In this document: piece after piece, positions 1-64,000 of the stretch
Layout: every line of letters starts with the position of its first letter
Numbering within the stretch: position 1 is the stretch's first letter
Assembly (NCBI GenBank): GCA_013177935.1
Contig: JABLXZ010000001.1
Location: 450,191-514,190, forward strand
Reading direction: 5' to 3'
DNA from: a candidate division WOR-3 bacterium
GTDB lineage: Bacteria > Hydrothermota > Tepidihabitantia > Tepidihabitantales > Tepidihabitantaceae
Length of the DNA stretch: 64,000 nucleotides
The notes under the pieces: model-generated
The model's database searches: none
What the model was told of the DNA's origin: nothing
What the model saw: the letters and a program-made list of their open reading frames with translations, nothing else
Translations under genes and position numbers: made by a program

Positions 1-821
1 TTCCGGTTTGCCTCAAGCAGTTGGGGTTCTACACCCATAAAAGTCGCGGCATCAACAACCCGGGATTTTGCCTCTTCTCTCAAAGCATTAAGCCACTCTT
101 TACCCGCCTCAGAACGCAGAAGGTGATGGTCAATAATGAGGAGTCCAGTAGCCTGTGCGAGCCGGACACCATTGGCAAAAGCCCGCGCCCGGGTCTCTTT
201 ATCCAAAACCGAGAGATAAATCGGTGGTCCAGCAACAAAAACCACATCGGGTTTCCAGGCGATTATTGCATCAACCGACGCTTCGTCAAGCAACTGAATG
301 TCTGAACCGTGGACAAAAACTTCAACACCATCCCTCACTCTGGTCATCATCACCCTACCCCGACCTTCAGTTCCATGCTGAACCGGCAGAGAAAAACTGA
401 TTTCACCAGCGTTTTTGGCATCGGCTTCAACCACCCTTTCCCCCAGAGTCTGCGCAAATGTGCAAAACCTCTCCTCCATCAAGCGGGTGTTGCCGGTTCG
501 ACCCTTAACCCAGAGGAAAGCCGCACTCAGTCTGGCTGCAAAATCGGCAAGGCTAATTTGATACGAGTCGGGTTCGGAGAGCGGCGCATGGTCACCATGA
601 AAATGGCTGATAACAACATCGGTTGCCATTTTAACCTCATCGAGAATTCTATCCCTTATACCTGCCGCCTGAGCAATCTCATCCTTATGGGGCGGTAATC
701 CATATCGTCGCGGTGCCAGTGCAACACCCGGGTCAATCAATACCCTTCTACTAACCGTTTCCACGACACAGCACATACTGCGGACACCAAGCGACTCAAC
801 GCCCAGAACTCTTATTTTCAT
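1..821 (-). CDS. Metallo-beta-lactamase-fold hydrolase, UPF0282-like (3' end outside window)
   Basis: The minus-strand frame is open from an ATG at 821 to the window edge, about 273 residues, so the C-terminus is missing. The product begins MKIRVLGVESLG and contains SHFHGDH near residue 75, the HxHxDH metal-binding signature of the metallo-beta-lactamase fold, followed later by a DHH-containing stretch. The overall look (an N-terminal GVESLGVRSM segment, then LIDPG, then HFHGDH) fits the uncharacterised UPF0282 family, best known from archaea. Substrate unknown. It is divergent from the aminotransferase gene. The plus-strand frames over this region are shadows. Family call is from memory of motifs, not a search. 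Confidence 0.75.
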   Translation of the reverse strand, partial: MKIRVLGVESLGVRSMCCVVETVSRRVLIDPGVALAPRRYGLPPHKDEIAQAAGIRDRILDEVKMATDVVISHFHGDHAPLSEPDSYQISLADFAARLSAAFLWVKGRTGNTRLMEERFCTFAQTLGERVVEADAKNAGEISFSLPVQHGTEGRGRVMMTRVRDGVEVFVHGSDIQLLDEASVDAIIAWKPDVVFVAGPPIYLSVLDKETRARAFANGVRLAQATGLLIIDHHLLRSEAGKEWLNALREEAKSRVVDAATFMGVEPQLLEANR

Positions 822-830
822 CGCCCTTTC

Positions 831-858
831 AGCATACCGACCTTTTCAGTTTAAGCAA
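831..858 (-). promoter_or_regulatory. Candidate promoter of the MBL-fold gene
   Basis: Read on the minus strand: TTGCTT (858-853), 16-bp spacer, TATGCT (836-831), then 9 bp to the ATG at 821. The -35 is weak, so this is supported mainly by agreement with the other 16-bp-spacer promoters here. Confidence 0.3.
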
Positions 859-873
859 CCCTTTCCGATTATA

Positions 874-901
874 TTGACTTCAACCGCATCCCGCATAAAT
901 T
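874..901 (+). promoter_or_regulatory. Candidate leaderless promoter of dat
   Basis: TTGACT (874-879), 16-bp spacer, TAAATT (896-901), then 7 bp to the ATG at 909. There is no Shine-Dalgarno sequence before that ATG, so transcription should start at or within a base or two of the start codon. Confidence 0.5.
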
Positions 902-908
902 ATTCCCG

Positions 909-1805
909 ATGAACCAGGAATCAGATTTCTGTTATATCCGCTCGGTTGACTATCCGGACGGTGCGATACTGCCCAAAAGGGTTGCACGGATTTCGCCTGA
1001 TGACCGGGGTTTTTACTTCGCAGACGGCGTTTATGAGGTAATCCGAACCTATCAGGGCAGACTTTTCCATTTCCACGACCATCTAACACGGTTTAAGAAC
1101 AGTTTGCAGGCGGTACGGATTAATCTCCCGGATATAGACCGTATTGAGCAAATTTGCTACGAACTGCTCCGCTATAACAACCTGACTAATGCCGATGCCT
1201 TTTTTTACATACAGGTAACACGCGGTGTCAGCCCCCGCAACCTTCTTTTCCCTTCGCCCGCGCCGACGCCCACCCTATACATTTCAGTAATGCCCATCAC
1301 GCCACCAATTGCCGAACGAAAAGATGGCATTAAGGTTATCACTGTCCCTGACATCCGCTGGCACCGCTGTGACATCAAGGCGATTGGACTCTTGCCCAGC
1401 GTCCTTGCCCGTCAGGCTGCGGCTGAAGCCGGTGCCCAGGAGGCGCTCTTTGTTCGCGATGGCATTGTTACTGAAGGCACCCACACCAATCTGTTTGGCG
1501 TTAAACAGGGTACGGTTATCACCCATCCCCTCAACAACCATATTCTGCCCGGTGTCACCCGGATTGTTTTATTAAAACTTTGCGCCCGACTTCAACTACC
1601 GCTTCGTGAAACAACGCTTACCGAATCCGAGCTGTACCAGCAGGACGAACTGTTTGTCACCAGCACCACCTGGGAGGTGGTACCGATAGTTGAGGTTAAC
1701 ACGAAACCAATCGGTTCTGGTAAACCCGGTCCGATAACGCGCAAATTACAAGAAGAGTTCGGAAAATATGTCCGGGAAATCGTCGAGCAAAGCAATTCCG
1801 CTTGA
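909..1805 (+). CDS. dat: D-amino-acid aminotransferase (class IV PLP aminotransferase)
   Basis: A 298-residue fold-type IV PLP enzyme, expected in the cytoplasm, probably interconverting D-alanine and D-glutamate for peptidoglycan. The segment FADGVYEVIRTYQGRLF (residues 37-53) is the family's N-terminal signature. WHRCDIKAIGLL (151-162) holds the Schiff-base lysine K157 in the RCDIK context typical of D-alanine transaminases rather than branched-chain enzymes (which usually have RN..K). TEGTHTNLFGV near 190 and LPGVTR near 215 are the other cofactor-binding signatures. Length matches the family. A branched-chain or 4-amino-4-deoxychorismate lyase role is less likely. Confidence 0.85.
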   Translation: MNQESDFCYIRSVDYPDGAILPKRVARISPDDRGFYFADGVYEVIRTYQGRLFHFHDHLTRFKNSLQAVRINLPDIDRIEQICYELLRYNNLTNADAFFYIQVTRGVSPRNLLFPSPAPTPTLYISVMPITPPIAERKDGIKVITVPDIRWHRCDIKAIGLLPSVLARQAAAEAGAQEALFVRDGIVTEGTHTNLFGVKQGTVITHPLNNHILPGVTRIVLLKLCARLQLPLRETTLTESELYQQDELFVTSTTWEVVPIVEVNTKPIGSGKPGPITRKLQEEFGKYVREIVEQSNSA

Positions 1806-1839
1806 CCGCTTACTTACAATCGGCTACACTCATTCTGCT

Positions 1840-3516
1840 ATGAAAACCCCAAAAGTATTACTCCTCCTCACTGTACTTCTGGTTGCTTCTGGTGCCAGCC
1901 AGATTCCCTTACCAAATGCCCCAGACTGGAGTTCCATTGACACTGACTACTCGACCGGCGGTGCCTTTGCCGATATCGACGGCAATGGCTATCTGGACTT
2001 TTGCATTTCCAATGGTAACGATATGGCAGCGAACTCCAACTCGGTCTATTTCAATCAAAATGGCATCCTGGAAACTATTGCCTCCTGGCGGTCATCAGAC
2101 CGGGGCTATTTTGGCCACTGCTACACCGGTGATATTGACAACGATGGTGACCAGGACTTTGCGGTCGCTTATCTTGGCGACTATACGAGCCCGAGCGAAC
2201 TCCGCGTCCGGGTTTACCGTAACACCGGCACCGGCCTTGAGTCACTTCCCTTCTGGAAGGCAAAAGACTCGGTCTCTTCGTTTGACTGCTGTCTTGGCGA
2301 CTTTGACCTTGATGGTGACCTTGACCTTGCCATCAGCGCCGGTGATGCCTATCGGCGCCAGATGGACCGGGTGCGGATTTACCGCAACAATCACGGCGCA
2401 TTCGACACCCTGCCCTGCTGGTACGCTAAACTGGACACCGCTTCGGATGCAATCCGCTTTGCCGATATCGACAACGACGGCGACCTTGACCTGTTCGTGG
2501 GCCACCAGCGCAAGGTGGTAATGTACCGCAACAATAATGGCTCTTTTGACACGGTTCCTCAATGGGTTGTGCGCCGGGGAATCGGCTGGGTTCTGCGTCT
2601 GGAACTCGGCGATTACGACCAGGATGGTTATCTTGACCTTGCTCTTGCCGCCAATGACCAGCTTGGCGACCCGAACTGCATCAAAGTTTTCCACAACAAT
2701 CAGGGTACGCTCGATACGGTTGCCGCCCTTACGATGCAAACCCGAGGGACATCACTTTACTCCTCCTGCGTTGCCTGGGGCGATGTAAATGGCGACGGAT
2801 TTCCTGAACTGGCAGCCGGTGGCTGGTGGAAACCGGTTGTGGTCTATCTCAACCGCGGTGGCATTCTTGACACACTACCAACCTGGTCCTGGCAGCCCTC
2901 TAATCCGAACAACCTTGTTTGTGAAGCGTTGCTCTGGACCGATGTGCGCAACCGCTTTCTCGTTCCCATTATTGAGCGCCAGAATGGCGATGGTATCCGA
3001 AAACTTTTTAACCTTATGAACCGACCGATTCAATTTCTCGACAGCGTGAAGATTAACGATTCAATTGTCCCGATTTCTGCATACTGTTACGACCCCCATC
3101 TCGCCTGGTGTAGTTTTGCCACACCTCCACCATCAGGAACCGAAAATGTTGTATTCTACTACCGTTACTCCACCAATCCGGACCTTGCCGTTACCAACTG
3201 GGCACAAACTCCAGGCAACCACCTTTTCTTAAACACCACACCCACGGCAATTACGCAAAATCAACAACCAGTCCGACAAAATGTTCGCACCATTTCTGTC
3301 AAACCCAATCCCGCGTCCGGACCGGTCCTGCTCACAACTTCCGGACCAACACCATCAACCATCGAAATTTATTCTCAGGACGGCAGACTAATAGAAAAAC
3401 TGTTTATCAAGCAAAGTTCCAAAGTCTGGTACAATCGCAAACTGCCCAACGGTGTTTACTTCATCAAGGCTACTGGATATGCACCGGTAAAATTTTTGCG
3501 GGTCGAAAGTAAATAA
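1840..3516 (+). CDS. Secreted VCBS/FG-GAP repeat protein with C-terminal sorting domain
   Basis: The product has 558 residues from the ATG at 1840, chosen because a signal peptide (KTPKVLLLLTVLLVASGASQ) follows it directly; the frame is open further up to 1768. The body is a series of about seven blades carrying acidic calcium-loop motifs such as DIDGNGYLDF, DIDNDGDQDF, DFDLDGDLDL and DYDQDGYLDL, typical of FG-GAP/VCBS beta-propellers. The last ~75 residues (KPNPASG, then YSQDGRLI, then LPNGVYFIKA) are a Por-secretion type A sorting domain. It is therefore expected on the cell surface or released. Ligand unknown. It overlaps nothing and sits 34 bp after dat. Confidence 0.8.
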   Translation: MKTPKVLLLLTVLLVASGASQIPLPNAPDWSSIDTDYSTGGAFADIDGNGYLDFCISNGNDMAANSNSVYFNQNGILETIASWRSSDRGYFGHCYTGDIDNDGDQDFAVAYLGDYTSPSELRVRVYRNTGTGLESLPFWKAKDSVSSFDCCLGDFDLDGDLDLAISAGDAYRRQMDRVRIYRNNHGAFDTLPCWYAKLDTASDAIRFADIDNDGDLDLFVGHQRKVVMYRNNNGSFDTVPQWVVRRGIGWVLRLELGDYDQDGYLDLALAANDQLGDPNCIKVFHNNQGTLDTVAALTMQTRGTSLYSSCVAWGDVNGDGFPELAAGGWWKPVVVYLNRGGILDTLPTWSWQPSNPNNLVCEALLWTDVRNRFLVPIIERQNGDGIRKLFNLMNRPIQFLDSVKINDSIVPISAYCYDPHLAWCSFATPPPSGTENVVFYYRYSTNPDLAVTNWAQTPGNHLFLNTTPTAITQNQQPVRQNVRTISVKPNPASGPVLLTTSGPTPSTIEIYSQDGRLIEKLFIKQSSKVWYNRKLPNGVYFIKATGYAPVKFLRVESK

Positions 3517-3525
3517 GAGGTGATT

Positions 3526-4311
3526 ATGGCTTCACCCGAACAGATTCCCGGTGAACTGCTCAACCGCATCGCCCGTTTCGGCCGGCTTTACCTCCTTGAA
3601 ACGGTAACATCAACCAATGATTATGCCTTCTCGCTTGCCGGAAAAAAAGAACCTGCTATCATCGTCGCTCAAAAACAGACCAAAGGCCGGGGCCGATTTC
3701 GCCGCCGCTGGTTTGCTGACGAAAACAGCCTGACCTTCTCCCTTTTACTCTTTCCCCAAATAAACCAGTCCACCCTGTCTTTTTCGCCTGCGGCAATAAC
3801 CCAGATTGCGGGCTTGGCGCTCTGTCAGACCATTGAAACTCTGCCCCTCAACGCCGATACACACTCCTTACCCAAACCAACGCTCCGCTGGCCCAATGAT
3901 GTCCTCCTTGACGCGAAAAAAGTTGCCGGAATCCTCTGTGAACAACGAAACCAGGCGCTGGTATTGGGCGTTGGTGTCAATGTCAATCAGACATCAATAC
4001 CCGAAAACCTGCCGGAAGCGACATCCCTTTTTCTCATATACCACCAGCCCATTGACCGGATGGTACTTCTGGAAAAATTTCTCACCAACCTCTTCACCCT
4101 TCTGGAAAAATTGCAGCACGACCGGAAAACCATCTGGGATGAAGTCCGTTCCCGCTCCGCAATCATCCATCACCGGGTTGAGATTAAAACCCTGTTGCGT
4201 CGTTATGTCGGCACGGTCATTGACATTGATGATGAAGGTCGGGTTATTCTTCGCACCGACTCTGGCAAACTGGCATTGTTCAGCGCCGGTCAGGTTCGTC
4301 AACTCCGATGA
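3526..4311 (+). CDS. birA: Biotin--[acetyl-CoA-carboxylase] ligase, single-domain
   Basis: A 261-residue enzyme that adenylates biotin and attaches it to the lysine of biotin carrier domains. Signatures: VTSTNDYA, KQTKGRGRFRRRWF (biotinyl-AMP loop, GRGR), LRWPNDVLLDAKKVAGILCE and GVGVNVNQ. No N-terminal winged-helix domain is present, so it is a group I ligase that should not repress transcription. ATG 3526 is preferred over an in-frame GTG at 3520 because AGAGG at 3516-3520 is ideally placed for it. It overlaps coaX by ATGA and starts a cofactor/tRNA-modification operon. Confidence 0.9.
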   Translation: MASPEQIPGELLNRIARFGRLYLLETVTSTNDYAFSLAGKKEPAIIVAQKQTKGRGRFRRRWFADENSLTFSLLLFPQINQSTLSFSPAAITQIAGLALCQTIETLPLNADTHSLPKPTLRWPNDVLLDAKKVAGILCEQRNQALVLGVGVNVNQTSIPENLPEATSLFLIYHQPIDRMVLLEKFLTNLFTLLEKLQHDRKTIWDEVRSRSAIIHHRVEIKTLLRRYVGTVIDIDDEGRVILRTDSGKLALFSAGQVRQLR

Positions 4312-5042
4312 TTCTCACCGTCCTTGTCGGTAACTTTAACACCCGCATCATCTTATGGGATAAAAATCGTATCAAGATGCGGAAAATCGTTCCCACAAAC
4401 CAGGTGTTAGACCGGCTGAATCGGCTCATCCCTGACCGTGCGCTGAAAGGCGCCGCAATCGCTTCGGTCGTGCCCAAAGTTACCCTGAATTTATATCGCG
4501 TCCTATGTCAGCACACCAAAACCTTACTGGTCACCACCCGCACCTCCACCCCCCTGAAAATTGTTTACCGCCGGAAGTTGCTCGGTAGCGACCGGCTCTG
4601 TGCTGCGGTCGGTGGCTTTCTCCGGTATCAACAGGACCTGATTATCATTGACTTCGGCACCGCTATAACCTTCAACATCGTCCACTACCAAGAAAAAACA
4701 TTGCTCGGTGGTCCAATTTTGCCCGGTACCCGGATAATGCTCACCGCCCTTGCTGACCACACCGCGCGGTTGCCGATGGTTAAAATGCAGCCGCGCGAAA
4801 ATCCAATTGTTAGAACTACCAGCAGCGCCATCCAGTCAGGTGTTTTTAACCTAATCCTCGGTGGCATTAACCGTATAATTGAACAAATCCGCTGCCGGAC
4901 AAATGTGCGTTATCAGATTATCGCCACCGGTGGCGAAGCACAATTTTTTAGTAAAAAATGTCAACTGATTAACAAAGTTGACCCGGAACTCACCAGTTTC
5001 GGGTTGGCTCAAATATACTACTTTAACCGGAGGACAAAATGA
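4308..5042 (+). CDS. coaX: Type III pantothenate kinase (altered N-terminal phosphate motif)
   Basis: A 244-residue ASKHA-fold protein for the first step of CoA synthesis. Conserved pieces are SVVP, LLGSDRLCA (pantothenate-binding GxDR), IDFGTAITF (general-base aspartate), GGPILPG, TTSSAIQSGVF and ATGGEAQFF. Unusually, the N-terminal motif normally written DxGNT reads LVGNFN (residues 6-11): the family's aspartate is leucine and the threonine is phenylalanine. The protein may have lower activity or a changed cation dependence. Start ATG overlaps the birA stop. It is the only pantothenate kinase visible, while panB and panC lie about 19 kb away. Confidence 0.85.
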   Translation: MILTVLVGNFNTRIILWDKNRIKMRKIVPTNQVLDRLNRLIPDRALKGAAIASVVPKVTLNLYRVLCQHTKTLLVTTRTSTPLKIVYRRKLLGSDRLCAAVGGFLRYQQDLIIIDFGTAITFNIVHYQEKTLLGGPILPGTRIMLTALADHTARLPMVKMQPRENPIVRTTSSAIQSGVFNLILGGINRIIEQIRCRTNVRYQIIATGGEAQFFSKKCQLINKVDPELTSFGLAQIYYFNRRTK

Positions 5043-5599
5043 ATCCCACTAATAGAACAGGTGTCTTTATCGATGTTCAGAATGTTCAGGAAACATTTGA
5101 AAGACAGGGTAAAGAGGTTCGTTACGATGCGGTTATCCGTCACATACTGACCACAGGAAACCGGGAACGGGAAAGTTGTAAGTTCGTCGCGTTCGTCCCA
5201 TTCCGTCGTGACGATGAACGGCGCCAGCGTTTGATTGACGCCCTTTCGTTTCAGGGTTACCGGGTGGTTGCTAAACCGGTGCGCGAAAGACCGGACGGCA
5301 CAATCAAAGCGAATATGGACATTGAAATCACCCTTGAGATTCTCTCAATGAGTGACTGGCTTGACGAAATTGTCCTTGTAACCGGGGATGGCGATTTTGT
5401 CGCTCTTGTCGACTGGCTCTCAAAACGGGGTAAGCGCGTTATATCAATCGGCTTGGGCAGAGGGTTCACCTCAGTTGAATTGATTCGCGCCTGTGACGAA
5501 TACATTAACCTTGATGAGATTGAAGGAGCGGTGAAGGCACAATTTCCCAATAAGGAGTGGGAACAACCACCGCAGGGAAATCCACCGCCTGTATTATGA
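5039..5599 (+). CDS. NYN-domain (PIN-like) protein, LabA/DUF88 family
   Basis: A 186-residue protein with the NYN fold, related to PIN nucleases and suspected to cut or bind RNA. Visible acidic active-site positions are FIDVQN (D12), the NMDIEIT stretch and VTGDGDF, followed by RGKRVISIG; this pattern of four acidic residues is the family hallmark. A good GGAGG precedes the ATG at 5039. It sits inside birA-coaX-NYN-tsaB with overlapping ends (its TGA overlaps the tsaB ATG), so it is co-translated with a tRNA-modification gene. The substrate cannot be told from sequence. Confidence 0.8.
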   Translation: MNPTNRTGVFIDVQNVQETFERQGKEVRYDAVIRHILTTGNRERESCKFVAFVPFRRDDERRQRLIDALSFQGYRVVAKPVRERPDGTIKANMDIEITLEILSMSDWLDEIVLVTGDGDFVALVDWLSKRGKRVISIGLGRGFTSVELIRACDEYINLDEIEGAVKAQFPNKEWEQPPQGNPPPVL

Positions 5600-6288
5600 A
5601 TCCGGTTTATCTCGTCCTCGACACCAGTGGTATTCGTACCGCGCTGGCACTGGTAAAAGACGATAAACCGGTTTACGAAACTGCAACCACCGCACCCTAT
5701 GGCCATAATGAAAAACTGCTCGATTTAATTAAAGAAGCGCTTGACCAGACCGGGCTAACATTAAAGCACATCACCGCAATCGGTCTCACCATTGGTCCTG
5801 GTATGTTCACATCCCTCCGGGTGGGATTAAGTGTCGCAAAAGGACTTGCCTTAACCGCAAAACTGCCTGTTAAAGGGGTTAATACACTTTATGCCCTTGC
5901 CGCAACTGCGGGTGAACATTCCCGACCGGTGCTGGCGTTAATTGATGCCCGGCGCGCTCAACTCTATGCCGGTTTGTACTATGAAGGCAACGCCCTTTTA
6001 AGACCGACAGTTCTCTCCCCGGAACAACTACCAGTAATCATTTCGCAACTCCAGTTGACCACCGCTCCACTCGGGATTGCCGGTGACGGCGCTCCAATTG
6101 CTATGCCATTTCTCAACAAACTCGGTATCGCTATTGAGCGTACTGGCGTCCTGTATCCGTCCCCAATTACGGTGGCGCAAATCGCCCGAAAACTCCTTGA
6201 CCGGGAAGGACCAGACGATATTAACGAACTTGAACCACTTTACCTGCGCCGTACCGATGCCGAATTAAAACGGGCTGGTACCGGTTAA
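5596..6288 (+). CDS. tsaB: tRNA threonylcarbamoyladenosine synthesis protein TsaB
   Basis: The product is 230 residues from ATG 5596 (MNPVYLVLDTSG), chosen because it overlaps the preceding stop as ATGA; the frame is open upstream to 5557. TsaB is the non-catalytic ASKHA partner of TsaD in t6A37 synthesis. LDTSG, the YGHNEKLLDLI segment and LTIGPGMFTSLRVGLSVAKGL (residues ~68-88) are the usual TsaB signatures. It ends convergently with the porin gene on a shared TTAA (6285-6288). Confidence 0.9.
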   Translation: MNPVYLVLDTSGIRTALALVKDDKPVYETATTAPYGHNEKLLDLIKEALDQTGLTLKHITAIGLTIGPGMFTSLRVGLSVAKGLALTAKLPVKGVNTLYALAATAGEHSRPVLALIDARRAQLYAGLYYEGNALLRPTVLSPEQLPVIISQLQLTTAPLGIAGDGAPIAMPFLNKLGIAIERTGVLYPSPITVAQIARKLLDREGPDDINELEPLYLRRTDAELKRAGTG

Positions 6289-7259
6289 AGCACCGCCTGT
6301 AACTGTGCAATCACACCCTGATACCCCCAATCGCCAATCAGGGTGTGATACTGATAACCGATGAGGACCTTCAACCTTCCCTCAATAATATCCAGTCCCA
6401 GTGAAGCAAGCGCCCGACCCTGGAATTTGCCGTTATCCCGGGAAATCATTTCCAGCCGGGCTCCCGGTACAAAAAAACCAAAATCGTTACTTCCTTCAAT
6501 AAATCCCGCAAGCGTCACCCGGTTCTGAAATCGCCGGTAAACCAACTCCATTTGAGACAAAAAGCCCTTTTCCTGCAGTCGTGCCTCACCCGCAAGCCCT
6601 AACCAGCGCACCGCCTCCGGATAAACCCACCCGTAATATCCACTAACACCAAACCAGATGTTCTTCTCCGAAAAAGGCTTGCCGAGAAAACGACCACTGA
6701 TATCCTTCCAGCCGTTGTTGTCCCCATTATTTGGCCCTGACCCATTGACAACGGTGCCAAACAGCCGGTAATCAAATTCTCCCGGACAGGGCGGAGCATA
6801 GGACAAAGTTAGTCCAATATCCCGGATATCACCTGGTTTTAGTACCTCTGAATACAGAAGCGAATAGTCCTCCAGTCTCAAATCCTGCTCCCGGGTTTCG
6901 CTCTCAAAATTAAGCGGGGTTTTAAACTGTCCAAGGCGCAGCGCCAGTCCGTTTTCCCACCGGAAATCGACAAAAAGGTCACGCAGATAGAGACGGCTAA
7001 AATCAAACTCCATCCGGGCACTAACACCTTTCGCCACCTGACCGTTCAATCCAAAGACCGCCAGCTGTCTTTGAAACTCAAACCCGGTTGTTACCCAGCC
7101 CCTATTGTCTATTCCCTCCCAGAACAGGGCATAGGCTTTAACAACGCCATCAACCGTCAATCGGTCCGGTACTACGGTGATTTCCGCATACAAACGGGAA
7201 TTGGGCTGATACATTACAATTACTGCAACCACCCAGAAAAGAATTGCCCTGCGCCCCAC
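6285..7259 (-). CDS. Outer-membrane porin, phosphate-selective porin O/P-like
   Basis: The 324-residue protein has a signal peptide at residues 1-25 (ending near RLYAEI), then alternating hydrophobic/aromatic strands as in a beta-barrel. LALRLGQFKTPLNFE near 105 strongly resembles the OprO/OprP family. The C-terminus ends in ...AQLQAVL rather than a terminal aromatic. It probably lets small solutes through the outer membrane; selectivity is unknown. The GTG start at 7259 has AAGGTGA upstream and lies 25 bp after the tRNA-Sec 3' end on the same strand, so the two may share a transcript. Confidence 0.65.
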   Translation of the reverse strand: MGRRAILFWVVAVIVMYQPNSRLYAEITVVPDRLTVDGVVKAYALFWEGIDNRGWVTTGFEFQRQLAVFGLNGQVAKGVSARMEFDFSRLYLRDLFVDFRWENGLALRLGQFKTPLNFESETREQDLRLEDYSLLYSEVLKPGDIRDIGLTLSYAPPCPGEFDYRLFGTVVNGSGPNNGDNNGWKDISGRFLGKPFSEKNIWFGVSGYYGWVYPEAVRWLGLAGEARLQEKGFLSQMELVYRRFQNRVTLAGFIEGSNDFGFFVPGARLEMISRDNGKFQGRALASLGLDIIEGRLKVLIGYQYHTLIGDWGYQGVIAQLQAVL

Positions 7260-7283
7260 TAAGTCACCTTCTTATCCCAAAAC

Positions 7284-7378
7284 TGGCGGAGGCGGGTAGG
7301 AATCGAACCTACCGGTCCACTTATCGCAGACCATACGGATTTGAAGTCCGCCAGGCACACCAGCACCCATCCGCCTCC
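7284..7378 (-). tRNA. selC: tRNA-Sec (anticodon UCA), CCA encoded
   Basis: Minus strand, 95 nt with CCA. The structure folds as 8-bp acceptor GGAGGCGG/CCGCCTCC (8 + 5 arrangement), a 6-bp D stem with a 4-nt loop (GGGTGC/GTGCCT, with wobbles), anticodon stem GCGGA/TCCGT with loop CTTCAAA giving UCA, a long variable arm (GGTC/GACC), T arm GTAGG-TTCGATT-CCTAC, discriminator G and CCA at 7286-7284. Long acceptor, long D stem and UCA together are diagnostic of selenocysteine tRNA. It starts 11 nt after the stop of the upstream SBBP gene. No selA, selB or selD is in the window. Confidence 0.93.
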
Positions 7379-7388
7379 GCATAAACCG

Positions 7389-9359
7389 TTAATGCTGGAC
7401 AATAACCTTCCTTACCTGCTTGCGTCCAGAGTCGTCCACCTGAAGGAAGTATACTCCGGCGGGCAAATTACGAACATCCAGTCTCAATGTTCTTGACCCA
7501 CTACCACCATCACTGCTGAACACGAAGTCCCATTTCTGTACCAGCGCACCGGTCCGGTCGTACATCCGAAAATTGACATTTCCCAGCGGTGTTCCGGTTA
7601 AATGCACCGTCCCCTCGGAACGGACCGGGTTCGGAGCAACCGTTACCGCTGATATCCCGTAAAACCGCTTCGGTTCGGCAACCGCCACACTCTCTTCCCA
7701 GACCACAACTTCCGCCCAGAGGGTATCGTTAAACCTTTTTTCATCTTCGGGTAGCTCACTCCATGATGTGACTCTAAATAATCCGCTGCTCTCGGCACGG
7801 AAAACACCAAATTCAATGGTATCAACCATCCCAGGTGTAAGATTCAGCCATACACTATCACGATATTCGCCCGGGGTTACAGTTAGTTTTATCCAGCAAC
7901 TGTCCCGATTTATCGCACGGTTTTTCACAACCGCGAGCGGTACAAATGAATCTTCAATCCAGAGCGACTCCGGAACGACCAGTGCGGTGAGGGCAAAGTC
8001 ATGCTGTACCTCATAAAACTTGCCGATTAACAGGTCGTAACTGGTTGAGTCGTTAAAACTCATACCGCCGATATAGATAAACCCATCGCGGCTTGTGATA
8101 ATCCGGTAGCCCAGGTCTTCATTATGGCTTTCCGGATTGTCCCAGAGATAAGAGTAAAGCACATTGCCGTTGTTATCGTATTTCAGCACCCCAACATCGC
8201 GAACCGTAGACCTCGTATCAACATTCCCAACAACCAGCACCTGACCTGACGAGTCAACAACGATATCCGTTCCTTCGTCTTCCAGTGTTGCGCCATCATA
8301 ACGCTGGGTCCAGCGCGGCACCCCGGCTGATGTGTAAGACACCGTGGCGATGTCGTAATCGGTTATATCGTCAAGGCTTGTCCCGGTGACAAACACATTG
8401 CCCGCCTGGTCCAGGGTCAAGCCGTAAAGCAGGTCTTCGTTATTGGCTGGGTAGCGATTGTAAGCACGTGCCCAGAGCGAGTCGCCATTTCGGCTGTACT
8501 TCATTGTAAAATAGTTGTAATCCTGATTGTCGTCATAGACAATCCCGCCAATGATAATTGTCCTTGTTACCGGGTCAAATTTAATCCTCATCCCGTAATC
8601 ATCGCCGACCCAGGGATAGTTATTTTTTCTTCGCAACCAGCTGCGCACACCCGTTGGTGTGTAACGGATTGTCGCAATATCGTAATCGGTGCCGTCATCG
8701 TAACTGGTACCGGTAACATAGACATTGTTAGAGTCATCAACACAGATAGCATAGGAGATGTCTTCGTCATTTTCCGGGGTTCGGTTGTAATACCGGACCC
8801 AGACGGTGTCACCGGTTGCTCCGTTGTAGCAGATGGTGCAGTAATCGATATTACCGGTACTATCCGAACAGTAACCGGTAACAATCACCCTGCCCAATTG
8901 GTCCAGACCGAGTGCCAGACCCGCATCATCCTGATTAAACGCCCGACGCCAGGTTCTCGCCCAGAGCAACTGACCGGTAGCAGAATATTTCAGCGTCACC
9001 CAATCGATATCCATTACCGTATCAATCACCCAGCCGCAAACATAAACCTGACCCAGACTGTCAACAACCAGTGCCGCTGCTGAGTCGTCCTGATGCGCTC
9101 TGCCATCATAGGTGGCGCTCCAGACCAGTTGACCCGTTGAATCGTACTTCTGGACGATGATGTCCGCGGTTTGCGATATCGTACTCATTACACCCGTTAC
9201 ATAAACATTACCCATCCGGTCAATCACCATATCCGAAAAAATCTCTTCGCCCCTTGCCGTACCATCAAACTGGCGTAGCCAGGCGGTATCGAGCTGAGCC
9301 GATGCGGTCCCCAATAACAGGACCGTTAACAAAAACAACACCGCAGAAAAAAACTTCAT
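7389..9359 (-). CDS. Secreted SBBP beta-propeller protein with C-terminal sorting domain
   Basis: The 656-residue protein has a clear signal peptide (residues 1-21, ending TASAQ). About eight repeats of the type 'D..GNVYVTG...D..DYDIATVKY...G...W' run from 30 to 460, as in SBBP-type propellers. A short Ig-like stretch (about 460-550) follows, then a Por-type sorting domain (VAPNPVRSEG, YDRTGALV, LPAGVYFLQV, KVIVQH). It is likely exported and surface-anchored or shed. GAGGAGG precedes the ATG at 9359. It is divergent from the BNR-repeat gene and lies upstream of tRNA-Sec on the same strand. Confidence 0.8.
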   Translation of the reverse strand: MKFFSAVLFLLTVLLLGTASAQLDTAWLRQFDGTARGEEIFSDMVIDRMGNVYVTGVMSTISQTADIIVQKYDSTGQLVWSATYDGRAHQDDSAAALVVDSLGQVYVCGWVIDTVMDIDWVTLKYSATGQLLWARTWRRAFNQDDAGLALGLDQLGRVIVTGYCSDSTGNIDYCTICYNGATGDTVWVRYYNRTPENDEDISYAICVDDSNNVYVTGTSYDDGTDYDIATIRYTPTGVRSWLRRKNNYPWVGDDYGMRIKFDPVTRTIIIGGIVYDDNQDYNYFTMKYSRNGDSLWARAYNRYPANNEDLLYGLTLDQAGNVFVTGTSLDDITDYDIATVSYTSAGVPRWTQRYDGATLEDEGTDIVVDSSGQVLVVGNVDTRSTVRDVGVLKYDNNGNVLYSYLWDNPESHNEDLGYRIITSRDGFIYIGGMSFNDSTSYDLLIGKFYEVQHDFALTALVVPESLWIEDSFVPLAVVKNRAINRDSCWIKLTVTPGEYRDSVWLNLTPGMVDTIEFGVFRAESSGLFRVTSWSELPEDEKRFNDTLWAEVVVWEESVAVAEPKRFYGISAVTVAPNPVRSEGTVHLTGTPLGNVNFRMYDRTGALVQKWDFVFSSDGGSGSRTLRLDVRNLPAGVYFLQVDDSGRKQVRKVIVQH

Positions 9360-9396
9360 TTGTCCTCCTCGCGACTAATGTTACTCATCTTTAACA

Positions 9397-9424
9397 ATTT
9401 ACCGCCGAATCCTCCTCTTGTCAA
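9397..9424 (-). promoter_or_regulatory. Candidate promoter of the SBBP propeller gene
   Basis: On the minus strand, TTGACA (9424-9419) is followed by a -10-like GTAAAT at 16 bp or TAAATT at 17 bp. This leaves a leader of about 30 nt that includes the GAGGAGG ribosome-binding site. Confidence 0.4.
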
Positions 9425-9510
9425 TCCATACCAACGGTTATGCAACGCTTGACCAAAAACAAATTATTGACATATTTATATCTAATAAGTTAAACGAAAG
9501 GAGCAACGCG

Positions 9511-10731
9511 ATGCGGTTCGTTATTCCCCTACTATCTATGTTTACAATTCTCTTTGCCCAGTGGACCGCAATTGGTCCTGCCGGTGGACCAGTTTACTCC
9601 GGCGGTATCAGCCGCACCAATCCGCCTGTCATCTACTTTTCACCCTATGCCTATCCGACAAAATTGTTAAAGTCAACCGATGGTGGAACAAACTGGGAGT
9701 TCACGACTGGAAGCCTCAGCACCTACCCGCGGGAAATCGTTGTTCACCCCAACAATCCTGATATTGTCTACGCCCTAACCGGTTCCGCCATCTACAAAAC
9801 CACCAACGGTGGTGTTTCCTGGACCGTTAATTCAATCCCTTCCAATCACTACTTTTTCGCCTTCACCATCAACCCGCTGAACCCAGATGAATTTTTCGCC
9901 GCCGGGTATAATTACACCGGCGGTGCCGCCCGATTGGCATTTGCCCGCAGCACCAATGCCGGCGCCAACTGGACAACAACAATCTGTGATACCACCTCAT
10001 CATCTTATGGTTACTCAATTGCCGTTGACCCGGTTGACACCAGCGTAATATATGTCGGTGGCTATCGCAGTACTGGAGGCACCACAACGCTCTATCGTTC
10101 TTTCAACAAAGGAGAAACCTGGGAAGAAATCGCTCTGGGGATTACTGGCTATTATCCTTATGCCCTTCATATCAACCCGGCAAACAATAACATTATCCTC
10201 ATCGCGCCTTACTCAAGCGGCATATACCGTTCCACTGACCGGGGCGCAACCTGGACCAGGGTATCAACTATTACCAGTGTCTACCGAATAGCTAACGCTT
10301 CAGGAGAACCAGCGACCGTTTATGCCACAAACAGCGGTGGTATCTATAAGAGCACCGATTCCGGTCTAACCTGGACAAGGATTGGAACTACGGTGCTCGG
10401 CACACCTTACTACTGCCTACTTACAAATCCTGTTGACCGAGGCACGGTTTATTTTGGCACCAAGGCTGGCTTGTACCGTTCTACTGACTACGGGGTCACC
10501 TGGGAGAATACCACAACCGACATCTCCTTTAACAAAGCAACGGTAATCGCTCTTGCCGCGGATGGCGCCACGATGTATACCGAATGCCTTGACAACGGCG
10601 TGTACCGTTCCAGCGACAACGGCACAACCTGGGAACGGTGTCCGGATTTTCTCGCCTGCGGCAACATCTGCGGAATGGCTGTCCATCCTTCTGACCCGCA
10701 AACTCTCTGGGCGCTTGAAGGGTCGGGTTGA
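9511..10731 (+). CDS. BNR/sialidase-like repeat secreted protein, N-terminal part (ends at in-frame TGA)
   Basis: The ATG at 9511 follows AAAGGAG and opens a signal peptide (MRFVIPLLSMFTILFAQW); the frame is open upstream to 9418 but that part is not signal-like. The 406 residues hold repeated BNR units such as KSTDGGTNWEF, KTTNGGVSW, RSTDRGATW and KSTDSGLTW, spaced 45-60 residues, as in WD40/VPS10-like propellers. The frame stops at TGA 10729-10731 inside a repeat and continues in the same frame to 11718. The TGA lines up with a glycine of the sister repeats, so a GGA-to-TGA change is the simplest origin. Confidence 0.75.
   Translation: MRFVIPLLSMFTILFAQWTAIGPAGGPVYSGGISRTNPPVIYFSPYAYPTKLLKSTDGGTNWEFTTGSLSTYPREIVVHPNNPDIVYALTGSAIYKTTNGGVSWTVNSIPSNHYFFAFTINPLNPDEFFAAGYNYTGGAARLAFARSTNAGANWTTTICDTTSSSYGYSIAVDPVDTSVIYVGGYRSTGGTTTLYRSFNKGETWEEIALGITGYYPYALHINPANNNIILIAPYSSGIYRSTDRGATWTRVSTITSVYRIANASGEPATVYATNSGGIYKSTDSGLTWTRIGTTVLGTPYYCLLTNPVDRGTVYFGTKAGLYRSTDYGVTWENTTTDISFNKATVIALAADGATMYTECLDNGVYRSSDNGTTWERCPDFLACGNICGMAVHPSDPQTLWALEGSG
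10729..10731 (+). other. In-frame TGA interrupting the BNR-repeat gene
   Basis: Flanking residues read ALEGSG-(TGA)-GTAELFKSTDGG. Another repeat in the same protein reads RSTGGTTTLYRS, placing a glycine at the TGA. A small hairpin (GCTCT at 10743-10747, AGAGC at 10751-10755) lies downstream, but its 3-nt loop TTA lacks the guanine expected of a bacterial SECIS. Read-through, true nonsense mutation and assembly error all remain possible. Confidence 0.85.
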
Positions 10732-11001
10732 GGAACCGCTGAGCTCTTTAAGAGCACAGACGGCGGGTCCGTCTGGACACAGGTTGAAAGTTATCTGGTT
10801 GATGGTGCCACCATTGCTATCTCACCCCACAATTCCGATATCATCTTTACAGCCGGTTACGGCTATATCAGCAGTGTCTATCGGATTCAGACCTCTTATA
10901 GCACAAACGGCGGTACCACCTGGAACCATGACACCCTTGGAGATTCGGTTGCCCGTGTTAATGCCCTGATTTTTGACCCTTATGAACCAAACCGCATTAT
11001 T

Positions 11002-11718
11002 ATGGGCGGCGACTCAATGTACTCCTACAAACTCCTTCTGGTAAGTACTGACCTGGGTACTACCTGGAGTCACACCGGAAACGGCTTAACCGGCACGGTT
11101 TACTGCCTCGCTGCTGCACCATCCACCCCTGGGCTGTTCTTTGCCGGCACCAGTCAGGGGCTGTTTTTCTCTACCGACCACGGTAACAACTGGACTCGCA
11201 CGGGCACCTTCACCTATGTCAAAGCGATTTGCGTCCATCCGGAAAATGAAAGCATTCTCTATGCCGGCACAAACAACGGCATTTATCTCACAACAAACGG
11301 TGGCACGGTCTGGCAGCAGATTAACGAAGGGTTACTCAACCTCAATGTCGTTGCGCTCGCTTTCCACACCGGTGAAAACCCCACGGTTTTTGCCGGTACC
11401 AGCGGCGCCGGAATTTTTGCCACTTCACCACCTACCGGTCTTGTTCAACAACACCCAGCAGCATTAAATGTGCTTAAACTGACACCCAACCCTTCTCGCG
11501 GGTTTGTTAGGTTAATTGGATTAACCCGGACTGATAACGAAATTTGCTGTTTAATCTATGACCGCACCGGCCGACTCCTGCTTTCGACAACACCACAACC
11601 GGAAGTGGATAATAACAGCTGGCATATCGATTTGCACCACTTACCGTCGGGCACTTATTTCCTCGGTATTAAAGATAGTCATCAAACGGTGTTCCAGCCA
11701 TTAATAATATCAAAATAG
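11002..11718 (+). CDS. BNR-repeat secreted protein, C-terminal part with sorting domain
   Basis: This is the continuation of the 9511 gene. The frame is open from 10732; 11002 is only the first ATG and may not be used. It contains three more BNR units (VSTDLGTTW, FSTDHGNNW, TTNGGTVW) and ends in a Por-type sorting domain (LTPNPSRGFV, YDRTGRLLL, LPSGTYFLGI, LIISK). Without the upstream signal peptide this half could not be exported, so it is functional only if the TGA is read through or is an error. Full-length product would be about 735 residues. Confidence 0.7.
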   Translation: MGGDSMYSYKLLLVSTDLGTTWSHTGNGLTGTVYCLAAAPSTPGLFFAGTSQGLFFSTDHGNNWTRTGTFTYVKAICVHPENESILYAGTNNGIYLTTNGGTVWQQINEGLLNLNVVALAFHTGENPTVFAGTSGAGIFATSPPTGLVQQHPAALNVLKLTPNPSRGFVRLIGLTRTDNEICCLIYDRTGRLLLSTTPQPEVDNNSWHIDLHHLPSGTYFLGIKDSHQTVFQPLIISK

Positions 11719-11751
11719 GAAGGCGAACCGCGTAACGACTCCTTAAATCAG

Positions 11752-11779
11752 TTGACGGCAACCTGAAAAGTGCTATCTT
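11752..11779 (+). promoter_or_regulatory. Candidate leaderless promoter of the Xer gene
   Basis: TTGACG (11752-11757), 16-bp spacer, TATCTT (11774-11779), then 6 bp to the GTG at 11786. No Shine-Dalgarno sequence is present between. Confidence 0.5.
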
Positions 11780-11785
11780 GAACTG

Positions 11786-12688
11786 GTGGCATTAACAGAA
11801 CATTACGAGCGTCATTTAACAAACTTTCTTAACTACTTAGAAAAAGAACGCCGCTTCTCGCCCCATACGGTCCGCTCGTACGAAGTGGACCTCCGCCAGT
11901 TTTTCGACTTCTGTACTGAACAACTTGGGGCAAAAGCAGTTCAACAAATAACCCGTTCTGACATTCGGGACTTCTTAGGCGCGGTTCTCCGCTACGGCTA
12001 CACCGGTAAGAGTGCTGTCCGGAAACTGTCCAGCCTTAAATCATTCTTTCGCTATCTCGTCTCTAACGGAGATATTATTCAGAACCCTGCCCGTGGCATA
12101 AAAGGACCACCGGTCGAAAAGCAGCTTCCTCCCCTTATCACTCAGCTGCAAATCGCCCAGGTTCTGAACAGTATAGACGATTCGCCCCGGACCCTACGCA
12201 CCGCTGCCATTCTTGAAACAATCTACGGCTCAGGTTTACGCGCTTCAGAACTCGTTGGGCTCAACCGTACCGACATTGACTTTGAACACAACACAATCCG
12301 GATTCGGGGTAAAGGTGGTAAAGAACGACTCCTGCCTCTGGGTAGTAAGGAAAAGGTGGCGTTGCAAAAGTACCTTTCGGTACGAGGCTATCCGGACGCA
12401 GAACCGCTATTCCTCAACAACCAGGGTAAAAGGCTCACCACCCGTTCAGTTCAAAACATCGTACGGCAGGCTTTAAGCCAGATTGCTGGCATCACCGCCA
12501 CTAATCCTCATGCTCTCAGACATGCCTTCGCCACCCATCTTTTAGAACGCGGTGCCGACCTGCGTGCAGTTCAGGAACTCCTTGGTCACTCTTCGCTATC
12601 GTCAACGCAAGTTTACACCCATCTTACCATTGAGCGGTTACGCAAGATTTATGACAAAGCCCACCCGCGTTCCGGTGCTAAGAAGTAG
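11786..12688 (+). CDS. Tyrosine recombinase, XerC/XerD family
   Basis: A 300-residue integrase of the length typical for Xer. An N-terminal SAM-like DNA-binding domain (1-105) is followed by the catalytic domain with the full set R152 (GSGLRASE), K176 (GKGGKE), H242 and R245 (HALRHAFATH), H268 (LLGHSS) and Y277 (QVYTHL). It should resolve chromosome dimers at a dif site; XerC and XerD cannot be told apart here. GTG start directly follows a promoter without a Shine-Dalgarno sequence. No integrase-associated mobile features are nearby, arguing against a mobile-element integrase. Confidence 0.88.
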   Translation: MALTEHYERHLTNFLNYLEKERRFSPHTVRSYEVDLRQFFDFCTEQLGAKAVQQITRSDIRDFLGAVLRYGYTGKSAVRKLSSLKSFFRYLVSNGDIIQNPARGIKGPPVEKQLPPLITQLQIAQVLNSIDDSPRTLRTAAILETIYGSGLRASELVGLNRTDIDFEHNTIRIRGKGGKERLLPLGSKEKVALQKYLSVRGYPDAEPLFLNNQGKRLTTRSVQNIVRQALSQIAGITATNPHALRHAFATHLLERGADLRAVQELLGHSSLSSTQVYTHLTIERLRKIYDKAHPRSGAKK

Positions 12689-12699
12689 ATTGAAAATCA

Positions 12700-13860
12700 T
12701 TATAAAATTTTTACCCGGCACCGGGGTAACATCCGGCCTTTCCAGGAAGTTTTTCCCAAAATTGTTAATAAAATCGAAGCAAACCCCAAACCGCTGGCAA
12801 TAGTCATGGTCAGCGGATAAAATAAAATAATCTTACTGGGTAATTTTGTTTTCAACGCTACAATTGTCCAGATTATTACGGCAAGTAATACCGTGACAAC
12901 TGCGGCGTAGAATTGACCATTAAAATCCGCCCTGCTCACTCCAATCCCAACTTCCAACAGTGGATGCCAGGTTATCAATAACATCCAGCACCAGACAAAC
13001 AGCGCCGGTATCAAACGATAATCAAAAATCGCAAAAAAGTTCTTGCTAAAACCCTTCAATTCTGAAATCAACCCTTCGTACATTCGAGTTGAAACGCAGT
13101 CGCTGGCATCTATCATTCGCCATCTCATTCCTGCTTTTTTGATTCGACGTGCCAGTGCTATATCTTCGGCCGCTTCCGTTCTCACCTCTTTGTGTCCGCC
13201 AATCAACTGGTAGGAAAGTTTCCGAAACAACATAAACTTCCCGTTCGCAGCCACTAATGCCTGAGAAGTTCGCCATCGATAAGCTATCCCCAGAGGCAAG
13301 ATTGATATTATCGACCAGAAAAGAAACGGCACCGTTGTCTTCTCGCCCAGCGTTGGAACATAATTACGGATTAGCGCGGTTATCAAATCCGCCCCGGTCT
13401 GCGCCATCGCATATACAGTCTGGGTTACTGTATCAGCCCGAAAAACCGTATCTGCATCGGTAAATAGTAGTAACTCTCCGGTTGCAGCATCTGCCAGTTG
13501 CTGACATGCCCAGGTTTTACCGGTCCAACCATCGGGTAACGGTTTACCATTAAGGACCCTTAACCTCGGGTCAGCAAACTCAGCAAGGACCCGACCGGTT
13601 CCGTCTTCGGAGTGGTCATCTAAAACCAAAACCTCAAAATCACTGTAATCTTGCGCCAACAATGAAGCTATGCATCGACCAATCGTCTCTGACTCGTTGC
13701 GGGCCGGTATCAGGATTGATACCCGGGGATGCCACGAAACTGGTTGATAACTAACCAGCCGACGCAATAGTCGTATATTACTCAACGTTATTATTAACTG
13801 CACGCTAACAAATATCAATAACCGATAACTGTCCACAAAAAGATTGATAAACCTTATCAC
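12700..13860 (-). CDS. Membrane-associated family 2 glycosyltransferase
   Basis: The 386-residue product has an N-terminal membrane helix (about 10-30), then the GT-A domain with VSILIPARNESETIG (~47-61), VLDDHSEDGT and LLFTDADTVF (DxD-type metal site), and later TEAAEDIALARRIKKAG (ED motif). Three hydrophobic helices close the protein (about 285-370). This layout resembles the CrtQ/HpnB-type transferases acting on lipid acceptors. GTG start overlaps the plsY stop by GTGA, suggesting a shared membrane-lipid role. Confidence 0.8.
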   Translation of the reverse strand: MIRFINLFVDSYRLLIFVSVQLIITLSNIRLLRRLVSYQPVSWHPRVSILIPARNESETIGRCIASLLAQDYSDFEVLVLDDHSEDGTGRVLAEFADPRLRVLNGKPLPDGWTGKTWACQQLADAATGELLLFTDADTVFRADTVTQTVYAMAQTGADLITALIRNYVPTLGEKTTVPFLFWSIISILPLGIAYRWRTSQALVAANGKFMLFRKLSYQLIGGHKEVRTEAAEDIALARRIKKAGMRWRMIDASDCVSTRMYEGLISELKGFSKNFFAIFDYRLIPALFVWCWMLLITWHPLLEVGIGVSRADFNGQFYAAVVTVLLAVIIWTIVALKTKLPSKIILFYPLTMTIASGLGFASILLTILGKTSWKGRMLPRCRVKIL

Positions 13861-14423
13861 CAGCGAATGACCATTTGATGTTTAAACATAACTATCAGAA
13901 CATTAGCCAGCGCCGAGCCGATTAACACCGGGTCGTGAAATCGACAACTTATATATAGTACCATCGCCAGCAAGCTAATTAAAACACATAACCTGTCATC
14001 CCGAAGCCGTAATATAAATCTGGTCAAGATAAGTAACCCACCCAGGATAAATGGTACTTCCCATAATGTCACCCCACTCCAGACCCCAAAAGTAACCGCA
14101 ATTGCCTTACCACCTTTGAACCGCAACCAGGGAGAAAACGCATGTCCCAGCACCGGTGCAATTATCGTTAAACCCAAAAGCACCCCGGTCAATTTTAAGC
14201 CCCAATGACCTATCGCTACGGGCACTGCTCCTTTAAGAAAATCAAGTAGCAACGCCAGCCCTCCGATTACTGGACCAGCAACTTTAATGGCATTCACCGC
14301 TCCAGGATTACCATCACCCACACTCCTCAAATCTCGCCCCCTAAACCGTGCCAGCCATAATGAAAACATAAGTGAACCAGAACCGAATGAAATGAGCGGT
14401 AACAGCAGGCGAATAACCCTCAA
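13857..14423 (-). CDS. plsY: Glycerol-3-phosphate acyltransferase PlsY-like
   Basis: A 188-residue, multi-helix inner-membrane protein. PlsY moves an acyl group from acyl-phosphate to glycerol-3-phosphate. Visible motifs: RDLRSVGDGNPGAVNAIK (near 30-47, the GSGNxGATN motif with DGNPGAVN), LLLDFLKGAVPV, and GHAFSPWLRFKGGKAIA (GHxFxxxxxFKGGK). TTG start at 14423 immediately follows the upstream TAG and is served by GGAGG within the end of that gene. Confidence 0.85.
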   Translation of the reverse strand: MRVIRLLLPLISFGSGSLMFSLWLARFRGRDLRSVGDGNPGAVNAIKVAGPVIGGLALLLDFLKGAVPVAIGHWGLKLTGVLLGLTIIAPVLGHAFSPWLRFKGGKAIAVTFGVWSGVTLWEVPFILGGLLILTRFILRLRDDRLCVLISLLAMVLYISCRFHDPVLIGSALANVLIVMFKHQMVIRW

Positions 14424-15137
14424 CTAACCCTCCGAATTTTCGGGTTGGCGCAAATTAAGTTGATAATCGTCGTAACTGTCGTAGATTTCGATACGCCGGT
14501 GCATAATTTCAACTAAAAAATTGAGACGCAAATCCATCTTCAGCCTGAACTCCTTTGGCAACCAATATCCCTGAACCAGTCCGTAATCAATCACCATTTT
14601 GGCATCAGTAACAACAAATGGCAGGCGCGCCGGGACAAACTCTAACCGAACCACATCTCCTGAATTGAGCCTTACATAACCTATGCCCCTGATGTGATAA
14701 TCATCGGCACGCCGGGGAATAAATTTTACCAATGCGACACTTTCCCCTTGCCAAACTTTGGTACCGAGTACCTCATAACGATAACCGCCTCTTGTCTCAA
14801 GAAAAAAGGGCATCCTGGTCTGACGCGCTATCAGCCCCTTTTTCACTAAATTCTGACAGACCTGGGTTTTTTCTCGCCCGGAAACCACACGCCCATCAAC
14901 ACTTACTTGCAGAAAATCATACTCCTGCTCCTCGTAACGCTCCATCTTTACCCGACGCCGGCATTCTATCCTTTGCCGTTTACCACTGCGAAAATCATAC
15001 TCCTGATAAGTAAAGTCTGCATAGTACACCACACCCGCCAGTTCGCTTGCAATCTGACGCTGTCGAAGGAATATTCGATTGATGACCTCTTCTTTATTAA
15101 GAGCCCAGAATAAAATTAGCAGCCCAATAAGTATCAT
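14424..15137 (-). CDS. Exported hypothetical protein upstream of plsY
   Basis: The 237-residue protein has a short N-terminal hydrophobic segment (MILIGLLILFWALN), suggesting a signal anchor. The rest is rich in beta-strand-like stretches with many charged residues (for example CRRRVKMERYEEQEYDF, then GYWLPKEFRLKMDL). This general pattern, including the WLPKE turn near 195, recalls the open-barrel fold of LolA-type lipid-binding proteins, but I see no firm family motif. It is first in an operon with plsY and the GT2 gene, so a role in lipid handling is a guess. Confidence 0.55.
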   Translation of the reverse strand: MILIGLLILFWALNKEEVINRIFLRQRQIASELAGVVYYADFTYQEYDFRSGKRQRIECRRRVKMERYEEQEYDFLQVSVDGRVVSGREKTQVCQNLVKKGLIARQTRMPFFLETRGGYRYEVLGTKVWQGESVALVKFIPRRADDYHIRGIGYVRLNSGDVVRLEFVPARLPFVVTDAKMVIDYGLVQGYWLPKEFRLKMDLRLNFLVEIMHRRIEIYDSYDDYQLNLRQPENSEG

Positions 15138-15142
15138 AAGGC

Positions 15143-15170
15143 ATTATCTTTTTATCCTACCATCTGTCAA
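15143..15170 (-). promoter_or_regulatory. Candidate leaderless promoter of the hypothetical-plsY-GT2 operon
   Basis: Minus strand: TTGACA (15170-15165), 16-bp spacer, GATAAT (15148-15143), then 5 bp to ATG 15137. No Shine-Dalgarno sequence. Confidence 0.6.
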
Positions 15171-15181
15171 GGAGTTAAAAC

Positions 15182-15209
15182 TTGCTTGGTATCTTAATAA
15201 GGGTAAAAT
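15182..15209 (+). promoter_or_regulatory. Candidate leaderless promoter of the DUF523-uvsE operon
   Basis: TTGCTT (15182-15187), 16-bp spacer, TAAAAT (15204-15209), then 8 bp to ATG 15218. It is back-to-back with the operon promoter at 15143-15170. Confidence 0.45.
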
Positions 15210-15217
15210 TGTTTCGT

Positions 15218-16183
15218 ATGGATAGTGGAAAACCACGGGTGGTTTTCTCCGCCTGTTTGGGATTTGAGCACTGCCGGTATAACGGAGAAATCATCCATGA
15301 TGATTTTTGTAACCGCCTAAAACATTATGTTGAACCGATTCCGGTCTGTCCGGAGAAAGCAATTGGCCTCGGTGTACCGCGCGAACCTATCAGAATAGTC
15401 TATCAGAACAATAGCCCCCGACTTATTCAACCCGCTACTGGTAAGGACTTGACTGAATCGATGCAACGGTTCGCTATTGAATTTCTCGGTCAACTGGATA
15501 GTGTGGATGGGTTTATTCTTAAATCACGTTCGCCCTCGTGCGGCACCCGTGATGTTAAATCCTACAACGAAGACGGCAATCTCAGACCATCGATTCACCG
15601 TCGGGGCATCTTTGGTGGCGCAACAATCGAGCGGTTTCCTGATAAACCGGTCGAGGACGAGGGCCGACTGAAAAATTTCCTTATCCGGGAAAGCTTGCTG
15701 ACCCGACTTTTCTCCCTTTATCGGTTCCGATTATTGCGTTTAGCCCCGTCAATGGGTAACCTTGTGGAATTCCACACCACTCACAAACTTCTCTTGATGG
15801 CTTATGACCAGAATTCGCTTCATCGTTTAGGGCGCATCGTCGCGAACCCGGACCGGCGACCGCTTCATGAACTGCTCAATCAATACGAACAACTTTTATC
15901 CCACGCCCTTGCGCGACCACCCAAGTACACTAATGCGATCAATGTCCTGCTCCACACGCTCGGTTATTTTTCTCGTAATCTCAGTACCGGCGAAAAGGGG
16001 TTTTTCCTCGACACCCTGGAAAGTTACCGTAGCGGCCGCCTGCCATTGAGTACACCGGTCAGCATAATTCGCTCCTGGATTGTCCGGTTTGATCAACAGT
16101 ACCTCGCCCGACAGTGGTTTTTCTTCCCCTATCCCGAAGACCTGCGCGACATCAGCGATTCGGGCAAAGGCCGCGACCGATGA
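15218..16183 (+). CDS. DUF523 + DUF1722 protein (TudS/YbgA-like)
   Basis: The product has 321 residues from ATG 15218; a TTG at 15182 would add 12 residues but overlaps the promoter. The N-terminal DUF523 part carries FSACLGFEHCRYNG, IPVCPE and KSRSPSCGT, the cysteines of an iron-sulfur site; some DUF523 proteins (TudS) remove sulfur from 2-thiouracil/2-thiouridine. The C-terminal DUF1722 part (about 190-320; EFHTTHKLLLMAYD, then NVLLHTLGYFS and YRSGRLPLSTPVSIIRSW) is the YbgA domain. It overlaps uvsE by ATGA, linking it to UV-damage response. Confidence 0.85.
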   Translation: MDSGKPRVVFSACLGFEHCRYNGEIIHDDFCNRLKHYVEPIPVCPEKAIGLGVPREPIRIVYQNNSPRLIQPATGKDLTESMQRFAIEFLGQLDSVDGFILKSRSPSCGTRDVKSYNEDGNLRPSIHRRGIFGGATIERFPDKPVEDEGRLKNFLIRESLLTRLFSLYRFRLLRLAPSMGNLVEFHTTHKLLLMAYDQNSLHRLGRIVANPDRRPLHELLNQYEQLLSHALARPPKYTNAINVLLHTLGYFSRNLSTGEKGFFLDTLESYRSGRLPLSTPVSIIRSWIVRFDQQYLARQWFFFPYPEDLRDISDSGKGRDR

Positions 16184-17073
16184 CCATTCGCATCGGTTAT
16201 CCCTGTATAAACCTGTCACTTAACTGCCGTAGCACAAAAACATTCCGTCTCCGCTCTTATTCTGAGGAAAGATTCAAAACCACCGTAACAAGTAATCTCG
16301 CCTGTCTGGAAGAAACAGTTAAATGGAACATCGAAAACGGCGTCAAATTCTTCCGCATCAGTTCGGACCTCATTCCTTTCGCCTCTCATCCTATCTGCAC
16401 ATTCCCCTGGCAAAAGTTTTTTCGTCCTTACTTCCGTCGTCTGGGTTATTATATCCGCGAGCATCGCATCCGGGTCTCAATGCATCCCGACCAATTCGTT
16501 CTCCTCAACGCCCTTGATAAAAGAATTGTCCGCAATTCCATAAGAGAATTAGTATATCATGCTCAAGTCCTTGACCTGATGCAACTCCCGCCGGATGCTA
16601 AAATTCAGATTCATATCGGCGGTGTTTATGGTAATAAAGAGCAAAGTATCCAACGATTCGCTCAACAGTTTCAGAAACTTCCGGCAAATGTCCGGCGGCG
16701 ATTAGTTGTAGAAAATGATGACCGCTTGTATACCGTGAGCGATTGTCTGAAACTTCATCGTATTATTAAAATCCCGGTGGTATTTGACTCTTTTCACCAC
16801 GAGGTCAATCCCGACGGTACCGATATCAAAACTGCCTTATTGCGTTGCATGCGAACCTGGCGCCGCCGCGACGGCGTTCCGATCGTTGACTACTCTTCCC
16901 AGGAACCAAAAGCACGTCTTGGCTCTCACACCCATCACATTAACCAGAACCATTTTCGCTCTTTCATCGAACAACTTCCCGAGCATGACTTCGACTTGAT
17001 GCTGGAGATAAAAGACAAAGAAAAAAGCGCCCTCGTGGCTTTGAAACTGTTAAAAAATTTGGCGTATCGGTAG
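16180..17073 (+). CDS. uvsE: UV damage endonuclease UvsE/UVDE
   Basis: A 297-residue TIM-barrel repair nuclease that nicks DNA 5' of UV photoproducts and other lesions. Signatures: IRIGYPCINLSL at the N-terminus, FFRISSDLIPFASHP, VSMHPDQFVLLNA, HIGGVYGNKE, LVVENDD and VFDSFHHEVNP; these carry the His/Glu/Asp metal ligands of the family. ATG 16180 is preferred because it overlaps the upstream TGA. It is an alternative to nucleotide excision in many bacteria. Confidence 0.92.
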   Translation: MTIRIGYPCINLSLNCRSTKTFRLRSYSEERFKTTVTSNLACLEETVKWNIENGVKFFRISSDLIPFASHPICTFPWQKFFRPYFRRLGYYIREHRIRVSMHPDQFVLLNALDKRIVRNSIRELVYHAQVLDLMQLPPDAKIQIHIGGVYGNKEQSIQRFAQQFQKLPANVRRRLVVENDDRLYTVSDCLKLHRIIKIPVVFDSFHHEVNPDGTDIKTALLRCMRTWRRRDGVPIVDYSSQEPKARLGSHTHHINQNHFRSFIEQLPEHDFDLMLEIKDKEKSALVALKLLKNLAYR

Positions 17074-17141
17074 TACACTGGTATAGTTTGATTGAAATAT
17101 TTGACAACAGGCAAACCAGGCGTAAAATTTCCCCCAATCTT

Positions 17142-18446
17142 ATGGGTAAATTTCGTGGCGGAATTCATCCCCGCGAGCATAAGGAAGCAACCGAATACAA
17201 ACCGATTGAAGTTGCTCCTTTGCCCCAGCGGGTATCCATTCCTCTATCTCAACACACGGGTGCACCTTCGAAACCGGTTGTCAAAATAGGCGATACGGTC
17301 CGCACCGGAACGGTCATCGGCGAACCAAACGGTACGATTTCTGTCCCCACCCATTCATCAATCTCCGGCACCGTCTCGGAGATAAAAGAACTTCCCCATC
17401 CACTTACCGGTAGATTCACCACAACGGTCACCATCGACTCCGACCGTCAGGACACCCTCGATGAAAATATCAGGGAGCGTGATGTCAGCAATATCACCCC
17501 TGATGAGATAATTTCCGCAATTCGTAACGCCGGGATCGTCGGATTGGGGGGCGCAGCATTTCCGACTTTTTTTAAACTGTCTCCGCCCAAAGATAAACCC
17601 GTTGACACTCTAATCATCAACGGTTGTGAATGTGAACCATATTTGACCGCTGACCACCGTTTAATGGTAGAAAGACCGGCAGAGATTATTGAAGGGACCA
17701 CCTTTATCGCCCGGGCATTGGGCGTAAAAAATGTCATTATCGCCATTGAAGACAACAAGCCTGATGCTATTGCCGCGATGAAAGAAGCCGCAAGCAAAAC
17801 CAATTTTACCGTACAGAGTCTTAAAACTAAATACCCCCAGGGTGCCGAAAAACAGTTAATAAAAGCCTGTTTGGGGCGCGAAGTTCCTTCCGGTGGTCTA
17901 CCGGCTGATGTCGGCTGTATTGTGCAGAATGTAGGTACTGCAGTAGCAGTACATGAGGCGGTACGGTTCAATCGACCTCTTTATGAGAGAGTCGTAACTG
18001 TAACCGGCCCCGGGGTCGCGGCGCCCAAAAATCTTCTTGTTCGAATCGGAACCCCCGTTAAAGAGTTGATAAATTTTTGCGGCGGTTACCAGGGAAAACC
18101 GGAAAAACTCATTATGGGTGGCCCGATGATGGGTATTACATTAGCATCGGATGATGTTCCGGTGTTGAAAGGAACATCCGGTATCCTTGTTTTCAACACC
18201 GCCGATTTGGCTGAAGAACAGGACTGTATCCGCTGTGGTCGTTGTATTGAAGCCTGCCCGATGGGCTTATCACCCACTCGTTTAAACTACCACATCAAAG
18301 CCGGAAGACTCGCTCAGGCAAAAAACGAACACCTTCTCGATTGTATTGAATGTGGTTGTTGTGCCTTTGTTTGCCCGGCAAAGATTCGGCTCGTCCATAA
18401 CTTTAAATACGGCAAAGCAGAACTCGCACGCACGAAAGGGAGATAA
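17142..18446 (+). CDS. rnfC: Rnf complex subunit RnfC
   Basis: The product has 434 residues from ATG 17142, where the family usually begins (GKFRGGIHPREHKE); a TTG at 17088 would add 18 residues and is the alternative. RnfC is the peripheral NADH-oxidising/NAD-reducing subunit. Visible: N-terminal barrel-sandwich part, GLGGAAFPTFFKL and NGCECEPYLTADH (FMN/NADH region, ~150-190), and two ferredoxin motifs CIRCGRCIEACP (~365) and CIECGCCAFVCP (~405). A promoter-like TTGGCG-17-TATAGT lies at 17059-17087. First gene of rnfCDGEAB. Confidence 0.93.
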   Translation: MGKFRGGIHPREHKEATEYKPIEVAPLPQRVSIPLSQHTGAPSKPVVKIGDTVRTGTVIGEPNGTISVPTHSSISGTVSEIKELPHPLTGRFTTTVTIDSDRQDTLDENIRERDVSNITPDEIISAIRNAGIVGLGGAAFPTFFKLSPPKDKPVDTLIINGCECEPYLTADHRLMVERPAEIIEGTTFIARALGVKNVIIAIEDNKPDAIAAMKEAASKTNFTVQSLKTKYPQGAEKQLIKACLGREVPSGGLPADVGCIVQNVGTAVAVHEAVRFNRPLYERVVTVTGPGVAAPKNLLVRIGTPVKELINFCGGYQGKPEKLIMGGPMMGITLASDDVPVLKGTSGILVFNTADLAEEQDCIRCGRCIEACPMGLSPTRLNYHIKAGRLAQAKNEHLLDCIECGCCAFVCPAKIRLVHNFKYGKAELARTKGR

Positions 18447-18448
18447 AA

Positions 18449-19504
18449 ATGGACAACGACAGAGCGACCCAACTTGTCGTCACATCATCGCCCCATATCC
18501 GCTCTAATGTGACCGTAGCGAAGTTGATGTGGGCGGTTATTATCGCTTTGCTGCCAGCACTGGGCGGTTCAATATACTTCTTCGGTGTTAAAGCGCTACT
18601 GTTGATTGTCATCTCGACCGCCGCGGCAATCTTATTTGATGCCCTGGGCCAATTGATGTTCAGACGCAAAATTACCATTGACGATGGAAGTGCCGCAATA
18701 ACAGGTTTACTTCTTGCCTTTAATTTACCACCCAATGCCCCCTGGTGGTTACCGATTGTCGGTGCCGCTTTCGCCACCATTGTTGTAAAACAGTTTTTCG
18801 GAGGACTGGGCCACAACTTTATCAACCCAGCCCTCGCCGCACGGGCATTCCTCGTCGCCTCCTGGCCCACACAGATGACCACTACCTGGCTTGCCCCGCA
18901 TACCGGCAATGTATCAGGGCTTTCGCCCCAGGCGCTCACACTATGTACCGACGCAATAACCTCTGCGACACCGCTCAATGTCTTAAAACAGGGCCCCAAA
19001 CTTCTTTTGCCCGGATGCGACCCCCAACTACTCTATCAACACCTTCAGTCCTGGGATACAATTAAAAATCTTTTCTTTGGCAACACCGGGGGGTGTTTAG
19101 GAGAAACATCAGCCCTGTTATTGCTTATCGGTGGAATATTCCTGATTGCGACCAGAGTCATTGACTGGCGGATACCACTCTCTTATCTCCTAACCGTTGC
19201 CGCACTAGTCCTAATTTTGCCCGGACACAAAACTGCGGTTTTAAACTACACCTTATTCCATCTCCTCGCGGGTGGACTTATACTCGGTGCCTTTTATATG
19301 GCAACTGACTATGTGACATCGCCGTTGACTCATAAAGGTCGGGTAATCTTTGGAATTGGTTGCGGAATTCTGACCGTTGTTATTCGTCTCTGGGGTGGCT
19401 ACCCAGAAGGGGTGTGTTATTCAATCCTTTTGATGAATGTTGCCACACCGTTAATTGACCGACTCACTTTACCCCGCGTATTTGGCACAAGGAGAAAGAA
19501 ATGA
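18449..19504 (+). CDS. rnfD: Rnf complex membrane subunit RnfD
   Basis: A 351-residue protein with about ten membrane helices. TSATPLNVL holds the threonine (T174 in SATP) to which FMN is covalently attached in this family. DDGSAAITGLLLAFNLPP and GGLGHNFINPALAARAFL are strong NqrB/RnfD signatures. It belongs to the sodium- or proton-moving core. It starts 3 bp after rnfC with AGGGAG ahead of the ATG and overlaps rnfG by ATGA. Confidence 0.95.
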   Translation: MDNDRATQLVVTSSPHIRSNVTVAKLMWAVIIALLPALGGSIYFFGVKALLLIVISTAAAILFDALGQLMFRRKITIDDGSAAITGLLLAFNLPPNAPWWLPIVGAAFATIVVKQFFGGLGHNFINPALAARAFLVASWPTQMTTTWLAPHTGNVSGLSPQALTLCTDAITSATPLNVLKQGPKLLLPGCDPQLLYQHLQSWDTIKNLFFGNTGGCLGETSALLLLIGGIFLIATRVIDWRIPLSYLLTVAALVLILPGHKTAVLNYTLFHLLAGGLILGAFYMATDYVTSPLTHKGRVIFGIGCGILTVVIRLWGGYPEGVCYSILLMNVATPLIDRLTLPRVFGTRRKK

Positions 19505-20052
19505 AAGAAAGTAAACTCTGGATGGTTCTTTCTCTATTTATAACCTGCTGTATTGCGGCTTTTGCCCTTTCCCAGGTTTATGCAATAACTAAACCAAAAA
19601 TCGATTACCAGCGACAAGTAGCAGGGTTGCGTACCGCACTCGGTGCAGTAATGCCTGAAGCGGACCGCTTTGAACCGGCAAATTCCGACTCAACAGTCTG
19701 GTTCGCCTATGCCGGTGAACAGCGCATCGGCACCGTAATCCGAGCCGCAAAACAGGGTTATGCCGGGCCGGTGCCGGTCACCGCGGGAATCGACCTTGAA
19801 GGCAAAATTGTTGCCATCCGGGTCGCCAGCTCTGCCGAAGGACTAAAGGAAACACCTGGCCTGGGACTTAAGGCAACCGAAGAAAAGTTTCGCGACCAAT
19901 TCAAAGGCAAGACCTCATCCGAATTACGACTGAAAAAAGACGGTGGTACCATTGAAGCGATAACCGGTGCAACAATTACATCCCGGGCAGTAACGGACGC
20001 GATTCGGGAAGCGATGGAAAAATATCAGGATATTATCAAAAGCAATGAGTAG
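19501..20052 (+). CDS. rnfG: Rnf complex FMN-binding subunit RnfG
   Basis: The 183-residue protein has one N-terminal membrane helix (about 7-28) and an extracytoplasmic FMN-binding domain. ITGATITSRAV (T158) is the (S/T)GAT site for covalent FMN transfer, which needs the ApbE transferase (not in this window). ETPGLGLKA (~117-125) is the usual preceding motif. It overlaps both neighbours (rnfD by 4 bp, rnfE by 8 bp). Confidence 0.95.
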   Translation: MKESKLWMVLSLFITCCIAAFALSQVYAITKPKIDYQRQVAGLRTALGAVMPEADRFEPANSDSTVWFAYAGEQRIGTVIRAAKQGYAGPVPVTAGIDLEGKIVAIRVASSAEGLKETPGLGLKATEEKFRDQFKGKTSSELRLKKDGGTIEAITGATITSRAVTDAIREAMEKYQDIIKSNE

Positions 20053-20662
20053 CAAGAAAGAATCCCGCCTTACTTACCTAACATCAGGAATTATTAAGGA
20101 AAATCCTACACTTATCCTGATGATTGGACTTTGCCCTACGCTTGCCACAACCGTCTCCGCCCGTGATGGTTTGGGAATGGGACTCGCCGCCTCATTCGTT
20201 CTCATTGGTTCAAATATTGTTGTTGCTGCGGTACGAAAACTGGTACCCGATTCAGTGCGCATCCCGATTTTTATTATCATCATCTCAACCTTCGTTACAA
20301 TTGTTGATTATCTTATGCAGGCTTATCAACCAGGTTTGTACCGGGTGCTGGGTGTATTCGTCCCTTTAATTGTTGTAAACTGCATCATACTTGGCCGGGC
20401 TGAGGCATTCGCTTACAAGCACGGCGTCTTTGACTCATTTTTAGACGGACTGGGAAAATCTATTGGTTTTACGCTGGTTCTGTTTATAATGGGCACGATT
20501 CGTGAAATCGTTGGCAATGGGACCTTCTTCGGTCAACCGGTAACACCGACCTGGTACCGCACCGCCCCGATGCTATTTGCCATTTTCCCGCCCGGTGCCT
20601 TCTTTCTAATCGGTTTACTCAAAGCGCTTGTCAACAAAACAAGACTCGGGGGAAATAAATGA
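20045..20662 (+). CDS. rnfE: Rnf complex membrane subunit RnfE
   Basis: The 205-residue protein has six predicted helices. KENPTLILMIGLCPTLA near the N-terminus is the RnfE/NqrD signature, and TIREIVGNGTFFG is conserved near residue 155. Together with RnfA it forms the inverted-topology iron-sulfur-binding membrane core through which electrons pass. The rnfA ATG overlaps its stop. Confidence 0.95.
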   Translation: MSSKKESRLTYLTSGIIKENPTLILMIGLCPTLATTVSARDGLGMGLAASFVLIGSNIVVAAVRKLVPDSVRIPIFIIIISTFVTIVDYLMQAYQPGLYRVLGVFVPLIVVNCIILGRAEAFAYKHGVFDSFLDGLGKSIGFTLVLFIMGTIREIVGNGTFFGQPVTPTWYRTAPMLFAIFPPGAFFLIGLLKALVNKTRLGGNK

Positions 20663-21249
20663 CTCAAATGAACCCCGCCAAAATCTTCCTTGCCGCCTTT
20701 TTGGTCAACAACATCATACTGATGCGATTCATTGGCCTCTGTCCCTTCTTTGGCGTATCCACATCGCTCAATACCTCTGCCGGAATGAGCGCTGCGGTCC
20801 TGTTCGTAATGCTCCTTGCCGCCTGGGTTTCCTGGATTTTGTATCACGCCCTGCTAATCCCTCTTGGACTCGTATTTCTCCGCACCGCAGTGTTTATTCT
20901 TGTGATTGCCGCCCTGGTTCAGTTTGTTGAAATGTTCCTAAAACGGTATGTCCGTAACCTTTACTCAGCAATGGGTATCTATCTACCTTTAATCACCACC
21001 AACTGTGCTATCTTAGGTGTAACATTTCTTAATATCGATTACAAATTCAACATCCTTCAGGCAACAATTTTTGCTCTGGGCACCGCTTGCGGCTTCGCAC
21101 TCGCCATTATCCTGTTTGCCGCAATTCGCGAACGTCTTGAAGATGCGCCCATCTCGCCGGCATTTAAAGGTTATCCCATCGCCTTTATTGGTGCCGCACT
21201 GGTATCGTTGGCGTTTATGGGCTTTACCGCCCTTTTCGGGATTTCATAA
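20659..21249 (+). CDS. rnfA: Rnf complex membrane subunit RnfA
   Basis: The 196-residue homologue of RnfE/NqrE has six helices. FLVNNIILMRFIGLCPFFGV (residues 14-33) and LITTNCAILGV (~112-122) are its hallmarks; the cysteines in these two motifs ligate the shared membrane [2Fe-2S] cluster. Start ATG overlaps the rnfE stop; rnfB follows with no gap. Confidence 0.95.
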   Translation: MTQMNPAKIFLAAFLVNNIILMRFIGLCPFFGVSTSLNTSAGMSAAVLFVMLLAAWVSWILYHALLIPLGLVFLRTAVFILVIAALVQFVEMFLKRYVRNLYSAMGIYLPLITTNCAILGVTFLNIDYKFNILQATIFALGTACGFALAIILFAAIRERLEDAPISPAFKGYPIAFIGAALVSLAFMGFTALFGIS

Positions 21250-22260
21250 ATGGACTGGCTTCTCATCTTCAAATCTTTATTAGCACTTGGCGGTCTTGGA
21301 CTGATTCTCGGGGTCATTCTCTTAATCGCCTCGCTTAAACTTACCGTCAAAGTTGACGAACGGGAAGCACAAATTCGTTCCATTCTCCCCGGTGCCAACT
21401 GCGGCGCCTGTGGCTACCCGGGCTGTGATGGTTATGCCGCAGCAGTTGTTGCCGGTAAAGCACCATTAAATGCCTGTTCGGTTGGTGGACCTACTGTCGC
21501 CTCAAAAATTGGTCAAATTATGGGACAGGATGTAACAGCCACCGAACCGCAGATTGCGGTGTTAATCTGCCGTGGAGGAAAAGATGAAGCCCCACACCGA
21601 TTTGAATACCGGGGTGCTGAGGACTGCCGGCAGGCAGCACTGCTACTTGGTGGACCCAAAGCCTGCATCTACGGTTGCGTCGGCTTGGGTCACTGTGTTA
21701 AAGTTTGCCCAGTCAACGCAATTACCATGGGAGAAAACAAACTCCCGATTATTGATGAAAAAACCTGTATCGGCTGCGGAAAATGCGTCAAAGAATGTCC
21801 CAAGGGAACATTGCGATTAATCCCGCGTTCGAAACTGGTCTACCTTGCCTGCGTCTCCCACGACCGGGGCAAAGCGGTTAAAGATGTTTGCAAGGTTGGC
21901 TGTATCGCCTGTAGTTTATGTGTCAAAGTTTGCCCGGTTGGCGCCCTAAAAATGGAGAACAACCTGCCGGTTATGGATTTTAGCAAATGCATCGACTGCG
22001 GCATCTGCGTCCACAAATGTCCAACCAAATCATTTGTTGACCGGGCGCCCGGTCGACCCAAAGCCTCAATCAACCCACGCTGCAATGGCTGTGGTGAATG
22101 CGTCAAAGTGTGCCAGTTCAAAGCGATTGAAGGTGAACCCGGAAAACAGCACCGGGTTATTTCCGAAAAATGTGTTGGTTGCGGTCAGTGTGTCCTTGTC
22201 TGTCCGGTTAAAGCGATTGACCTGGTTGGCGCCCTCGGGCATGCAATGAAAACCGTCTGA
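21250..22260 (+). CDS. rnfB: Rnf complex ferredoxin-type subunit RnfB, multi-cluster
   Basis: A 336-residue protein: an N-terminal membrane helix (5-28), a 4Fe-4S domain with NCGACGYPGCDGYA (~52-65), then six further four-cysteine motifs (CVGLGHCVKVCP, CIGCGKCVKECP, CIACSLCVKVCP, CIDCGICVHKCP, CNGCGECVKVCQ, CVGCGQCVLVCP). RnfB takes electrons from reduced ferredoxin. Six ferredoxin motifs are more than the two found in proteobacterial RnfB and resemble forms in strict anaerobes. Last gene of the operon. Confidence 0.95.
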   Translation: MDWLLIFKSLLALGGLGLILGVILLIASLKLTVKVDEREAQIRSILPGANCGACGYPGCDGYAAAVVAGKAPLNACSVGGPTVASKIGQIMGQDVTATEPQIAVLICRGGKDEAPHRFEYRGAEDCRQAALLLGGPKACIYGCVGLGHCVKVCPVNAITMGENKLPIIDEKTCIGCGKCVKECPKGTLRLIPRSKLVYLACVSHDRGKAVKDVCKVGCIACSLCVKVCPVGALKMENNLPVMDFSKCIDCGICVHKCPTKSFVDRAPGRPKASINPRCNGCGECVKVCQFKAIEGEPGKQHRVISEKCVGCGQCVLVCPVKAIDLVGALGHAMKTV

Positions 22261-22308
22261 CTCTTGCCTCTCTCATAATTCAAATTTACTATTCTCATTG
22301 CCATCTCC

Positions 22309-22336
22309 TTGACTGTTTTATTTTTACCGCTACTAT
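22309..22336 (+). promoter_or_regulatory. Candidate leaderless promoter of the MFS gene
   Basis: TTGACT (22309-22314), 16-bp spacer, TACTAT (22331-22336), then 6 bp to the GTG at 22343. No Shine-Dalgarno sequence. Confidence 0.5.
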
Positions 22337-22342
22337 CCAGTA

Positions 22343-23626
22343 GTGTCCAACCGATTTGCCCTAATCCTTCGCAACAAAAATTTTCTTTTTTTAACCTTCG
22401 CCGGAGCCATGTCGCAGTTAGGCGACCGCCTTTCCCATATGCTACTAATCACGCTCATCGGCCTCACAACACCAGGAAAACTGCTCGCTTATTCGGGTGG
22501 CTCCCTCACATTCGTCTTACCGACCTTAATTCTCTCGCCCATTGCCGGGGTCCTGGTTGACCACTGGGACAAACGCAAAACCATTAGCCGAACCCACTTC
22601 CTCCAGACCGCACTACTGCTCTTAACCCCGTTTGCCATAAGACTTACCCACAGTTTTACCCCCTTCTGGATTGCATTAACCTTATTCTTTGGCCTTGACA
22701 TCTTCAACAACACCGCCAATCCCGCGCTCTTGCCCAATCTGGTCTCGTCTGATAAACTACTCCTTGCCAATTCGGTAAACCTTGCTTTTGCCCGCATCGC
22801 CACCGTTCTCGGAATGGTGATTGGTGGATTTCTGATTAAATGGGTGGGCTGGACCAACGGAATATTTATCGATGCCTCCTGTCATCTCATTGCCGGAATT
22901 TTAATCCTAAACATCATCAGCCCACCACATGCGGAAACGCCATCCTATCGTTCCACTACAACCAAACCCGGTATCCTTGTACTCACACTTAATGCCCTGA
23001 AACAGTTCATTAGCGACCTGGTTGAACTCATCCGCCTGGTTTTGCACAATCGCATTGTCGCCTTTGTCCTCGCCTCCATCGTCATCTCTACTTTTATTTC
23101 TGCAGTCTCTTACACAATCCTCATCTACATTGTGCAACAGGTTTTGCATATGGGAACAAGCGGGGTTGGCATCTTCGCCGGAATATTGGCAGTTGGGATG
23201 ATTGCCGGAGCCGCGGCGATGGGTCTCCTACCCCAAAATATAAATCGACCTTTAATTATCGTCCTGATTACATTCTTATATGGCTTGCTTTTTTTTATCG
23301 GCAACTGGCTTATCACGGTCTGGTTTATGATTATCGTTGCACTCATTGCTGGCATCGCATTTTCCTGGTTAGGGATTGTTCAGAGTACAATGTTACAGGA
23401 AGAAGTTGAACCAGCGATTCGAGGCCGGGTGTTCTCCACTCGCGAATTTGTCGCCAATTGCACTTTTCTTATCACCACACTTACTATTGGCATTCTCGGT
23501 GATTTCACATCTTACCGCACCGCTATTCTCGTAATCGGCATCGCCTTAATTGTTCTGGGAGGCGCTGGCTTCCTCTGGGTCCGGCACGGCCTGCGCCCAG
23601 GCCGCAGATTAAACCCGGACAATTAG
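22343..23626 (+). CDS. MFS transporter (MFS_3/EntS-like)
   Basis: The 427-residue inner-membrane protein has about twelve helices. The N-terminal [22 protein letters not shown] and the cytoplasmic loop VDHWDKRKT (the motif-A position, DxxxRRx) fit the MFS_3 subgroup, whose members export siderophores, macrolides or lysophospholipids. Substrate cannot be assigned. The tail overlaps panC by 18 bp convergently. GTG start is set by a promoter 6 bp upstream. Confidence 0.8.
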
Positions 23627-24451
23627 GTTGTCAATTAATCTTGCTTTACCGAAATAGACAGCCACGGCTATAAGCACTTCACCTTTTATTACTTGCACTG
23701 GTTTTAAACAATTTGTATCAACAATTTCCACATAATCAATTCTGCCCAACGAGGCGGTCTTGATTAATCGTCGCATTGCCTGTTTGACTTTCCGGACATC
23801 CCGTTCCCCATCTTTTATCATCCGTTCCGCATGATGCAATGCCTGGTAAAGTACCACCGCCTGCTGCCGCTCTTCAGGCGTTAAATAGCTGTTTCGGGAA
23901 CTCAATGCTAAACCGTCAGGCTCACGCACCGTCGGGGCAACGACAATCTCAATATCGAAATTTAAATCCCGCACCATTCTTTTTATAACATAAGCCTGCT
24001 GGGCATCTTTCTGACCAAACACCGCAAGGTGAGGCTTAACGATATTGAAAAGTTTGGCAACGACTGTTGTCACACCGCGAAAGTGACCAGGCCGCGACCG
24101 ACCGCAGAGATACTGAGTCAAACCCTCCACATCAACATATGTAGAGTAGTTGTCCGGGTACATTTCTCGAACATCCGGATAAAAAATTACATCAACGCCC
24201 ATTTCTTGGAGCATTTTCCGGTCCCGGGCAAAGTCCCGCGGGTATCGCCGGTAATCCTCCTTGGGACCGAACTGCATCGGATTGACAAAAATGGAGACAA
24301 CGACCCAATCACACCGTTGTTGCGCCACACGCACCAGTTCCAGATGCCCCTGATGCAAAGCTCCCATCGTCGGTACAAACCCTAAACGGCCCTTTGCCCG
24401 CAGTTGCTCTGCCAGCCGTTGCATTCCTTTTACCGTTCTAACGATTTTCAT
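23609..24451 (-). CDS. panC: Pantoate--beta-alanine ligase
   Basis: A 280-residue enzyme from ATG 24451 ([11 protein letters not shown]). It condenses pantoate with beta-alanine through a pantoyl adenylate. Signatures: [15 protein letters not shown] (HxGH nucleotide-binding motif), [25 protein letters not shown] and [10 protein letters not shown]. Last gene of folK-dNK-panB-panC; it overlaps panB by 14 bp. An in-frame upstream extension to 24505 lies inside panB and is not needed. Confidence 0.95.
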
Positions 24452-25262
24452 CGGTGTAGAATGTGTGCTCCGGACCGGGAAACTTTCCCTGGCGCACTTC
24501 TTCAATATACGCCTGAACCGCCTGTTTTGTCAGCCGGGCGAGTTCGGCATAACGCTTTACGAACTTAAACGGCTCAGCCTCAAACATTCCCAGCATATCC
24601 TGCAATACCAGTATCTGTCCATCACAATCCGGACCAGCGCCAATCCCGATTACCGGAATCTTTAACGCCTTTGTTACTTTTGCCGCTGCCTCAGCCGGAA
24701 CCTTCTCAAGAATAAGGGCAAAACATCCTGCGGCTTCCAGCGCTTGAGCGTCGGCAAGCAATTTTTCTTGCTCCTCAGCACGCCGGGCTTGAAGCCGGTA
24801 GCCACCCAGTTTATGAACCGATTGGGGTGTAAGACCAAGATGCCCCATCACCGGAATTCCGTAATCACCCAGCCGCCGCACCGTTTCCAGAACCGGGCCT
24901 GAACCTTCAAGTTTTACCGCCTCAGCTCCGGCTTTGAGCAACCGCCCGGCATTCTCAATTGCCTGTTCCACCGACACCTGGTAGGATAAAAAAGGCATAT
25001 CACTTACAACCAGGGCTCGTTTTACGCCACTTACAACAGCTCGAGTGTGATAGACCATTTCATCCATACCAATCCCGAGGGTTGTCTTCATCCCGTAAAC
25101 CACATTTGCCACCGAATCCCCGACCAGAATTATATCTACCCCCGCATCATCCAGAATTCGGGCAAATGGATAATCGTAAGCGGTCAAACAGACTATCTTC
25201 TCCCCCCGGGCCTTTTTTCTAATCACCCGCAGGGTGGTAATTTTATCAATCGGCGTCGCCAT
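24438..25262 (-). CDS. panB: 3-methyl-2-oxobutanoate hydroxymethyltransferase
   Basis: A 274-residue enzyme from ATG 25262 ([13 protein letters not shown]), with AAGGAGCT upstream. It makes ketopantoate from ketoisovalerate and methylene-THF. Signatures: [28 protein letters not shown] (metal aspartate), [24 protein letters not shown], and [22 protein letters not shown] (split over ~195-216). It sits between the nucleoside kinase and panC. Folate-dependent chemistry fits its operon partner folK. Confidence 0.95.
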
Positions 25263-25275
25263 TAATTTAGCTCCT

Positions 25276-25947
25276 TTACCGTTTCTGACTCCGGGGCGAA
25301 TAGAACTTTCTGCCTCGGTCGTGTTCAACAATTGCCCGAAACAGCTCCTCGAAATCATCCTGATTACCCACGAAATTTAGCCGGTCGGTGTTAACAATTA
25401 AAACCGGGGCATCTTCGTAATGAAGGAAAAAAGAGTTGTAAAGATTACTCAAACTGTTGAGATATTCAGGCTCGATGTTCACCTCAAAACTCCGTCCCCT
25501 TTGCCGAATCCGAGCCAGCAGGACATCAACCCGCGCTTGAAGATAAACAACCAGGTCTGGCTTGGGGATATCTCCTTTTACCAAATCGTATATCCGGTAA
25601 TAAAGCGCCAGTTCGGGTTCGTTCAGATTTAGTGTTGCAAAAATGCGGTCCTTATCAAAGAGATAGTCGCTTACCACCGCCGGCTCGGGAACCAGTTCTC
25701 CCTCAACCAGAATCATCCGGGTCTGAAATATCTCCCGCAACTGTCGATGTCGGGAAAGTAAAAAAAACAGCTGGGTTTGAAATGCGTAACTGCGGATGTC
25801 ACGGTAGAATTTCTCCAGGAAAGGATTCTCTTCGACTACTTCCCGCACCAGTCGCGCCGACAAACGCCGGGCAAGCAACTCTGCCAATGCCGTTTTTCCA
25901 ACACCAATTGGTCCCTCAACCGCAATGTATCTCAGTCGTCGTTCCAC
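25276..25947 (-). CDS. Deoxynucleoside kinase family protein
   Basis: A 223-residue P-loop enzyme with GPIGVGKTALAE (~14-25), a conserved EENPFLEKFYRDI segment, SDYLFDKDRIF (the family's DRS-type site carrying the catalytic acid region) and RIRQRGRSFE (lid arginines). It should phosphorylate deoxyadenosine or deoxyguanosine; the exact base is not clear. It overlaps folK by 16 bp and lies just upstream of panB. Confidence 0.85.
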   Translation of the reverse strand: MERRLRYIAVEGPIGVGKTALAELLARRLSARLVREVVEENPFLEKFYRDIRSYAFQTQLFFLLSRHRQLREIFQTRMILVEGELVPEPAVVSDYLFDKDRIFATLNLNEPELALYYRIYDLVKGDIPKPDLVVYLQARVDVLLARIRQRGRSFEVNIEPEYLNSLSNLYNSFFLHYEDAPVLIVNTDRLNFVGNQDDFEELFRAIVEHDRGRKFYSPRSQKR

Positions 25948-26417
25948 TTTCTCACCCCTTTTAGGGAAATTCTGCTTAACATCTCCTGCACCGTTATCCC
26001 CAGTATCGGATGTCTTAATCCCGGTGCCAGTTCTGCCAGAGGCACCAGCACAAATGCCCGCTCTGACAGCCGGGGATGAGGTACAATCAGTTCGGGCGAA
26101 AAGAAAACCTCATCGCCATAAAAAAGGAGGTCGATATCAATTGGACGGGGTCCTTTTTCACCACTCTTATGCCGCACCCGGCCCAATTTTCTTTCAATTT
26201 CCTGGAGCGCATTAAAAAGTTCAAGGAGCGGGCTACTGCTCCACAACCTGACTACTCCATTAAGAAACAACGGCGCGCCGGGCATATCTACCGGTTCCGT
26301 CTCATACCAGGAGGAACGTTCGAGTGGACCCAACTTAATCAGTTCTGACAGCGCCCGTAACAGATTAACCTCCCGAACGCCAAGATTCGTGCCCAGACTC
26401 AGAAACACTTCCTTCAC
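25932..26417 (-). CDS. folK: 6-hydroxymethyl-7,8-dihydropterin pyrophosphokinase
   Basis: A 161-residue enzyme of folate synthesis. Signatures: FLSLGTNLG, SSWYETEPV, FLNGVV, EIERKLGRVR (the ExxxGR loop), RPIDIDLLFYGD (magnesium-binding DxD) and VPHPRLSERAFVLVPL. GTG start at 26417. A weak promoter (TTGACA at 26452-26447, 16 bp, TACTCT at 26430-26425) ends 7 bp before the GTG. First gene of the operon. Confidence 0.93.
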   Translation of the reverse strand: MKEVFLSLGTNLGVREVNLLRALSELIKLGPLERSSWYETEPVDMPGAPLFLNGVVRLWSSSPLLELFNALQEIERKLGRVRHKSGEKGPRPIDIDLLFYGDEVFFSPELIVPHPRLSERAFVLVPLAELAPGLRHPILGITVQEMLSRISLKGVRKWNDD

Positions 26418-26452
26418 TAAAATAAGAGTAGAACAATCTCGTAAACTGTCAA

Positions 26453-26680
26453 CTAAGAACCGCTTGAATTCTCGAGTGATATTTTGCGCACATTTATTGC
26501 GCGCGGTCCCTGGGGTGTTTCCAGCAGCTCAAATTCAACTTCGTCATCGATTCCCAGTAAATCCTTTTTTCCGCCGTCAACATCAGCAAAATGGACAAAC
26601 ACACTGCGGCCATCATCTTTGGCTTGAATCATCCCGTAACCTTTATCAGAATCGTACCACTTTACTCTACCTTTAAGCAT
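26453..26680 (-). CDS. Cold-shock-domain protein
   Basis: A 75-residue single CSD protein from ATG 26680, with AAAGGGG ahead. It binds single-stranded nucleic acids as an RNA chaperone. RNP1 reads KGYGMIQ instead of the usual KGFGFI, and RNP2 reads VFVHF. A longer in-frame upstream start at 26764 would add a non-conserved tail and is rejected. Monocistronic. Confidence 0.9.
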   Translation of the reverse strand: MLKGRVKWYDSDKGYGMIQAKDDGRSVFVHFADVDGGKKDLLGIDDEVEFELLETPQGPRAINVRKISLENSSGS

Positions 26681-26811
26681 AGAACCCCTTTCGCTCAATT
26701 TTAAGGAACAAATCCAGTAAGAAAACTTTATTAAAATCCGCTTCGGTGTCAAGCGTTTTTCCACCTCTTCGACCCTTATCCTTACACTTCGTCATTTGCC
26801 CGACTGTCCTA

Positions 26812-26839
26812 TTGACATCTTGTTGCTTCCTTCTATAAT
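26812..26839 (+). promoter_or_regulatory. Consensus leaderless promoter of nnr
   Basis: TTGACA (26812-26817), 16-bp spacer, TATAAT (26834-26839): both hexamers match consensus. The ATG at 26848 follows after 8 bp (TTAACATC), leaving no room for a Shine-Dalgarno sequence. Confidence 0.75.
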
Positions 26840-26847
26840 TTAACATC

Positions 26848-28392
26848 ATGATTCCACTTGTCTCCGGTTCCGTAATGAAGGCAATTGACCAGAAGGCGAT
26901 TGAAATCTGGGGAATAAGTGGATTGGTGTTAATGGAGAATGCGGGGCGGGCGGTTGTCGACTCAATTGAAGAAGAAGTCGGCAGCGTGGAAGGAAAAAGG
27001 TTTGTCATTGTCTGCGGTAAAGGTAATAATGGGGGCGATGGTTTTGTCATTACCCGCCATCTGCTAAATCGGGGGGCAAAAGTTGATTGCCTCCTGTTAG
27101 GGGAACTTTCACAATTAAAGGGAGATGCACGAACTAACGCCGTAATCCTGCAAAATGCCGGCATAACAATCCGGGAAACAACCAAACTCGATGAAATCTC
27201 ACCAATCATCAGCACCGCCCCTTTTATCGTCGACGCCATATTTGGAACCGGACTCTCTGCACCACCGACCGGCATCTTCGCCCAAACAATTCAACTCATC
27301 AATCAAAGCTCGGCTTATGTGATAAGTGTTGACCTTCCTTCCGGACTCGATGCCGACACCGGAAAGGTTTTCGAGCCCACGGTTAAAGCCCACCTTACGA
27401 TAACGATGGGCATACCGAAGTACGGCTTAATTCTTTACCCTGGAAAAAGTTTTGCCGGAAAGTTACGCATCGCTGATATTGGAATACCGAAATCGCTAAT
27501 TGAACAACAGGCAGATACCTTTTTAGTAACAGAATCGGACATTCGACAAATCCTCCCGCGCCGGCGCCCTGATGGCCACAAAGGAACATTTGGGACCTGT
27601 TTGGTGATTGCCGGTGCCCGAGGTTACTCGGGTGCTGCCTGCCTTACCGCAATGGCGGCGATACGCGCTGGTGCCGGATTGGTCCGTGTTGCCTTCCCTC
27701 AAAGCCTTGCCCCGATAATAGAAGCCCGGGTTATTGAACCGGTGAAACACCCGCTTCCGGAAACCACCGACGCAACGCTGAGCCTGGATGCCGCTTCCCC
27801 GATTCTTGACCTCGCCGCTGATGCTACCAGCATCGCTATCGGTCCAGGAATTTCTACCCATCAGGAAACAAAAAAGTTAATCCGAGAAATTCTACCCCGG
27901 CTCAGCAAACCGATGGTCATTGACGCTGATGCCATTAACAACCTCGTCGATGCCGAAGAAACCCTCAAGCAGTGCTCAGCGCCGCTTATTCTAACGCCTC
28001 ATCCCGGTGAACTCAGCCGATTAATCGGGGTCGCCCCAAATGAAATCAACAACCGACGCATAGAAATCGCCCGGGAAACCGCTCGCAATTTCAATTGTGT
28101 ATTAGTTCTCAAAGGTGCTCCAACCGTTATCGCAACACCTCAGGGTAAAGTATTTGTCAACACCACTGGAAACTCCGGTTTGGGTTCTGGCGGTACGGGT
28201 GATGTTCTTACCGGATTGATTGCTGGATTACTGGCGCAGGGTGCTTCACCCCTTGACGCTTCTCTTATCGGTGTTTTTTTGCATGGCAAAACCGCAGATA
28301 TCGCCGCCCAGGAGCTTACCGAATACTGCCTTATCGCCGGTGACCTTTTGCAATTTCTCCCCCGTGCCTTTGCCGAACTTGTTGTGGATTGA
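26848..28392 (+). CDS. nnr: Bifunctional NAD(P)H-hydrate epimerase / ADP-dependent dehydratase
   Basis: A 514-residue fused repair enzyme for damaged NAD(P)H. The N-terminal YjeF domain (1-215) has VCGKGNNGGDGFVITRHL and VDLPSGLDADTG. The C-terminal ribokinase-like domain (~225-510) has GHKGTFGTCLVIAGA, PLILTPHPGELSRL and GNSGLGSGGTGDVLTGLIAG (split over 430-450). Full length and all key motifs are intact. It is the clearest leaderless gene in the window. Confidence 0.95.
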   Translation: MIPLVSGSVMKAIDQKAIEIWGISGLVLMENAGRAVVDSIEEEVGSVEGKRFVIVCGKGNNGGDGFVITRHLLNRGAKVDCLLLGELSQLKGDARTNAVILQNAGITIRETTKLDEISPIISTAPFIVDAIFGTGLSAPPTGIFAQTIQLINQSSAYVISVDLPSGLDADTGKVFEPTVKAHLTITMGIPKYGLILYPGKSFAGKLRIADIGIPKSLIEQQADTFLVTESDIRQILPRRRPDGHKGTFGTCLVIAGARGYSGAACLTAMAAIRAGAGLVRVAFPQSLAPIIEARVIEPVKHPLPETTDATLSLDAASPILDLAADATSIAIGPGISTHQETKKLIREILPRLSKPMVIDADAINNLVDAEETLKQCSAPLILTPHPGELSRLIGVAPNEINNRRIEIARETARNFNCVLVLKGAPTVIATPQGKVFVNTTGNSGLGSGGTGDVLTGLIAGLLAQGASPLDASLIGVFLHGKTADIAAQELTEYCLIAGDLLQFLPRAFAELVVD

Positions 28393-29795
28393 TGTTCTCG
28401 CTTCTCTCCCTCTTTTTAGCCCTCTTTTACGAACCCCGTTACTGGCTTGCCTATCCCGCACTCAACGAAGTCCGGTCTATAACCTTCAGCCCCCGCGCTG
28501 TATTCGTTGGAGTTCCCAACGGCATATATATCTTAGACCGCAAAACTCTTACTCACCAGAAAACCATTACGGCGCTGGACGGCGTTGAAGGCGAAATCAG
28601 GCTCTGCGCTTACAACCCTGCCTACAATGAGTTACTTATTGTCACTGACCGCCACCTTTATAACTTTATCCCTCTCACGGGCCGCGTGCTTACCCTCAAT
28701 CCGCCTTTCCAACAAACTCGTTCCATCGGTATAACCCGGCAGGGTGTATATTTTGATACTGAGAAAGGCCTCTTTCAGAAATTACGTACTGCTGACTTTT
28801 ATCAACCGGTTTCTACTGTGCCGGAACCGGTCATCTGGTATGGGGAGAAAGACACTTTTTCTGTTCGAAACTACCCGTTTCTCACCCCTTATTTTATTGC
28901 CGACGCACAGTTAAACCCCTGTCCCTTCCTCAAAGCCTGGCAGAACCCGTATGACAACCGGTTGTTTGTCTTCGCCCAGAACTATGGCATTCTTGTCTAT
29001 AACGCCCGCACCGGTTGGAGAGAAAACGAAATCCGTATCGGGCCACTGATATCTAACATCGGTCGCCTCTTGCCCGGGCAAGACAAAATGTTTTTTTTCA
29101 GCCCAGACCACTTTCTTACCCTTGATTCGGACGGGAACTGGAACCTATTCTCCTCCGAACCCCAACAACTTTTCTCATCCGGATGGCAACCGTTTATTCG
29201 CTACTTATACCGGCTCAACCAGATAGAAAACATCACCGCCATCCTTATGCAAAACGGAGCCACCACCTTAATCGGAACTGAACACGGTGTTTACCGAATC
29301 GGTCCCGACGAAAAAGCCGCCTTTTTCCTCCCGACCAACTCAACCGTAAACGCGCTTGCTCAGGTAAATGACTCAATAATTGTTGCGACCGACAATGGTA
29401 TGTTTCTTCTTATCAATGACAGTCTGACTTCGGTTTCAGACCCGTTTGCCCGCACTGACTGGGGTGTTTTTGCTATCACCCGTAATAATCGTAAAACATT
29501 CTTCGGCACTCAGGGTGGTGTCCTGGAACTGGATTCAAATAACACCTGGACCCATCTCATTCCACCGGGCTTTGACCTTTCCCAGCCGGTCCGGGCACTT
29601 GCCGCGGGCGACCGTTTTCTCTTTGTCGGTTCAAAAGACGGTATTGATATTTACGACACAAAACACAACACCTGGGCAAAAATCGTTCTTCCTTCCCTTT
29701 CCCCGATAAAAGAACTGTATGCTGATAACCGCTATTTGTGGCTCGTTTCCCGGGAAATGGTGGCACGCTATGAATACCGTGCCCAGTTACATTGA
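28392..29795 (+). CDS. Exported beta-propeller-like protein of unknown function
   Basis: The product has 467 residues from ATG 28392, which overlaps the nnr TGA. It has a short hydrophobic N-terminus (FSLLSLFLALFYEPRYW) that may be a signal peptide. The body contains repeated blade-like units: 'VGVPNGIYILDR', 'IGTEHGVYRIG', 'ATDNGMFLLIND', 'FGTQGGVLELDSNNTW' and 'VGSKDGIDIYDTKHNTW', similar to two-component-regulator-type propellers. No catalytic motif and no sorting domain seen. Co-translated with nnr but no functional link is obvious. Confidence 0.6.
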   Translation: MFSLLSLFLALFYEPRYWLAYPALNEVRSITFSPRAVFVGVPNGIYILDRKTLTHQKTITALDGVEGEIRLCAYNPAYNELLIVTDRHLYNFIPLTGRVLTLNPPFQQTRSIGITRQGVYFDTEKGLFQKLRTADFYQPVSTVPEPVIWYGEKDTFSVRNYPFLTPYFIADAQLNPCPFLKAWQNPYDNRLFVFAQNYGILVYNARTGWRENEIRIGPLISNIGRLLPGQDKMFFFSPDHFLTLDSDGNWNLFSSEPQQLFSSGWQPFIRYLYRLNQIENITAILMQNGATTLIGTEHGVYRIGPDEKAAFFLPTNSTVNALAQVNDSIIVATDNGMFLLINDSLTSVSDPFARTDWGVFAITRNNRKTFFGTQGGVLELDSNNTWTHLIPPGFDLSQPVRALAAGDRFLFVGSKDGIDIYDTKHNTWAKIVLPSLSPIKELYADNRYLWLVSREMVARYEYRAQLH

Positions 29796-29804
29796 ACCGC
29801 TTCT

Positions 29805-30509
29805 ATGCCATTAAACCTACCAGTTAAGGCAATCATATTTGACCTGTTCCACACCCTGGTATCTTTGCAACTGTCAAACGCACCCGGACCCACCACCGCG
29901 GAACTGCTTGGTATTGACCCGGATGAATGGAACAAACACTGGCTTGCTGACCCTTCCGACTATGTCCTGGGCTTGGCACCGATTGAGATTCCGTTCCGCC
30001 GCATCGCCAAGATGCTTAACCCTGAAGTTACCGAAGAGCAAATCCAGAAGACGCTTGAAATCCGACACCGCCGTTTTCGCCACGCCCTGCTCAATGTTGA
30101 GCCGGAAACGGTTGCCGGGTTAACATCCCTTCGTGCCCTGGGTTATAAGACCGGTCTCATATCAAACTGCGGTTGGGACGAAGTTGCCGCTTGGCACGAT
30201 TCGCCCCTTGCTCCGCTATTTGAAACGGTCCTTTTCTCCTGCGAAGTAAAACTAAAAAAGCCCGACCCGGCGATTTACCACCTTGCCGCCCGTAATCTTG
30301 CCGTGCCCGCAGCGCACTGTTTATTTGTTGGTAACGGCGGTTCCCAAGAACTCACTGGCGCCCGCAACGCTGGTATGACACCAGTTCTTCTGACCCATCA
30401 CCTTGAAGCAATAAAACCGGAACGAATCATCGATGTCCTGCCCGAAGCCCGGATTGTCGTCCGCACGGTTAGCGACCTGACATTGATTTTAACCGGTAAA
30501 CCCGTTTAA
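29805..30509 (+). CDS. HAD-superfamily hydrolase
   Basis: A 234-residue cytoplasmic HAD protein. Motif I is [12 protein letters not shown]: the second aspartate of DxDxT is replaced by phenylalanine followed by HT (DLFHT), as in many HAD-IA family members. Motif II is LISNCGWDE, motif III the [10 protein letters not shown] lysine and motif [20 protein letters not shown], where the usual DD is N..S.E. Metal binding may therefore be altered. Substrate unknown. It ends convergently with gyrA on a shared TTAA (30506-30509). Confidence 0.8.
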
Positions 30510-32941
30510 TCCTCAACCAGGGCGACATCAACAACCGCATCACCCTTTTCCACCGCCATCACCTTTACCCCGGTTGTTGCCCGACCGCACTTCCGGATTT
30601 CAGAACACTTCACCCGGATTACAATCCCCTGTTTTGAAGTAACAATTATTTCTGATGTTTCGCTCACCGCCTTGGCACAGGCAAGACGGCCGGATTTTTC
30701 CACTGGCTTAGCAGCAATAACACCTTTACCCCCACGCTTCTGAGTTGGAAACAGTTCGAAATCAGTGCGCTTACCAAACCCGTTATCAAATATTGTTAAC
30801 AGCGAACTGCCCGGTGCACAAACCACCGCTCCAATCACCTCATCACCCTTTCCCAATTTAATTCCCCGAACCCCAGCCGCACTCCTGCCCATCTCCCTAA
30901 CATCAGTTTCCTTGAACTTTATGCCCATACCATTTCTTGTCACCAGTAGAATCTCGTCCTTGCCCGAGGTCAAAAGAGTCGCAATCAACGCATCGTTATT
31001 GTCGACCGTCATCGCAATAATACCCTTGCGCCGCGGATTGGAAAATGCCTCGAGGCTTGTCCGCTTAACAATCCCCTGGCGGGTGACAAAGAAAACATAC
31101 TTATCAGCCGAGAACTCTCGCACCGCCACATAGGAAGTTGTCACCTCGTCCTTCTCCATTTCCACTAAATTGGCGATGGAACGCCCTTTTGAGGCATAAG
31201 AACCCTCAGGAATCTCATACACCTTCTGCCAGTAACACCTGCCCCGGTCGGTAAAGAACATCATATAATCATGGGTGGATGCAATGAACAACCCTTCGAC
31301 AAAATCCTCTTCTGCCACCGGAACCCCGGTTCGTCCCTGGCCCCCACGCCCCTGACGACGGTAAACACTCACCGGCATCCGTTTGATGTAACCACGATGC
31401 GTCACCGTCACCGCCATATCCTCTTCCTTGATCAAATCCTCTATCGAAACTTCGGCCGGTTTTTCAGCAAGAATTTCGGTGCGCCGTTCATCTCCGAACT
31501 TCTGTTTCAACTCAAGTAACTCCTGCCGGATTTCACCCATCATCAACTTCTTCGAACTTAAAAGACTCTTTAACCGGGCAATCTCTTTAATCAACTCCTT
31601 ATACTCGGCGTCAATTTTCTCCCTTTCCAGTCCAGTAAGCCGCGATAGCCGCATCTCAAGAATCGCATCGGCCTGGCGTTGCGAAAGTTTGAACTTATCC
31701 ATCAAACCTTTCCGTGCCGTCTCCACATCCTTGGACCGCTTGATAAGTTCAATCACCGCGTCGATACTCTTTAAGGCAATCTTCAAACCCTCAAGGATAT
31801 GTGCCCGTTCCTCCGCCTTTGCCAGTTCAAATTTGGTTCTTCGGGTAACAACCTCCAACCGAAATTCAAGAAACTTCTCGAGAAGCCCCTTTAAATTCAA
31901 AACCTTGGGCTCACCGTTGACCAGTACTAAAAGAATCGCCCCAAAACTGGACTCGAGTGGCGTCCACTTGAACAGCTGATTCAACACTACCTCTTTCGGC
32001 GTCTCCTTCTTCAACTCGAGGACAATTCTCATCCCCTCGCGGTCGGACTCATCACGCAGGTCCGCAACCCCCTGAATCTTCTTCTCCCGCACCAGTTCGG
32101 CGATGCGTTCCACCAGCGCCGACTTATTCACCTGATAAGGAATTTCGGTAATCACGAGCCGGTCGCGGCCCGCCTTCACCTCTTCAAATATCACCTTACC
32201 CCGAACAATAAAACTGCCCCGTCCTGTTTCATAAGTTTGCTTTATCCCGTCCAGCCCAACAACCGTTCCACCGGTAGGAAAGTCTGGACCCTTAACCCAG
32301 CGCATCAATTCACTAATCGTGATATCGGGATTGTCAATCAAAGCAACCAGCCCATCGATTAACTCGGCTAGATTGTGCGGTGGGATACTTGTTGCCATTC
32401 CCACCGCAATCCCGGTAGCGCCATTGGCTAAAAGGTTAGGAAATGCTGCGGGTAGGACAACTGGCTCTTTTAACCTTTCGTCAAAATTGGGTTGGAAATC
32501 AACCGTATCCTTATCAAGGTCCCGGAGTAGTTCCATCGCCAGTGGTGCCAGCCGGGCTTCGGTATATCGATAGGCAGCAGCCGCATCACCATCAATCGAA
32601 CCAAAATTTCCCTGCCCCTGCACCAAGGGATAACGCAACGAAAAGTCCTGCGCCATCCGCACCAGAGCATCGTAAACCGCAGCATCGCCATGCGGGTGAT
32701 ACTTACCAAGGACATCACCCACCACCGCGGCGGACTTTCGGAACGGACGATTAGGAAACAACCCCATCTCCTGCATCGTCCACAAAATGCGGCGCTGTAC
32801 CGGTTTTAACCCATCCCTGACATCAGGCAGCGCCCGAGCAACAATAACCGACATTGCGTAATCCAGAAAGGATTTACGCACCTCATCTTCAATATATACC
32901 GGGATTACCGAATTGTCATTCACGCTTTGAAATATACTCAC
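30506..32941 (-). CDS. gyrA: DNA gyrase subunit A
   Basis: An 811-residue type IIA topoisomerase breakage-reunion subunit. The catalytic tyrosine is Y126 in AYRYTEARL. The quinolone region reads [15 protein letters not shown]: alanine (A87) stands where E. coli has S83, while the aspartate is kept (D91). The GyrA box reads QGRGGQG (~535), supporting gyrase rather than topoisomerase IV. The C-terminal beta-pinwheel runs from ~505 to 805. GTG start at 32941 with GGTGGA ahead. gyrB is not in the window. Confidence 0.92.
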
Positions 32942-33041
32942 TCCACCAACAAAGTCAAATATCTTACACCGTTCTGAATGCCGAATTCACCATCGAAATT
33001 AATAACCGGACCTTTTCCGATTGCCCTCGGAAACTCAGTTT

Positions 33042-33731
33042 TTAACGGAAGCGCGGAAATAACATCGCCACCCGCTGAAACTGGGCAAAATCAGACTTTA
33101 GTATCGGTGCTAACGCCTTTTCCTCATACCGCGCTTGAATGAAAATCAACGGCAGTCCCAAAACCGCTACCAGGAGCAACCCACCCCAGGAACTGAAAAT
33201 CAGGGCAATCCCGACAAGCTGGACTAAAGTACCCAGATATCGAGGGTGACGACAGATTTTCTGCCACCTGAGCTCTAAAAATTGTCGGGCAGAAAAAACG
33301 ACCTCACCGGTATTGGGCTTTATCTGGGCAATTTTAATCAATCCGAACAATGTTGCCAGTCTGATATACACACCCAGACCGAAAATCAAAAGCCCCAAAA
33401 CCCCGAAGATATAATGATTTATCGGAAACTGGGTCAGGCGCCACCAGATAAAATCGGCAACCACATAGCCAATATACGGATAAACGAAAAAGGCAAACAC
33501 GCCCCGCCATAACGGTGAAGGCTCAACCACTCCGGACTGGAAAAAAGGCGAGCCAAAGTAATACTCCACTGCCAGCCACAGTACAAAAAGGTAAGCAAAT
33601 ATTATCGGAACAACCATGCGGTCCGGTACCGCATCCGAAAAGAAGTTGGTAAAAAATACCAGAAAATACAGACTGACAAGCACCGACCAGATGAATCTGC
33701 CGCTTTTAAACTTTAAAACAAAACTGCTCAT
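33042..33731 (-). CDS. Isoprenylcysteine carboxylmethyltransferase-family membrane protein
   Basis: A 229-residue protein with about six membrane helices. The C-terminal KICRHPRYLGTLVQLVGIAL (~158-177) and the later QARYEEKAL are the SAM-binding signature (RHPxYxG ... E) of the ICMT/PEMT superfamily. Bacterial members methylate lipids or small molecules; the substrate here is unknown. It overlaps the upstream lipoprotein gene by ATGA. Confidence 0.75.
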   Translation of the reverse strand: MSSFVLKFKSGRFIWSVLVSLYFLVFFTNFFSDAVPDRMVVPIIFAYLFVLWLAVEYYFGSPFFQSGVVEPSPLWRGVFAFFVYPYIGYVVADFIWWRLTQFPINHYIFGVLGLLIFGLGVYIRLATLFGLIKIAQIKPNTGEVVFSARQFLELRWQKICRHPRYLGTLVQLVGIALIFSSWGGLLLVAVLGLPLIFIQARYEEKALAPILKSDFAQFQRVAMLFPRFR

Positions 33732-34939
33732 CTCTTACCCTGTGCCTGAAGGATGTCCGCGGCATACTCCCACAACTGCCGGGCAGAAAGTTGAAAATCC
33801 CTAACCGATAACGAACTGATTGTTTGCAGAACACCAATGGTTGTTGCCACCCGGTACCGCTTGCGTGCCATAATCCGCCTGCCGCGCAATCCAGTACGGC
33901 TTTCCATTACCAGTTTTCTGTCACTTTTCAGCAACCGATTTATCTCCTCACCTTCAAGTTCTATCAATGCCAGCCTTCCCGGCTCAGAAAGTGCCGATAG
34001 CAGCTTCATCCGGGTAATTGTTCCCGATAATATTGTGTCCCGGACAAAGCCAGTACTGTCGTAAATAAAAAGGTCGACCTCGCGCAACCCCAGATAACCA
34101 TTAACTATCGCCCGACTTAACACCCGGGGAGCAATCTTAACCCTTGTCTCAACAACCGGCAACGAGCCAATGGAATCCAGCACTATCCGCAACGAATCAA
34201 ACACCCGCGCGACTTTGGGTTCCAGTTCACCCGTATCAAAAGAAACGACCTCTTTTTTCACATTTTGAACCTTACCATTAACCAGAACAAAATCGTAGCG
34301 TAGCAACGCACCTTCCGGCGCGTTCAAAATTACATCGAAACCCGAAACCGCGCCGGAATCTGACATAAGAAGCGCGGTCAAATCGGATTTACTTTTTAGC
34401 AAGGTCAACAACTTCTGTCCAGAATAACCTGGGAGGGCAAATTTCACCCCTTTCAGGCGCAAGAGCACATCAGTTGAGTCAAGGAATAGCCCGCTGATTG
34501 CCAGATTTATCCCGGCAACTTTCTTTATCATCCAGGGATGGACCAGCGGCAAATCAAAACTGTCAACCAGATTGTATGCCAGCACCCGAAACCGCGCCCG
34601 GTCGGTTAACTGCTTTGCCCGTTCAACGCCGAACTTCAACCAGCCCGGTGTTAAAAGCAACCCATCAATCCCGGCAAGAGAAAGTAAATCAATATTCGCC
34701 TCGCCATCGGTCAACGGCGCAAACTTTTCGTCAAAAACTTCACCGGCAATAAACCATAAACAAGGACCTTCCTCTTTTGCCTGAGAAACCACACGGCTGA
34801 TAACCGGTAACTCTTCAATTTTGCAATCACCACTGACAAAGATGGAGAAGTTTTCTACCGTGACGGGTTTAGCCATTCGGGACGCACAACCCGCAAAGAC
34901 TAAAATTGCCCCGATGAGAGCAAAAGATAAAAATCGCAC
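33728..34939 (-). CDS. Lipoprotein related to 5'-nucleotidases, metal site lost
   Basis: The 403-residue protein starts at GTG 34939 with a lipoprotein signal (lipobox LVFAGC, Cys ~18). Residues ~62-125 follow the UshA-type metallophosphatase pattern: 'WFIAGEVFDEKFAPLTDGE', 'LLSLAGIDGLLLTPGWLKFG', 'FRVLAYNLVD' mirror 'DaGDvfqGt..tkGe', 'MNalGyDa.t.GNHEFdyG', 'fp.l.aNi'. The GNHE and GD metal ligands are absent. The C-terminal part (GTITRMKLLSALSEPGRLALIELEGEEINRLL, split over ~305-336) resembles the 5'-nucleotidase substrate domain. Likely a non-catalytic binding protein. Homology is by eye. Confidence 0.6.
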   Translation of the reverse strand: MRFLSFALIGAILVFAGCASRMAKPVTVENFSIFVSGDCKIEELPVISRVVSQAKEEGPCLWFIAGEVFDEKFAPLTDGEANIDLLSLAGIDGLLLTPGWLKFGVERAKQLTDRARFRVLAYNLVDSFDLPLVHPWMIKKVAGINLAISGLFLDSTDVLLRLKGVKFALPGYSGQKLLTLLKSKSDLTALLMSDSGAVSGFDVILNAPEGALLRYDFVLVNGKVQNVKKEVVSFDTGELEPKVARVFDSLRIVLDSIGSLPVVETRVKIAPRVLSRAIVNGYLGLREVDLFIYDSTGFVRDTILSGTITRMKLLSALSEPGRLALIELEGEEINRLLKSDRKLVMESRTGLRGRRIMARKRYRVATTIGVLQTISSLSVRDFQLSARQLWEYAADILQAQGKR

Positions 34940-34944
34940 AGCCG

Positions 34945-34972
34945 ATTATACCCTATCCCTATTTGGTGTCAA
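34945..34972 (-). promoter_or_regulatory. Consensus leaderless promoter of the lipoprotein gene
   Basis: Minus strand: TTGACA (34972-34967), 16-bp spacer, TATAAT (34950-34945), both perfect; the GTG start at 34939 follows after 5 bp. No ribosome-binding site can fit. Confidence 0.75.
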
Positions 34973-35565
34973 GTGTAATGTAAACCTGATACCTTTGCGC
35001 TGTATTAATAATGTATGTACTCCTGATGCCTTTTGCTCAATCCTGAAGAGGAAATTGTATTCTAACCTGTCCGTCACTCATTAAATCAACAACAACGGTA
35101 AAGCGAGACCGGATTTTTAAACCAATGGGCAGACGGAATTGCGTCTTTCAACCGATAGCCGGTTTGTTGTGCTTAATAGAGTTAATGTCTGATTACAGAA
35201 GAGAATAAAGAAGTAAGTCGATATTAAGGGTGTACTCAAAGCCGGTATATCAATCTAAATTTCAAATGGAATTTTAGGGGGATACCATCCTGGTAACGGC
35301 CCTGTAGTCAACCCTATACTTAAATCTCACAGTAATGCAATTATTTGATCTAAAGTGACTTACAATTGAGAATTAAAATTGGAGCGTTAACCATTTCAAT
35401 TTTTCGGCTCTAAATAACAAGCGCAGATGGCTGATTTTTCTCGCGCTATAAGCAACAACAGCAAGCTATCTATATCCTTTGCCTGCTATCCCCTGTCTTT
35501 TAATCAACAGCGCCGAACTAACTCCCCTTATATATATGATACCATTAAAACCTCATTTTGCACGC
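34973..35565. other. Gene-free stretch between the lipoprotein promoter and tRNA-Gln
   Basis: About 590 bp with no convincing ORF on either strand and noticeably higher AT than the flanks. Short frames exist (e.g. 35427-35618) but have no family resemblance. A 29-codon open stretch around 35258-35345 reads like a protein fragment (GGYHPGNGPVV) and could be a gene remnant. I recognise no structured RNA family. It is the only such gap in the window. Confidence 0.5.
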
Positions 35566-35593
35566 TTGACTTTGATTCAGCGTTTTTTATATT
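35566..35593 (+). promoter_or_regulatory. Candidate tRNA-Gln promoter
   Basis: TTGACT (35566-35571), 16-bp spacer, TATATT (35588-35593); the mature tRNA begins 11 bp further on. Confidence 0.6.
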
Positions 35594-35603
35594 ATTTATT
35601 CAC

Positions 35604-35675
35604 TGGGGGATCGTCTAACTGGCAGGACGGCTGGCTCTGGACCAGCTAGTCGGGGTTCGAATCCCTGTCCCCCAG
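35604..35675 (+). tRNA. tRNA-Gln (anticodon CUG)
   Basis: Acceptor TGGGGGA/TCCCCCA, anticodon stem GCTGG/CCAGC with loop CTCTGGA (CUG), T arm GGGG-TTCGAAT-CCC-type and discriminator G at 35675. CCA is not encoded. The 3' end is 9 bp from the stop of the converging barrel gene. Confidence 0.93.
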
Positions 35676-35683
35676 TATTTTTG

Positions 35684-36991
35684 CTAAAATCGATACCGAA
35701 CCCCAAAAAATATTTCATCCACCCTGTTGAGCGGCGCGAATGCTGAGCCATTACCACCATTAAAGACCATTCCACCAAGGTCAATCTCAAGCCCATCTAC
35801 CGGCAGAAAACGGATTAGAGGAACCAATCCCAATGACCTCTTTTTCAAGTCAACCACTCCACCCAGCCGGGTCATCACCCTATCGGCAAACAATTTTCGT
35901 TCCACCGCGCCCAGGATGAAATCCTTCACCCGTTCCTTCTGTAACCGTGCCAGAGGAAAATCGCCGTGTAGATACTGAAAATTAAGATAAAACCCGGCAA
36001 CAGAGTAATCAAAGCCACCAATAACTGAAAGTTCGTCCTTTACCAGCGTGTCTTCATAAAACGCATATGCCGCTTCAGCCCAGAACCCAACACCAAAAAG
36101 GTTGCCTGCCATTTCTGCACCCACCACCTTCTTCTCCGGAAACCACTGCCTTAGAACAAAATCCAACCGCTGCCCTACCACATCGATGTTTGTTACCGGC
36201 TGTGCTGCTGGTAAAAAGTCGTAGCCCCGTAAAAAACTCAGGGCAAGGTCAAAGTTTCCCAGATGACCTTTTAATCTTCCACCCCAAGTAATGTCACGGA
36301 CAGTTCTTCCCGGCAGTTTTATCTCTTCCTGCGCCGTTATCGTATAAGCATTAGCAATCTGCCGCGCGGTAAGAGAGTCAAAACCCTGTCGGATAAACTC
36401 TTCCACCAGACCGTTGCGCAGTTGCTCAATATCCGGCAGAACCGCGACCGAAAACCATTCAGGTGATGTTGTCAATGCCGGTTCAAATATCGGTTTTGCA
36501 CCAAGTTCTATTCCGAAGGCACTAACCGGCATATAACCGAGATGAACCATCCATACTGGTCGGCGTTCATCCCAGACCAGAGGGTCCGAATAGTCCGGAG
36601 TGGTGAAATTGTCCGTGGGATTTACCGCATCGGCTGTGCCCCAATGAACCTTTTGCCGCCCTCCTGTCAAATTCAACCCGGGCAAAATGTCATAAATCCG
36701 GACAAATACCTCATCAAGCATCAGAGATACCGGCTCCAGTTTACTGGCATCGCTCAAATCAGAAGCACCAGTTAAAAATGGATAACCGTTTGTCTTAACC
36801 GTCACTCCCAGCTTTGCTTCAAGCCGGTCCGAACTCACCGGTACAAAACTTAGACTTGCCCGGGTAGAAAACCAGGTAAACTTTGTGCTGTCTTTGCTAC
36901 CAAATCTAAGATGTGCCCTGGTACCCAAATCGCCCTGGATTGAAACCTGCGTTACAACCAGGATGTTCAGTAAAATTGTGCCGATGCCCAT
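35684..36991 (-). CDS. Outer-membrane beta-barrel protein of an RND/LolA-like cluster
   Basis: The 435-residue protein has a short signal sequence (GIGTILLNILVVTQ) and a barrel-like strand pattern ending in aromatic FGVRYRF, the usual C-terminal signal for BAM. NLTGGRQKVHWGTADAVNPTD (split over ~112-132) is the type of motif seen in DUF1302-like barrels that partner MMPL transporters. It follows the LolA-like gene directly with no gap and is the last gene of the set. A lipid or hydrophobic-compound export/import conduit is likely by context. Confidence 0.6.
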   Translation of the reverse strand: MGIGTILLNILVVTQVSIQGDLGTRAHLRFGSKDSTKFTWFSTRASLSFVPVSSDRLEAKLGVTVKTNGYPFLTGASDLSDASKLEPVSLMLDEVFVRIYDILPGLNLTGGRQKVHWGTADAVNPTDNFTTPDYSDPLVWDERRPVWMVHLGYMPVSAFGIELGAKPIFEPALTTSPEWFSVAVLPDIEQLRNGLVEEFIRQGFDSLTARQIANAYTITAQEEIKLPGRTVRDITWGGRLKGHLGNFDLALSFLRGYDFLPAAQPVTNIDVVGQRLDFVLRQWFPEKKVVGAEMAGNLFGVGFWAEAAYAFYEDTLVKDELSVIGGFDYSVAGFYLNFQYLHGDFPLARLQKERVKDFILGAVERKLFADRVMTRLGGVVDLKKRSLGLVPLIRFLPVDGLEIDLGGMVFNGGNGSAFAPLNRVDEIFFGVRYRF

Positions 36992-37720
36992 TTATGCCCC
37001 CTTTTTCATATTCTCTTCGGTAAAGTAACTGTCCTTAATGCCGACATCAATCTCAACCTCAAGTAGTTTTAACTCGGTTATCGTGCCCCGTGCCAGGTTG
37101 TCCAATCGCACCGTTCGTGGAATCCAGACCTCGTTTGCCTTTTGGAAATCGGCAAAAACTATGCATTTTGCCACACGCCCGTCTCGGGCAACCTTCTCCA
37201 ATCGCAAGGGGAGAAACCGCTCCTTCTCCACCCAGAGTCGGCTCTTTTCCCCATCCTGTTCTAGCGTAATGAGATAAGCCTTTACGCCGTTAAGTTCCAC
37301 CTCTTCTGCCTCACCGTGGGCAACGCTCGTTCCGAAAGAAATACTTGCCATTTCTTTGTAGGAAAAGTCGGACCCGCCAAAACTCTGGTCCGCAGCACTC
37401 CCGGAAATTCTCCTTACCCGTCCCTGCGCCGGGAGATAGACCCACATATTTTCCGGCGCTGTCGTAAGAAAACTCACGCCTCGTAACTCAGCGGGCGAAA
37501 TAAAAGTCACCAGCATCTTCTTGTCACCCTTCATCACCATCCGCAAGGTGCGCTCCTGCACCCTTTTACTTTTATCGGTTATCCGCATCACCGCTTTAAC
37601 CCGGCGGTCCTGAGCTGTGGTTGTGTTTCGTAACCGATTCAAAACCTCCTGGGCGCTCATTGCGTAAACCCCGATAAAAAGTCCGCCCAGAAGCAACATT
37701 GTTCTTTTTATTTTACCCAT
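36992..37720 (-). CDS. Outer-membrane lipoprotein-sorting (LolA-like) periplasmic protein
   Basis: The 242-residue protein has a signal peptide (residues 1-23, ending YAMSAQ). ERTLRMVMKGDKKMLVTFISP, 'MWVYLPAQGRVRRISGSAADQ' (split over ~95-115) and FGGSDFSYKEM are the core of the LolA_like family that accompanies MMPL transporters. The fold is an open beta-barrel with a lipid-binding groove. GGAGG lies ahead of the ATG; it starts 12 bp after the transporter gene. Confidence 0.85.
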   Translation of the reverse strand: MGKIKRTMLLLGGLFIGVYAMSAQEVLNRLRNTTTAQDRRVKAVMRITDKSKRVQERTLRMVMKGDKKMLVTFISPAELRGVSFLTTAPENMWVYLPAQGRVRRISGSAADQSFGGSDFSYKEMASISFGTSVAHGEAEEVELNGVKAYLITLEQDGEKSRLWVEKERFLPLRLEKVARDGRVAKCIVFADFQKANEVWIPRTVRLDNLARGTITELKLLEVEIDVGIKDSYFTEENMKKGA

Positions 37721-37732
37721 TCTGACCTCCTT

Positions 37733-39991
37733 TTATCTTGCTTTTTTATCTCTAAATCCAGCGAAAATAGCCGGTAATAAGACCAGCGCACCGTTGCAGG
37801 ATAGAAGCATCGCACCGGCAATCAGCAGCCCGAACTTCTGAATTATCACCAGAGAAGCAAACGCCAGCACTGCAAAACCAAGACCTACCGCCAGGGCATT
37901 GATGACAATTGGCGGTCCTACACCTGCAAGGGTACGGCGCAGGCACTCTCTAATATCAACCCCATTCCGGCTTTCCTCCTGAAAGCGGCTGAGAAAATGA
38001 CAGGAGTAATCAATCCCAATCCCTAAGGCGATAGCCCCGAGCATAGCAGTGACGATATCAACCTCAATGCCCAAAATCCCCATAACGCCAAAAGCAACCA
38101 GTAGAGTAAATCCAATTGGAACCATTCCTGCTAATCCAAAACGCACCGAGCGGAAAAAGGCAGCGACAATAATAAATACCGCCAGGAATGCCACGACAAT
38201 GCTCCACAACTGGCTTGTGGCAATCGCTCGATGCAAGGCATAAACTGCAAGGGGCATCCCCCCCAGTTCAACCTTAACATCAGAACCAAAATTGCGCTTT
38301 ATCAGCTTCCGAATCTCTATCACCGCCTTAGCAATCTCACTGCTTTTCTCCTGACTGAACTGGGCGGTAATCCTTGCCCGCGCGTAGTCACTGGTCACCA
38401 TAGCAGCCAGATAGTCTGAACCGGAAAAGGAAAGTAACAACAGAAATTGCGCAATGCCCTCTCTTGTATCAGGAATTACCTCAAACTTCGGGTCGTCGCC
38501 ATGAAACGCCCGATTTGCCCTTTTTAAAACATCAACAATCGAAGTGATATGAGTGACATACCGCACCTTTTTTAACTCGTTAATAAACTTATCTATTTGG
38601 TACAAAACCGCCGGGTCCTGAATGTCGCCATCAACAACAATCTCAAATTGCAACTCACCACCAAACTGCTCATTGACAATTTTTGCCGCTCGGGTCGGAC
38701 TGGAACCGGGTTTAAAGTAGCGGACAAAATCGGTTTCGGGCTTCACCTTCACGCCCCAAAATAACGACACAATCATAATAATACTGGCACAAATAAAAAC
38801 CGGTATGCGCGCCCGCTCAATCCAATTTGCCCATCTTTCAAAAATTGAATTCCTGCCTTGCGGCATCCCCTGCGGCTTTCCAGTATCACACCGCCTTCTC
38901 CGCTCGAGTAAAACAAGCAACGCTGGCAAAAACACTACCGCCAGAATAAAAGAAAATATCACGCCAATCACCGAGAAAATTGCAAAAGCACGGATGGCGT
39001 TAATTCGCATCACCACATTAGCGCCAAACCCGACAACCGTTGTTGCCATCGCCAGAAATACAGGCATTCCGGTATTACCCACCACCGTCTGAACAAGTTC
39101 CAAACCACGCTTGCCCATCCGCCTTTCCTGCAACCAGCGTTCTACGATATGAATCCCATAAGCACTCCCTACCGAAAGCACAATTGGAGGCAAAACAATC
39201 AAAACTACGGTCAAAGGTTGTCCGGTCAAAGCAATAAGCCCCAAAGTCCATAGCACCGCAATGCCCACGGTCAGTAAAGGTAGAATTACCCCCTGCCAGT
39301 TACGAAACAGAAAAACAAACACCAGCACCAATACGAGCACAACCAGCGGAATGAGTCGGGTCAGGTCCTGCATCATCCAGTCGCGCATAAATTTCATCAG
39401 AGCGGCGGAACCGGTCAGTGATACCCGGGTGCCCGCCCATTTTTTCTGCACCTCCTTTTCAATCTCCTCTACTGCTAACAATTTATCAACGCCGGGCTTC
39501 AACCGAACCAGCAACAGCATACTATTACCATCCTCAGCCAGTAATCTCCCTCGATATCGTTCATCGCCTAAAAGCCGCTCCCGCAGCTTCTTTAACCCTG
39601 TTTCACTTGTCGGAATCGATTCAATCACCCGCGCTATTTTCACCTCCTCTCCGACGCCTACAACATCTTGAAGATTGGTGAGCGCCACCACTTCGTTCAC
39701 GGGCGACAGCGCTTCAAGACTCCGTACCAGACTGTCCAACCGCAAGAGCCCGCCCGCTGTAAATAAATTATCGGCCTCAACCAGCACCACCACCTGGTCG
39801 GAGCCTCCGAAATCTGTGTCCACGACTTTTAAAACCCTGACCCCGGACTCGTTTTCCGGCAAAAGGGAAATTACATCTGCCTCAACCTTCAACCGGCTTA
39901 GCAGGAAAACCGCCCCCAGCGTCAGCAGACTGACCACCAGAACAATCCACCCGGGAAATTTAAAAACCAGGTAGGCAATCCGTTTCATCAT
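37733..39991 (-). CDS. RND-superfamily MMPL transporter (HpnN-like)
   Basis: A 752-residue inner-membrane protein with twelve helices in two repeats, each an N-terminal helix (about 14-32 and 400-420), a periplasmic loop and a five-helix MMPL block (~205-365, ~590-745). IALGIGIDYSCHFLSRFQEE is the MMPL signature; the matching motif in repeat one is SVGSAYGIHIVERWLQE. Size and layout are those of HpnN/MmpL-type lipid exporters rather than of tripartite AcrB. AAGGA precedes the ATG. It has its own promoter at 40050-40077. Confidence 0.85.
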   Translation of the reverse strand: MMKRIAYLVFKFPGWIVLVVSLLTLGAVFLLSRLKVEADVISLLPENESGVRVLKVVDTDFGGSDQVVVLVEADNLFTAGGLLRLDSLVRSLEALSPVNEVVALTNLQDVVGVGEEVKIARVIESIPTSETGLKKLRERLLGDERYRGRLLAEDGNSMLLLVRLKPGVDKLLAVEEIEKEVQKKWAGTRVSLTGSAALMKFMRDWMMQDLTRLIPLVVLVLVLVFVFLFRNWQGVILPLLTVGIAVLWTLGLIALTGQPLTVVLIVLPPIVLSVGSAYGIHIVERWLQERRMGKRGLELVQTVVGNTGMPVFLAMATTVVGFGANVVMRINAIRAFAIFSVIGVIFSFILAVVFLPALLVLLERRRRCDTGKPQGMPQGRNSIFERWANWIERARIPVFICASIIMIVSLFWGVKVKPETDFVRYFKPGSSPTRAAKIVNEQFGGELQFEIVVDGDIQDPAVLYQIDKFINELKKVRYVTHITSIVDVLKRANRAFHGDDPKFEVIPDTREGIAQFLLLLSFSGSDYLAAMVTSDYARARITAQFSQEKSSEIAKAVIEIRKLIKRNFGSDVKVELGGMPLAVYALHRAIATSQLWSIVVAFLAVFIIVAAFFRSVRFGLAGMVPIGFTLLVAFGVMGILGIEVDIVTAMLGAIALGIGIDYSCHFLSRFQEESRNGVDIRECLRRTLAGVGPPIVINALAVGLGFAVLAFASLVIIQKFGLLIAGAMLLSCNGALVLLPAIFAGFRDKKAR

Positions 39992-40008
39992 AAATTGATT
40001 CCTTCAGT

Positions 40009-40060
40009 TTGTGTAATAAACTTTATAGTATTAAATATCAATTTTATAAATAATACACAA
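40009..40060. repeat. Inverted repeat over the MMPL-gene promoter
   Basis: TTGTGTA at 40009-40015 is matched by TACACAA at 40054-40060 in inverted orientation, 38 bp apart, in a very AT-rich stretch. One arm overlaps the -10 box, which would suit an operator for the adjacent MarR-family regulator. The spacing is larger than a single MarR site. Confidence 0.4.
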
Positions 40061-40077
40061 TGTTAATTATTTGTCAA
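40050..40077 (-). promoter_or_regulatory. Promoter of the MMPL-LolA-like-barrel operon
   Basis: Minus strand: TTGACA (40077-40072), 16-bp spacer, TATTAT (40055-40050). The start codon is 59 bp past the -10 and has a ribosome-binding site, so this is a leadered promoter. Confidence 0.65.
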
Positions 40078-40122
40078 GAAAAAAATAACGACCGGTCGAA
40101 TTGGGGTTTTATCAGCCGCTGG

Positions 40123-40533
40123 CTACTTTTTCGCCACCAAACCCTGTGCCAGTTGTTCTAAGGTATCGATAAAAACCTTCAGGTTTTGGTCCGGTATACG
40201 CCGCATCATCTTCACCAATCCCTGGCGGTTCAACTTTGCCAGGTGTTGCGCCATTTTGACTCCGGCTGGGGTTAATTGAACCAAAACTACCCGCCGGTCT
40301 TCGGTGGAACGGTCACGTTCTACTAACTTCTTTTTCACTAAACGGTCTATCAAACCACTGGCATTGGCTTTAGAAATTCCCAGAACCTCGGCAAGTTGAT
40401 TCATGCTGGTCTGCCGCATATTCAATAGGGTAATGAGTACCATCGTCTGGGAAAAAGAAAACTCCTGCCCTAACGCCTCAACCGAACTCAACAACCTCAA
40501 ACCCCGGACGAGAATCGGTCCGAGCCATTCCAA
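40123..40533 (-). CDS. MarR-family transcriptional regulator
   Basis: The product has 136 residues from TTG 40533. Winged-helix region: LLNMRQTSMNQLAEVLGISKANASGLIDRLVKKKLVER (split across ~35-75) followed by the wing DRRVVLVQLTPAGV. The true start is uncertain: the frame stays open to about 40569 (adding residues like GKKEDFYLAK) without a standard start codon. It is upstream of, and reads toward, the MMPL operon, so it probably controls it. Confidence 0.85.
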   Translation of the reverse strand: MEWLGPILVRGLRLLSSVEALGQEFSFSQTMVLITLLNMRQTSMNQLAEVLGISKANASGLIDRLVKKKLVERDRSTEDRRVVLVQLTPAGVKMAQHLAKLNRQGLVKMMRRIPDQNLKVFIDTLEQLAQGLVAKK

Positions 40534-40571
40534 TTTTGCTAAATAAAAATCCTCTTTCTTGCCGATATATT

Positions 40572-40599
40572 ATTATTCTATTTTTACGGCGGTTGTCAA
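40572..40599 (-). promoter_or_regulatory. Candidate promoter of the MarR-family gene
   Basis: Minus strand: TTGACA (40599-40594), 16-bp spacer, AATAAT (40577-40572). Confidence 0.55.
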
Positions 40600-40660
40600 C
40601 CACAACTTTGAAGATTAAAAACCCATTACAAAAAATAACAACAACTTTCCCCTATTTATC

Positions 40661-40688
40661 TTGACTTTTGCCCGCAATGCCTTACTCT
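40661..40688 (+). promoter_or_regulatory. Candidate glyA promoter
   Basis: TTGACT (40661-40666), 16-bp spacer, weak TACTCT (40683-40688). The leader would be about 29 nt and includes AAGGAG at 40711-40716. Confidence 0.35.
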
Positions 40689-40723
40689 TTTATAACAATG
40701 GTATCAAAGCAAGGAGTTAAACT

Positions 40724-42004
40724 ATGACCGCTAAAAATCTTTACGAAATTGACCCGGAAATTTTTGACGCGATTGTCAAAGAAACCAACCGTCAGCACTC
40801 CAATTTAGAATTAATCGCCTCGGAAAATTTCTGCTCCGAGGCGGTGCTCGCGGCTCTCGGTTCGGTTTTGACCAATAAGTATGCCGAAGGCTATCCTAAA
40901 AAACGCTATTACGGCGGCTGCCGTTATGTCGACATCGCTGAAGAGTTGGCTATCCAACGTGCCAAGGAGTTGTTCGGCTGCGATCATGCCAATGTCCAGC
41001 CCCACTCTGGCACCCAGGCGAATATTGCCGCCTATTTAACTCTGGCGCAGCCTGGCGACACTATTATGGGACTATCGCTTTCCCACGGTGGTCACCTTTC
41101 CCATGGCCATCCCATCAACTTCTCCGGCCGCTATTTTAAAGTTGTCCATTACACAGTTGACCCGAATACCGAGATGCTTGACTACGAGGCGATAAGAAAA
41201 CTGGCGCGGGAACATAAACCCCGCGTTATCGTTAGCGGCGCCTCGGCTTATCCGCGAACCATTCATTTCGACCGATTCCAGGAAATTTGTGATGAGGTTG
41301 GTGCCGCACAGATTGCCGACATTGCCCACATCGCTGGACCAATCGCCGCCGGACTACATCCATCACCAATACCTTATGCTGACATTGTGACAACAACGAC
41401 CCACAAAACATTACGCGGGCCTCGCGGTGCAATTATAATGTGCAAGGCAAAGTATGCTGAAGAACTGGACAAAGTAGTATTTCCTGGTACGCAAGGCGGA
41501 CCACTCGAACATTGCATTGCTGCCAAAGCGGTGGCGTTCAAAGAAGCACTGACCCCTGAATTCAAGGAGTACCAGCGCCAGACCCTCGCCAACGCCAAAG
41601 CGTTAGCCGAAGAACTCGCCAAACGCGGATTCCGGCTCTGTACCGGTGGTACCGACAACCATTTAATGCTTGTCGACCTGCGACCCAAGAATATCAAAGG
41701 CCGGGACGCGGAGCGGCTTCTCGGAAAAGTAGGCATCACCGTGAACCGCAATACCATTCCGTTTGACCCGGAAAAGCCTTTCATTGCCTCAGGTATGCGA
41801 CTGGGCACACCCGCCCTTACGACCCGCGGGATGAAGGAACCGGAGATGGTAAAAATCGCCGAACTGATTGACCGAACTATTACCGCGGGCGACGACGAAA
41901 CCAAACTGGAAAAAATCAAAGCCGAGGTTAAAGAACTTGTCGACTCTTTCCCGCTTTATCAAGAACGAAGAACCGAATATCAAACTATTATCCCAAAGGA
42001 ATAA
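40724..42004 (+). CDS. glyA: Serine hydroxymethyltransferase
   Basis: A 426-residue PLP enzyme that interconverts serine and glycine with [46 protein letters not shown] and [13 protein letters not shown] (PLP lysine K228) are all present. AAGGAG precedes the ATG. It provides methylene-THF, the one-carbon donor used by PanB. eno starts 3 bp after the stop. Confidence 0.97.
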
Positions 42005-42006
42005 CT

Positions 42007-43287
42007 ATGGCGCGACCAACAATTGCTCGTTTTACTGCCCGGGAAATTCTTGACTCGCGGGGCAATCCAACACTTGAAGTTGACTGCATCCTTGCCAACG
42101 GAATTATGGGAAGGGCGTCGGTTCCATCCGGCGCTTCAGTTGGTTCGTTTGAAGCCCTGGAAATGCGCGACAAAGACCCGAAACGGTACCTCGGTAAGGG
42201 CGTGCTCAAAGCAATTGCCAACATTCACGATGTTATTTCACCCCGCCTCGTCGGAATGGATGCAACTGATCAGTTTCAGATTGACCAGATACTGATTGAA
42301 CTGGACGGCACCAAGAATAAATCTAAACTCGGTGCCAATGCCATTCTCGGCGTTTCGCTTGCTGTCTGCCGAGCCGCCGCGGTGTGTGCTGGACTCCCCA
42401 TCTACCGTTTACTGGGCGGTGCCGGTACCAGATTTACCCCAACACCGTTTCTTAACATCATCAACGGCGGCTTGCACGCCCCTAACAATCTTGACTTTCA
42501 AGAGTATATGATTGTTCCCGCCGGTTTTCCAACATTCCGCGACGCGATTCGGGCCGCCGCTGAAATCTACCAGACGCTAAAGAAAATCCTTGAAATTAGA
42601 AAACTTCCAACGACTGTCGGTGACGAAGGCGGCATGGCACCAAATTTCTCCAGCAATGAAGAACCCCTGCAGATAATTATGCAGGCAATTGAGCAGGCTG
42701 GCTATATTCCCGGAGAACAGGTTTACCTGGCAATTGATGTTGCCGCCAGCACTATTTACCATGACGGTGCCTACCTGCTTAGCAACCCCGAGAAACGAAC
42801 CGTCACCGCCAATGAACTGATCGACCTCTATGCCGATTGGACTGAGCGCTACCCGATTATCTCCATCGAAGATGGTCTGGCAGAAGAAGATTGGGCAGGC
42901 TGGCATGAACTAACCTCCCGACTTGGTAAAAGGGTTCAACTGGTTGGGGATGATATCTTTGTCACCAACATCGACCGCCTTCGTCGCGGTATCCAGGAAG
43001 GTGCAGCCAACGCAGTTCTGGTAAAACCCACCCAGATTGGTACGGTAAGCGAAACCATCGATTGCGTTAAAGTCGCAATGGAAAACGGCTATCGTGCGAT
43101 TGTTTCACACCGCTCCGGTGAAACCGATGACCATTTTATCGCTGACCTCGCCGTAGCGGTTAACTGTGGCCAGATTAAAACTGGTGCCCCCTGTCGTGGT
43201 GAACGAACCGCCAAATACAACCGATTGATTCGAATTGAAGAAGAAGACCGTCTGCCTTACGCTGGTCTTAAAACCCTATCACGATGA
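42007..43287 (+). CDS. eno: Enolase
   Basis: A 426-residue glycolytic enzyme (2-phosphoglycerate to PEP). [13 protein letters not shown] at the N-terminus, [39 protein letters not shown] (metal ligands), [18 protein letters not shown] (catalytic lysine) and [10 protein letters not shown] are conserved. It overlaps the following cell-division-like gene by ATGA. Confidence 0.97.
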
Positions 43288-43556
43288 GCAACAAGCGTAA
43301 AACCGTGTTGATTTTCACCGGCGGCTTATTTATCCTGCTCGGCACCATATTTCTTCCTGGACCTAACGGACTGGTCCGGGTTCTTTTAAGACTGTATCGC
43401 ATCAAACAGCACCAGAGTGCTCTCGTACAATTAAAGGCAAAAACCGACACCTTGGAACGCAAAATCAGGCTCTGGCAAAACCCGGATTACGCAGCAAAAA
43501 TGGCACGCGCTCTTCTGGGTCCGGACACCACCTCCCAATCTGACACGAACAAGTAA
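43284..43556 (+). CDS. FtsB/DivIC-like septum formation initiator
   Basis: A small bitopic protein of 90 residues: positive N-terminus, one membrane helix (about 8-26), then a coiled-coil-like stretch ([20 protein letters not shown]) and the conserved short tail '[14 protein letters not shown]', as in FtsB/DivIC. The eno-ftsB order is conserved in many bacteria, which supports the call. Confidence 0.75.
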
Positions 43557-43559
43557 TCG

Positions 43560-44333
43560 CTAAACCGGCGGCAATAACACCTGAGGCCTTCCAGTAAAGG
43601 GATGTTTCGTTACAACCGGTTCCAAACCGTAGGCAGCGTGGATTAAATCAGGGGTCAGTACCTTTTCTGGTACATCGCAAGCAACCGGTTTCCCTTTTGC
43701 CAGTAATAGTAACCGTGAGCAAACTGCGGCTTCATTCAAATCGTGCGACACAAGCACAATTGTCTTTCCCTGCTCATTCAGTGTTTTAAGGATTTGCAAT
43801 ATCATCACCTGGTGAACAAGGTCCAGATGGGCAGTCGCTTCATCGAGTAAAAGAATTTCAGGCTCCTGTGCCAGCGCCCGGGCAAGAAGTACCCTTTGCT
43901 TTTCCCCGGCTGATATTGAGTTGATGTTTTGCCCAGCAAGCATCTCTACCCCGGTCAATCTCATCGCTTCGGTTACCTTCTTTAAGTCCTCTGGTCTTGG
44001 TCGCTCCAGGAGTTTGAGATATGGGTTGCGCCCCATCATCACCACCTCCTGGACCGTCCATTCAAAGGCAAAAAAACTCTCCTGCGGCACAAAGGCAATG
44101 GTCCGAGCAATCTCTCGTCGAGATAAGTGGTTGAGCTCTTTCTCCATCACCTTAACAACACCCCGCTGTGGTTTTCGCACGCCAGCAAGCAAACGCAAAA
44201 GTGTTGATTTACCTGAACCATTCGGGCCAATGATTCCAAGAAACTCACCCGATTCAATCGCAAGAAAGAACTCTTCCAAAATCAATTCTTGCGTATAGCC
44301 AAAACTTATCTTTTCCGCAGTTATTGCCTTCAT
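43560..44333 (-). CDS. btuD: ABC transporter ATP-binding protein, BtuD/FecE type
   Basis: A 257-residue ATPase with Walker A GPNGSGKST (~36-44), Q-loop FVPQESFFAF, signature NSISAGEKQRVLLARAL (the C-motif as ISAGE), Walker B ILLLDEATAHLD and switch histidine LVSHDLNEAA. It powers uptake with the adjacent FecCD-type permease. It overlaps the permease gene by ATGA. Cobalamin is the likeliest cargo because of the BtuF-like binding protein; haem or siderophore is possible. Confidence 0.88.
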   Translation of the reverse strand: MKAITAEKISFGYTQELILEEFFLAIESGEFLGIIGPNGSGKSTLLRLLAGVRKPQRGVVKVMEKELNHLSRREIARTIAFVPQESFFAFEWTVQEVVMMGRNPYLKLLERPRPEDLKKVTEAMRLTGVEMLAGQNINSISAGEKQRVLLARALAQEPEILLLDEATAHLDLVHQVMILQILKTLNEQGKTIVLVSHDLNEAAVCSRLLLLAKGKPVACDVPEKVLTPDLIHAAYGLEPVVTKHPFTGRPQVLLPPV

Positions 44334-45277
44334 ACTTTCGTACGCAGGAGATATACAAAAAACGGCACACCAATCAGTGCTGTTACCACTGATAACGGTA
44401 ATCCCGCTGGCGTCAACACCCTTACCAGCACATCCGCAAAAAGCAAAACTCCTGCCCCGAGGATAAAAGAGCCAGGCAGAACCTGACTGTGCCTGGGACT
44501 AAATAGCATCCTTACCAGATGAGGTGCGACCAAACCAATAAAACTTATCGCACCAGTCCAGGCAACAATCAATCCAACCGCAAACGAACCGATAAGAAAA
44601 ACCATTTTCGTCATCCGCTGAACCTCAACCCCTAAACTCAGTGCCGTCTCTTCGTTCAGGGAAATGATATCCAGCTCTCGATTGTGAATCATCAACCAGA
44701 CACATCCCGCTAATGCTAAGCTGGCGGATACGACAAAAAGTCCCAATGACTTTCTGGTAAAAACCACCCCCAAACTTCCCATCATCAGGTAAACCGCTTC
44801 GCCTAGAGACCGGTGTGCAATAACCATCACCAGCATCACTAAACTGGAAAAGAAAAAACTAACAATAACTCCTGCTAAAACCAGTCGGATAACAGTTAAA
44901 CCACCCCGACTTCGAGAAAGCACATAGACCACACCAATCGCCAGAATTGCCCCCAAGAACGCAAAAATCGGCAAAAGTATACTGGACCCGGTACCAGAAA
45001 CGATGGCAAAAGTCGCGCCCAGCGCAGCCCCACTGGCGACACCAAGTGTCCAGGGGTCAACAAGTGGATTACGGAGAAGTCCTTGAAACGCGCCCCCTAC
45101 AACCGCAAGCACGCCACCCGCAATAATCCCAACTAAAACGCGGGGCAACCGAAAAAGAAGAATCTGATTGAATTGCCTTAAAGAAAACCCGCCGGGTCCG
45201 GTCAAAATTGAGAGCACAACACTTAAAATCAATAAAAGAACTATGCCGATCCAGCTCAATCGTGCCTTGGAGCGCAT
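44330..45277 (-). CDS. btuC: ABC transporter permease, BtuC/FecCD family
   Basis: The 315-residue inner-membrane protein has about nine to ten helices. LFRLPRVLVGIIAGGVLAV, GLLRNPLVDPWTLGVASGAALG and FIGLVAPHLVRML (the coupling-loop region contacting the ATPase) are the FecCD signatures. It overlaps both neighbours by 1-4 bp. Confidence 0.9.
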   Translation of the reverse strand: MRSKARLSWIGIVLLLILSVVLSILTGPGGFSLRQFNQILLFRLPRVLVGIIAGGVLAVVGGAFQGLLRNPLVDPWTLGVASGAALGATFAIVSGTGSSILLPIFAFLGAILAIGVVYVLSRSRGGLTVIRLVLAGVIVSFFFSSLVMLVMVIAHRSLGEAVYLMMGSLGVVFTRKSLGLFVVSASLALAGCVWLMIHNRELDIISLNEETALSLGVEVQRMTKMVFLIGSFAVGLIVAWTGAISFIGLVAPHLVRMLFSPRHSQVLPGSFILGAGVLLFADVLVRVLTPAGLPLSVVTALIGVPFFVYLLRTKV

Positions 45278-46119
45278 CAGTGAAATTTATCCGGATGTAG
45301 CAATCGAGCAAGCAGAACTATTCCATCAACTACCCTGGGACCCGGACGGAAAAAAAGGTCTTCATCCAGACCGGAATAGACTCTGCCTGAGCATACCGCC
45401 TTTATGCTCGACCAGCCAACCCGCTGTTTAATCTCATCCGCACTCACTAACGGATGAAGCAAAAGGATAACATCCGGATTTGCCTTTGCCACCAATTCCG
45501 GGTCAACAACCGGATAAGGTGCATTGAAATCTTCAAACACATTTTGGCCGCCGGCGCGGTGGATGATGTCGTTGATAAATGCACCCTTACCGACACTCAT
45601 CAATGGCGCAACCGAAATTTCCACATAAACCTTCGGTTTATCAGAAAAGGTCGGCAGCGAATCCAGCCGCCGACGCAAATCCGACACCAATCTCCTTGCC
45701 TCTTCGGTTTGACCCAATATGACGCCTACCGACTCAATTTCGGCAAAGACACCTTCAATGTCTACGGGATGAGATACATATACCGGTATCCTTAACTCTC
45801 TTAACCGCTCGATAAGTTGCCGGTGCATCGGTAAGGTAGCAAAAACAATTTCGGGCTTCAACGCTAAAATTCGCTCAATGTCGGGCGATTGAAAATCACC
45901 CACTTTATTTTTTTCTCGCGCTCGCAACGGGAAATCACACTGATTGGTTGTACCAGAGAGCATTTCCTCTGCTCCTATGGCATAAATTATTTCCGTAATA
46001 CTGGGCACGAGCGAAACACATCGCAATTTCTTCTCGGTTGTTAAACTGCGTTTCCGAGAACCACAACTAACCGCTGTCAGCAAGAAAAGGAATAAAATGC
46101 AATGTAAAAATACTCGCAA
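45277..46119 (-). CDS. btuF: Cobalamin-type ABC transporter substrate-binding lipoprotein
   Basis: The product has 280 residues from TTG 46119, which I prefer because AGAGGTG stands 5 bp before it and a lipoprotein signal (lipobox LTAVSC) follows at once; the frame is open up to 46215 inside trmI. RCVSLVPSITEIIYAIGAEE and VGDFQSPDIERILALKPEIVF are BtuF/FecB signatures. It would capture B12 (or a related ligand) in the periplasm. No cobalamin riboswitch is evident upstream. Confidence 0.75.
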   Translation of the reverse strand: MRVFLHCILFLFLLTAVSCGSRKRSLTTEKKLRCVSLVPSITEIIYAIGAEEMLSGTTNQCDFPLRAREKNKVGDFQSPDIERILALKPEIVFATLPMHRQLIERLRELRIPVYVSHPVDIEGVFAEIESVGVILGQTEEARRLVSDLRRRLDSLPTFSDKPKVYVEISVAPLMSVGKGAFINDIIHRAGGQNVFEDFNAPYPVVDPELVAKANPDVILLLHPLVSADEIKQRVGWSSIKAVCSGRVYSGLDEDLFFRPGPRVVDGIVLLARLLHPDKFH

Positions 46120-46156
46120 ACCGACACCTCTAAACGAGTCTTCTACTAATATTGTC

Positions 46157-46954
46157 TCACACCTCACCTGTCGCATTTTCTTCTTCTGGAATTGTGGCTT
46201 TATGGGCGAACACAAGATAAGCAGTATGGGCGACCATTCTATCTACCGGCCTAATTCCGGTCTCACGTAAAAACAATCCCCGTTCCAGAATCTCTTTTGC
46301 TCTAATTCGAACAAATCCTTCAGCACCCAGTGCCGTATTTAAACGTCGCAACTGTTCCATAGTTGGAACCAGGGCAGCCAGTGCGTAACCGTTTTTCAAA
46401 GACTCTCTTGATGGTTTCACCAGTGTCCATGGCTCGGGCACATCAAGGAAAACCGCATCTACCTCCTTTTGTTGAAATCCCTCCTCTGCCGGGTCTGAAA
46501 CGAAAAACTCACAAACTCCTTCAAGACCGTAACGCAGGACATTCTCCCGGGCAAGAGCGCTAAATTCTGGGCGTCGTTCGTACGAATAAACTTTACCCTG
46601 AGGGCCAACAAACGTAGCCAGAACCACTGTCAGCCCACCGGAACCAGAACCAACTTCAATAACCTGTGCGCCGGGATATACCAGCGTCTGCAAAAGCATA
46701 AAACCGGTGTCTTTGGGATAAACAACCGTAGTTTTTCTTTTGACCTTTAATAACAGGTCTGCGAGGGTCGGCTTCAAAATATAAAATCGAGTGCCCATTT
46801 GTGTTTCTACCCAATCACCGTACTCTTTCCCCACAATATCTTTGAACTCGATATTTCCGCGATGGGTAGAAAACTTCCCCTTTTCCTCGACTCTAATAAG
46901 AAATTTCATATCCTCGGAATGGTAGAGCAGAATAAAATCACCGATTCTAATCAT
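46157..46954 (-). CDS. trmI: tRNA (adenine-N1)-methyltransferase TrmI
   Basis: A 265-residue class I SAM methyltransferase that makes m1A58 in the tRNA T loop. The N-terminal barrel-like part (1-75, ending TRFYILKPTLADLLLKVKR) precedes VIEVGSGSGGLTVVLA (SAM motif I) and DAVFLDVPEPW (motif IV). RKTTVVYPKDTGFMLL is the TrmI-specific RxTQ/YPKD segment. Only 37 bp separate it from the btuF start. Confidence 0.92.
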   Translation of the reverse strand: MIRIGDFILLYHSEDMKFLIRVEEKGKFSTHRGNIEFKDIVGKEYGDWVETQMGTRFYILKPTLADLLLKVKRKTTVVYPKDTGFMLLQTLVYPGAQVIEVGSGSGGLTVVLATFVGPQGKVYSYERRPEFSALARENVLRYGLEGVCEFFVSDPAEEGFQQKEVDAVFLDVPEPWTLVKPSRESLKNGYALAALVPTMEQLRRLNTALGAEGFVRIRAKEILERGLFLRETGIRPVDRMVAHTAYLVFAHKATIPEEENATGEV

Positions 46955-46960
46955 TGACTG

Positions 46961-46988
46961 ATTGTAAGACTTTGTATCAACAGGTCAA
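46961..46988 (-). promoter_or_regulatory. Leaderless promoter of trmI-btuFCD
   Basis: Minus strand: TTGACC (46988-46983), 16-bp spacer, TACAAT (46966-46961), then 6 bp to ATG 46954; no Shine-Dalgarno sequence. Confidence 0.65.
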
Positions 46989-47032
46989 GTTAACCCGCAA
47001 ACTTTTCCAAACCATTGAACTGGGCTGTATCC

Positions 47033-47060
47033 TTGACTTTTCTACCATTGCGAATATCAT
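47033..47060 (+). promoter_or_regulatory. Leaderless promoter of the NHL-propeller operon
   Basis: TTGACT (47033-47038), 16-bp spacer, TATCAT (47055-47060). ATG 47065 lies 4 bp and GTG 47068 lies 7 bp beyond; the latter matches the spacing of the other leaderless genes better. Confidence 0.6.
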
Positions 47061-47064
47061 CCTA

Positions 47065-48363
47065 ATGGTGTTCGTAATATTAGCAGTTTTACTTTTTTCC
47101 CAAGCAACGACCTTGATTTCCCCGCCTTTTTCCCACACTCTCGGATTTACTCGAATAAGTAGTTTATACCTCAATATGTATCTTGGTAAAGATTTCCGGG
47201 TTGATAACCCTCAGGGATTAGCCTGTGCCAAAATTAAAGAAGAGGAAGATACGACGACCTGGCGTGATGATGCACTGTTAACACTATTCGCGGTCAATTC
47301 GAACACCGGTCAAATTGTTTATAATGTAAAACTAATTCGCCCCGGTATTTTTGGTTCCACGGGCAATGGTATTGGTCAATTCAACCACCCCCATGGCATT
47401 GCCTGTAATGAAAATGGCGATGTTTACGTTGCCGATACCGACAACAACCGTTTGGTCCGGTTACGCTACACCGGCGGCAAACTGCACTGGATTACCGTAG
47501 TTGATTCAACCCTCAATCTTCCTTATGATGTTACAATGGATTCGCAAGGGCGAGTATATGTTAGCGACATGGGCAATAACCGAATAGTGGTTTATGGACC
47601 TGACAACACCCGAATCGCCACATATACTCCGGGTCTGAAAAAACCGAGCGCAATCGCCATTCTTGACCACAATGCACCTTTTAACGAAACCGGTTTAGAC
47701 CTTCTGGTTGTCGTGGACAATTGGGGCACCAGACTCAATCAACTGTCAACTTCCGGAGAAATCGTGCGTTCGGTTGATTGCCGTCGTATCGGGTTAGATA
47801 GCGCTTGTTTTGCTTACTGTGCATTTGACCGTCATGGCAATGTTTATGTAACCGATATGATAAATTCGCAAATTCACATTTTTGCCCCGGGTTTAAAATA
47901 CATCGTTTCTTTCGGTCGCACTTCGTCGAGCAACTCGGACCAGCCTATTTTTAATGCACCACGGGGCATTGCCATCGGCAGAAAATTTGGCCAGTTATTC
48001 GTCAGTGAAGCAGATGGCGGTCAGTACTATTTAATTGCACTCGATGGATATCTCATCGGTTGCTACCCGCAGCAGTTCAAATCGGAACAACCCGGCACTA
48101 CCATCGCCCTCTACCTCACACAGCGTGCCGAAATTGTTATCGAAATTAGCGACAATCAAAGTAATATCGTCCGCACCCTTACACCCCCTTATCAACAGGG
48201 ACCAGGTGAAGTACTTATCGTCTGGGACGGCAGGGATAATAACGGCAACATTGTACCGGAAGGTGAATATCATATAAAAACAACCATCCGCCCAACCTAT
48301 TCCCGCCCCAGATATACCCTTAAAAAAGAGTTTGTTACCCGGGTCGTGCGTTTACCTGGATAA
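47065..48363 (+). CDS. Exported NHL-repeat beta-propeller with C-terminal FlgD-Ig-like domain
   Basis: The product has 432 residues from ATG 47065 (or 431 from GTG 47068) with a signal peptide (VFVILAVLLFSQA). NHL blades: FNHPHGIACNENGDVYVADTDNNRLVR (split over ~110-136), LPYDVTMDSQGRVYVSDMGNNRIV, FDRHGNVYVTDMINSQI and FNAPRGIAIG. The last ~90 residues (IVIEISDNQSNIVRTL, then VLIVWDGRDNNGNIVPEGEY) form a FlgD-Ig-like domain. The frame open upstream to 46954 overlaps the promoter and is rejected. Confidence 0.75.
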   Translation: MVFVILAVLLFSQATTLISPPFSHTLGFTRISSLYLNMYLGKDFRVDNPQGLACAKIKEEEDTTTWRDDALLTLFAVNSNTGQIVYNVKLIRPGIFGSTGNGIGQFNHPHGIACNENGDVYVADTDNNRLVRLRYTGGKLHWITVVDSTLNLPYDVTMDSQGRVYVSDMGNNRIVVYGPDNTRIATYTPGLKKPSAIAILDHNAPFNETGLDLLVVVDNWGTRLNQLSTSGEIVRSVDCRRIGLDSACFAYCAFDRHGNVYVTDMINSQIHIFAPGLKYIVSFGRTSSSNSDQPIFNAPRGIAIGRKFGQLFVSEADGGQYYLIALDGYLIGCYPQQFKSEQPGTTIALYLTQRAEIVIEISDNQSNIVRTLTPPYQQGPGEVLIVWDGRDNNGNIVPEGEYHIKTTIRPTYSRPRYTLKKEFVTRVVRLPG

Positions 48364-48381
48364 CTTTAAGGAGGCAGCATA

Positions 48382-49311
48382 ATGATAAAGAAAGTAGCCC
48401 AGCTAACCGCTCTTATATTGTTCTCCACTACCTGGGCAACGAAGTACGCCGGCGACTTTGAGGAGTTAGGGACATCGGCACGTGCCATTGGTATGGGCGG
48501 TGCGGTCGTCGCCAGTGCCAGCGATCCCAGTGCCATTTACTATAACCCATCGCTACCTTCTCGCCTTAGGAGCCGTTCAGTTCTGCTAATGCACTCCGAA
48601 GACTTTTCCGGACTGGTAAAACACAATTTCATCGGCGTTAGTTTCCCGGATGGCTGTCAGGCTTTCGGCATCGCCGTCCTGCACAATGGCATACCAGGAA
48701 TAAAACTTACTAAATTACCTGATTCAACCCAGGAACCCGGTGAAAATAACCGACCATATGTTGATAAAATTGTTAACGCCAACCAAATTGTTGGATATTT
48801 CAACTACGCTCGCAATCTGTCCCCCTATTTTGCGATTGGCGGTAACGCCAAAATAATTTATCAGGAACTGGGAGGCGTAGGTTCCTGCTTTGGCATGGGT
48901 GTTGACTTCGGTTTGTTAGTTACACCACTGCAGAGTGTTGATATCGGTTTCCGGGTAAGAAATGTTAGCACCTCACCCCTCTTCTGGGACACAAAAACCA
49001 GGGAATACATCACTCCGCGGGCTGCCTTTGGTATCAGCAAACTATTTCAATTCGGGCGCAACCGCCTCCGTCTGGCAGTTGAAATAGAAAGCGACTTCGA
49101 AGAAAGAACAATGTTTTCCAACTTTGGAATGGAATATGCATTTCGTGAAGCACTTTTCGGACGCATTGGCGTATACCGCAACAATTTCAGTTTCGGACTG
49201 GGATTTAGATTCAAGCGTTTTCATCTCGACTACGGCTACGCAACCGGTACAGCGCCTGAGTCAAGAGAGTTGGGTACACCCCAGCAGATTTCAGGAGGTG
49301 TCGAGTTTTAG
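48382..49311 (+). CDS. PorV/PorQ-family outer-membrane protein
   Basis: A 309-residue protein with a signal peptide (1-19) and the family's N-terminal motif 'FEELGTSARAIGMGGAVVASASDPSAIYYNP' (split over ~23-53: GTSARAxGMGGAxxAxxDDxSAxxYNP). The rest is barrel-like and it ends in aromatic VEF. Relatives serve Por (T9SS) secretion or act as FadL-like barrels. AAGGAGG precedes the ATG. Sorted clients exist in the window, which makes the T9SS link attractive. Confidence 0.82.
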   Translation: MIKKVAQLTALILFSTTWATKYAGDFEELGTSARAIGMGGAVVASASDPSAIYYNPSLPSRLRSRSVLLMHSEDFSGLVKHNFIGVSFPDGCQAFGIAVLHNGIPGIKLTKLPDSTQEPGENNRPYVDKIVNANQIVGYFNYARNLSPYFAIGGNAKIIYQELGGVGSCFGMGVDFGLLVTPLQSVDIGFRVRNVSTSPLFWDTKTREYITPRAAFGISKLFQFGRNRLRLAVEIESDFEERTMFSNFGMEYAFREALFGRIGVYRNNFSFGLGFRFKRFHLDYGYATGTAPESRELGTPQQISGGVEF

Positions 49312-49904
49312 GCCCGGAACTTGGCAGAAAATTAGCGCACCTTATCGCCCTTGTTATACCGTTGGCTTATTATGCAATTCCTAATCGGAACCTTTCGCTT
49401 GTCTTGATGGCAGTTGCCACGGCGATATTTCTTATCGTCGACCTGCTTCGTCTCCGTCTTAATCCATTTAAAGATATATTTATTATCCTCTTTGGTTCGT
49501 TATTGCGCCGGAAGGAATTCTCGTCGTTAACAGGTGGAAGTTACCTTATGGTCGCAGCACTTGTTGCGATGTTACTCTTCGGTAGCAATAAAGGCGTTTT
49601 TATTGCCGCCTTGTCTTTTTTGGCTATCGGCGACACGGTTGCCGCGCTCGTTGGACTTTCTTTTGGTAAAATTAAGGTATTTCGGAAAACCCTTGAAGGC
49701 ACTGTTGCCGGATTATTTGCCTGTATTGCTGTCGCCGTTGCCGTCTCTTTTCTTCCTGGTATTGACATGCCGTTATTTATTGGTATCATTGGTGCGATAT
49801 CCGCTTCAGCTGTTGAAGCTTTGCCGTTTGAGATAAACGACAATGTCGTTGTCCCGCTTTTCTCCGGGACAGTGATGATGATTGCAATACAGATTCTCCA
49901 CTGA
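49305..49904 (+). CDS. Dolichol/polyprenol kinase-family membrane protein (start codon unclear)
   Basis: A roughly 200-residue protein with about six helices. The N-terminal 'ELGRKLAHLIALVIP' (codons 49317 on) and later IGDTVAALVG, FGKIKVFRKTLEGTVAG and EALPFEINDN are the CTP-dependent dolichol/phytol kinase signatures. The first standard start codon in frame is TTG 49362, which would cut off the conserved ELGRK motif. A strong AGGAGG (49293-49298) sits ideally for a GTT at 49305, overlapping the upstream stop. It would phosphorylate a polyprenol or diacylglycerol. Confidence 0.7.
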   Translation, partial: VLGPELGRKLAHLIALVIPLAYYAIPNRNLSLVLMAVATAIFLIVDLLRLRLNPFKDIFIILFGSLLRRKEFSSLTGGSYLMVAALVAMLLFGSNKGVFIAALSFLAIGDTVAALVGLSFGKIKVFRKTLEGTVAGLFACIAVAVAVSFLPGIDMPLFIGIIGAISASAVEALPFEINDNVVVPLFSGTVMMIAIQILH

Positions 49905-49960
49905 AGCGGAATGACGGTGAAGTTCACAAATAACTTAAAATTAAAAAGGAGGACAGATAT

Positions 49961-52489
49961 ATGAAGAAATATTGCGCCATCATCCTGCTCGGAATAACAA
50001 TTTGTGTTGGGGCTAAAACGACTTTTCCAGAACTGGACAGTATCTACTTCTACTACGCAGAACAGGATTACGATAAAGCGTATACACTGCTGACAAAACT
50101 CAGCGGTCAAAAGTTAACTCCACAGCAGCATTTTGCCCTGATGCTCGAACTCGGCGACTACTACCTTGATAAAACCCACGACTACCATCGTGCCGAATCA
50201 ATTTACCAGCAACTAATCGAACAGCATCCCAAGCACACCCGATTGCCCGATGTACTATACCGGCTTGCCCTTGCCCAGGAACTACAGGAAAAATTCCTTG
50301 ACGCCGCCAAAAATTACGAGCAGGTAGCAACAAAACACTTTAAATCAACCTACGGACCGGAGGCACTCGATGCGATTGAACGTTGCTTCCGGAAGAATTA
50401 CCAGGAACGCGTTGCTTATGTCAATGGTTTCCCGATTACTCGTATTGAACTTGATGACCGGATCAGTCGCAACCCCTCGCTCTATGAAACCTTCGATAAG
50501 AAGATGGCATTACTTGATACGATGATTAACAATCGTCTGCTTTATGAAGCCGCCGTCTCCCAGAGAATGGAGAAAGAACCGATGTTGGTCCACAGTATCA
50601 CAGATACCCGAAACCGATTGATGTTTCAAACCTGGTACGAGCGTCATGTCACCGGCAAAGCGGAGCCCAGCGAGAAGGAGTTGAAGAAACTCTACAATAA
50701 AAATCGTTCAAAGTACACAACACCGGAAAAAGTCCGTGCCTATCAACTTGTCGTCACATCTAAACCCCTTGCCGATTCGCTCCGCGCACTCTTGATTGCT
50801 GATGCAACAAAATGGGATACCCTCGTAAAACTTTATTCAATTGCACCGGATAAAGAAAAAGCGGGCGACCTGGGATTTTTTACTCGTGGTGTTCAACAAA
50901 AGGAGATTGAACAAATCGCTTTCAAACTCAAACCGGGTGAAATCAGCCAGCCATTAGCGCTCAGAGACACTTACTATATAATTCGTGTAACCGAAAAGGA
51001 GCCCCGTAAAGTCAAACCCTTCGCTGAAGTAAAAAGCCAGATAGCAGTGGAACTGCGTCAGGACCGTACGAACCGACTTTACGAGCAGGAAATTGACCGC
51101 TTGAAAAAAAACAGCCACATTGTTCAGGATAGCCTCGCAATTGAGCAGAACAAAGAAACATTAGCGGTAATCAATGGTGTACCGATAACCCGGGAACATC
51201 TTGAACAACGCCTCAACGCTATTCCGCCCTTCTTCCGGGGGCAGTTTGAAACACCCGAAGGCAAACGCCGCATCCTTGACCAATTAATTGTGGAAAAACT
51301 GCTGCTCCGGGAATGTGAAAAAGAAAAGCTGTGGCTTGCGAACCGTGTGATTGACCAAATTATCAATCGCAAAACCGCTCTGCTCATCGATGCCTATCGC
51401 CGTAAACATACAACCGAAAAAATTCAAATCGATTCGCTTACCCTGATGCGGGAGTATCGGGCAACATTGAACGATTTCAAAGAACCCACTCGCGTACGTT
51501 GCCGCGAGATAGTTGCCCGCACCAAAGAAAAAGCCGAACAGCTGCGCAAATGGGCCATTTCGGGCCGGATTCCGGAACTGGTCAGCGGAATAGCCTTACT
51601 TGTAAATAATGAAGAAAAAGCCCGTGAACTTTCCGGAATACTCGCTCAAACCACGAATACCGATTCAATAACCGCGCTCGGTGCACTTGCCGGTCCCAGT
51701 GTTCGCATCCCTGGAACACCCGTCCAGAACATTTCGGGCTACGATGTTGTTGACTTATCCCAACCCAGTCAGCTCGCCGGACCGTTCTCGGCCGCAAGCT
51801 TCTACGCTTTTGCCTTCACCGACATCTCCCGTCAGGATAAACTTTATGAGCCGTTCCTCATTACCGTTACCAACACTGAGCAGCTGCAATCCCTCTTGAA
51901 GGAAAATCGCCCACCGTTCACGCTTGGAATCATCGACTCCACCCGTTTGGGTACTTATGTTCGACTTACCAATCCGCTTCCAACCCGGTTTGTTAATGAA
52001 CTCTTCACACTGGAAACAGGTAGTGTTTCTCCTATTTATAAAACTGCTAACGGTTACCTAATTGCTAAAGTAACGAAAAAAGACACCGCTCAGAAAGCGG
52101 ACTTCGTAGAGCTTATTCGCCGCTTCTCAACCTCGGGTAGTAAATGGGCGGGTGGCGAAATTTCCCTTACCCGCGATGACAAATCCCGGGATAAAAGAGT
52201 CGTTGATGCTGCCTACTCTCTTAATAAAGGAGCCTACTCGTCCGTTATACGGCTGAACGACACCACCTACACATTTATTAAAGTGGAAGAAAAGAAGCCG
52301 GCTTATACCCGTCCCTTCTCTGAGGTGCGCAGCAAAATAGAAAACAAACTCCGGCGCCAACAGGAAAAAGAACTCTACGAGCAACTACTTAAAGAACTAC
52401 GCGCAAAGGCTAAAATCGAAATCTTAATGAAAAAGGAAGATTTCGAACCTGTAGAACCAACTACGCCATCGGAACAACAGAATAAATAA
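49961..52489 (+). CDS. Periplasmic multi-domain parvulin-type peptidyl-prolyl isomerase
   Basis: An 842-residue exported protein: signal peptide (1-18), TPR-like repeats (~25-125), a SurA-N-like domain (~130-225, VNGFPITRIELDDRI), a parvulin domain (~240-345; AGDLGFFTRG and FKLKPGEISQPL), a second SurA-N-like domain starting at INGVPITREHLEQRL (~395), a degenerate parvulin-like stretch, and a further parvulin domain (~700-800; GSKWAGGEISLTRDDK). It should assist outer-membrane or secreted protein folding. AAGGAGG precedes the ATG. Confidence 0.8.
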   Translation: MKKYCAIILLGITICVGAKTTFPELDSIYFYYAEQDYDKAYTLLTKLSGQKLTPQQHFALMLELGDYYLDKTHDYHRAESIYQQLIEQHPKHTRLPDVLYRLALAQELQEKFLDAAKNYEQVATKHFKSTYGPEALDAIERCFRKNYQERVAYVNGFPITRIELDDRISRNPSLYETFDKKMALLDTMINNRLLYEAAVSQRMEKEPMLVHSITDTRNRLMFQTWYERHVTGKAEPSEKELKKLYNKNRSKYTTPEKVRAYQLVVTSKPLADSLRALLIADATKWDTLVKLYSIAPDKEKAGDLGFFTRGVQQKEIEQIAFKLKPGEISQPLALRDTYYIIRVTEKEPRKVKPFAEVKSQIAVELRQDRTNRLYEQEIDRLKKNSHIVQDSLAIEQNKETLAVINGVPITREHLEQRLNAIPPFFRGQFETPEGKRRILDQLIVEKLLLRECEKEKLWLANRVIDQIINRKTALLIDAYRRKHTTEKIQIDSLTLMREYRATLNDFKEPTRVRCREIVARTKEKAEQLRKWAISGRIPELVSGIALLVNNEEKARELSGILAQTTNTDSITALGALAGPSVRIPGTPVQNISGYDVVDLSQPSQLAGPFSAASFYAFAFTDISRQDKLYEPFLITVTNTEQLQSLLKENRPPFTLGIIDSTRLGTYVRLTNPLPTRFVNELFTLETGSVSPIYKTANGYLIAKVTKKDTAQKADFVELIRRFSTSGSKWAGGEISLTRDDKSRDKRVVDAAYSLNKGAYSSVIRLNDTTYTFIKVEEKKPAYTRPFSEVRSKIENKLRRQQEKELYEQLLKELRAKAKIEILMKKEDFEPVEPTTPSEQQNK

Positions 52490-52504
52490 ATAACCCCGAA
52501 CATT

Positions 52505-52542
52505 AAGGCGGGGTAACAATCGCTGGTTACCCCGCCTTTTAT
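52505..52542. terminator. Bidirectional rho-independent terminator
   Basis: A 13-bp perfect stem AAGGCGGGGTAAC (52505-52517) / GTTACCCCGCCTT (52526-52538) with an 8-nt loop, flanked by A- and T-runs, lies between the convergent isomerase and transglutaminase genes. Confidence 0.9.
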
Positions 52543-52544
52543 TC

Positions 52545-53960
52545 TCAGTTAAACTCCAGAACTTTTATGCCAATCTTTTTTACTAAACTCAACACCTCTG
52601 CCTGACGACTCAACTCCCCTTCCGCAAGTTTCAAATGCAGGGCATTGGCGGGAAATTCACCAAAAGTAGCATCAACTGGTATCCAGCGGTCAAGATAAAC
52701 TTCATTCCAGGCATGGTAATAAAATGCACCATCGAGATAAACTAAACCAACGACAACCTTTGTTGGAATACTGGCGGCTCGAGCGAGAGCGGCGTAAAGC
52801 ACCGAATGCTCATTACAATCACCTTTGAGACTTTTCAGAACATCTAAAGCATTAGGCAGCGAAGCAACCGCTTCTTTCTTTAAAGTTCGGTGCACCCAAT
52901 ACAAAATGCGTTCCGCGGCAATCGCGGCATCATCTGTTCCGGCGATAATCTCGATCGCCTTTCTCTTAATCGGTTCGGCATCAGCCTGAACCGAAACCGT
53001 TGGTTTAAGATACTCTGTCTCCGCCTTAACCGGTAGTCTTACACCCTGTGCATTGGAGGGAATTACAATCTCCAGACGCAATGGATTTTTTGTTACTACC
53101 CGTTGATAAGTGCCGTTAAGTTCAAACTCTGCTGTATCGAGCCCGGTAACCTCCAGTACAACCCTTTTTACTCCTGCTGGCTGACGAATCACCGTATCTA
53201 CCGGCACCGCAAAAAGTCGCAGTAAATCAACAGGATAACCGGATTCGCCAGATAACGCCTCTTTCTCTGTAACCCGGTAAGAGTTCAACCCCATTGGAGA
53301 CTCTTCCTTAACCGTCATGCCATTCCTATCCAACCAGGTAGTAACCTCAGTTTTTGCCCTTTTTACTCTCACCTTTAATACCGGAATCTCCTCGCCATTT
53401 GATTTTAGAATCTCGTATCCCAAAACGGTAACAATTGCTGGTAATGTATCCATTACTGTGCCATCAAAAGTCAAATAATTCAATGTCGTACCCGAGTCAG
53501 GCTTTGCCTCAACAATTACCCGTCCGAGGGCTTCAATTGGATAAAGTTGTCGGCTCAGTTTAACTCGCTGACCCTCTCTCGTTCCTTCACCACTCAATAT
53601 CAACCAGCCATCTTTGACCGTTCCGGCGGCTTTAAATGCGCCGTCTTGGGAACCCAGTTCAAATTGGAACGAGCGCATGGTCCAATCGGTATTGGTAATG
53701 ACCTGAGAACGGACCCTTACCTGCTGGACTTTACCCAGCATACTTATGGTCATTCTCATAATGTTGTCGAATCTATACCCGTCTGTAATCTGCACACATT
53801 TCGTCACAGCCCAACCCACTTTTTTGCCCATAAGATATGTTGCCAGCCAGACACCGTTTGAATCGCTACCCGCATTTGTAAGAGCTATATATTTTCTATC
53901 CGCCTTACCACCACAGGCAAGAATTAAAGCAAAAAATAAGACCAAAATTCTTTTCTTCAT
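52545..53960 (-). CDS. Lipoprotein with transglutaminase-like protease domain
   Basis: The 471-residue protein has a lipobox (LILACGG, Cys ~16). After a beta-rich N-terminal part (~25-310) comes a transglutaminase-like core with catalytic Cys in LKGDCNEHSVLYAAL, His in YYHAWNEVYL and Asp in PVDATFGEF. Such domains cleave or cross-link peptides; the substrate is unknown. The start is set by a promoter 6 bp upstream. Confidence 0.8.
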   Translation of the reverse strand: MKKRILVLFFALILACGGKADRKYIALTNAGSDSNGVWLATYLMGKKVGWAVTKCVQITDGYRFDNIMRMTISMLGKVQQVRVRSQVITNTDWTMRSFQFELGSQDGAFKAAGTVKDGWLILSGEGTREGQRVKLSRQLYPIEALGRVIVEAKPDSGTTLNYLTFDGTVMDTLPAIVTVLGYEILKSNGEEIPVLKVRVKRAKTEVTTWLDRNGMTVKEESPMGLNSYRVTEKEALSGESGYPVDLLRLFAVPVDTVIRQPAGVKRVVLEVTGLDTAEFELNGTYQRVVTKNPLRLEIVIPSNAQGVRLPVKAETEYLKPTVSVQADAEPIKRKAIEIIAGTDDAAIAAERILYWVHRTLKKEAVASLPNALDVLKSLKGDCNEHSVLYAALARAASIPTKVVVGLVYLDGAFYYHAWNEVYLDRWIPVDATFGEFPANALHLKLAEGELSRQAEVLSLVKKIGIKVLEFN

Positions 53961-53966
53961 TGCTTA

Positions 53967-53994
53967 AACTTAACAAGTATTCGATTAATGTCAA
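53967..53994 (-). promoter_or_regulatory. Candidate leaderless promoter of the transglutaminase lipoprotein
   Basis: Minus strand: TTGACA (53994-53989), 16-bp spacer, weak TAAGTT (53972-53967), then 6 bp to ATG 53960. Confidence 0.45.
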
Positions 53995-54006
53995 CAGGTT
54001 CTGGTA

Positions 54007-54035
54007 TTGACTTTACCATTTAGTTATTTTACAAT
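54007..54035 (+). promoter_or_regulatory. Promoter of tRNA-Leu
   Basis: TTGACT (54007-54012), 17-bp spacer, TACAAT (54030-54035), 7 bp before the mature 5' end of the tRNA. Confidence 0.65.
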
Positions 54036-54042
54036 TTCCTGC

Positions 54043-54128
54043 GCCGAAGTGGCGGAAATGGCAGACGCAGCGGACTCAAAATCCGCCGCCCAGCGATGGG
54101 CTTGTGGGTTCGACTCCCACCTTCGGCA
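54043..54128 (+). tRNA. tRNA-Leu (anticodon CAA)
   Basis: Acceptor GCCGAAG/CTTCGGC, anticodon stem GCGGA/TCCGC with loop CTCAAAA (CAA), long variable arm as in class II tRNAs, T arm GTGGG-TTCGACT-CCCAC, discriminator A at 54128. CCA is not encoded. The converging nuclease gene ends one base beyond it. Confidence 0.95.
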
Positions 54129-54129
54129 T

Positions 54130-55281
54130 TCACTGTTTAAAAACTGGAAAAGTTGCCAAGACTGGGCGGTGGTCTGAAATCAAACGCAGATAATCAACTA
54201 TCTCATCATCAAGTCGCACCGTAGATGTTCTGCCCCCAGCATATTCGGTCAGCGCATCACTCGTCACAAGGATATGGTCGAAAAGCACTCCGGAAGTAAC
54301 AAGCGACCCATAAAACTCATTTCCTGCTAAAGGCAGTGTCAAAAAACGGTAATCAATTGTATCGACAAGAAACGGCAGAAATACATTTTCTCCTTCCGGT
54401 TTAATCAGTTCATCATTCCAGTCACCCGCAACCACAAAATCCTGCTCCCCGCCCCGCGCCCGCTCATTGTCAACGTATTTCTTTAACAACCGACAGGCAC
54501 CGGCGCGTTTTGCCCGATCAGAAACAGTTGACCCGGCTTTAAGGTGCAACACAATCAGCCTGAAATCAAATGTTCCGCCGTTACTCGAGGCCCTAATCAT
54601 CATCTCCAGCGGCGGCCGGGGAAAAGAGTCGTTATTCCAGAAAATCTGATGTACTTCACTAACCTGAACTATTTCGCTTTTGTATATCACACCGGTCTTC
54701 TGGTAAAACGAACCATAATCATCACGCGAATAAAGTCCACAATAACGAGGCAAACCGTTTAGAAGTTGTATAAAGGCGGTCGTATCTTCAATCTCCTGGA
54801 TACAAAACAAATCAACATCCAGCCGGTCAATCAGCGTTTGCAGCAGCAACAGAGTCGAATCTCCTTTTTTGGGAAAATTTTGTATATTCCAGGTGACAAG
54901 CTCCAGCGTCGTATCGGTACCTAAAGATGGCACTGCTCCGGGAAATTCAATTTTGAAAGGTGCAAACGCCACAATTGAACGCGCTCCGGAATCGTCAATT
55001 GCCCGAAGAGAAAAAAGGTGATTGCCCCACGAGAGGTTGTAAAGTGTAACCCCATTTGATTCGGTGAATGTGTCGGGTGTTGAATCATTCAAACCATAAA
55101 AAAAGCCGATAATCCTGCCATCAACATCATTCCCCTGCCACTCGAATCGAGCAGAATCGGCATCGGTGATTATGCTGGGCTTTAGAGTAAACACTACTGT
55201 CGGCCCTTTATTACCCGTATCTAACGGTTTAATACAACTTAGAAAAATTATCAGTCCCAAGAACCACTTATTCATTTTCAT
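54130..55281 (-). CDS. Secreted endonuclease/exonuclease/phosphatase-family lipoprotein
   Basis: The 383-residue protein has a lipoprotein signal (LIIFLSC, Cys ~16), an Ig-like domain (~25-110) and an EEP domain (~120-380). The catalytic set is complete: WNIQNF, QEIED, LHLKAG, VAGDWNDE and ISDHRPV. It could be an extracellular nuclease or a phosphodiesterase. A promoter-like TGGACA-16-TAAGCT ends 6 bp before the ATG. The stop is one base from tRNA-Leu on the other strand. Confidence 0.85.
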   Translation of the reverse strand: MKMNKWFLGLIIFLSCIKPLDTGNKGPTVVFTLKPSIITDADSARFEWQGNDVDGRIIGFFYGLNDSTPDTFTESNGVTLYNLSWGNHLFSLRAIDDSGARSIVAFAPFKIEFPGAVPSLGTDTTLELVTWNIQNFPKKGDSTLLLLQTLIDRLDVDLFCIQEIEDTTAFIQLLNGLPRYCGLYSRDDYGSFYQKTGVIYKSEIVQVSEVHQIFWNNDSFPRPPLEMMIRASSNGGTFDFRLIVLHLKAGSTVSDRAKRAGACRLLKKYVDNERARGGEQDFVVAGDWNDELIKPEGENVFLPFLVDTIDYRFLTLPLAGNEFYGSLVTSGVLFDHILVTSDALTEYAGGRTSTVRLDDEIVDYLRLISDHRPVLATFPVFKQ

Positions 55282-55371
55282 TGAATTAGCTTATCCTTAT
55301 CAAACGCTTTGTCCAGAAGATGTCTACCCTGCTGGAGTTAACAATCGCCGATTTAGATGTACATCGTATGC

Positions 55372-55400
55372 TTGACTCCATTTAAAATAAAAGTTATAAT
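55372..55400 (+). promoter_or_regulatory. Promoter of nusA-infB operon
   Basis: TTGACT (55372-55377), 17-bp spacer, TATAAT (55395-55400). The leader is about 57 nt and carries AAAAAGGAG before the ATG at 55464. It contrasts with the leaderless promoters. Confidence 0.7.
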
Positions 55401-55463
55401 CAGCAAATAAAAGCAGACTGACATTTGTAATATAACGTAGAAAAAGGAGAAACAAAGAAAGCG

Positions 55464-56705
55464 ATGAACAATAAAGAAGTTGCCAATCTTATTGCCCAGA
55501 TAGCGCGAATTAGAAATGTTGATATTACATACGTTTGCGAGATCCTGCGAATGAGCATCGTTGCCGGATTGAAGCGCCGTTTTGGGCCCAACACCGAAGC
55601 TGAAGTCACGATCAACCCGGAACAGGGCGAAATCAGGGTGTTTTTAACCAAAAAGGTTGTGGAACGAGTTAACAACCCGGGCCAGGAAATAAATCTGGAA
55701 GAAGCCAAAACAGCAAACCCTGCCGCCAGTATTGGTGATGTCGTCCGAGTAGAAATGCCGCTTGATGAACTGGGTCGGATTGCAATTCGGAAGGCATCCG
55801 ATGAATTGATGCTCAAACTCCGCGAGGCAGAACGCGACCGCCTCTACGAAGAATACAGTCGCAAAAAAGGCGAAATCGTCACCGGTACCATTCAAAGAAT
55901 AGGCGAACGAGAAATCATTGTTAACCTTGGGCTGATCGAAGCCACTCTTCTCAATCGTGACCAGTTGAAAACCGACCATTACCGTCAAGGATTACCCATC
56001 AAAGCCTATGTCTACAAAGTAGAGAAAACACCTATTGGTCCCCGGGTTTATCTCTCACGAACCCATCCTGAATTTCTTCGAAAACTCCTGGCACGCGAAG
56101 TCCCTGAAATTAAAGAAGGGGTCGTTGAAATAAAAGCTATCGCCCGGGCTCCTGGTTCTCGTTCTAAAGTCGCGGTCGCATCGCTTGATGATAAAATTGA
56201 CCCGATTGGTGCCTGTGTCGGCTATCGGAAATCGCGTATTGAAAATATCATCAAGGAGTTATCAGGCGAGAAAATCGACATTATCCAGTGGAGCCGGGAC
56301 ACTCAGATTTTTATCGCACGTGCCCTGGGTCCCGCCAAAGTATCAGAGATAATTCGCGAGGGTGACACTTATATCGTTGTTGTACCTGATGCCGAGTTCT
56401 CCATCGCCATTGGCAAAAAAGGTCAGAATGTCTGGCTCGCCAGCCTCCTTACTAACACCAAGATCGAAGTGCTAAAAGAAAGTGATTACCGCAATCGGCA
56501 AATTATGAGCCGAGCCACAAAGGTTGCTATAAACGAACTCGGCTTTCCCGAAGAGCTCCTGACAAAGTTACAGGGAGCCGGTTTAAAGACATCTTTTGAC
56601 TTCCTCAATCTTCCCACCGAGGAATTGGTTCGCATAACCCAATTGACTGATACAGAGATAAACGCTCTTAAAGAGCAGGCCCGCGAGAAGGTATGGTCAA
56701 GTTAA
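55464..56705 (+). CDS. nusA: Transcription termination/antitermination factor NusA
   Basis: A 413-residue RNA-polymerase-binding factor. Domains: N-terminal RNAP-binding (1-125), S1 (~130-200; KKGEIVTGTIQRIGEREIIVNLG split), KH1 and KH2 (~205-345; IGACVGYRKSRIENIIKELSGEKIDII and VVPDAEFSIAIGKKGQNVWLASLL) and a short helix-hairpin C-terminal part (~365-413). rimP, which usually precedes it, and ylxR, usually between nusA and infB, are absent. infB overlaps by 13 bp. Confidence 0.95.
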   Translation: MNNKEVANLIAQIARIRNVDITYVCEILRMSIVAGLKRRFGPNTEAEVTINPEQGEIRVFLTKKVVERVNNPGQEINLEEAKTANPAASIGDVVRVEMPLDELGRIAIRKASDELMLKLREAERDRLYEEYSRKKGEIVTGTIQRIGEREIIVNLGLIEATLLNRDQLKTDHYRQGLPIKAYVYKVEKTPIGPRVYLSRTHPEFLRKLLAREVPEIKEGVVEIKAIARAPGSRSKVAVASLDDKIDPIGACVGYRKSRIENIIKELSGEKIDIIQWSRDTQIFIARALGPAKVSEIIREGDTYIVVVPDAEFSIAIGKKGQNVWLASLLTNTKIEVLKESDYRNRQIMSRATKVAINELGFPEELLTKLQGAGLKTSFDFLNLPTEELVRITQLTDTEINALKEQAREKVWSS

Positions 56706-58795
56706 AAGTATTTGAGGCCGCCAAGCAGCTGAACCTCTCCAGCGAAGCGCTGCTGGCACTCCTCAAAGAACTAAACTTGCCGCCCCGTGGCTATACTTCT
56801 TACATTACCGAAGATGAATTTGAGGCGGTCAAACAAAAACTGCGGAAAGAAAAACACCAGTTCAAAGAATCCATCCGTCGCCGGAAGCCTTCCGAAACAT
56901 CAGCCCTAAACACAAAAAAAATCGACGAAAAAGAAATCAATCAAAACATTAAGCAAACTCTGATAAAAGTCCAAGGCCGCGATAAAAAGAAGCGAAAAAC
57001 TACCCGGGAGGAACTAAAATGTCAACCGAGCGAACCAAAAACATCTACCGCGGTTAAGGTTACTCCCTATATGACCGTCACCGAACTGGCGCACGCCTTC
57101 AACATCCCGGTTTCGGAGATTATTAAAAAGTGCTTAGCCATCGGATTACGCGCTACCGTTAATCACCGCCTCGACCTCGACACGATTATGTTGATTGCCG
57201 ACGAATTCAAAATCCCAGTTCAACAAGAGGAAGAAATCGAAAAACCAATAGAACGGTGTGATTTTCGACCTCGCCCGCCCGTGGTTGTTGTTATGGGGCA
57301 TGTTGACCACGGGAAAACCGCACTGCTTGATTACATCCGAAAAACAAAAGTTGCCGAGCAAGAAGTCGGCAGAATAACCCAGCACATTGGGGCGTATGTT
57401 GCTCACTACGGAGACAAACAAATTGTATTTTTGGATACACCGGGCCACGAAGCGTTCACTGCAATGCGGGCGCGCGGCGCCCAGGTTACTGACATTGCTG
57501 TCCTCGTCGTTGCAGCTGATGAAGGCATTATGCCCCAGACTCTTGAAGCCCTTGACCATGCTCGGGCGGCCGGTGTTCCAATTATTGTCGCCATAACTAA
57601 ATGTGACCTGCCGACGGCAAATCCAGACCGGGTAAAAAGTCAACTCGCCAACTATAATGTAAGGGTGGAAGAGTACGGCGGTCATACAGTATGCATCGAA
57701 ACCTCATCAGTGACCGGTCAGGGAATTGAGGCATTACTTGACGCAATCGCAGTGGTCAGCCTGGAAATGAATCTTCAGGCGCCCTACGATGGACCGGCAC
57801 GTGGCGTAGTGATTGAAGCCCGGGTTGACCGTGGTCGTGGTAACATTGCCACCGTCTTGATACAGGAAGGCACATTAAAACGCGGTGACCCATTTGTTGC
57901 CGGCGAGCACTATGGAAGAGTTCGCGATATGCTTAACGAAGCATTTATCTCCCAGGAATGTGCCACACCGTCCATCCCCGTACAGGTTCTTGGATTTTCG
58001 GGATTACCTCAAGCCGGTGACCGCTTTGAGGTTGTCGAGGATGAACGTACCGCCCGTGAAATTGCCCGGCGTCGCCTGCTGGCAAAACGGGACCGCATCA
58101 TTGCCGCCAGTAAACCTAAGGTGTCCCTCGAGGCACTTCAGGACCAGATTGCCAAAGGTCAGGTCAAAGAGTTAAAAATTGTCCTTAAGACCGATGTATC
58201 TGGCTCCGCTGAGGCGCTCAAAGATGCCCTCGAAGGCTTATCACTGGACGAAGTAAAAGTAAAAGTCATCCACTCTGGCGTGGGACCCATAACCCAGAAC
58301 GATGTCCTTTTAGCCCAGGCATCTGAAGCAATCGTCATTGGTTTCAATGTGCGACCCCTCGCTGATGCCCGCCAATTTGCCGAGCGGGAAGGGGTCGAAA
58401 TTCGCACCTATCGGATAATTTATGCGGCAATCGATGATGTCCGGGCAGCAATGTTGGGTATGCTCGAACCGGAACAGAAAGAGGTAGTATTAGGTAGAGC
58501 CGAAGTTCGGCAGATATTCTCCGCACCGCGTATCGGCTTAATTGCCGGCTCATTCGTAACCGAAGGTAAGGTGGTGCGCGGTGCTCTGGTTCGGGTCATC
58601 CGTCAGAATAAAACAATTTTTTCCAGCGAAGTGGTTTCGCTACGGCGTTTCAAAGATGATGTCAAGGAGGTTGCCACCGGCTATGAATGTGGTATTGGTA
58701 TCAAAGATGCTACCGACCTCCAGGAAGGCGATATTCTCGAATTTTACCAAATCGAAGAAGTGAAGCGCGGGGCGAGCGCCTCGAATGAACGGTAA
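56693..58795 (+). CDS. infB: Translation initiation factor IF-2
   Basis: A 700-residue GTPase that delivers fMet-tRNA to the 30S subunit. IF2-N-type domains lie at ~1-55 and ~125-175. G1 is GHVDHGKT (~202-209), G3 [10 protein letters not shown]4 TKCD. Domains II-IV follow, ending [15 protein letters not shown]. Relevant for leaderless translation, which elsewhere depends on IF2. The overlap with nusA implies coupled expression. Confidence 0.97.
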
Positions 58796-58819
58796 AGGAC
58801 CGCTCAGAACAGTTAACAG

Positions 58820-59104
58820 ATGAGTGTTGGTTTACTACTTGTTGACTGCTTTCTGGGAAACAGTTTTTCTCTAAAAGAAAAGCGGCGCGTACTGTCCAGC
58901 CTAACCGCCCACCTCCGTCGCTACTACAATATCGCGCTGTGTGAGGTTGAATACCAGAACCAGTGGCAGCGTGCTAAGTTAGCAATTGTTTTCGTTAATA
59001 CCGATTGGCAAATGGTGCTTCAGAATGCGCAAAAAATCGTCGCGCAGATTGAACAGGATGGCCGGGTCAGTGTATTGAACTCGGAAATGACGCGACTTCG
59101 TTAA
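58820..59104 (+). CDS. DUF503 (YlxP-like) protein
   Basis: A 94-residue protein typical of DUF503: LLLVDCFLGNSFSLKEKRRVLSSL at residues 5-28 and NIALCEVEYQNQWQRAKLAI afterwards. Members sit next to infB/rbfA in many bacteria and are thought to aid ribosome maturation; the function is not firmly known. It ends convergently with uppP on shared TTAA (59101-59104). Confidence 0.9.
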   Translation: MSVGLLLVDCFLGNSFSLKEKRRVLSSLTAHLRRYYNIALCEVEYQNQWQRAKLAIVFVNTDWQMVLQNAQKIVAQIEQDGRVSVLNSEMTRLR

Positions 59105-59883
59105 CGCAAAAACAACAAAACTGCAAGCCCAACGAACCAGCAGTAAATTCCAAACAAAAAGAACCAGCGACCCAGCACCAATCGCCGCAGCAACAAAATC
59201 ATGAAAAAACCTGCCACACCAGCAGTAATAATCCCAAGCATAACCGGTCCAAGGGCAATAACCGTAAAGTCAAAATGGAGCAGTTCAAAAACCGCCGCCC
59301 CCACTGTAATCGGTATTGCCAGAAGGAATGAAAATTCAAATGCTTCATACCGCCTAATGCCTAACAGTAATGCCAGCCCGATTGTTGTTCCCGAACGCGA
59401 AATTGCCGGCAATAGCGCCGTTGCTTGAATCGTCCCGATTAGCAGCGCTTCTCCCCAGTTAATAGATTTATCCCGGTTGGGCGCAAATCGTGTTGCCAAA
59501 AGCAAAAGCCCGTTGAGGCAGAAAAAACAACCAATTGCCTTGGAACTGGTAAAAATGTTTTCAACAAATTCACCAAATAGCAGACCGGCAATAACCGCCG
59601 GCAAAGAGCTTACAAGCACCATAAATACCAGCTTCTGATTCTGACTGCGCTGCGCTGGCTCGATTGCAAACAACCCCCGGATGACATTTAATAGTTTCGG
59701 GGCAAAGAATACAATGAGCGCGACCGCTGTACCAAGGTGAAGTGCCGCGGTCAAATTAACCCTGATGTGTTCTGGAATGCTCCACAGATACTGCAAAACC
59801 GCTAAATGGCCATCGCTCGAAACCGGCAGGATTTCCGTAACCCCTTGCACTAAACCAAGCACAAAGCTTTCTAACCACCCCAT
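59101..59883 (-). CDS. uppP: Undecaprenyl-diphosphatase
   Basis: The 260-residue inner-membrane enzyme has about eight helices and recycles undecaprenyl pyrophosphate for cell-wall synthesis. GVTEILPVSSDGHL (residues 15-28, the (E/Q)xxxE-PxSSxGH motif) and LPAISRSGTTIGLALL (PGxSRSG site, catalytic arginine) are present. It directly follows the BamA-like gene with 0 bp gap. Confidence 0.95.
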   Translation of the reverse strand: MGWLESFVLGLVQGVTEILPVSSDGHLAVLQYLWSIPEHIRVNLTAALHLGTAVALIVFFAPKLLNVIRGLFAIEPAQRSQNQKLVFMVLVSSLPAVIAGLLFGEFVENIFTSSKAIGCFFCLNGLLLLATRFAPNRDKSINWGEALLIGTIQATALLPAISRSGTTIGLALLLGIRRYEAFEFSFLLAIPITVGAAVFELLHFDFTVIALGPVMLGIITAGVAGFFMILLLRRLVLGRWFFLFGIYCWFVGLAVLLFLR

Positions 59884-61560
59884 CTAAAAACCGGCTCCAA
59901 AGCTAAAATGAACCTTACCCTGCCCGATACTTTTCCCCCAGCCCAACCCGTAATCAAGTCCCACAACGCCAACCTTTGTCTGCCACCTTCCGCCCAAACC
60001 GTACCCAGCAATCCCTTGATAACCGCCCATCAAATTTTGAAAAACCCCGGCGTCAAAAAAAAATTGCACCCGGGTCCACGCTGAAAAGTTGTACCTTAAC
60101 TCACAATTCCACCAGCCAGTTTTAGGAGTAACATAGGCACCATCGCGATATCCGCGAACGCTTAAAATCCCACCCACCTGGTAAAGCTCGGGAACACTCA
60201 AATCGTAACGAGCAAATGCGGTTCGAGCCGCAAAATGGTTGACAAGTACAAAATTACCCACAAGCGGAACAGCAGGCTCAAAATCTAACTCTAACTTCGT
60301 TATTACATCCTCTTTTTCTCCACTCCTCCGTTGACCAGCGCGGCTAAAAAGCCTTGCCCAGAAGCCGCTTCGGGTATTAACAACCCGTTCCCGGTAGTCA
60401 ACAATCAAACCGCTTCCCAGCCAGCGGGTCGTATTACTCTCTATCCCTGCTATTCGGTCAAACCCTGCCCCAACACTGAAACTTGTGTTCCCGGTAGTAT
60501 ATGTCCCGGTAACAGATAATGTAGTAAATGAGTAACTGGTGTCAAGGACATTATGTTCAACACTGCCCTGCAGTTCAACCGGTAAACGGAAAATCCATGG
60601 TTCCGAATAATTCAAACTGTAATAACTAAATCCGCGGAACGAACGCCATTCTCCCTCAACCTTTCTTCCTGAGTTCATCAAATTTAAAAGCCGCAACTTT
60701 ACCCATCCCGTCCAGTACCGTTCTTCAGACAGATAGCCTGCGCTACCGAAAACCTCACCGCTACGGTAAGCAGAAATCCAGTAACGCACCCCGTAATCAC
60801 CTTCGCGTCTCATTACAATATCCTGACTATCAACTACCACCCACCCGCTCTTTTCTAAACCCCGGCGCCAATTAACAACAACCCGCAAAGAGTAGGGCAC
60901 ATATTGTCTAAATCCGGTATACCGAATCAGTAATGAATCAGAATTTGGGTACTTACCGCCAAAAGTTATAAATTTTACTATTACTCTTGGACCGGTATCC
61001 ACCGAAATGATGGGAAAAAGAAAACCAGCAGTTTCGCCAATGCCAGCAACACTTACCGATGCCCAGGGAAAACCAGCGTCACGATAAGCCTTTGCTATTT
61101 TCTCTTCCAGTTTATTTATCACCCTGGCAGTTATAACCGTGCCTCGGGAAGGCAGACCAGCCAGCGGTACGGGAATAACTTTGGACACGCCTTCAAAAGA
61201 CCAGCCACCTAATCGCGCCCTCATAACATTATCAACCAGATATGTTACCGCCACCCCATTTTCATTTATGGCGGTTTCTACGGTTACTTGACGTGGCCAG
61301 AAACCCCGGTCAAACAACTGCCGTCGGATATGCTCCTTGCCGGCTTCAATTATTTCACTATTAACGCTATCCCCCACCTTAAAACCGGGTGAAATACCCC
61401 GGGGTAATCCTTTACCCTTGATTGAAAAAGAAACTACCCGCTGACTAATTCCCAAAACTGAATTTCCACTCAGCAATCTGAGGATAAAAAACAGTAATAA
61501 ACTGCGCCTAACTGATAAATAAGTACTGACGCCAATCCTCCGGAATATCTCCCAGCGCAT
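59884..61560 (-). CDS. Omp85/BamA-TamA-like outer-membrane protein
   Basis: The 558-residue protein has a hydrophobic N-terminus (~19-37), POTRA-like repeats (~45-215) and a C-terminal 16-strand-type barrel ending in FGAGF. ILSVRGYRDG (~465) matches the VRGY motif of Omp85 loop 6. It is shorter than BamA, with only about two POTRA domains, so a TamA-like or specialised role is possible. The ATG at 61560 overlaps the HNH gene by 53 bp; a start nearer the hydrophobic stretch is possible. Confidence 0.8.
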   Translation of the reverse strand: MRWEIFRRIGVSTYLSVRRSLLLFFILRLLSGNSVLGISQRVVSFSIKGKGLPRGISPGFKVGDSVNSEIIEAGKEHIRRQLFDRGFWPRQVTVETAINENGVAVTYLVDNVMRARLGGWSFEGVSKVIPVPLAGLPSRGTVITARVINKLEEKIAKAYRDAGFPWASVSVAGIGETAGFLFPIISVDTGPRVIVKFITFGGKYPNSDSLLIRYTGFRQYVPYSLRVVVNWRRGLEKSGWVVVDSQDIVMRREGDYGVRYWISAYRSGEVFGSAGYLSEERYWTGWVKLRLLNLMNSGRKVEGEWRSFRGFSYYSLNYSEPWIFRLPVELQGSVEHNVLDTSYSFTTLSVTGTYTTGNTSFSVGAGFDRIAGIESNTTRWLGSGLIVDYRERVVNTRSGFWARLFSRAGQRRSGEKEDVITKLELDFEPAVPLVGNFVLVNHFAARTAFARYDLSVPELYQVGGILSVRGYRDGAYVTPKTGWWNCELRYNFSAWTRVQFFFDAGVFQNLMGGYQGIAGYGLGGRWQTKVGVVGLDYGLGWGKSIGQGKVHFSFGAGF

Positions 61561-62011
61561 TCAAAGCAAATGTCACATAATGCGGCGCCTTGGGCTTACG
61601 GCGTAACTTCATATTTGCCTGTGCCGGGGTACGGCTGCCTTTTCGGGCATTACATTGAGGACAGGCGCAAACCATATTTTCCCAGGAATCGGTACCGCCC
61701 AATGCTTTCGGAATCACATGGTCCGCAGTCATCACAGGTCCGCGTGCACCGCAGTACTGACAGGTGTTATTATCACGGCGCAAGATGTTTCGTTTCGTTA
61801 AAGGAACTTCCCGGCGTTTAACCCGCACATAATAGTTCAACCGCAAAACGCTCGGCAGGGGAAAACTCATATTAACCGTATGTAACTCGAGACCAGAAGT
61901 CTCAACCGGTTCCGCTTTTCTGGTCAGAACCAGAACCAGTGCCCTTCTTGTCCGGCAAACCGAAATCGGCTCGTAATTTTGATTCAAAAGCAAAACCGGA
62001 CGATTTAGCAT
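61508..62011 (-). CDS. HNH endonuclease-domain protein
   Basis: The 167-residue protein's N-terminus (LLLNQNYEPISVCRTRRALVLVL) is the usual start of the widespread HNH protein family. The HNH core includes CQYCG, TADHVIPKALGG, WENMVCACPQCNARKG: two CxxC zinc pairs around the DH catalytic site. Role unknown; restriction or DNA repair are guesses. It overlaps the BamA-like gene. Confidence 0.85.
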   Translation of the reverse strand: MLNRPVLLLNQNYEPISVCRTRRALVLVLTRKAEPVETSGLELHTVNMSFPLPSVLRLNYYVRVKRREVPLTKRNILRRDNNTCQYCGARGPVMTADHVIPKALGGTDSWENMVCACPQCNARKGSRTPAQANMKLRRKPKAPHYVTFALNALGDIPEDWRQYLFIS

Positions 62012-62026
62012 CTCATCTTTTAAAAC

Positions 62027-63208
62027 CTACCGGACAAACAACTCTTTGTCAATAGAATTGATACTCTTGTCGATATAGTCAATCTGCGCCCGGGCGTAAC
62101 TGGCTAAAGTTGAGTCGTTAAGTGCCTTCTGGTAATAGCCCCGTGCTTCTTCGTATAACGCTTTAGCCGCACGCAGATTGGCGGTTGATGTCTGAGCAAG
62201 ATTGGTGCCTCGCTTCACATCCGCCTGTTTGCGACGATTGTCTCCCAGGTCAACATATGCCTGCAATAAATTCGGGTCCAGTGCCAGCGCCCGTCGCAGA
62301 TTAGCATCGGAAGCCCCATAATTACCCTGCTCACTCAACGCCTCTCCCTTGTAGAGATAGGCAACCGCAAGCGTCGAATCACTGGCAATCACCTCATCAA
62401 ACTTCTTTATCGCCTCCTTCATCTTGCCCTGACGCGCAAGAATTACCCCCTGCCGCAACTTCGCCTGATAATTCGTGGGTTCAATTGTCAAAATCGTGTC
62501 AATCTGTGCCAGCGCCCCTTTATAATCCTTCAACTCAACCATCGCATCAACCAGTTTCGCGCGCAAACTTGTTACCTGAGGAAACCGCGCTGCCAGCGGT
62601 TTCAAAGCCTCCACCGCCTCGCGATACCGTCCAACTTTATAGAGAAACTCGCCCCAGAGCCGTTGCACCGCCAGATCATCAGGAAAACGCTTCAATGCGA
62701 TTCGATAAACTGAATCGGCTTGGGACATCATCCCTTTACGCACATAAATATCGGCAACACCATTGTACAAATCGGCAAGACTTGAATCCTGTGCCAGCCC
62801 TTCTTGATAAACCCCCAGCGCATCATCGACCCTGCCCATTTCCAGATACATATCACCCAGCGCCTCATAAGCCTTTGCCTTCTTAGGGTCAATTTTCATC
62901 GCCTTGCGATAGTACTCCTCTGCCTGACCCGCATCCCGTTTTTTACGCCAGATATTACCAATCGCAATGTACGGGTCGTAATAAAGCGAATCGTACGCCA
63001 GTGCCTGCTCAAAATTCTTGAGCGCCGATTCAAAATCACCCTGTTGATAATAACCAGCGCCGATACTGTAACTTTGTTGTGCCGAATCGCGCCGCGCCTG
63101 CAACTGCTCCCCGGAAAATTTTGTAACTGTCTGCGTTGGGGTACATCCAGTGCTAAATACACCGCCGATAAAAATCGCCACAATTACAAAAAACAAGACC
63201 CTTTTCAT
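62027..63208 (-). CDS. TPR-repeat lipoprotein
   Basis: The 393-residue protein has a lipobox (FSTGC, Cys ~22) and about eight to nine consecutive TPR units (for example YYQQGDFESALKNFEQAL, KAYEALGDMYLEMGRVDDAL, LADLYNGVADIYVRKG), ending in a charged helix. TPR lipoproteins usually scaffold envelope assembly. AAAGGAG precedes the ATG. It is 49 bp downstream of tRNA-Ala on the same strand. Confidence 0.85.
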   Translation of the reverse strand: MKRVLFFVIVAIFIGGVFSTGCTPTQTVTKFSGEQLQARRDSAQQSYSIGAGYYQQGDFESALKNFEQALAYDSLYYDPYIAIGNIWRKKRDAGQAEEYYRKAMKIDPKKAKAYEALGDMYLEMGRVDDALGVYQEGLAQDSSLADLYNGVADIYVRKGMMSQADSVYRIALKRFPDDLAVQRLWGEFLYKVGRYREAVEALKPLAARFPQVTSLRAKLVDAMVELKDYKGALAQIDTILTIEPTNYQAKLRQGVILARQGKMKEAIKKFDEVIASDSTLAVAYLYKGEALSEQGNYGASDANLRRALALDPNLLQAYVDLGDNRRKQADVKRGTNLAQTSTANLRAAKALYEEARGYYQKALNDSTLASYARAQIDYIDKSINSIDKELFVR

Positions 63209-63257
63209 CTACTGCTCCTTTTCTTAAATACAGACAAAAACTTTCTCCTTCAACCTA

Positions 63258-63330
63258 TGGAGCCGACGGGATTCGAACCCGTGACCTTTTGACTGCCAGT
63301 CAAACGCGCTCCCAACTGCGCCACGGCCCC
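63258..63330 (-). tRNA. tRNA-Ala (anticodon GGC)
   Basis: Minus strand, 73 nt: acceptor GGGGCCG/CGGCTCC, anticodon stem TTTGA/TCAAA with loop CTGGCAG (GGC), T arm ACGGG-TTCGAAT-CCCGT, discriminator A at 63258. CCA is not encoded. Confidence 0.95.
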
Positions 63331-63383
63331 AGAATTAAAACCGCTATGTATAGACTCCAAACCGTTCAATCAAACTTTATTAA

Positions 63384-63411
63384 GTTTTACTCAATTTCCA
63401 TCAAAAGTCAA
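63384..63411 (-). promoter_or_regulatory. Candidate promoter of tRNA-Ala and TPR gene
   Basis: Minus strand: TTGACT (63411-63406), 16-bp spacer, TAAAAC (63389-63384). The tRNA 5' end lies about 54 bp downstream of the -10, which would need a 5' leader to be trimmed. Confidence 0.35.
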
Positions 63412-63500
63412 GGTAATTATCAGGTGTATCCAAATCTATTAGTATACGGAGAAGTAATTAGAACCGATCAGGTAAAAAGTTCTTTGCCTAATCAGCCGAT

Positions 63501-64000
63501 TTAACGCACAATCACTACTCTGGAAGCAACCCCCTTATCAGTCCGCACAAAATAAACTCCAGGAGTCAATCCCCGTACATCATTTTCCCCGGGTACCAGT
63601 ACCATAATCTCTCTGCCCATCGCATCTATCAGCACGCTTTTGCTTTGACATCCACTCTGGAATTGTGAAAGACGCAGCACATTCTTGATTATAGTAGCAT
63701 CAAGCATTGAAGATAGATTCTCATGGGCAGCGTATTCTTCTACTCCAGGAATTGGATTCATCTTTCCCCAGATACGGTAGGTGTTGTACACCTTGCCTGC
63801 CACCGTTCCTGTCCAGCTGATATATACAAGAAAAAGCTGGCTTCCGTGTCCGTGTGCCAGCACCGGGGACAGTTGATACCCTTCCTGAATAACAACCGGC
63901 ACCGATGGAAAAACCATTCCATTAGGCGTCACCCGCGCACCGTGCAACTCTTGGAGGGTACCGGGACCCTGCCACACCACAAGGTAATTTGTACCGTCAA
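63501..64000 (-). CDS. C-terminal part of a secreted protein with sorting domain (5' end outside window)
   Basis: The minus-strand frame runs open to the window edge. The first visible residues are DGTNYLVVWQG, a repeat typical of large secreted proteins; the N-terminus is missing. The last ~80 residues (VLRLSQFQSG, then IDAMGREIMVLVPG, LTPGVYFVRTDKG, VVIVR) are a Por-type sorting domain. The start is unknown. Confidence 0.75.
   Translation of the reverse strand, partial: DGTNYLVVWQGPGTLQELHGARVTPNGMVFPSVPVVIQEGYQLSPVLAHGHGSQLFLVYISWTGTVAGKVYNTYRIWGKMNPIPGVEEYAAHENLSSMLDATIIKNVLRLSQFQSGCQSKSVLIDAMGREIMVLVPGENDVRGLTPGVYFVRTDKGVASRVVIVR

Follow-up and report, generated by a model that had tools for sequence, protein, structure and literature searches.

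The gene nnr of a candidate division WOR-3 bacterium lies at positions 26848–28392 (plus strand) of the 64-kb stretch of DNA analysed here, referred to as the window, and encodes a bifunctional NAD(P)H-hydrate epimerase/dehydratase with YjeF_N (PF03853) and Carb_kinase (PF01256) domains. It is preceded by a -35 box TTGACA (26812–26817) and, after a 16-bp spacer, by a -10 box TATAAT (26834–26839), and the ATG follows 8 bp downstream. This arrangement raises the question of where the nnr mRNA begins and how it would be translated. In sigma-70 promoters six nucleotides lie between the -10 hexamer and +1; hence, a gap of 6 bp between the box and a start codon would be expected to place +1 on the first base of that codon. 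On the basis of the placement and conservation of its promoter, the nnr mRNA is predicted to be leaderless or near-leaderless.

Promoter boxes beside start codons in the window

All nine sites named in the original prediction, including nnr, were found again, and at each of them a TTGAC(N) -35 box is followed after 16 bp by a -10-like hexamer, which ends 4–8 bp before an ATG or GTG codon. Scanning of positions -16 to -3 of these nine sites and of folK for GGAG, GAGG and AGGA revealed no Shine-Dalgarno (SD) sequence. On the plus strand, TTGACT-16-TAAATT (874–901) lies 7 bp before ATG 909 of a class IV aminotransferase gene ('dat'; PF01063), TTGACG-16-TATCTT (11752–11779) 6 bp before GTG 11786 of a Xer-type recombinase gene (PF00589/PF02899), TTGACT-16-TACTAT (22309–22336) 6 bp before GTG 22343 of an MFS transporter gene (PF07690), and TTGACT-16-TATCAT (47033–47060) 7 bp before GTG 47068 of a gene for an NHL-repeat protein (PF01436). 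On the minus strand, TTGACA-16-GATAAT (15143–15170) is separated by 5 bp from ATG 15137 of a hypothetical protein gene, and TTGACA-16-TATAAT (34945–34972) by 5 bp from GTG 34939 of a gene for a putative lipoprotein (33728–34939) that matched no family in a Pfam search. The corresponding gap is 6 bp for both TTGACC-16-TACAAT (46961–46988), upstream of ATG 46954 of a trmI-like tRNA methyltransferase gene (PF08704), and TTGACA-16-TAAGTT (53967–53994), upstream of ATG 53960 of a gene for a transglutaminase-like protein (PF01841). These eight sites and nnr were all compared with the sister species, and trmI and nnr were also followed across the family.

The -10 box had been described as TANNNT at all nine sites, which holds except at 15137, where it is GATAAT. 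The two cases said to have perfect TTGACA and TATAAT boxes are indeed nnr (26812–26839) and the putative lipoprotein gene at 34939. For the NHL-repeat gene both 47065 and 47068 had been proposed as starts; the sister species carries ATA at the position of ATG 47065, and hence GTG 47068 is the start. The cases listed as weaker proved to be of unequal quality. The site of folK (the name given in the original prediction), TTGACA-16-TACTCT (26425–26452, minus strand) 7 bp before GTG 26417, was recovered by the pattern scan as well as the sister-species comparison and is a strong one. Upstream of ATG 15218 (plus strand), the -10 box TAAAAT (15204–15209; gap 8 bp) and the start are conserved in the sister species but the -35 box is not, and the EEP start at 55281 (minus strand) is not conserved. 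Two further cases were absent from the earlier list. A clear one, detected by the pattern scan, is TTGACT-16-TATATT (32931–32958, minus strand), 7 bp before GTG 32923 of a gene for an 805-aa protein that shares 97% identity with its counterpart in the sister species. The other, with a short leader, is the gene beginning MLNRPVLLLNQNYEP (62011–62052, minus strand), in which TTGACA...TAGGTT is separated from the ATG by 12 bp, is kept in the sister species and is accompanied by no SD sequence; a leader of ~6 nt is predicted for it, placing it between the leaderless and leadered types. It was also observed that trmI (minus strand) and the NHL-repeat gene (plus strand) form a divergent pair, with two leaderless-type promoters inside ~110 bp (46961–47060).

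As TANNNT is short and the upstream regions are AT-rich, matches of this kind might arise by chance, or the boxes might not be promoters. However, the pattern TTGACN{16,18}TANNNTN{4,8}RTG has 13 matches in the window, compared with 0.68 ± 0.83 (maximum 3) in 100 dinucleotide-preserving shuffles.

Operon-first genes across the genome

The window and 40 stretches of 20 kb were combined into a sample of 864 kb, representing 44% of the 1.96-Mb genome (5 contigs). Genes were called by a purpose-written, simple dicodon finder that assigned starts from coding potential and start-codon type and ignored the upstream sequence. With starts called in this blind manner, TANNNT peaked 6 bp before the start codon in the 286 operon-first genes, 35 of which have the hexamer exactly there (background ~6.6 per position), and TTGAC peaked 28–32 bp upstream. 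An accumulation of -10 boxes between -12 and -7 of operon-first genes had been named in advance as the observation that would support the proposal. Neither peak was seen in the 303 operon-internal genes, and the peak survived when first genes were restricted to those with a single plausible start (n = 101).

The -10 box by itself is a weak signal, and the two-box motif is far cleaner. A two-box promoter at 4–9 bp was found in 63 of the 286 first genes (22%), compared with 10.7 in distant bins of equal width, and in 5 of the 303 operon-internal genes (Fisher p ~3e-16). The identical pipeline applied to E. coli K-12 found such a promoter in none of 73 first genes. A Deinococcota positive control (100 kb of two plasmids), too small and GC-rich to be informative, gave a weak -10 excess (TANNNT 4 versus 1.6) and no two-box excess. 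A count made without gene calls gave the same picture: RTG placed exactly 6 bp past TTGACN16-17TANNNT opens an ORF of ≥100 aa in 30 of 33 cases (91%), and RTG 13–40 bp past a two-box site does so in 33%. When promoters were located using cross-trained matrices, a recognisable one was present within 125 bp of 168 first genes, 66 (39%) of which have it at 4–9 bp.

An SD sequence is absent from all 70 first genes in which a two-box promoter lies close to the start, as compared with its presence in 98 of the 216 other first genes, though part of this absence is unavoidable, since the -10 box covers the very bases that an SD sequence would occupy. Of the first genes, about 118 belong to neither group, partly owing to start-calling errors. 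TTG starts were found in 3 of 70 leaderless-type and 11 of 98 SD genes, a difference too weak to use. The division proposed earlier, with leaderless first genes and SD-dependent downstream genes, therefore stands for the internal genes, which use SD sequences and show no promoter peak, but not for all first genes, as ~34% of these also have an SD sequence.

Among 58 promoters, spacers of 16 bp (34) and 17 bp (17) predominate. The recurring 16-bp spacer emphasised in the original prediction is thus real at these sites but not specific to them, since a 16-bp spacer was also observed in 27 of 46 leadered promoters of the sample. The sigma-70 promoters of this organism seem to prefer 16 bp and not the textbook 17 bp.

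Conservation of promoters and starts

Orthologs of 24 leaderless-type first genes were identified in the sister species (G001), a second species of the genus. In 23 of the 24 the two-box promoter is kept at nearly the same distance, with substitutions in 7% of box positions and 28% of positions in the spacer and discriminator. The -35 box and start of nnr are among the conserved elements. All 24 start codons are identical, five GTG among them. Substitution rates in codons 2–9 are 0.19, 0.14 and 0.38 at the first, second and third positions, respectively, and the upstream phases are flat at 0.31–0.39; conservation of the coding type thus sets in at the start codon.

These data bear on the possibility that the starts are misassigned and that translation truly begins further down the reading frame, at a codon preceded by an SD sequence of its own, in which case the mRNAs would be normally leadered. 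A promoter beside an annotated ORF is a known sign of misannotation in Deinococcus (PMC12340547), and for two genes of the window the coding-based start fell downstream of the proposed one, namely at 22409 for the MFS transporter gene and at 34876 for the minus-strand gene at 34939. However, the sister species retains both GTG 22343 and GTG 34939, and the frequency of an in-frame SD sequence with a start codon within codons 3–41 is no higher among leaderless-type genes (6/63) than among SD genes (14/98) and among internal genes (39/303). The identity of the start codons, the third-position bias already present in codons 2–9 and the lack of a surplus of downstream SD starts indicate that translation very probably begins at the codon adjoining the promoter, and general misassignment is considered very improbable.

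At greater distance, most members of the family and order (50–90% protein identity) have TTGAC...TATAAT or TTGAC...TAGAAT beside the ATG of nnr and trmI, with a fully diverged spacer. In the nnr genes of a few relatives the gap is 11–13 bp and there is still no SD sequence, which suggests that leaders of up to ~7 nt are tolerated. Given these gaps, and those of 8–9 bp in some genes, leader length is predicted to within a few nucleotides, and individual genes may have a short leader.

The lineage was settled by an RpoB tree, in which the genome and its class group with candidate division WOR-3 isolate Zod_Metabat.887, nested inside the class; placement from nnr matches alone was abandoned, as the best match was 46% and phyla were mixed. 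One of the nnr relatives, 38% identical to that of the window, lies on a contig labelled 'Thermoprotei archaeon' (L063) amid bacterial-looking matches, and this contig is perhaps mis-binned.

Stretches of eight further WOR-3 genomes with GC contents of 31–62% all showed an excess of near promoters in first genes (7–48%), and the excess holds in the relative with 62% GC (G003). The near-promoter peak was absent from the examined loci of other phyla. Whole genomes were compared by counting the pattern with a near gap, N{5,8}, and with a shifted gap, N{25,28}. The near and far counts were 1698 and 461 for 12 genomes of the same class (median ratio 3.7, lowest 2.6), 2394 and 1335 for 48 genomes of other classes of the phylum (median 1.65), and 295 and 241 for 19 genomes of other phyla, most of these phyla being without an excess. 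Among the other classes, a 2.4–3.4-fold excess was observed in families f9, f15 and f28 (these three >3), f10, f19, f20 and f24, which suggests that leaderless promoters exist outside the class; families f12, f17, f23 and f26 showed none. Considering box conservation alongside spacer drift, persistence of the excess at 62% GC and the control comparisons with internal genes, E. coli and other phyla, chance as the source of the pattern is refuted at genome scale, and the view that the boxes are accidental or not promoters hardly deserves consideration.

Initiation mode and comparison with known systems

RpoD (L292) has regions 2.4 and 4.2 that look canonical by eye and scores 343.9 bits against TIGR02393, slightly below the cut-off of 354. 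The 16S rRNA ends in CCTCCTTT with an intact CCUCC anti-SD sequence, and IF3 is encoded in the genome; thus, the genome is also capable of conventional initiation. There is no sign of a special polymerase or ribosome; the peculiarity lies in the placement of the promoters.

A leader could nevertheless be present if the polymerase started unusually far from the -10 box or if a second promoter lay further upstream. A single gene may have several promoters, and the transcription starts considered here are predicted from sequence. However, the spacing mode is exactly 6 nt, as for sigma-70, and RpoD is of canonical appearance in the relevant regions. Moreover, no SD sequence precedes these starts, whereas leadered genes in this genome have a more distant promoter and an SD sequence beside the start codon. 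A leader of either origin therefore seems a slim prospect, on a par with misassigned starts.

The best explanation, to which a probability of about 0.9 is assigned, is that these operon-first mRNAs are leaderless or near-leaderless and arise from sigma-70 promoters set against the start codons. Ordinary promoters of this type (TTGACN, 16–17 bp, TANNNT) would direct the polymerase to initiate at the start codon itself or a few nucleotides upstream, and from this placement it follows that the mRNAs would either lack a leader or carry one of a few nucleotides. The actual transcription start is thus expected at or near the start codon. A large minority of operon-first mRNAs would be of this kind, at least ~20% overall and ~39% where the promoter is recognisable. 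They would be translated without an SD sequence, the 5'-terminal AUG or GUG presumably being recognised by the 70S ribosome or by an IF2-assisted 30S subunit, a loading route proposed by analogy. The internal genes and the remaining first genes would use conventional SD sequences pairing with the intact CCUCC. The many leaderless mRNAs of the original prediction are in this way strongly supported as a sequence-based prediction, with the qualification that first genes use at least one further mode.

For the WOR-3 class as a whole, the spacing held at nnr and trmI across families favours, with some reserve, leaderless initiation from complete -35/-10 promoters as a standing, ancestral mode of operon-first genes. 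It would perhaps be patchy in the other classes of the phylum, and WOR-3 ribosomes would in that case be inherently efficient at initiating on 5'-terminal start codons in addition to using SD sequences.

A literature search for leaderless initiation together with WOR-3 found no paper, in agreement with the earlier remark that this mode was not known to be described for the lineage, though published domain-wide motif scans might include such genomes unnamed. The mechanism is known from other bacteria and is apparently undescribed in WOR-3. With this finding an uncultured bacterial class joins the wide users of leaderless mRNA, on comparative evidence that is independent of annotation. Gene finders that expect SD sequences will misplace starts in WOR-3 genomes; the promoter boxes offer a means of correcting them. 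Since nnr and trmI can be traced across dozens of genera, WOR-3 can also serve to test the persistence of leaderless initiation at single genes and switching between leaderless and SD modes.

The sites share the features of sigma-70 promoters, i.e. TTGACA/TATAAT boxes, 16–18 bp spacing and a canonical-looking RpoD. They likewise show those of TA-led genes in the sense of Zheng et al. 2011: a peaked TANNNT ~10 bp upstream, no SD sequence, location in first genes and retention in relatives. As cited in PMC9581028, predictions by GeneMarkS-2 attribute leaderless transcription to 21.6% of bacterial representatives; this class is similarly computational, with a promoter motif near the starts of part of the genes. 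Mycobacterium tuberculosis and other Actinobacteria also have a TA-like signal ~10 bp upstream, ATG and GTG starts and leaderless genes together with SD genes (PMC3898074, PMC3160421), but they belong to an unrelated lineage, and the starts were mapped experimentally there and are predicted here.

The closest parallel is Deinococcus-Thermus, where TANNNT lies a few base pairs before the start, no SD sequence is present, and a large leaderless share is mixed with SD genes (PMC12340547, PMC3160421). Experiments on this -10-adjacent mode in Deinococcus were carried out by Zhong et al. 2025, who also scanned common phyla (PMC12340547). The share appears lower in the present genome, ~20% or more of operon-first genes as compared with ~30% of ORFs in Deinococcota (PMC12340547, PMC3160421). 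In Deinococcus the signal is the -10 box, and an added -35 region boosts expression (PMC12340547), whereas in nearly every case described here a strong TTGAC -35 box is present as well, at 16–17 bp. A further difference from Deinococcus is that the arrangement is conserved class-wide, in an uncultured lineage.
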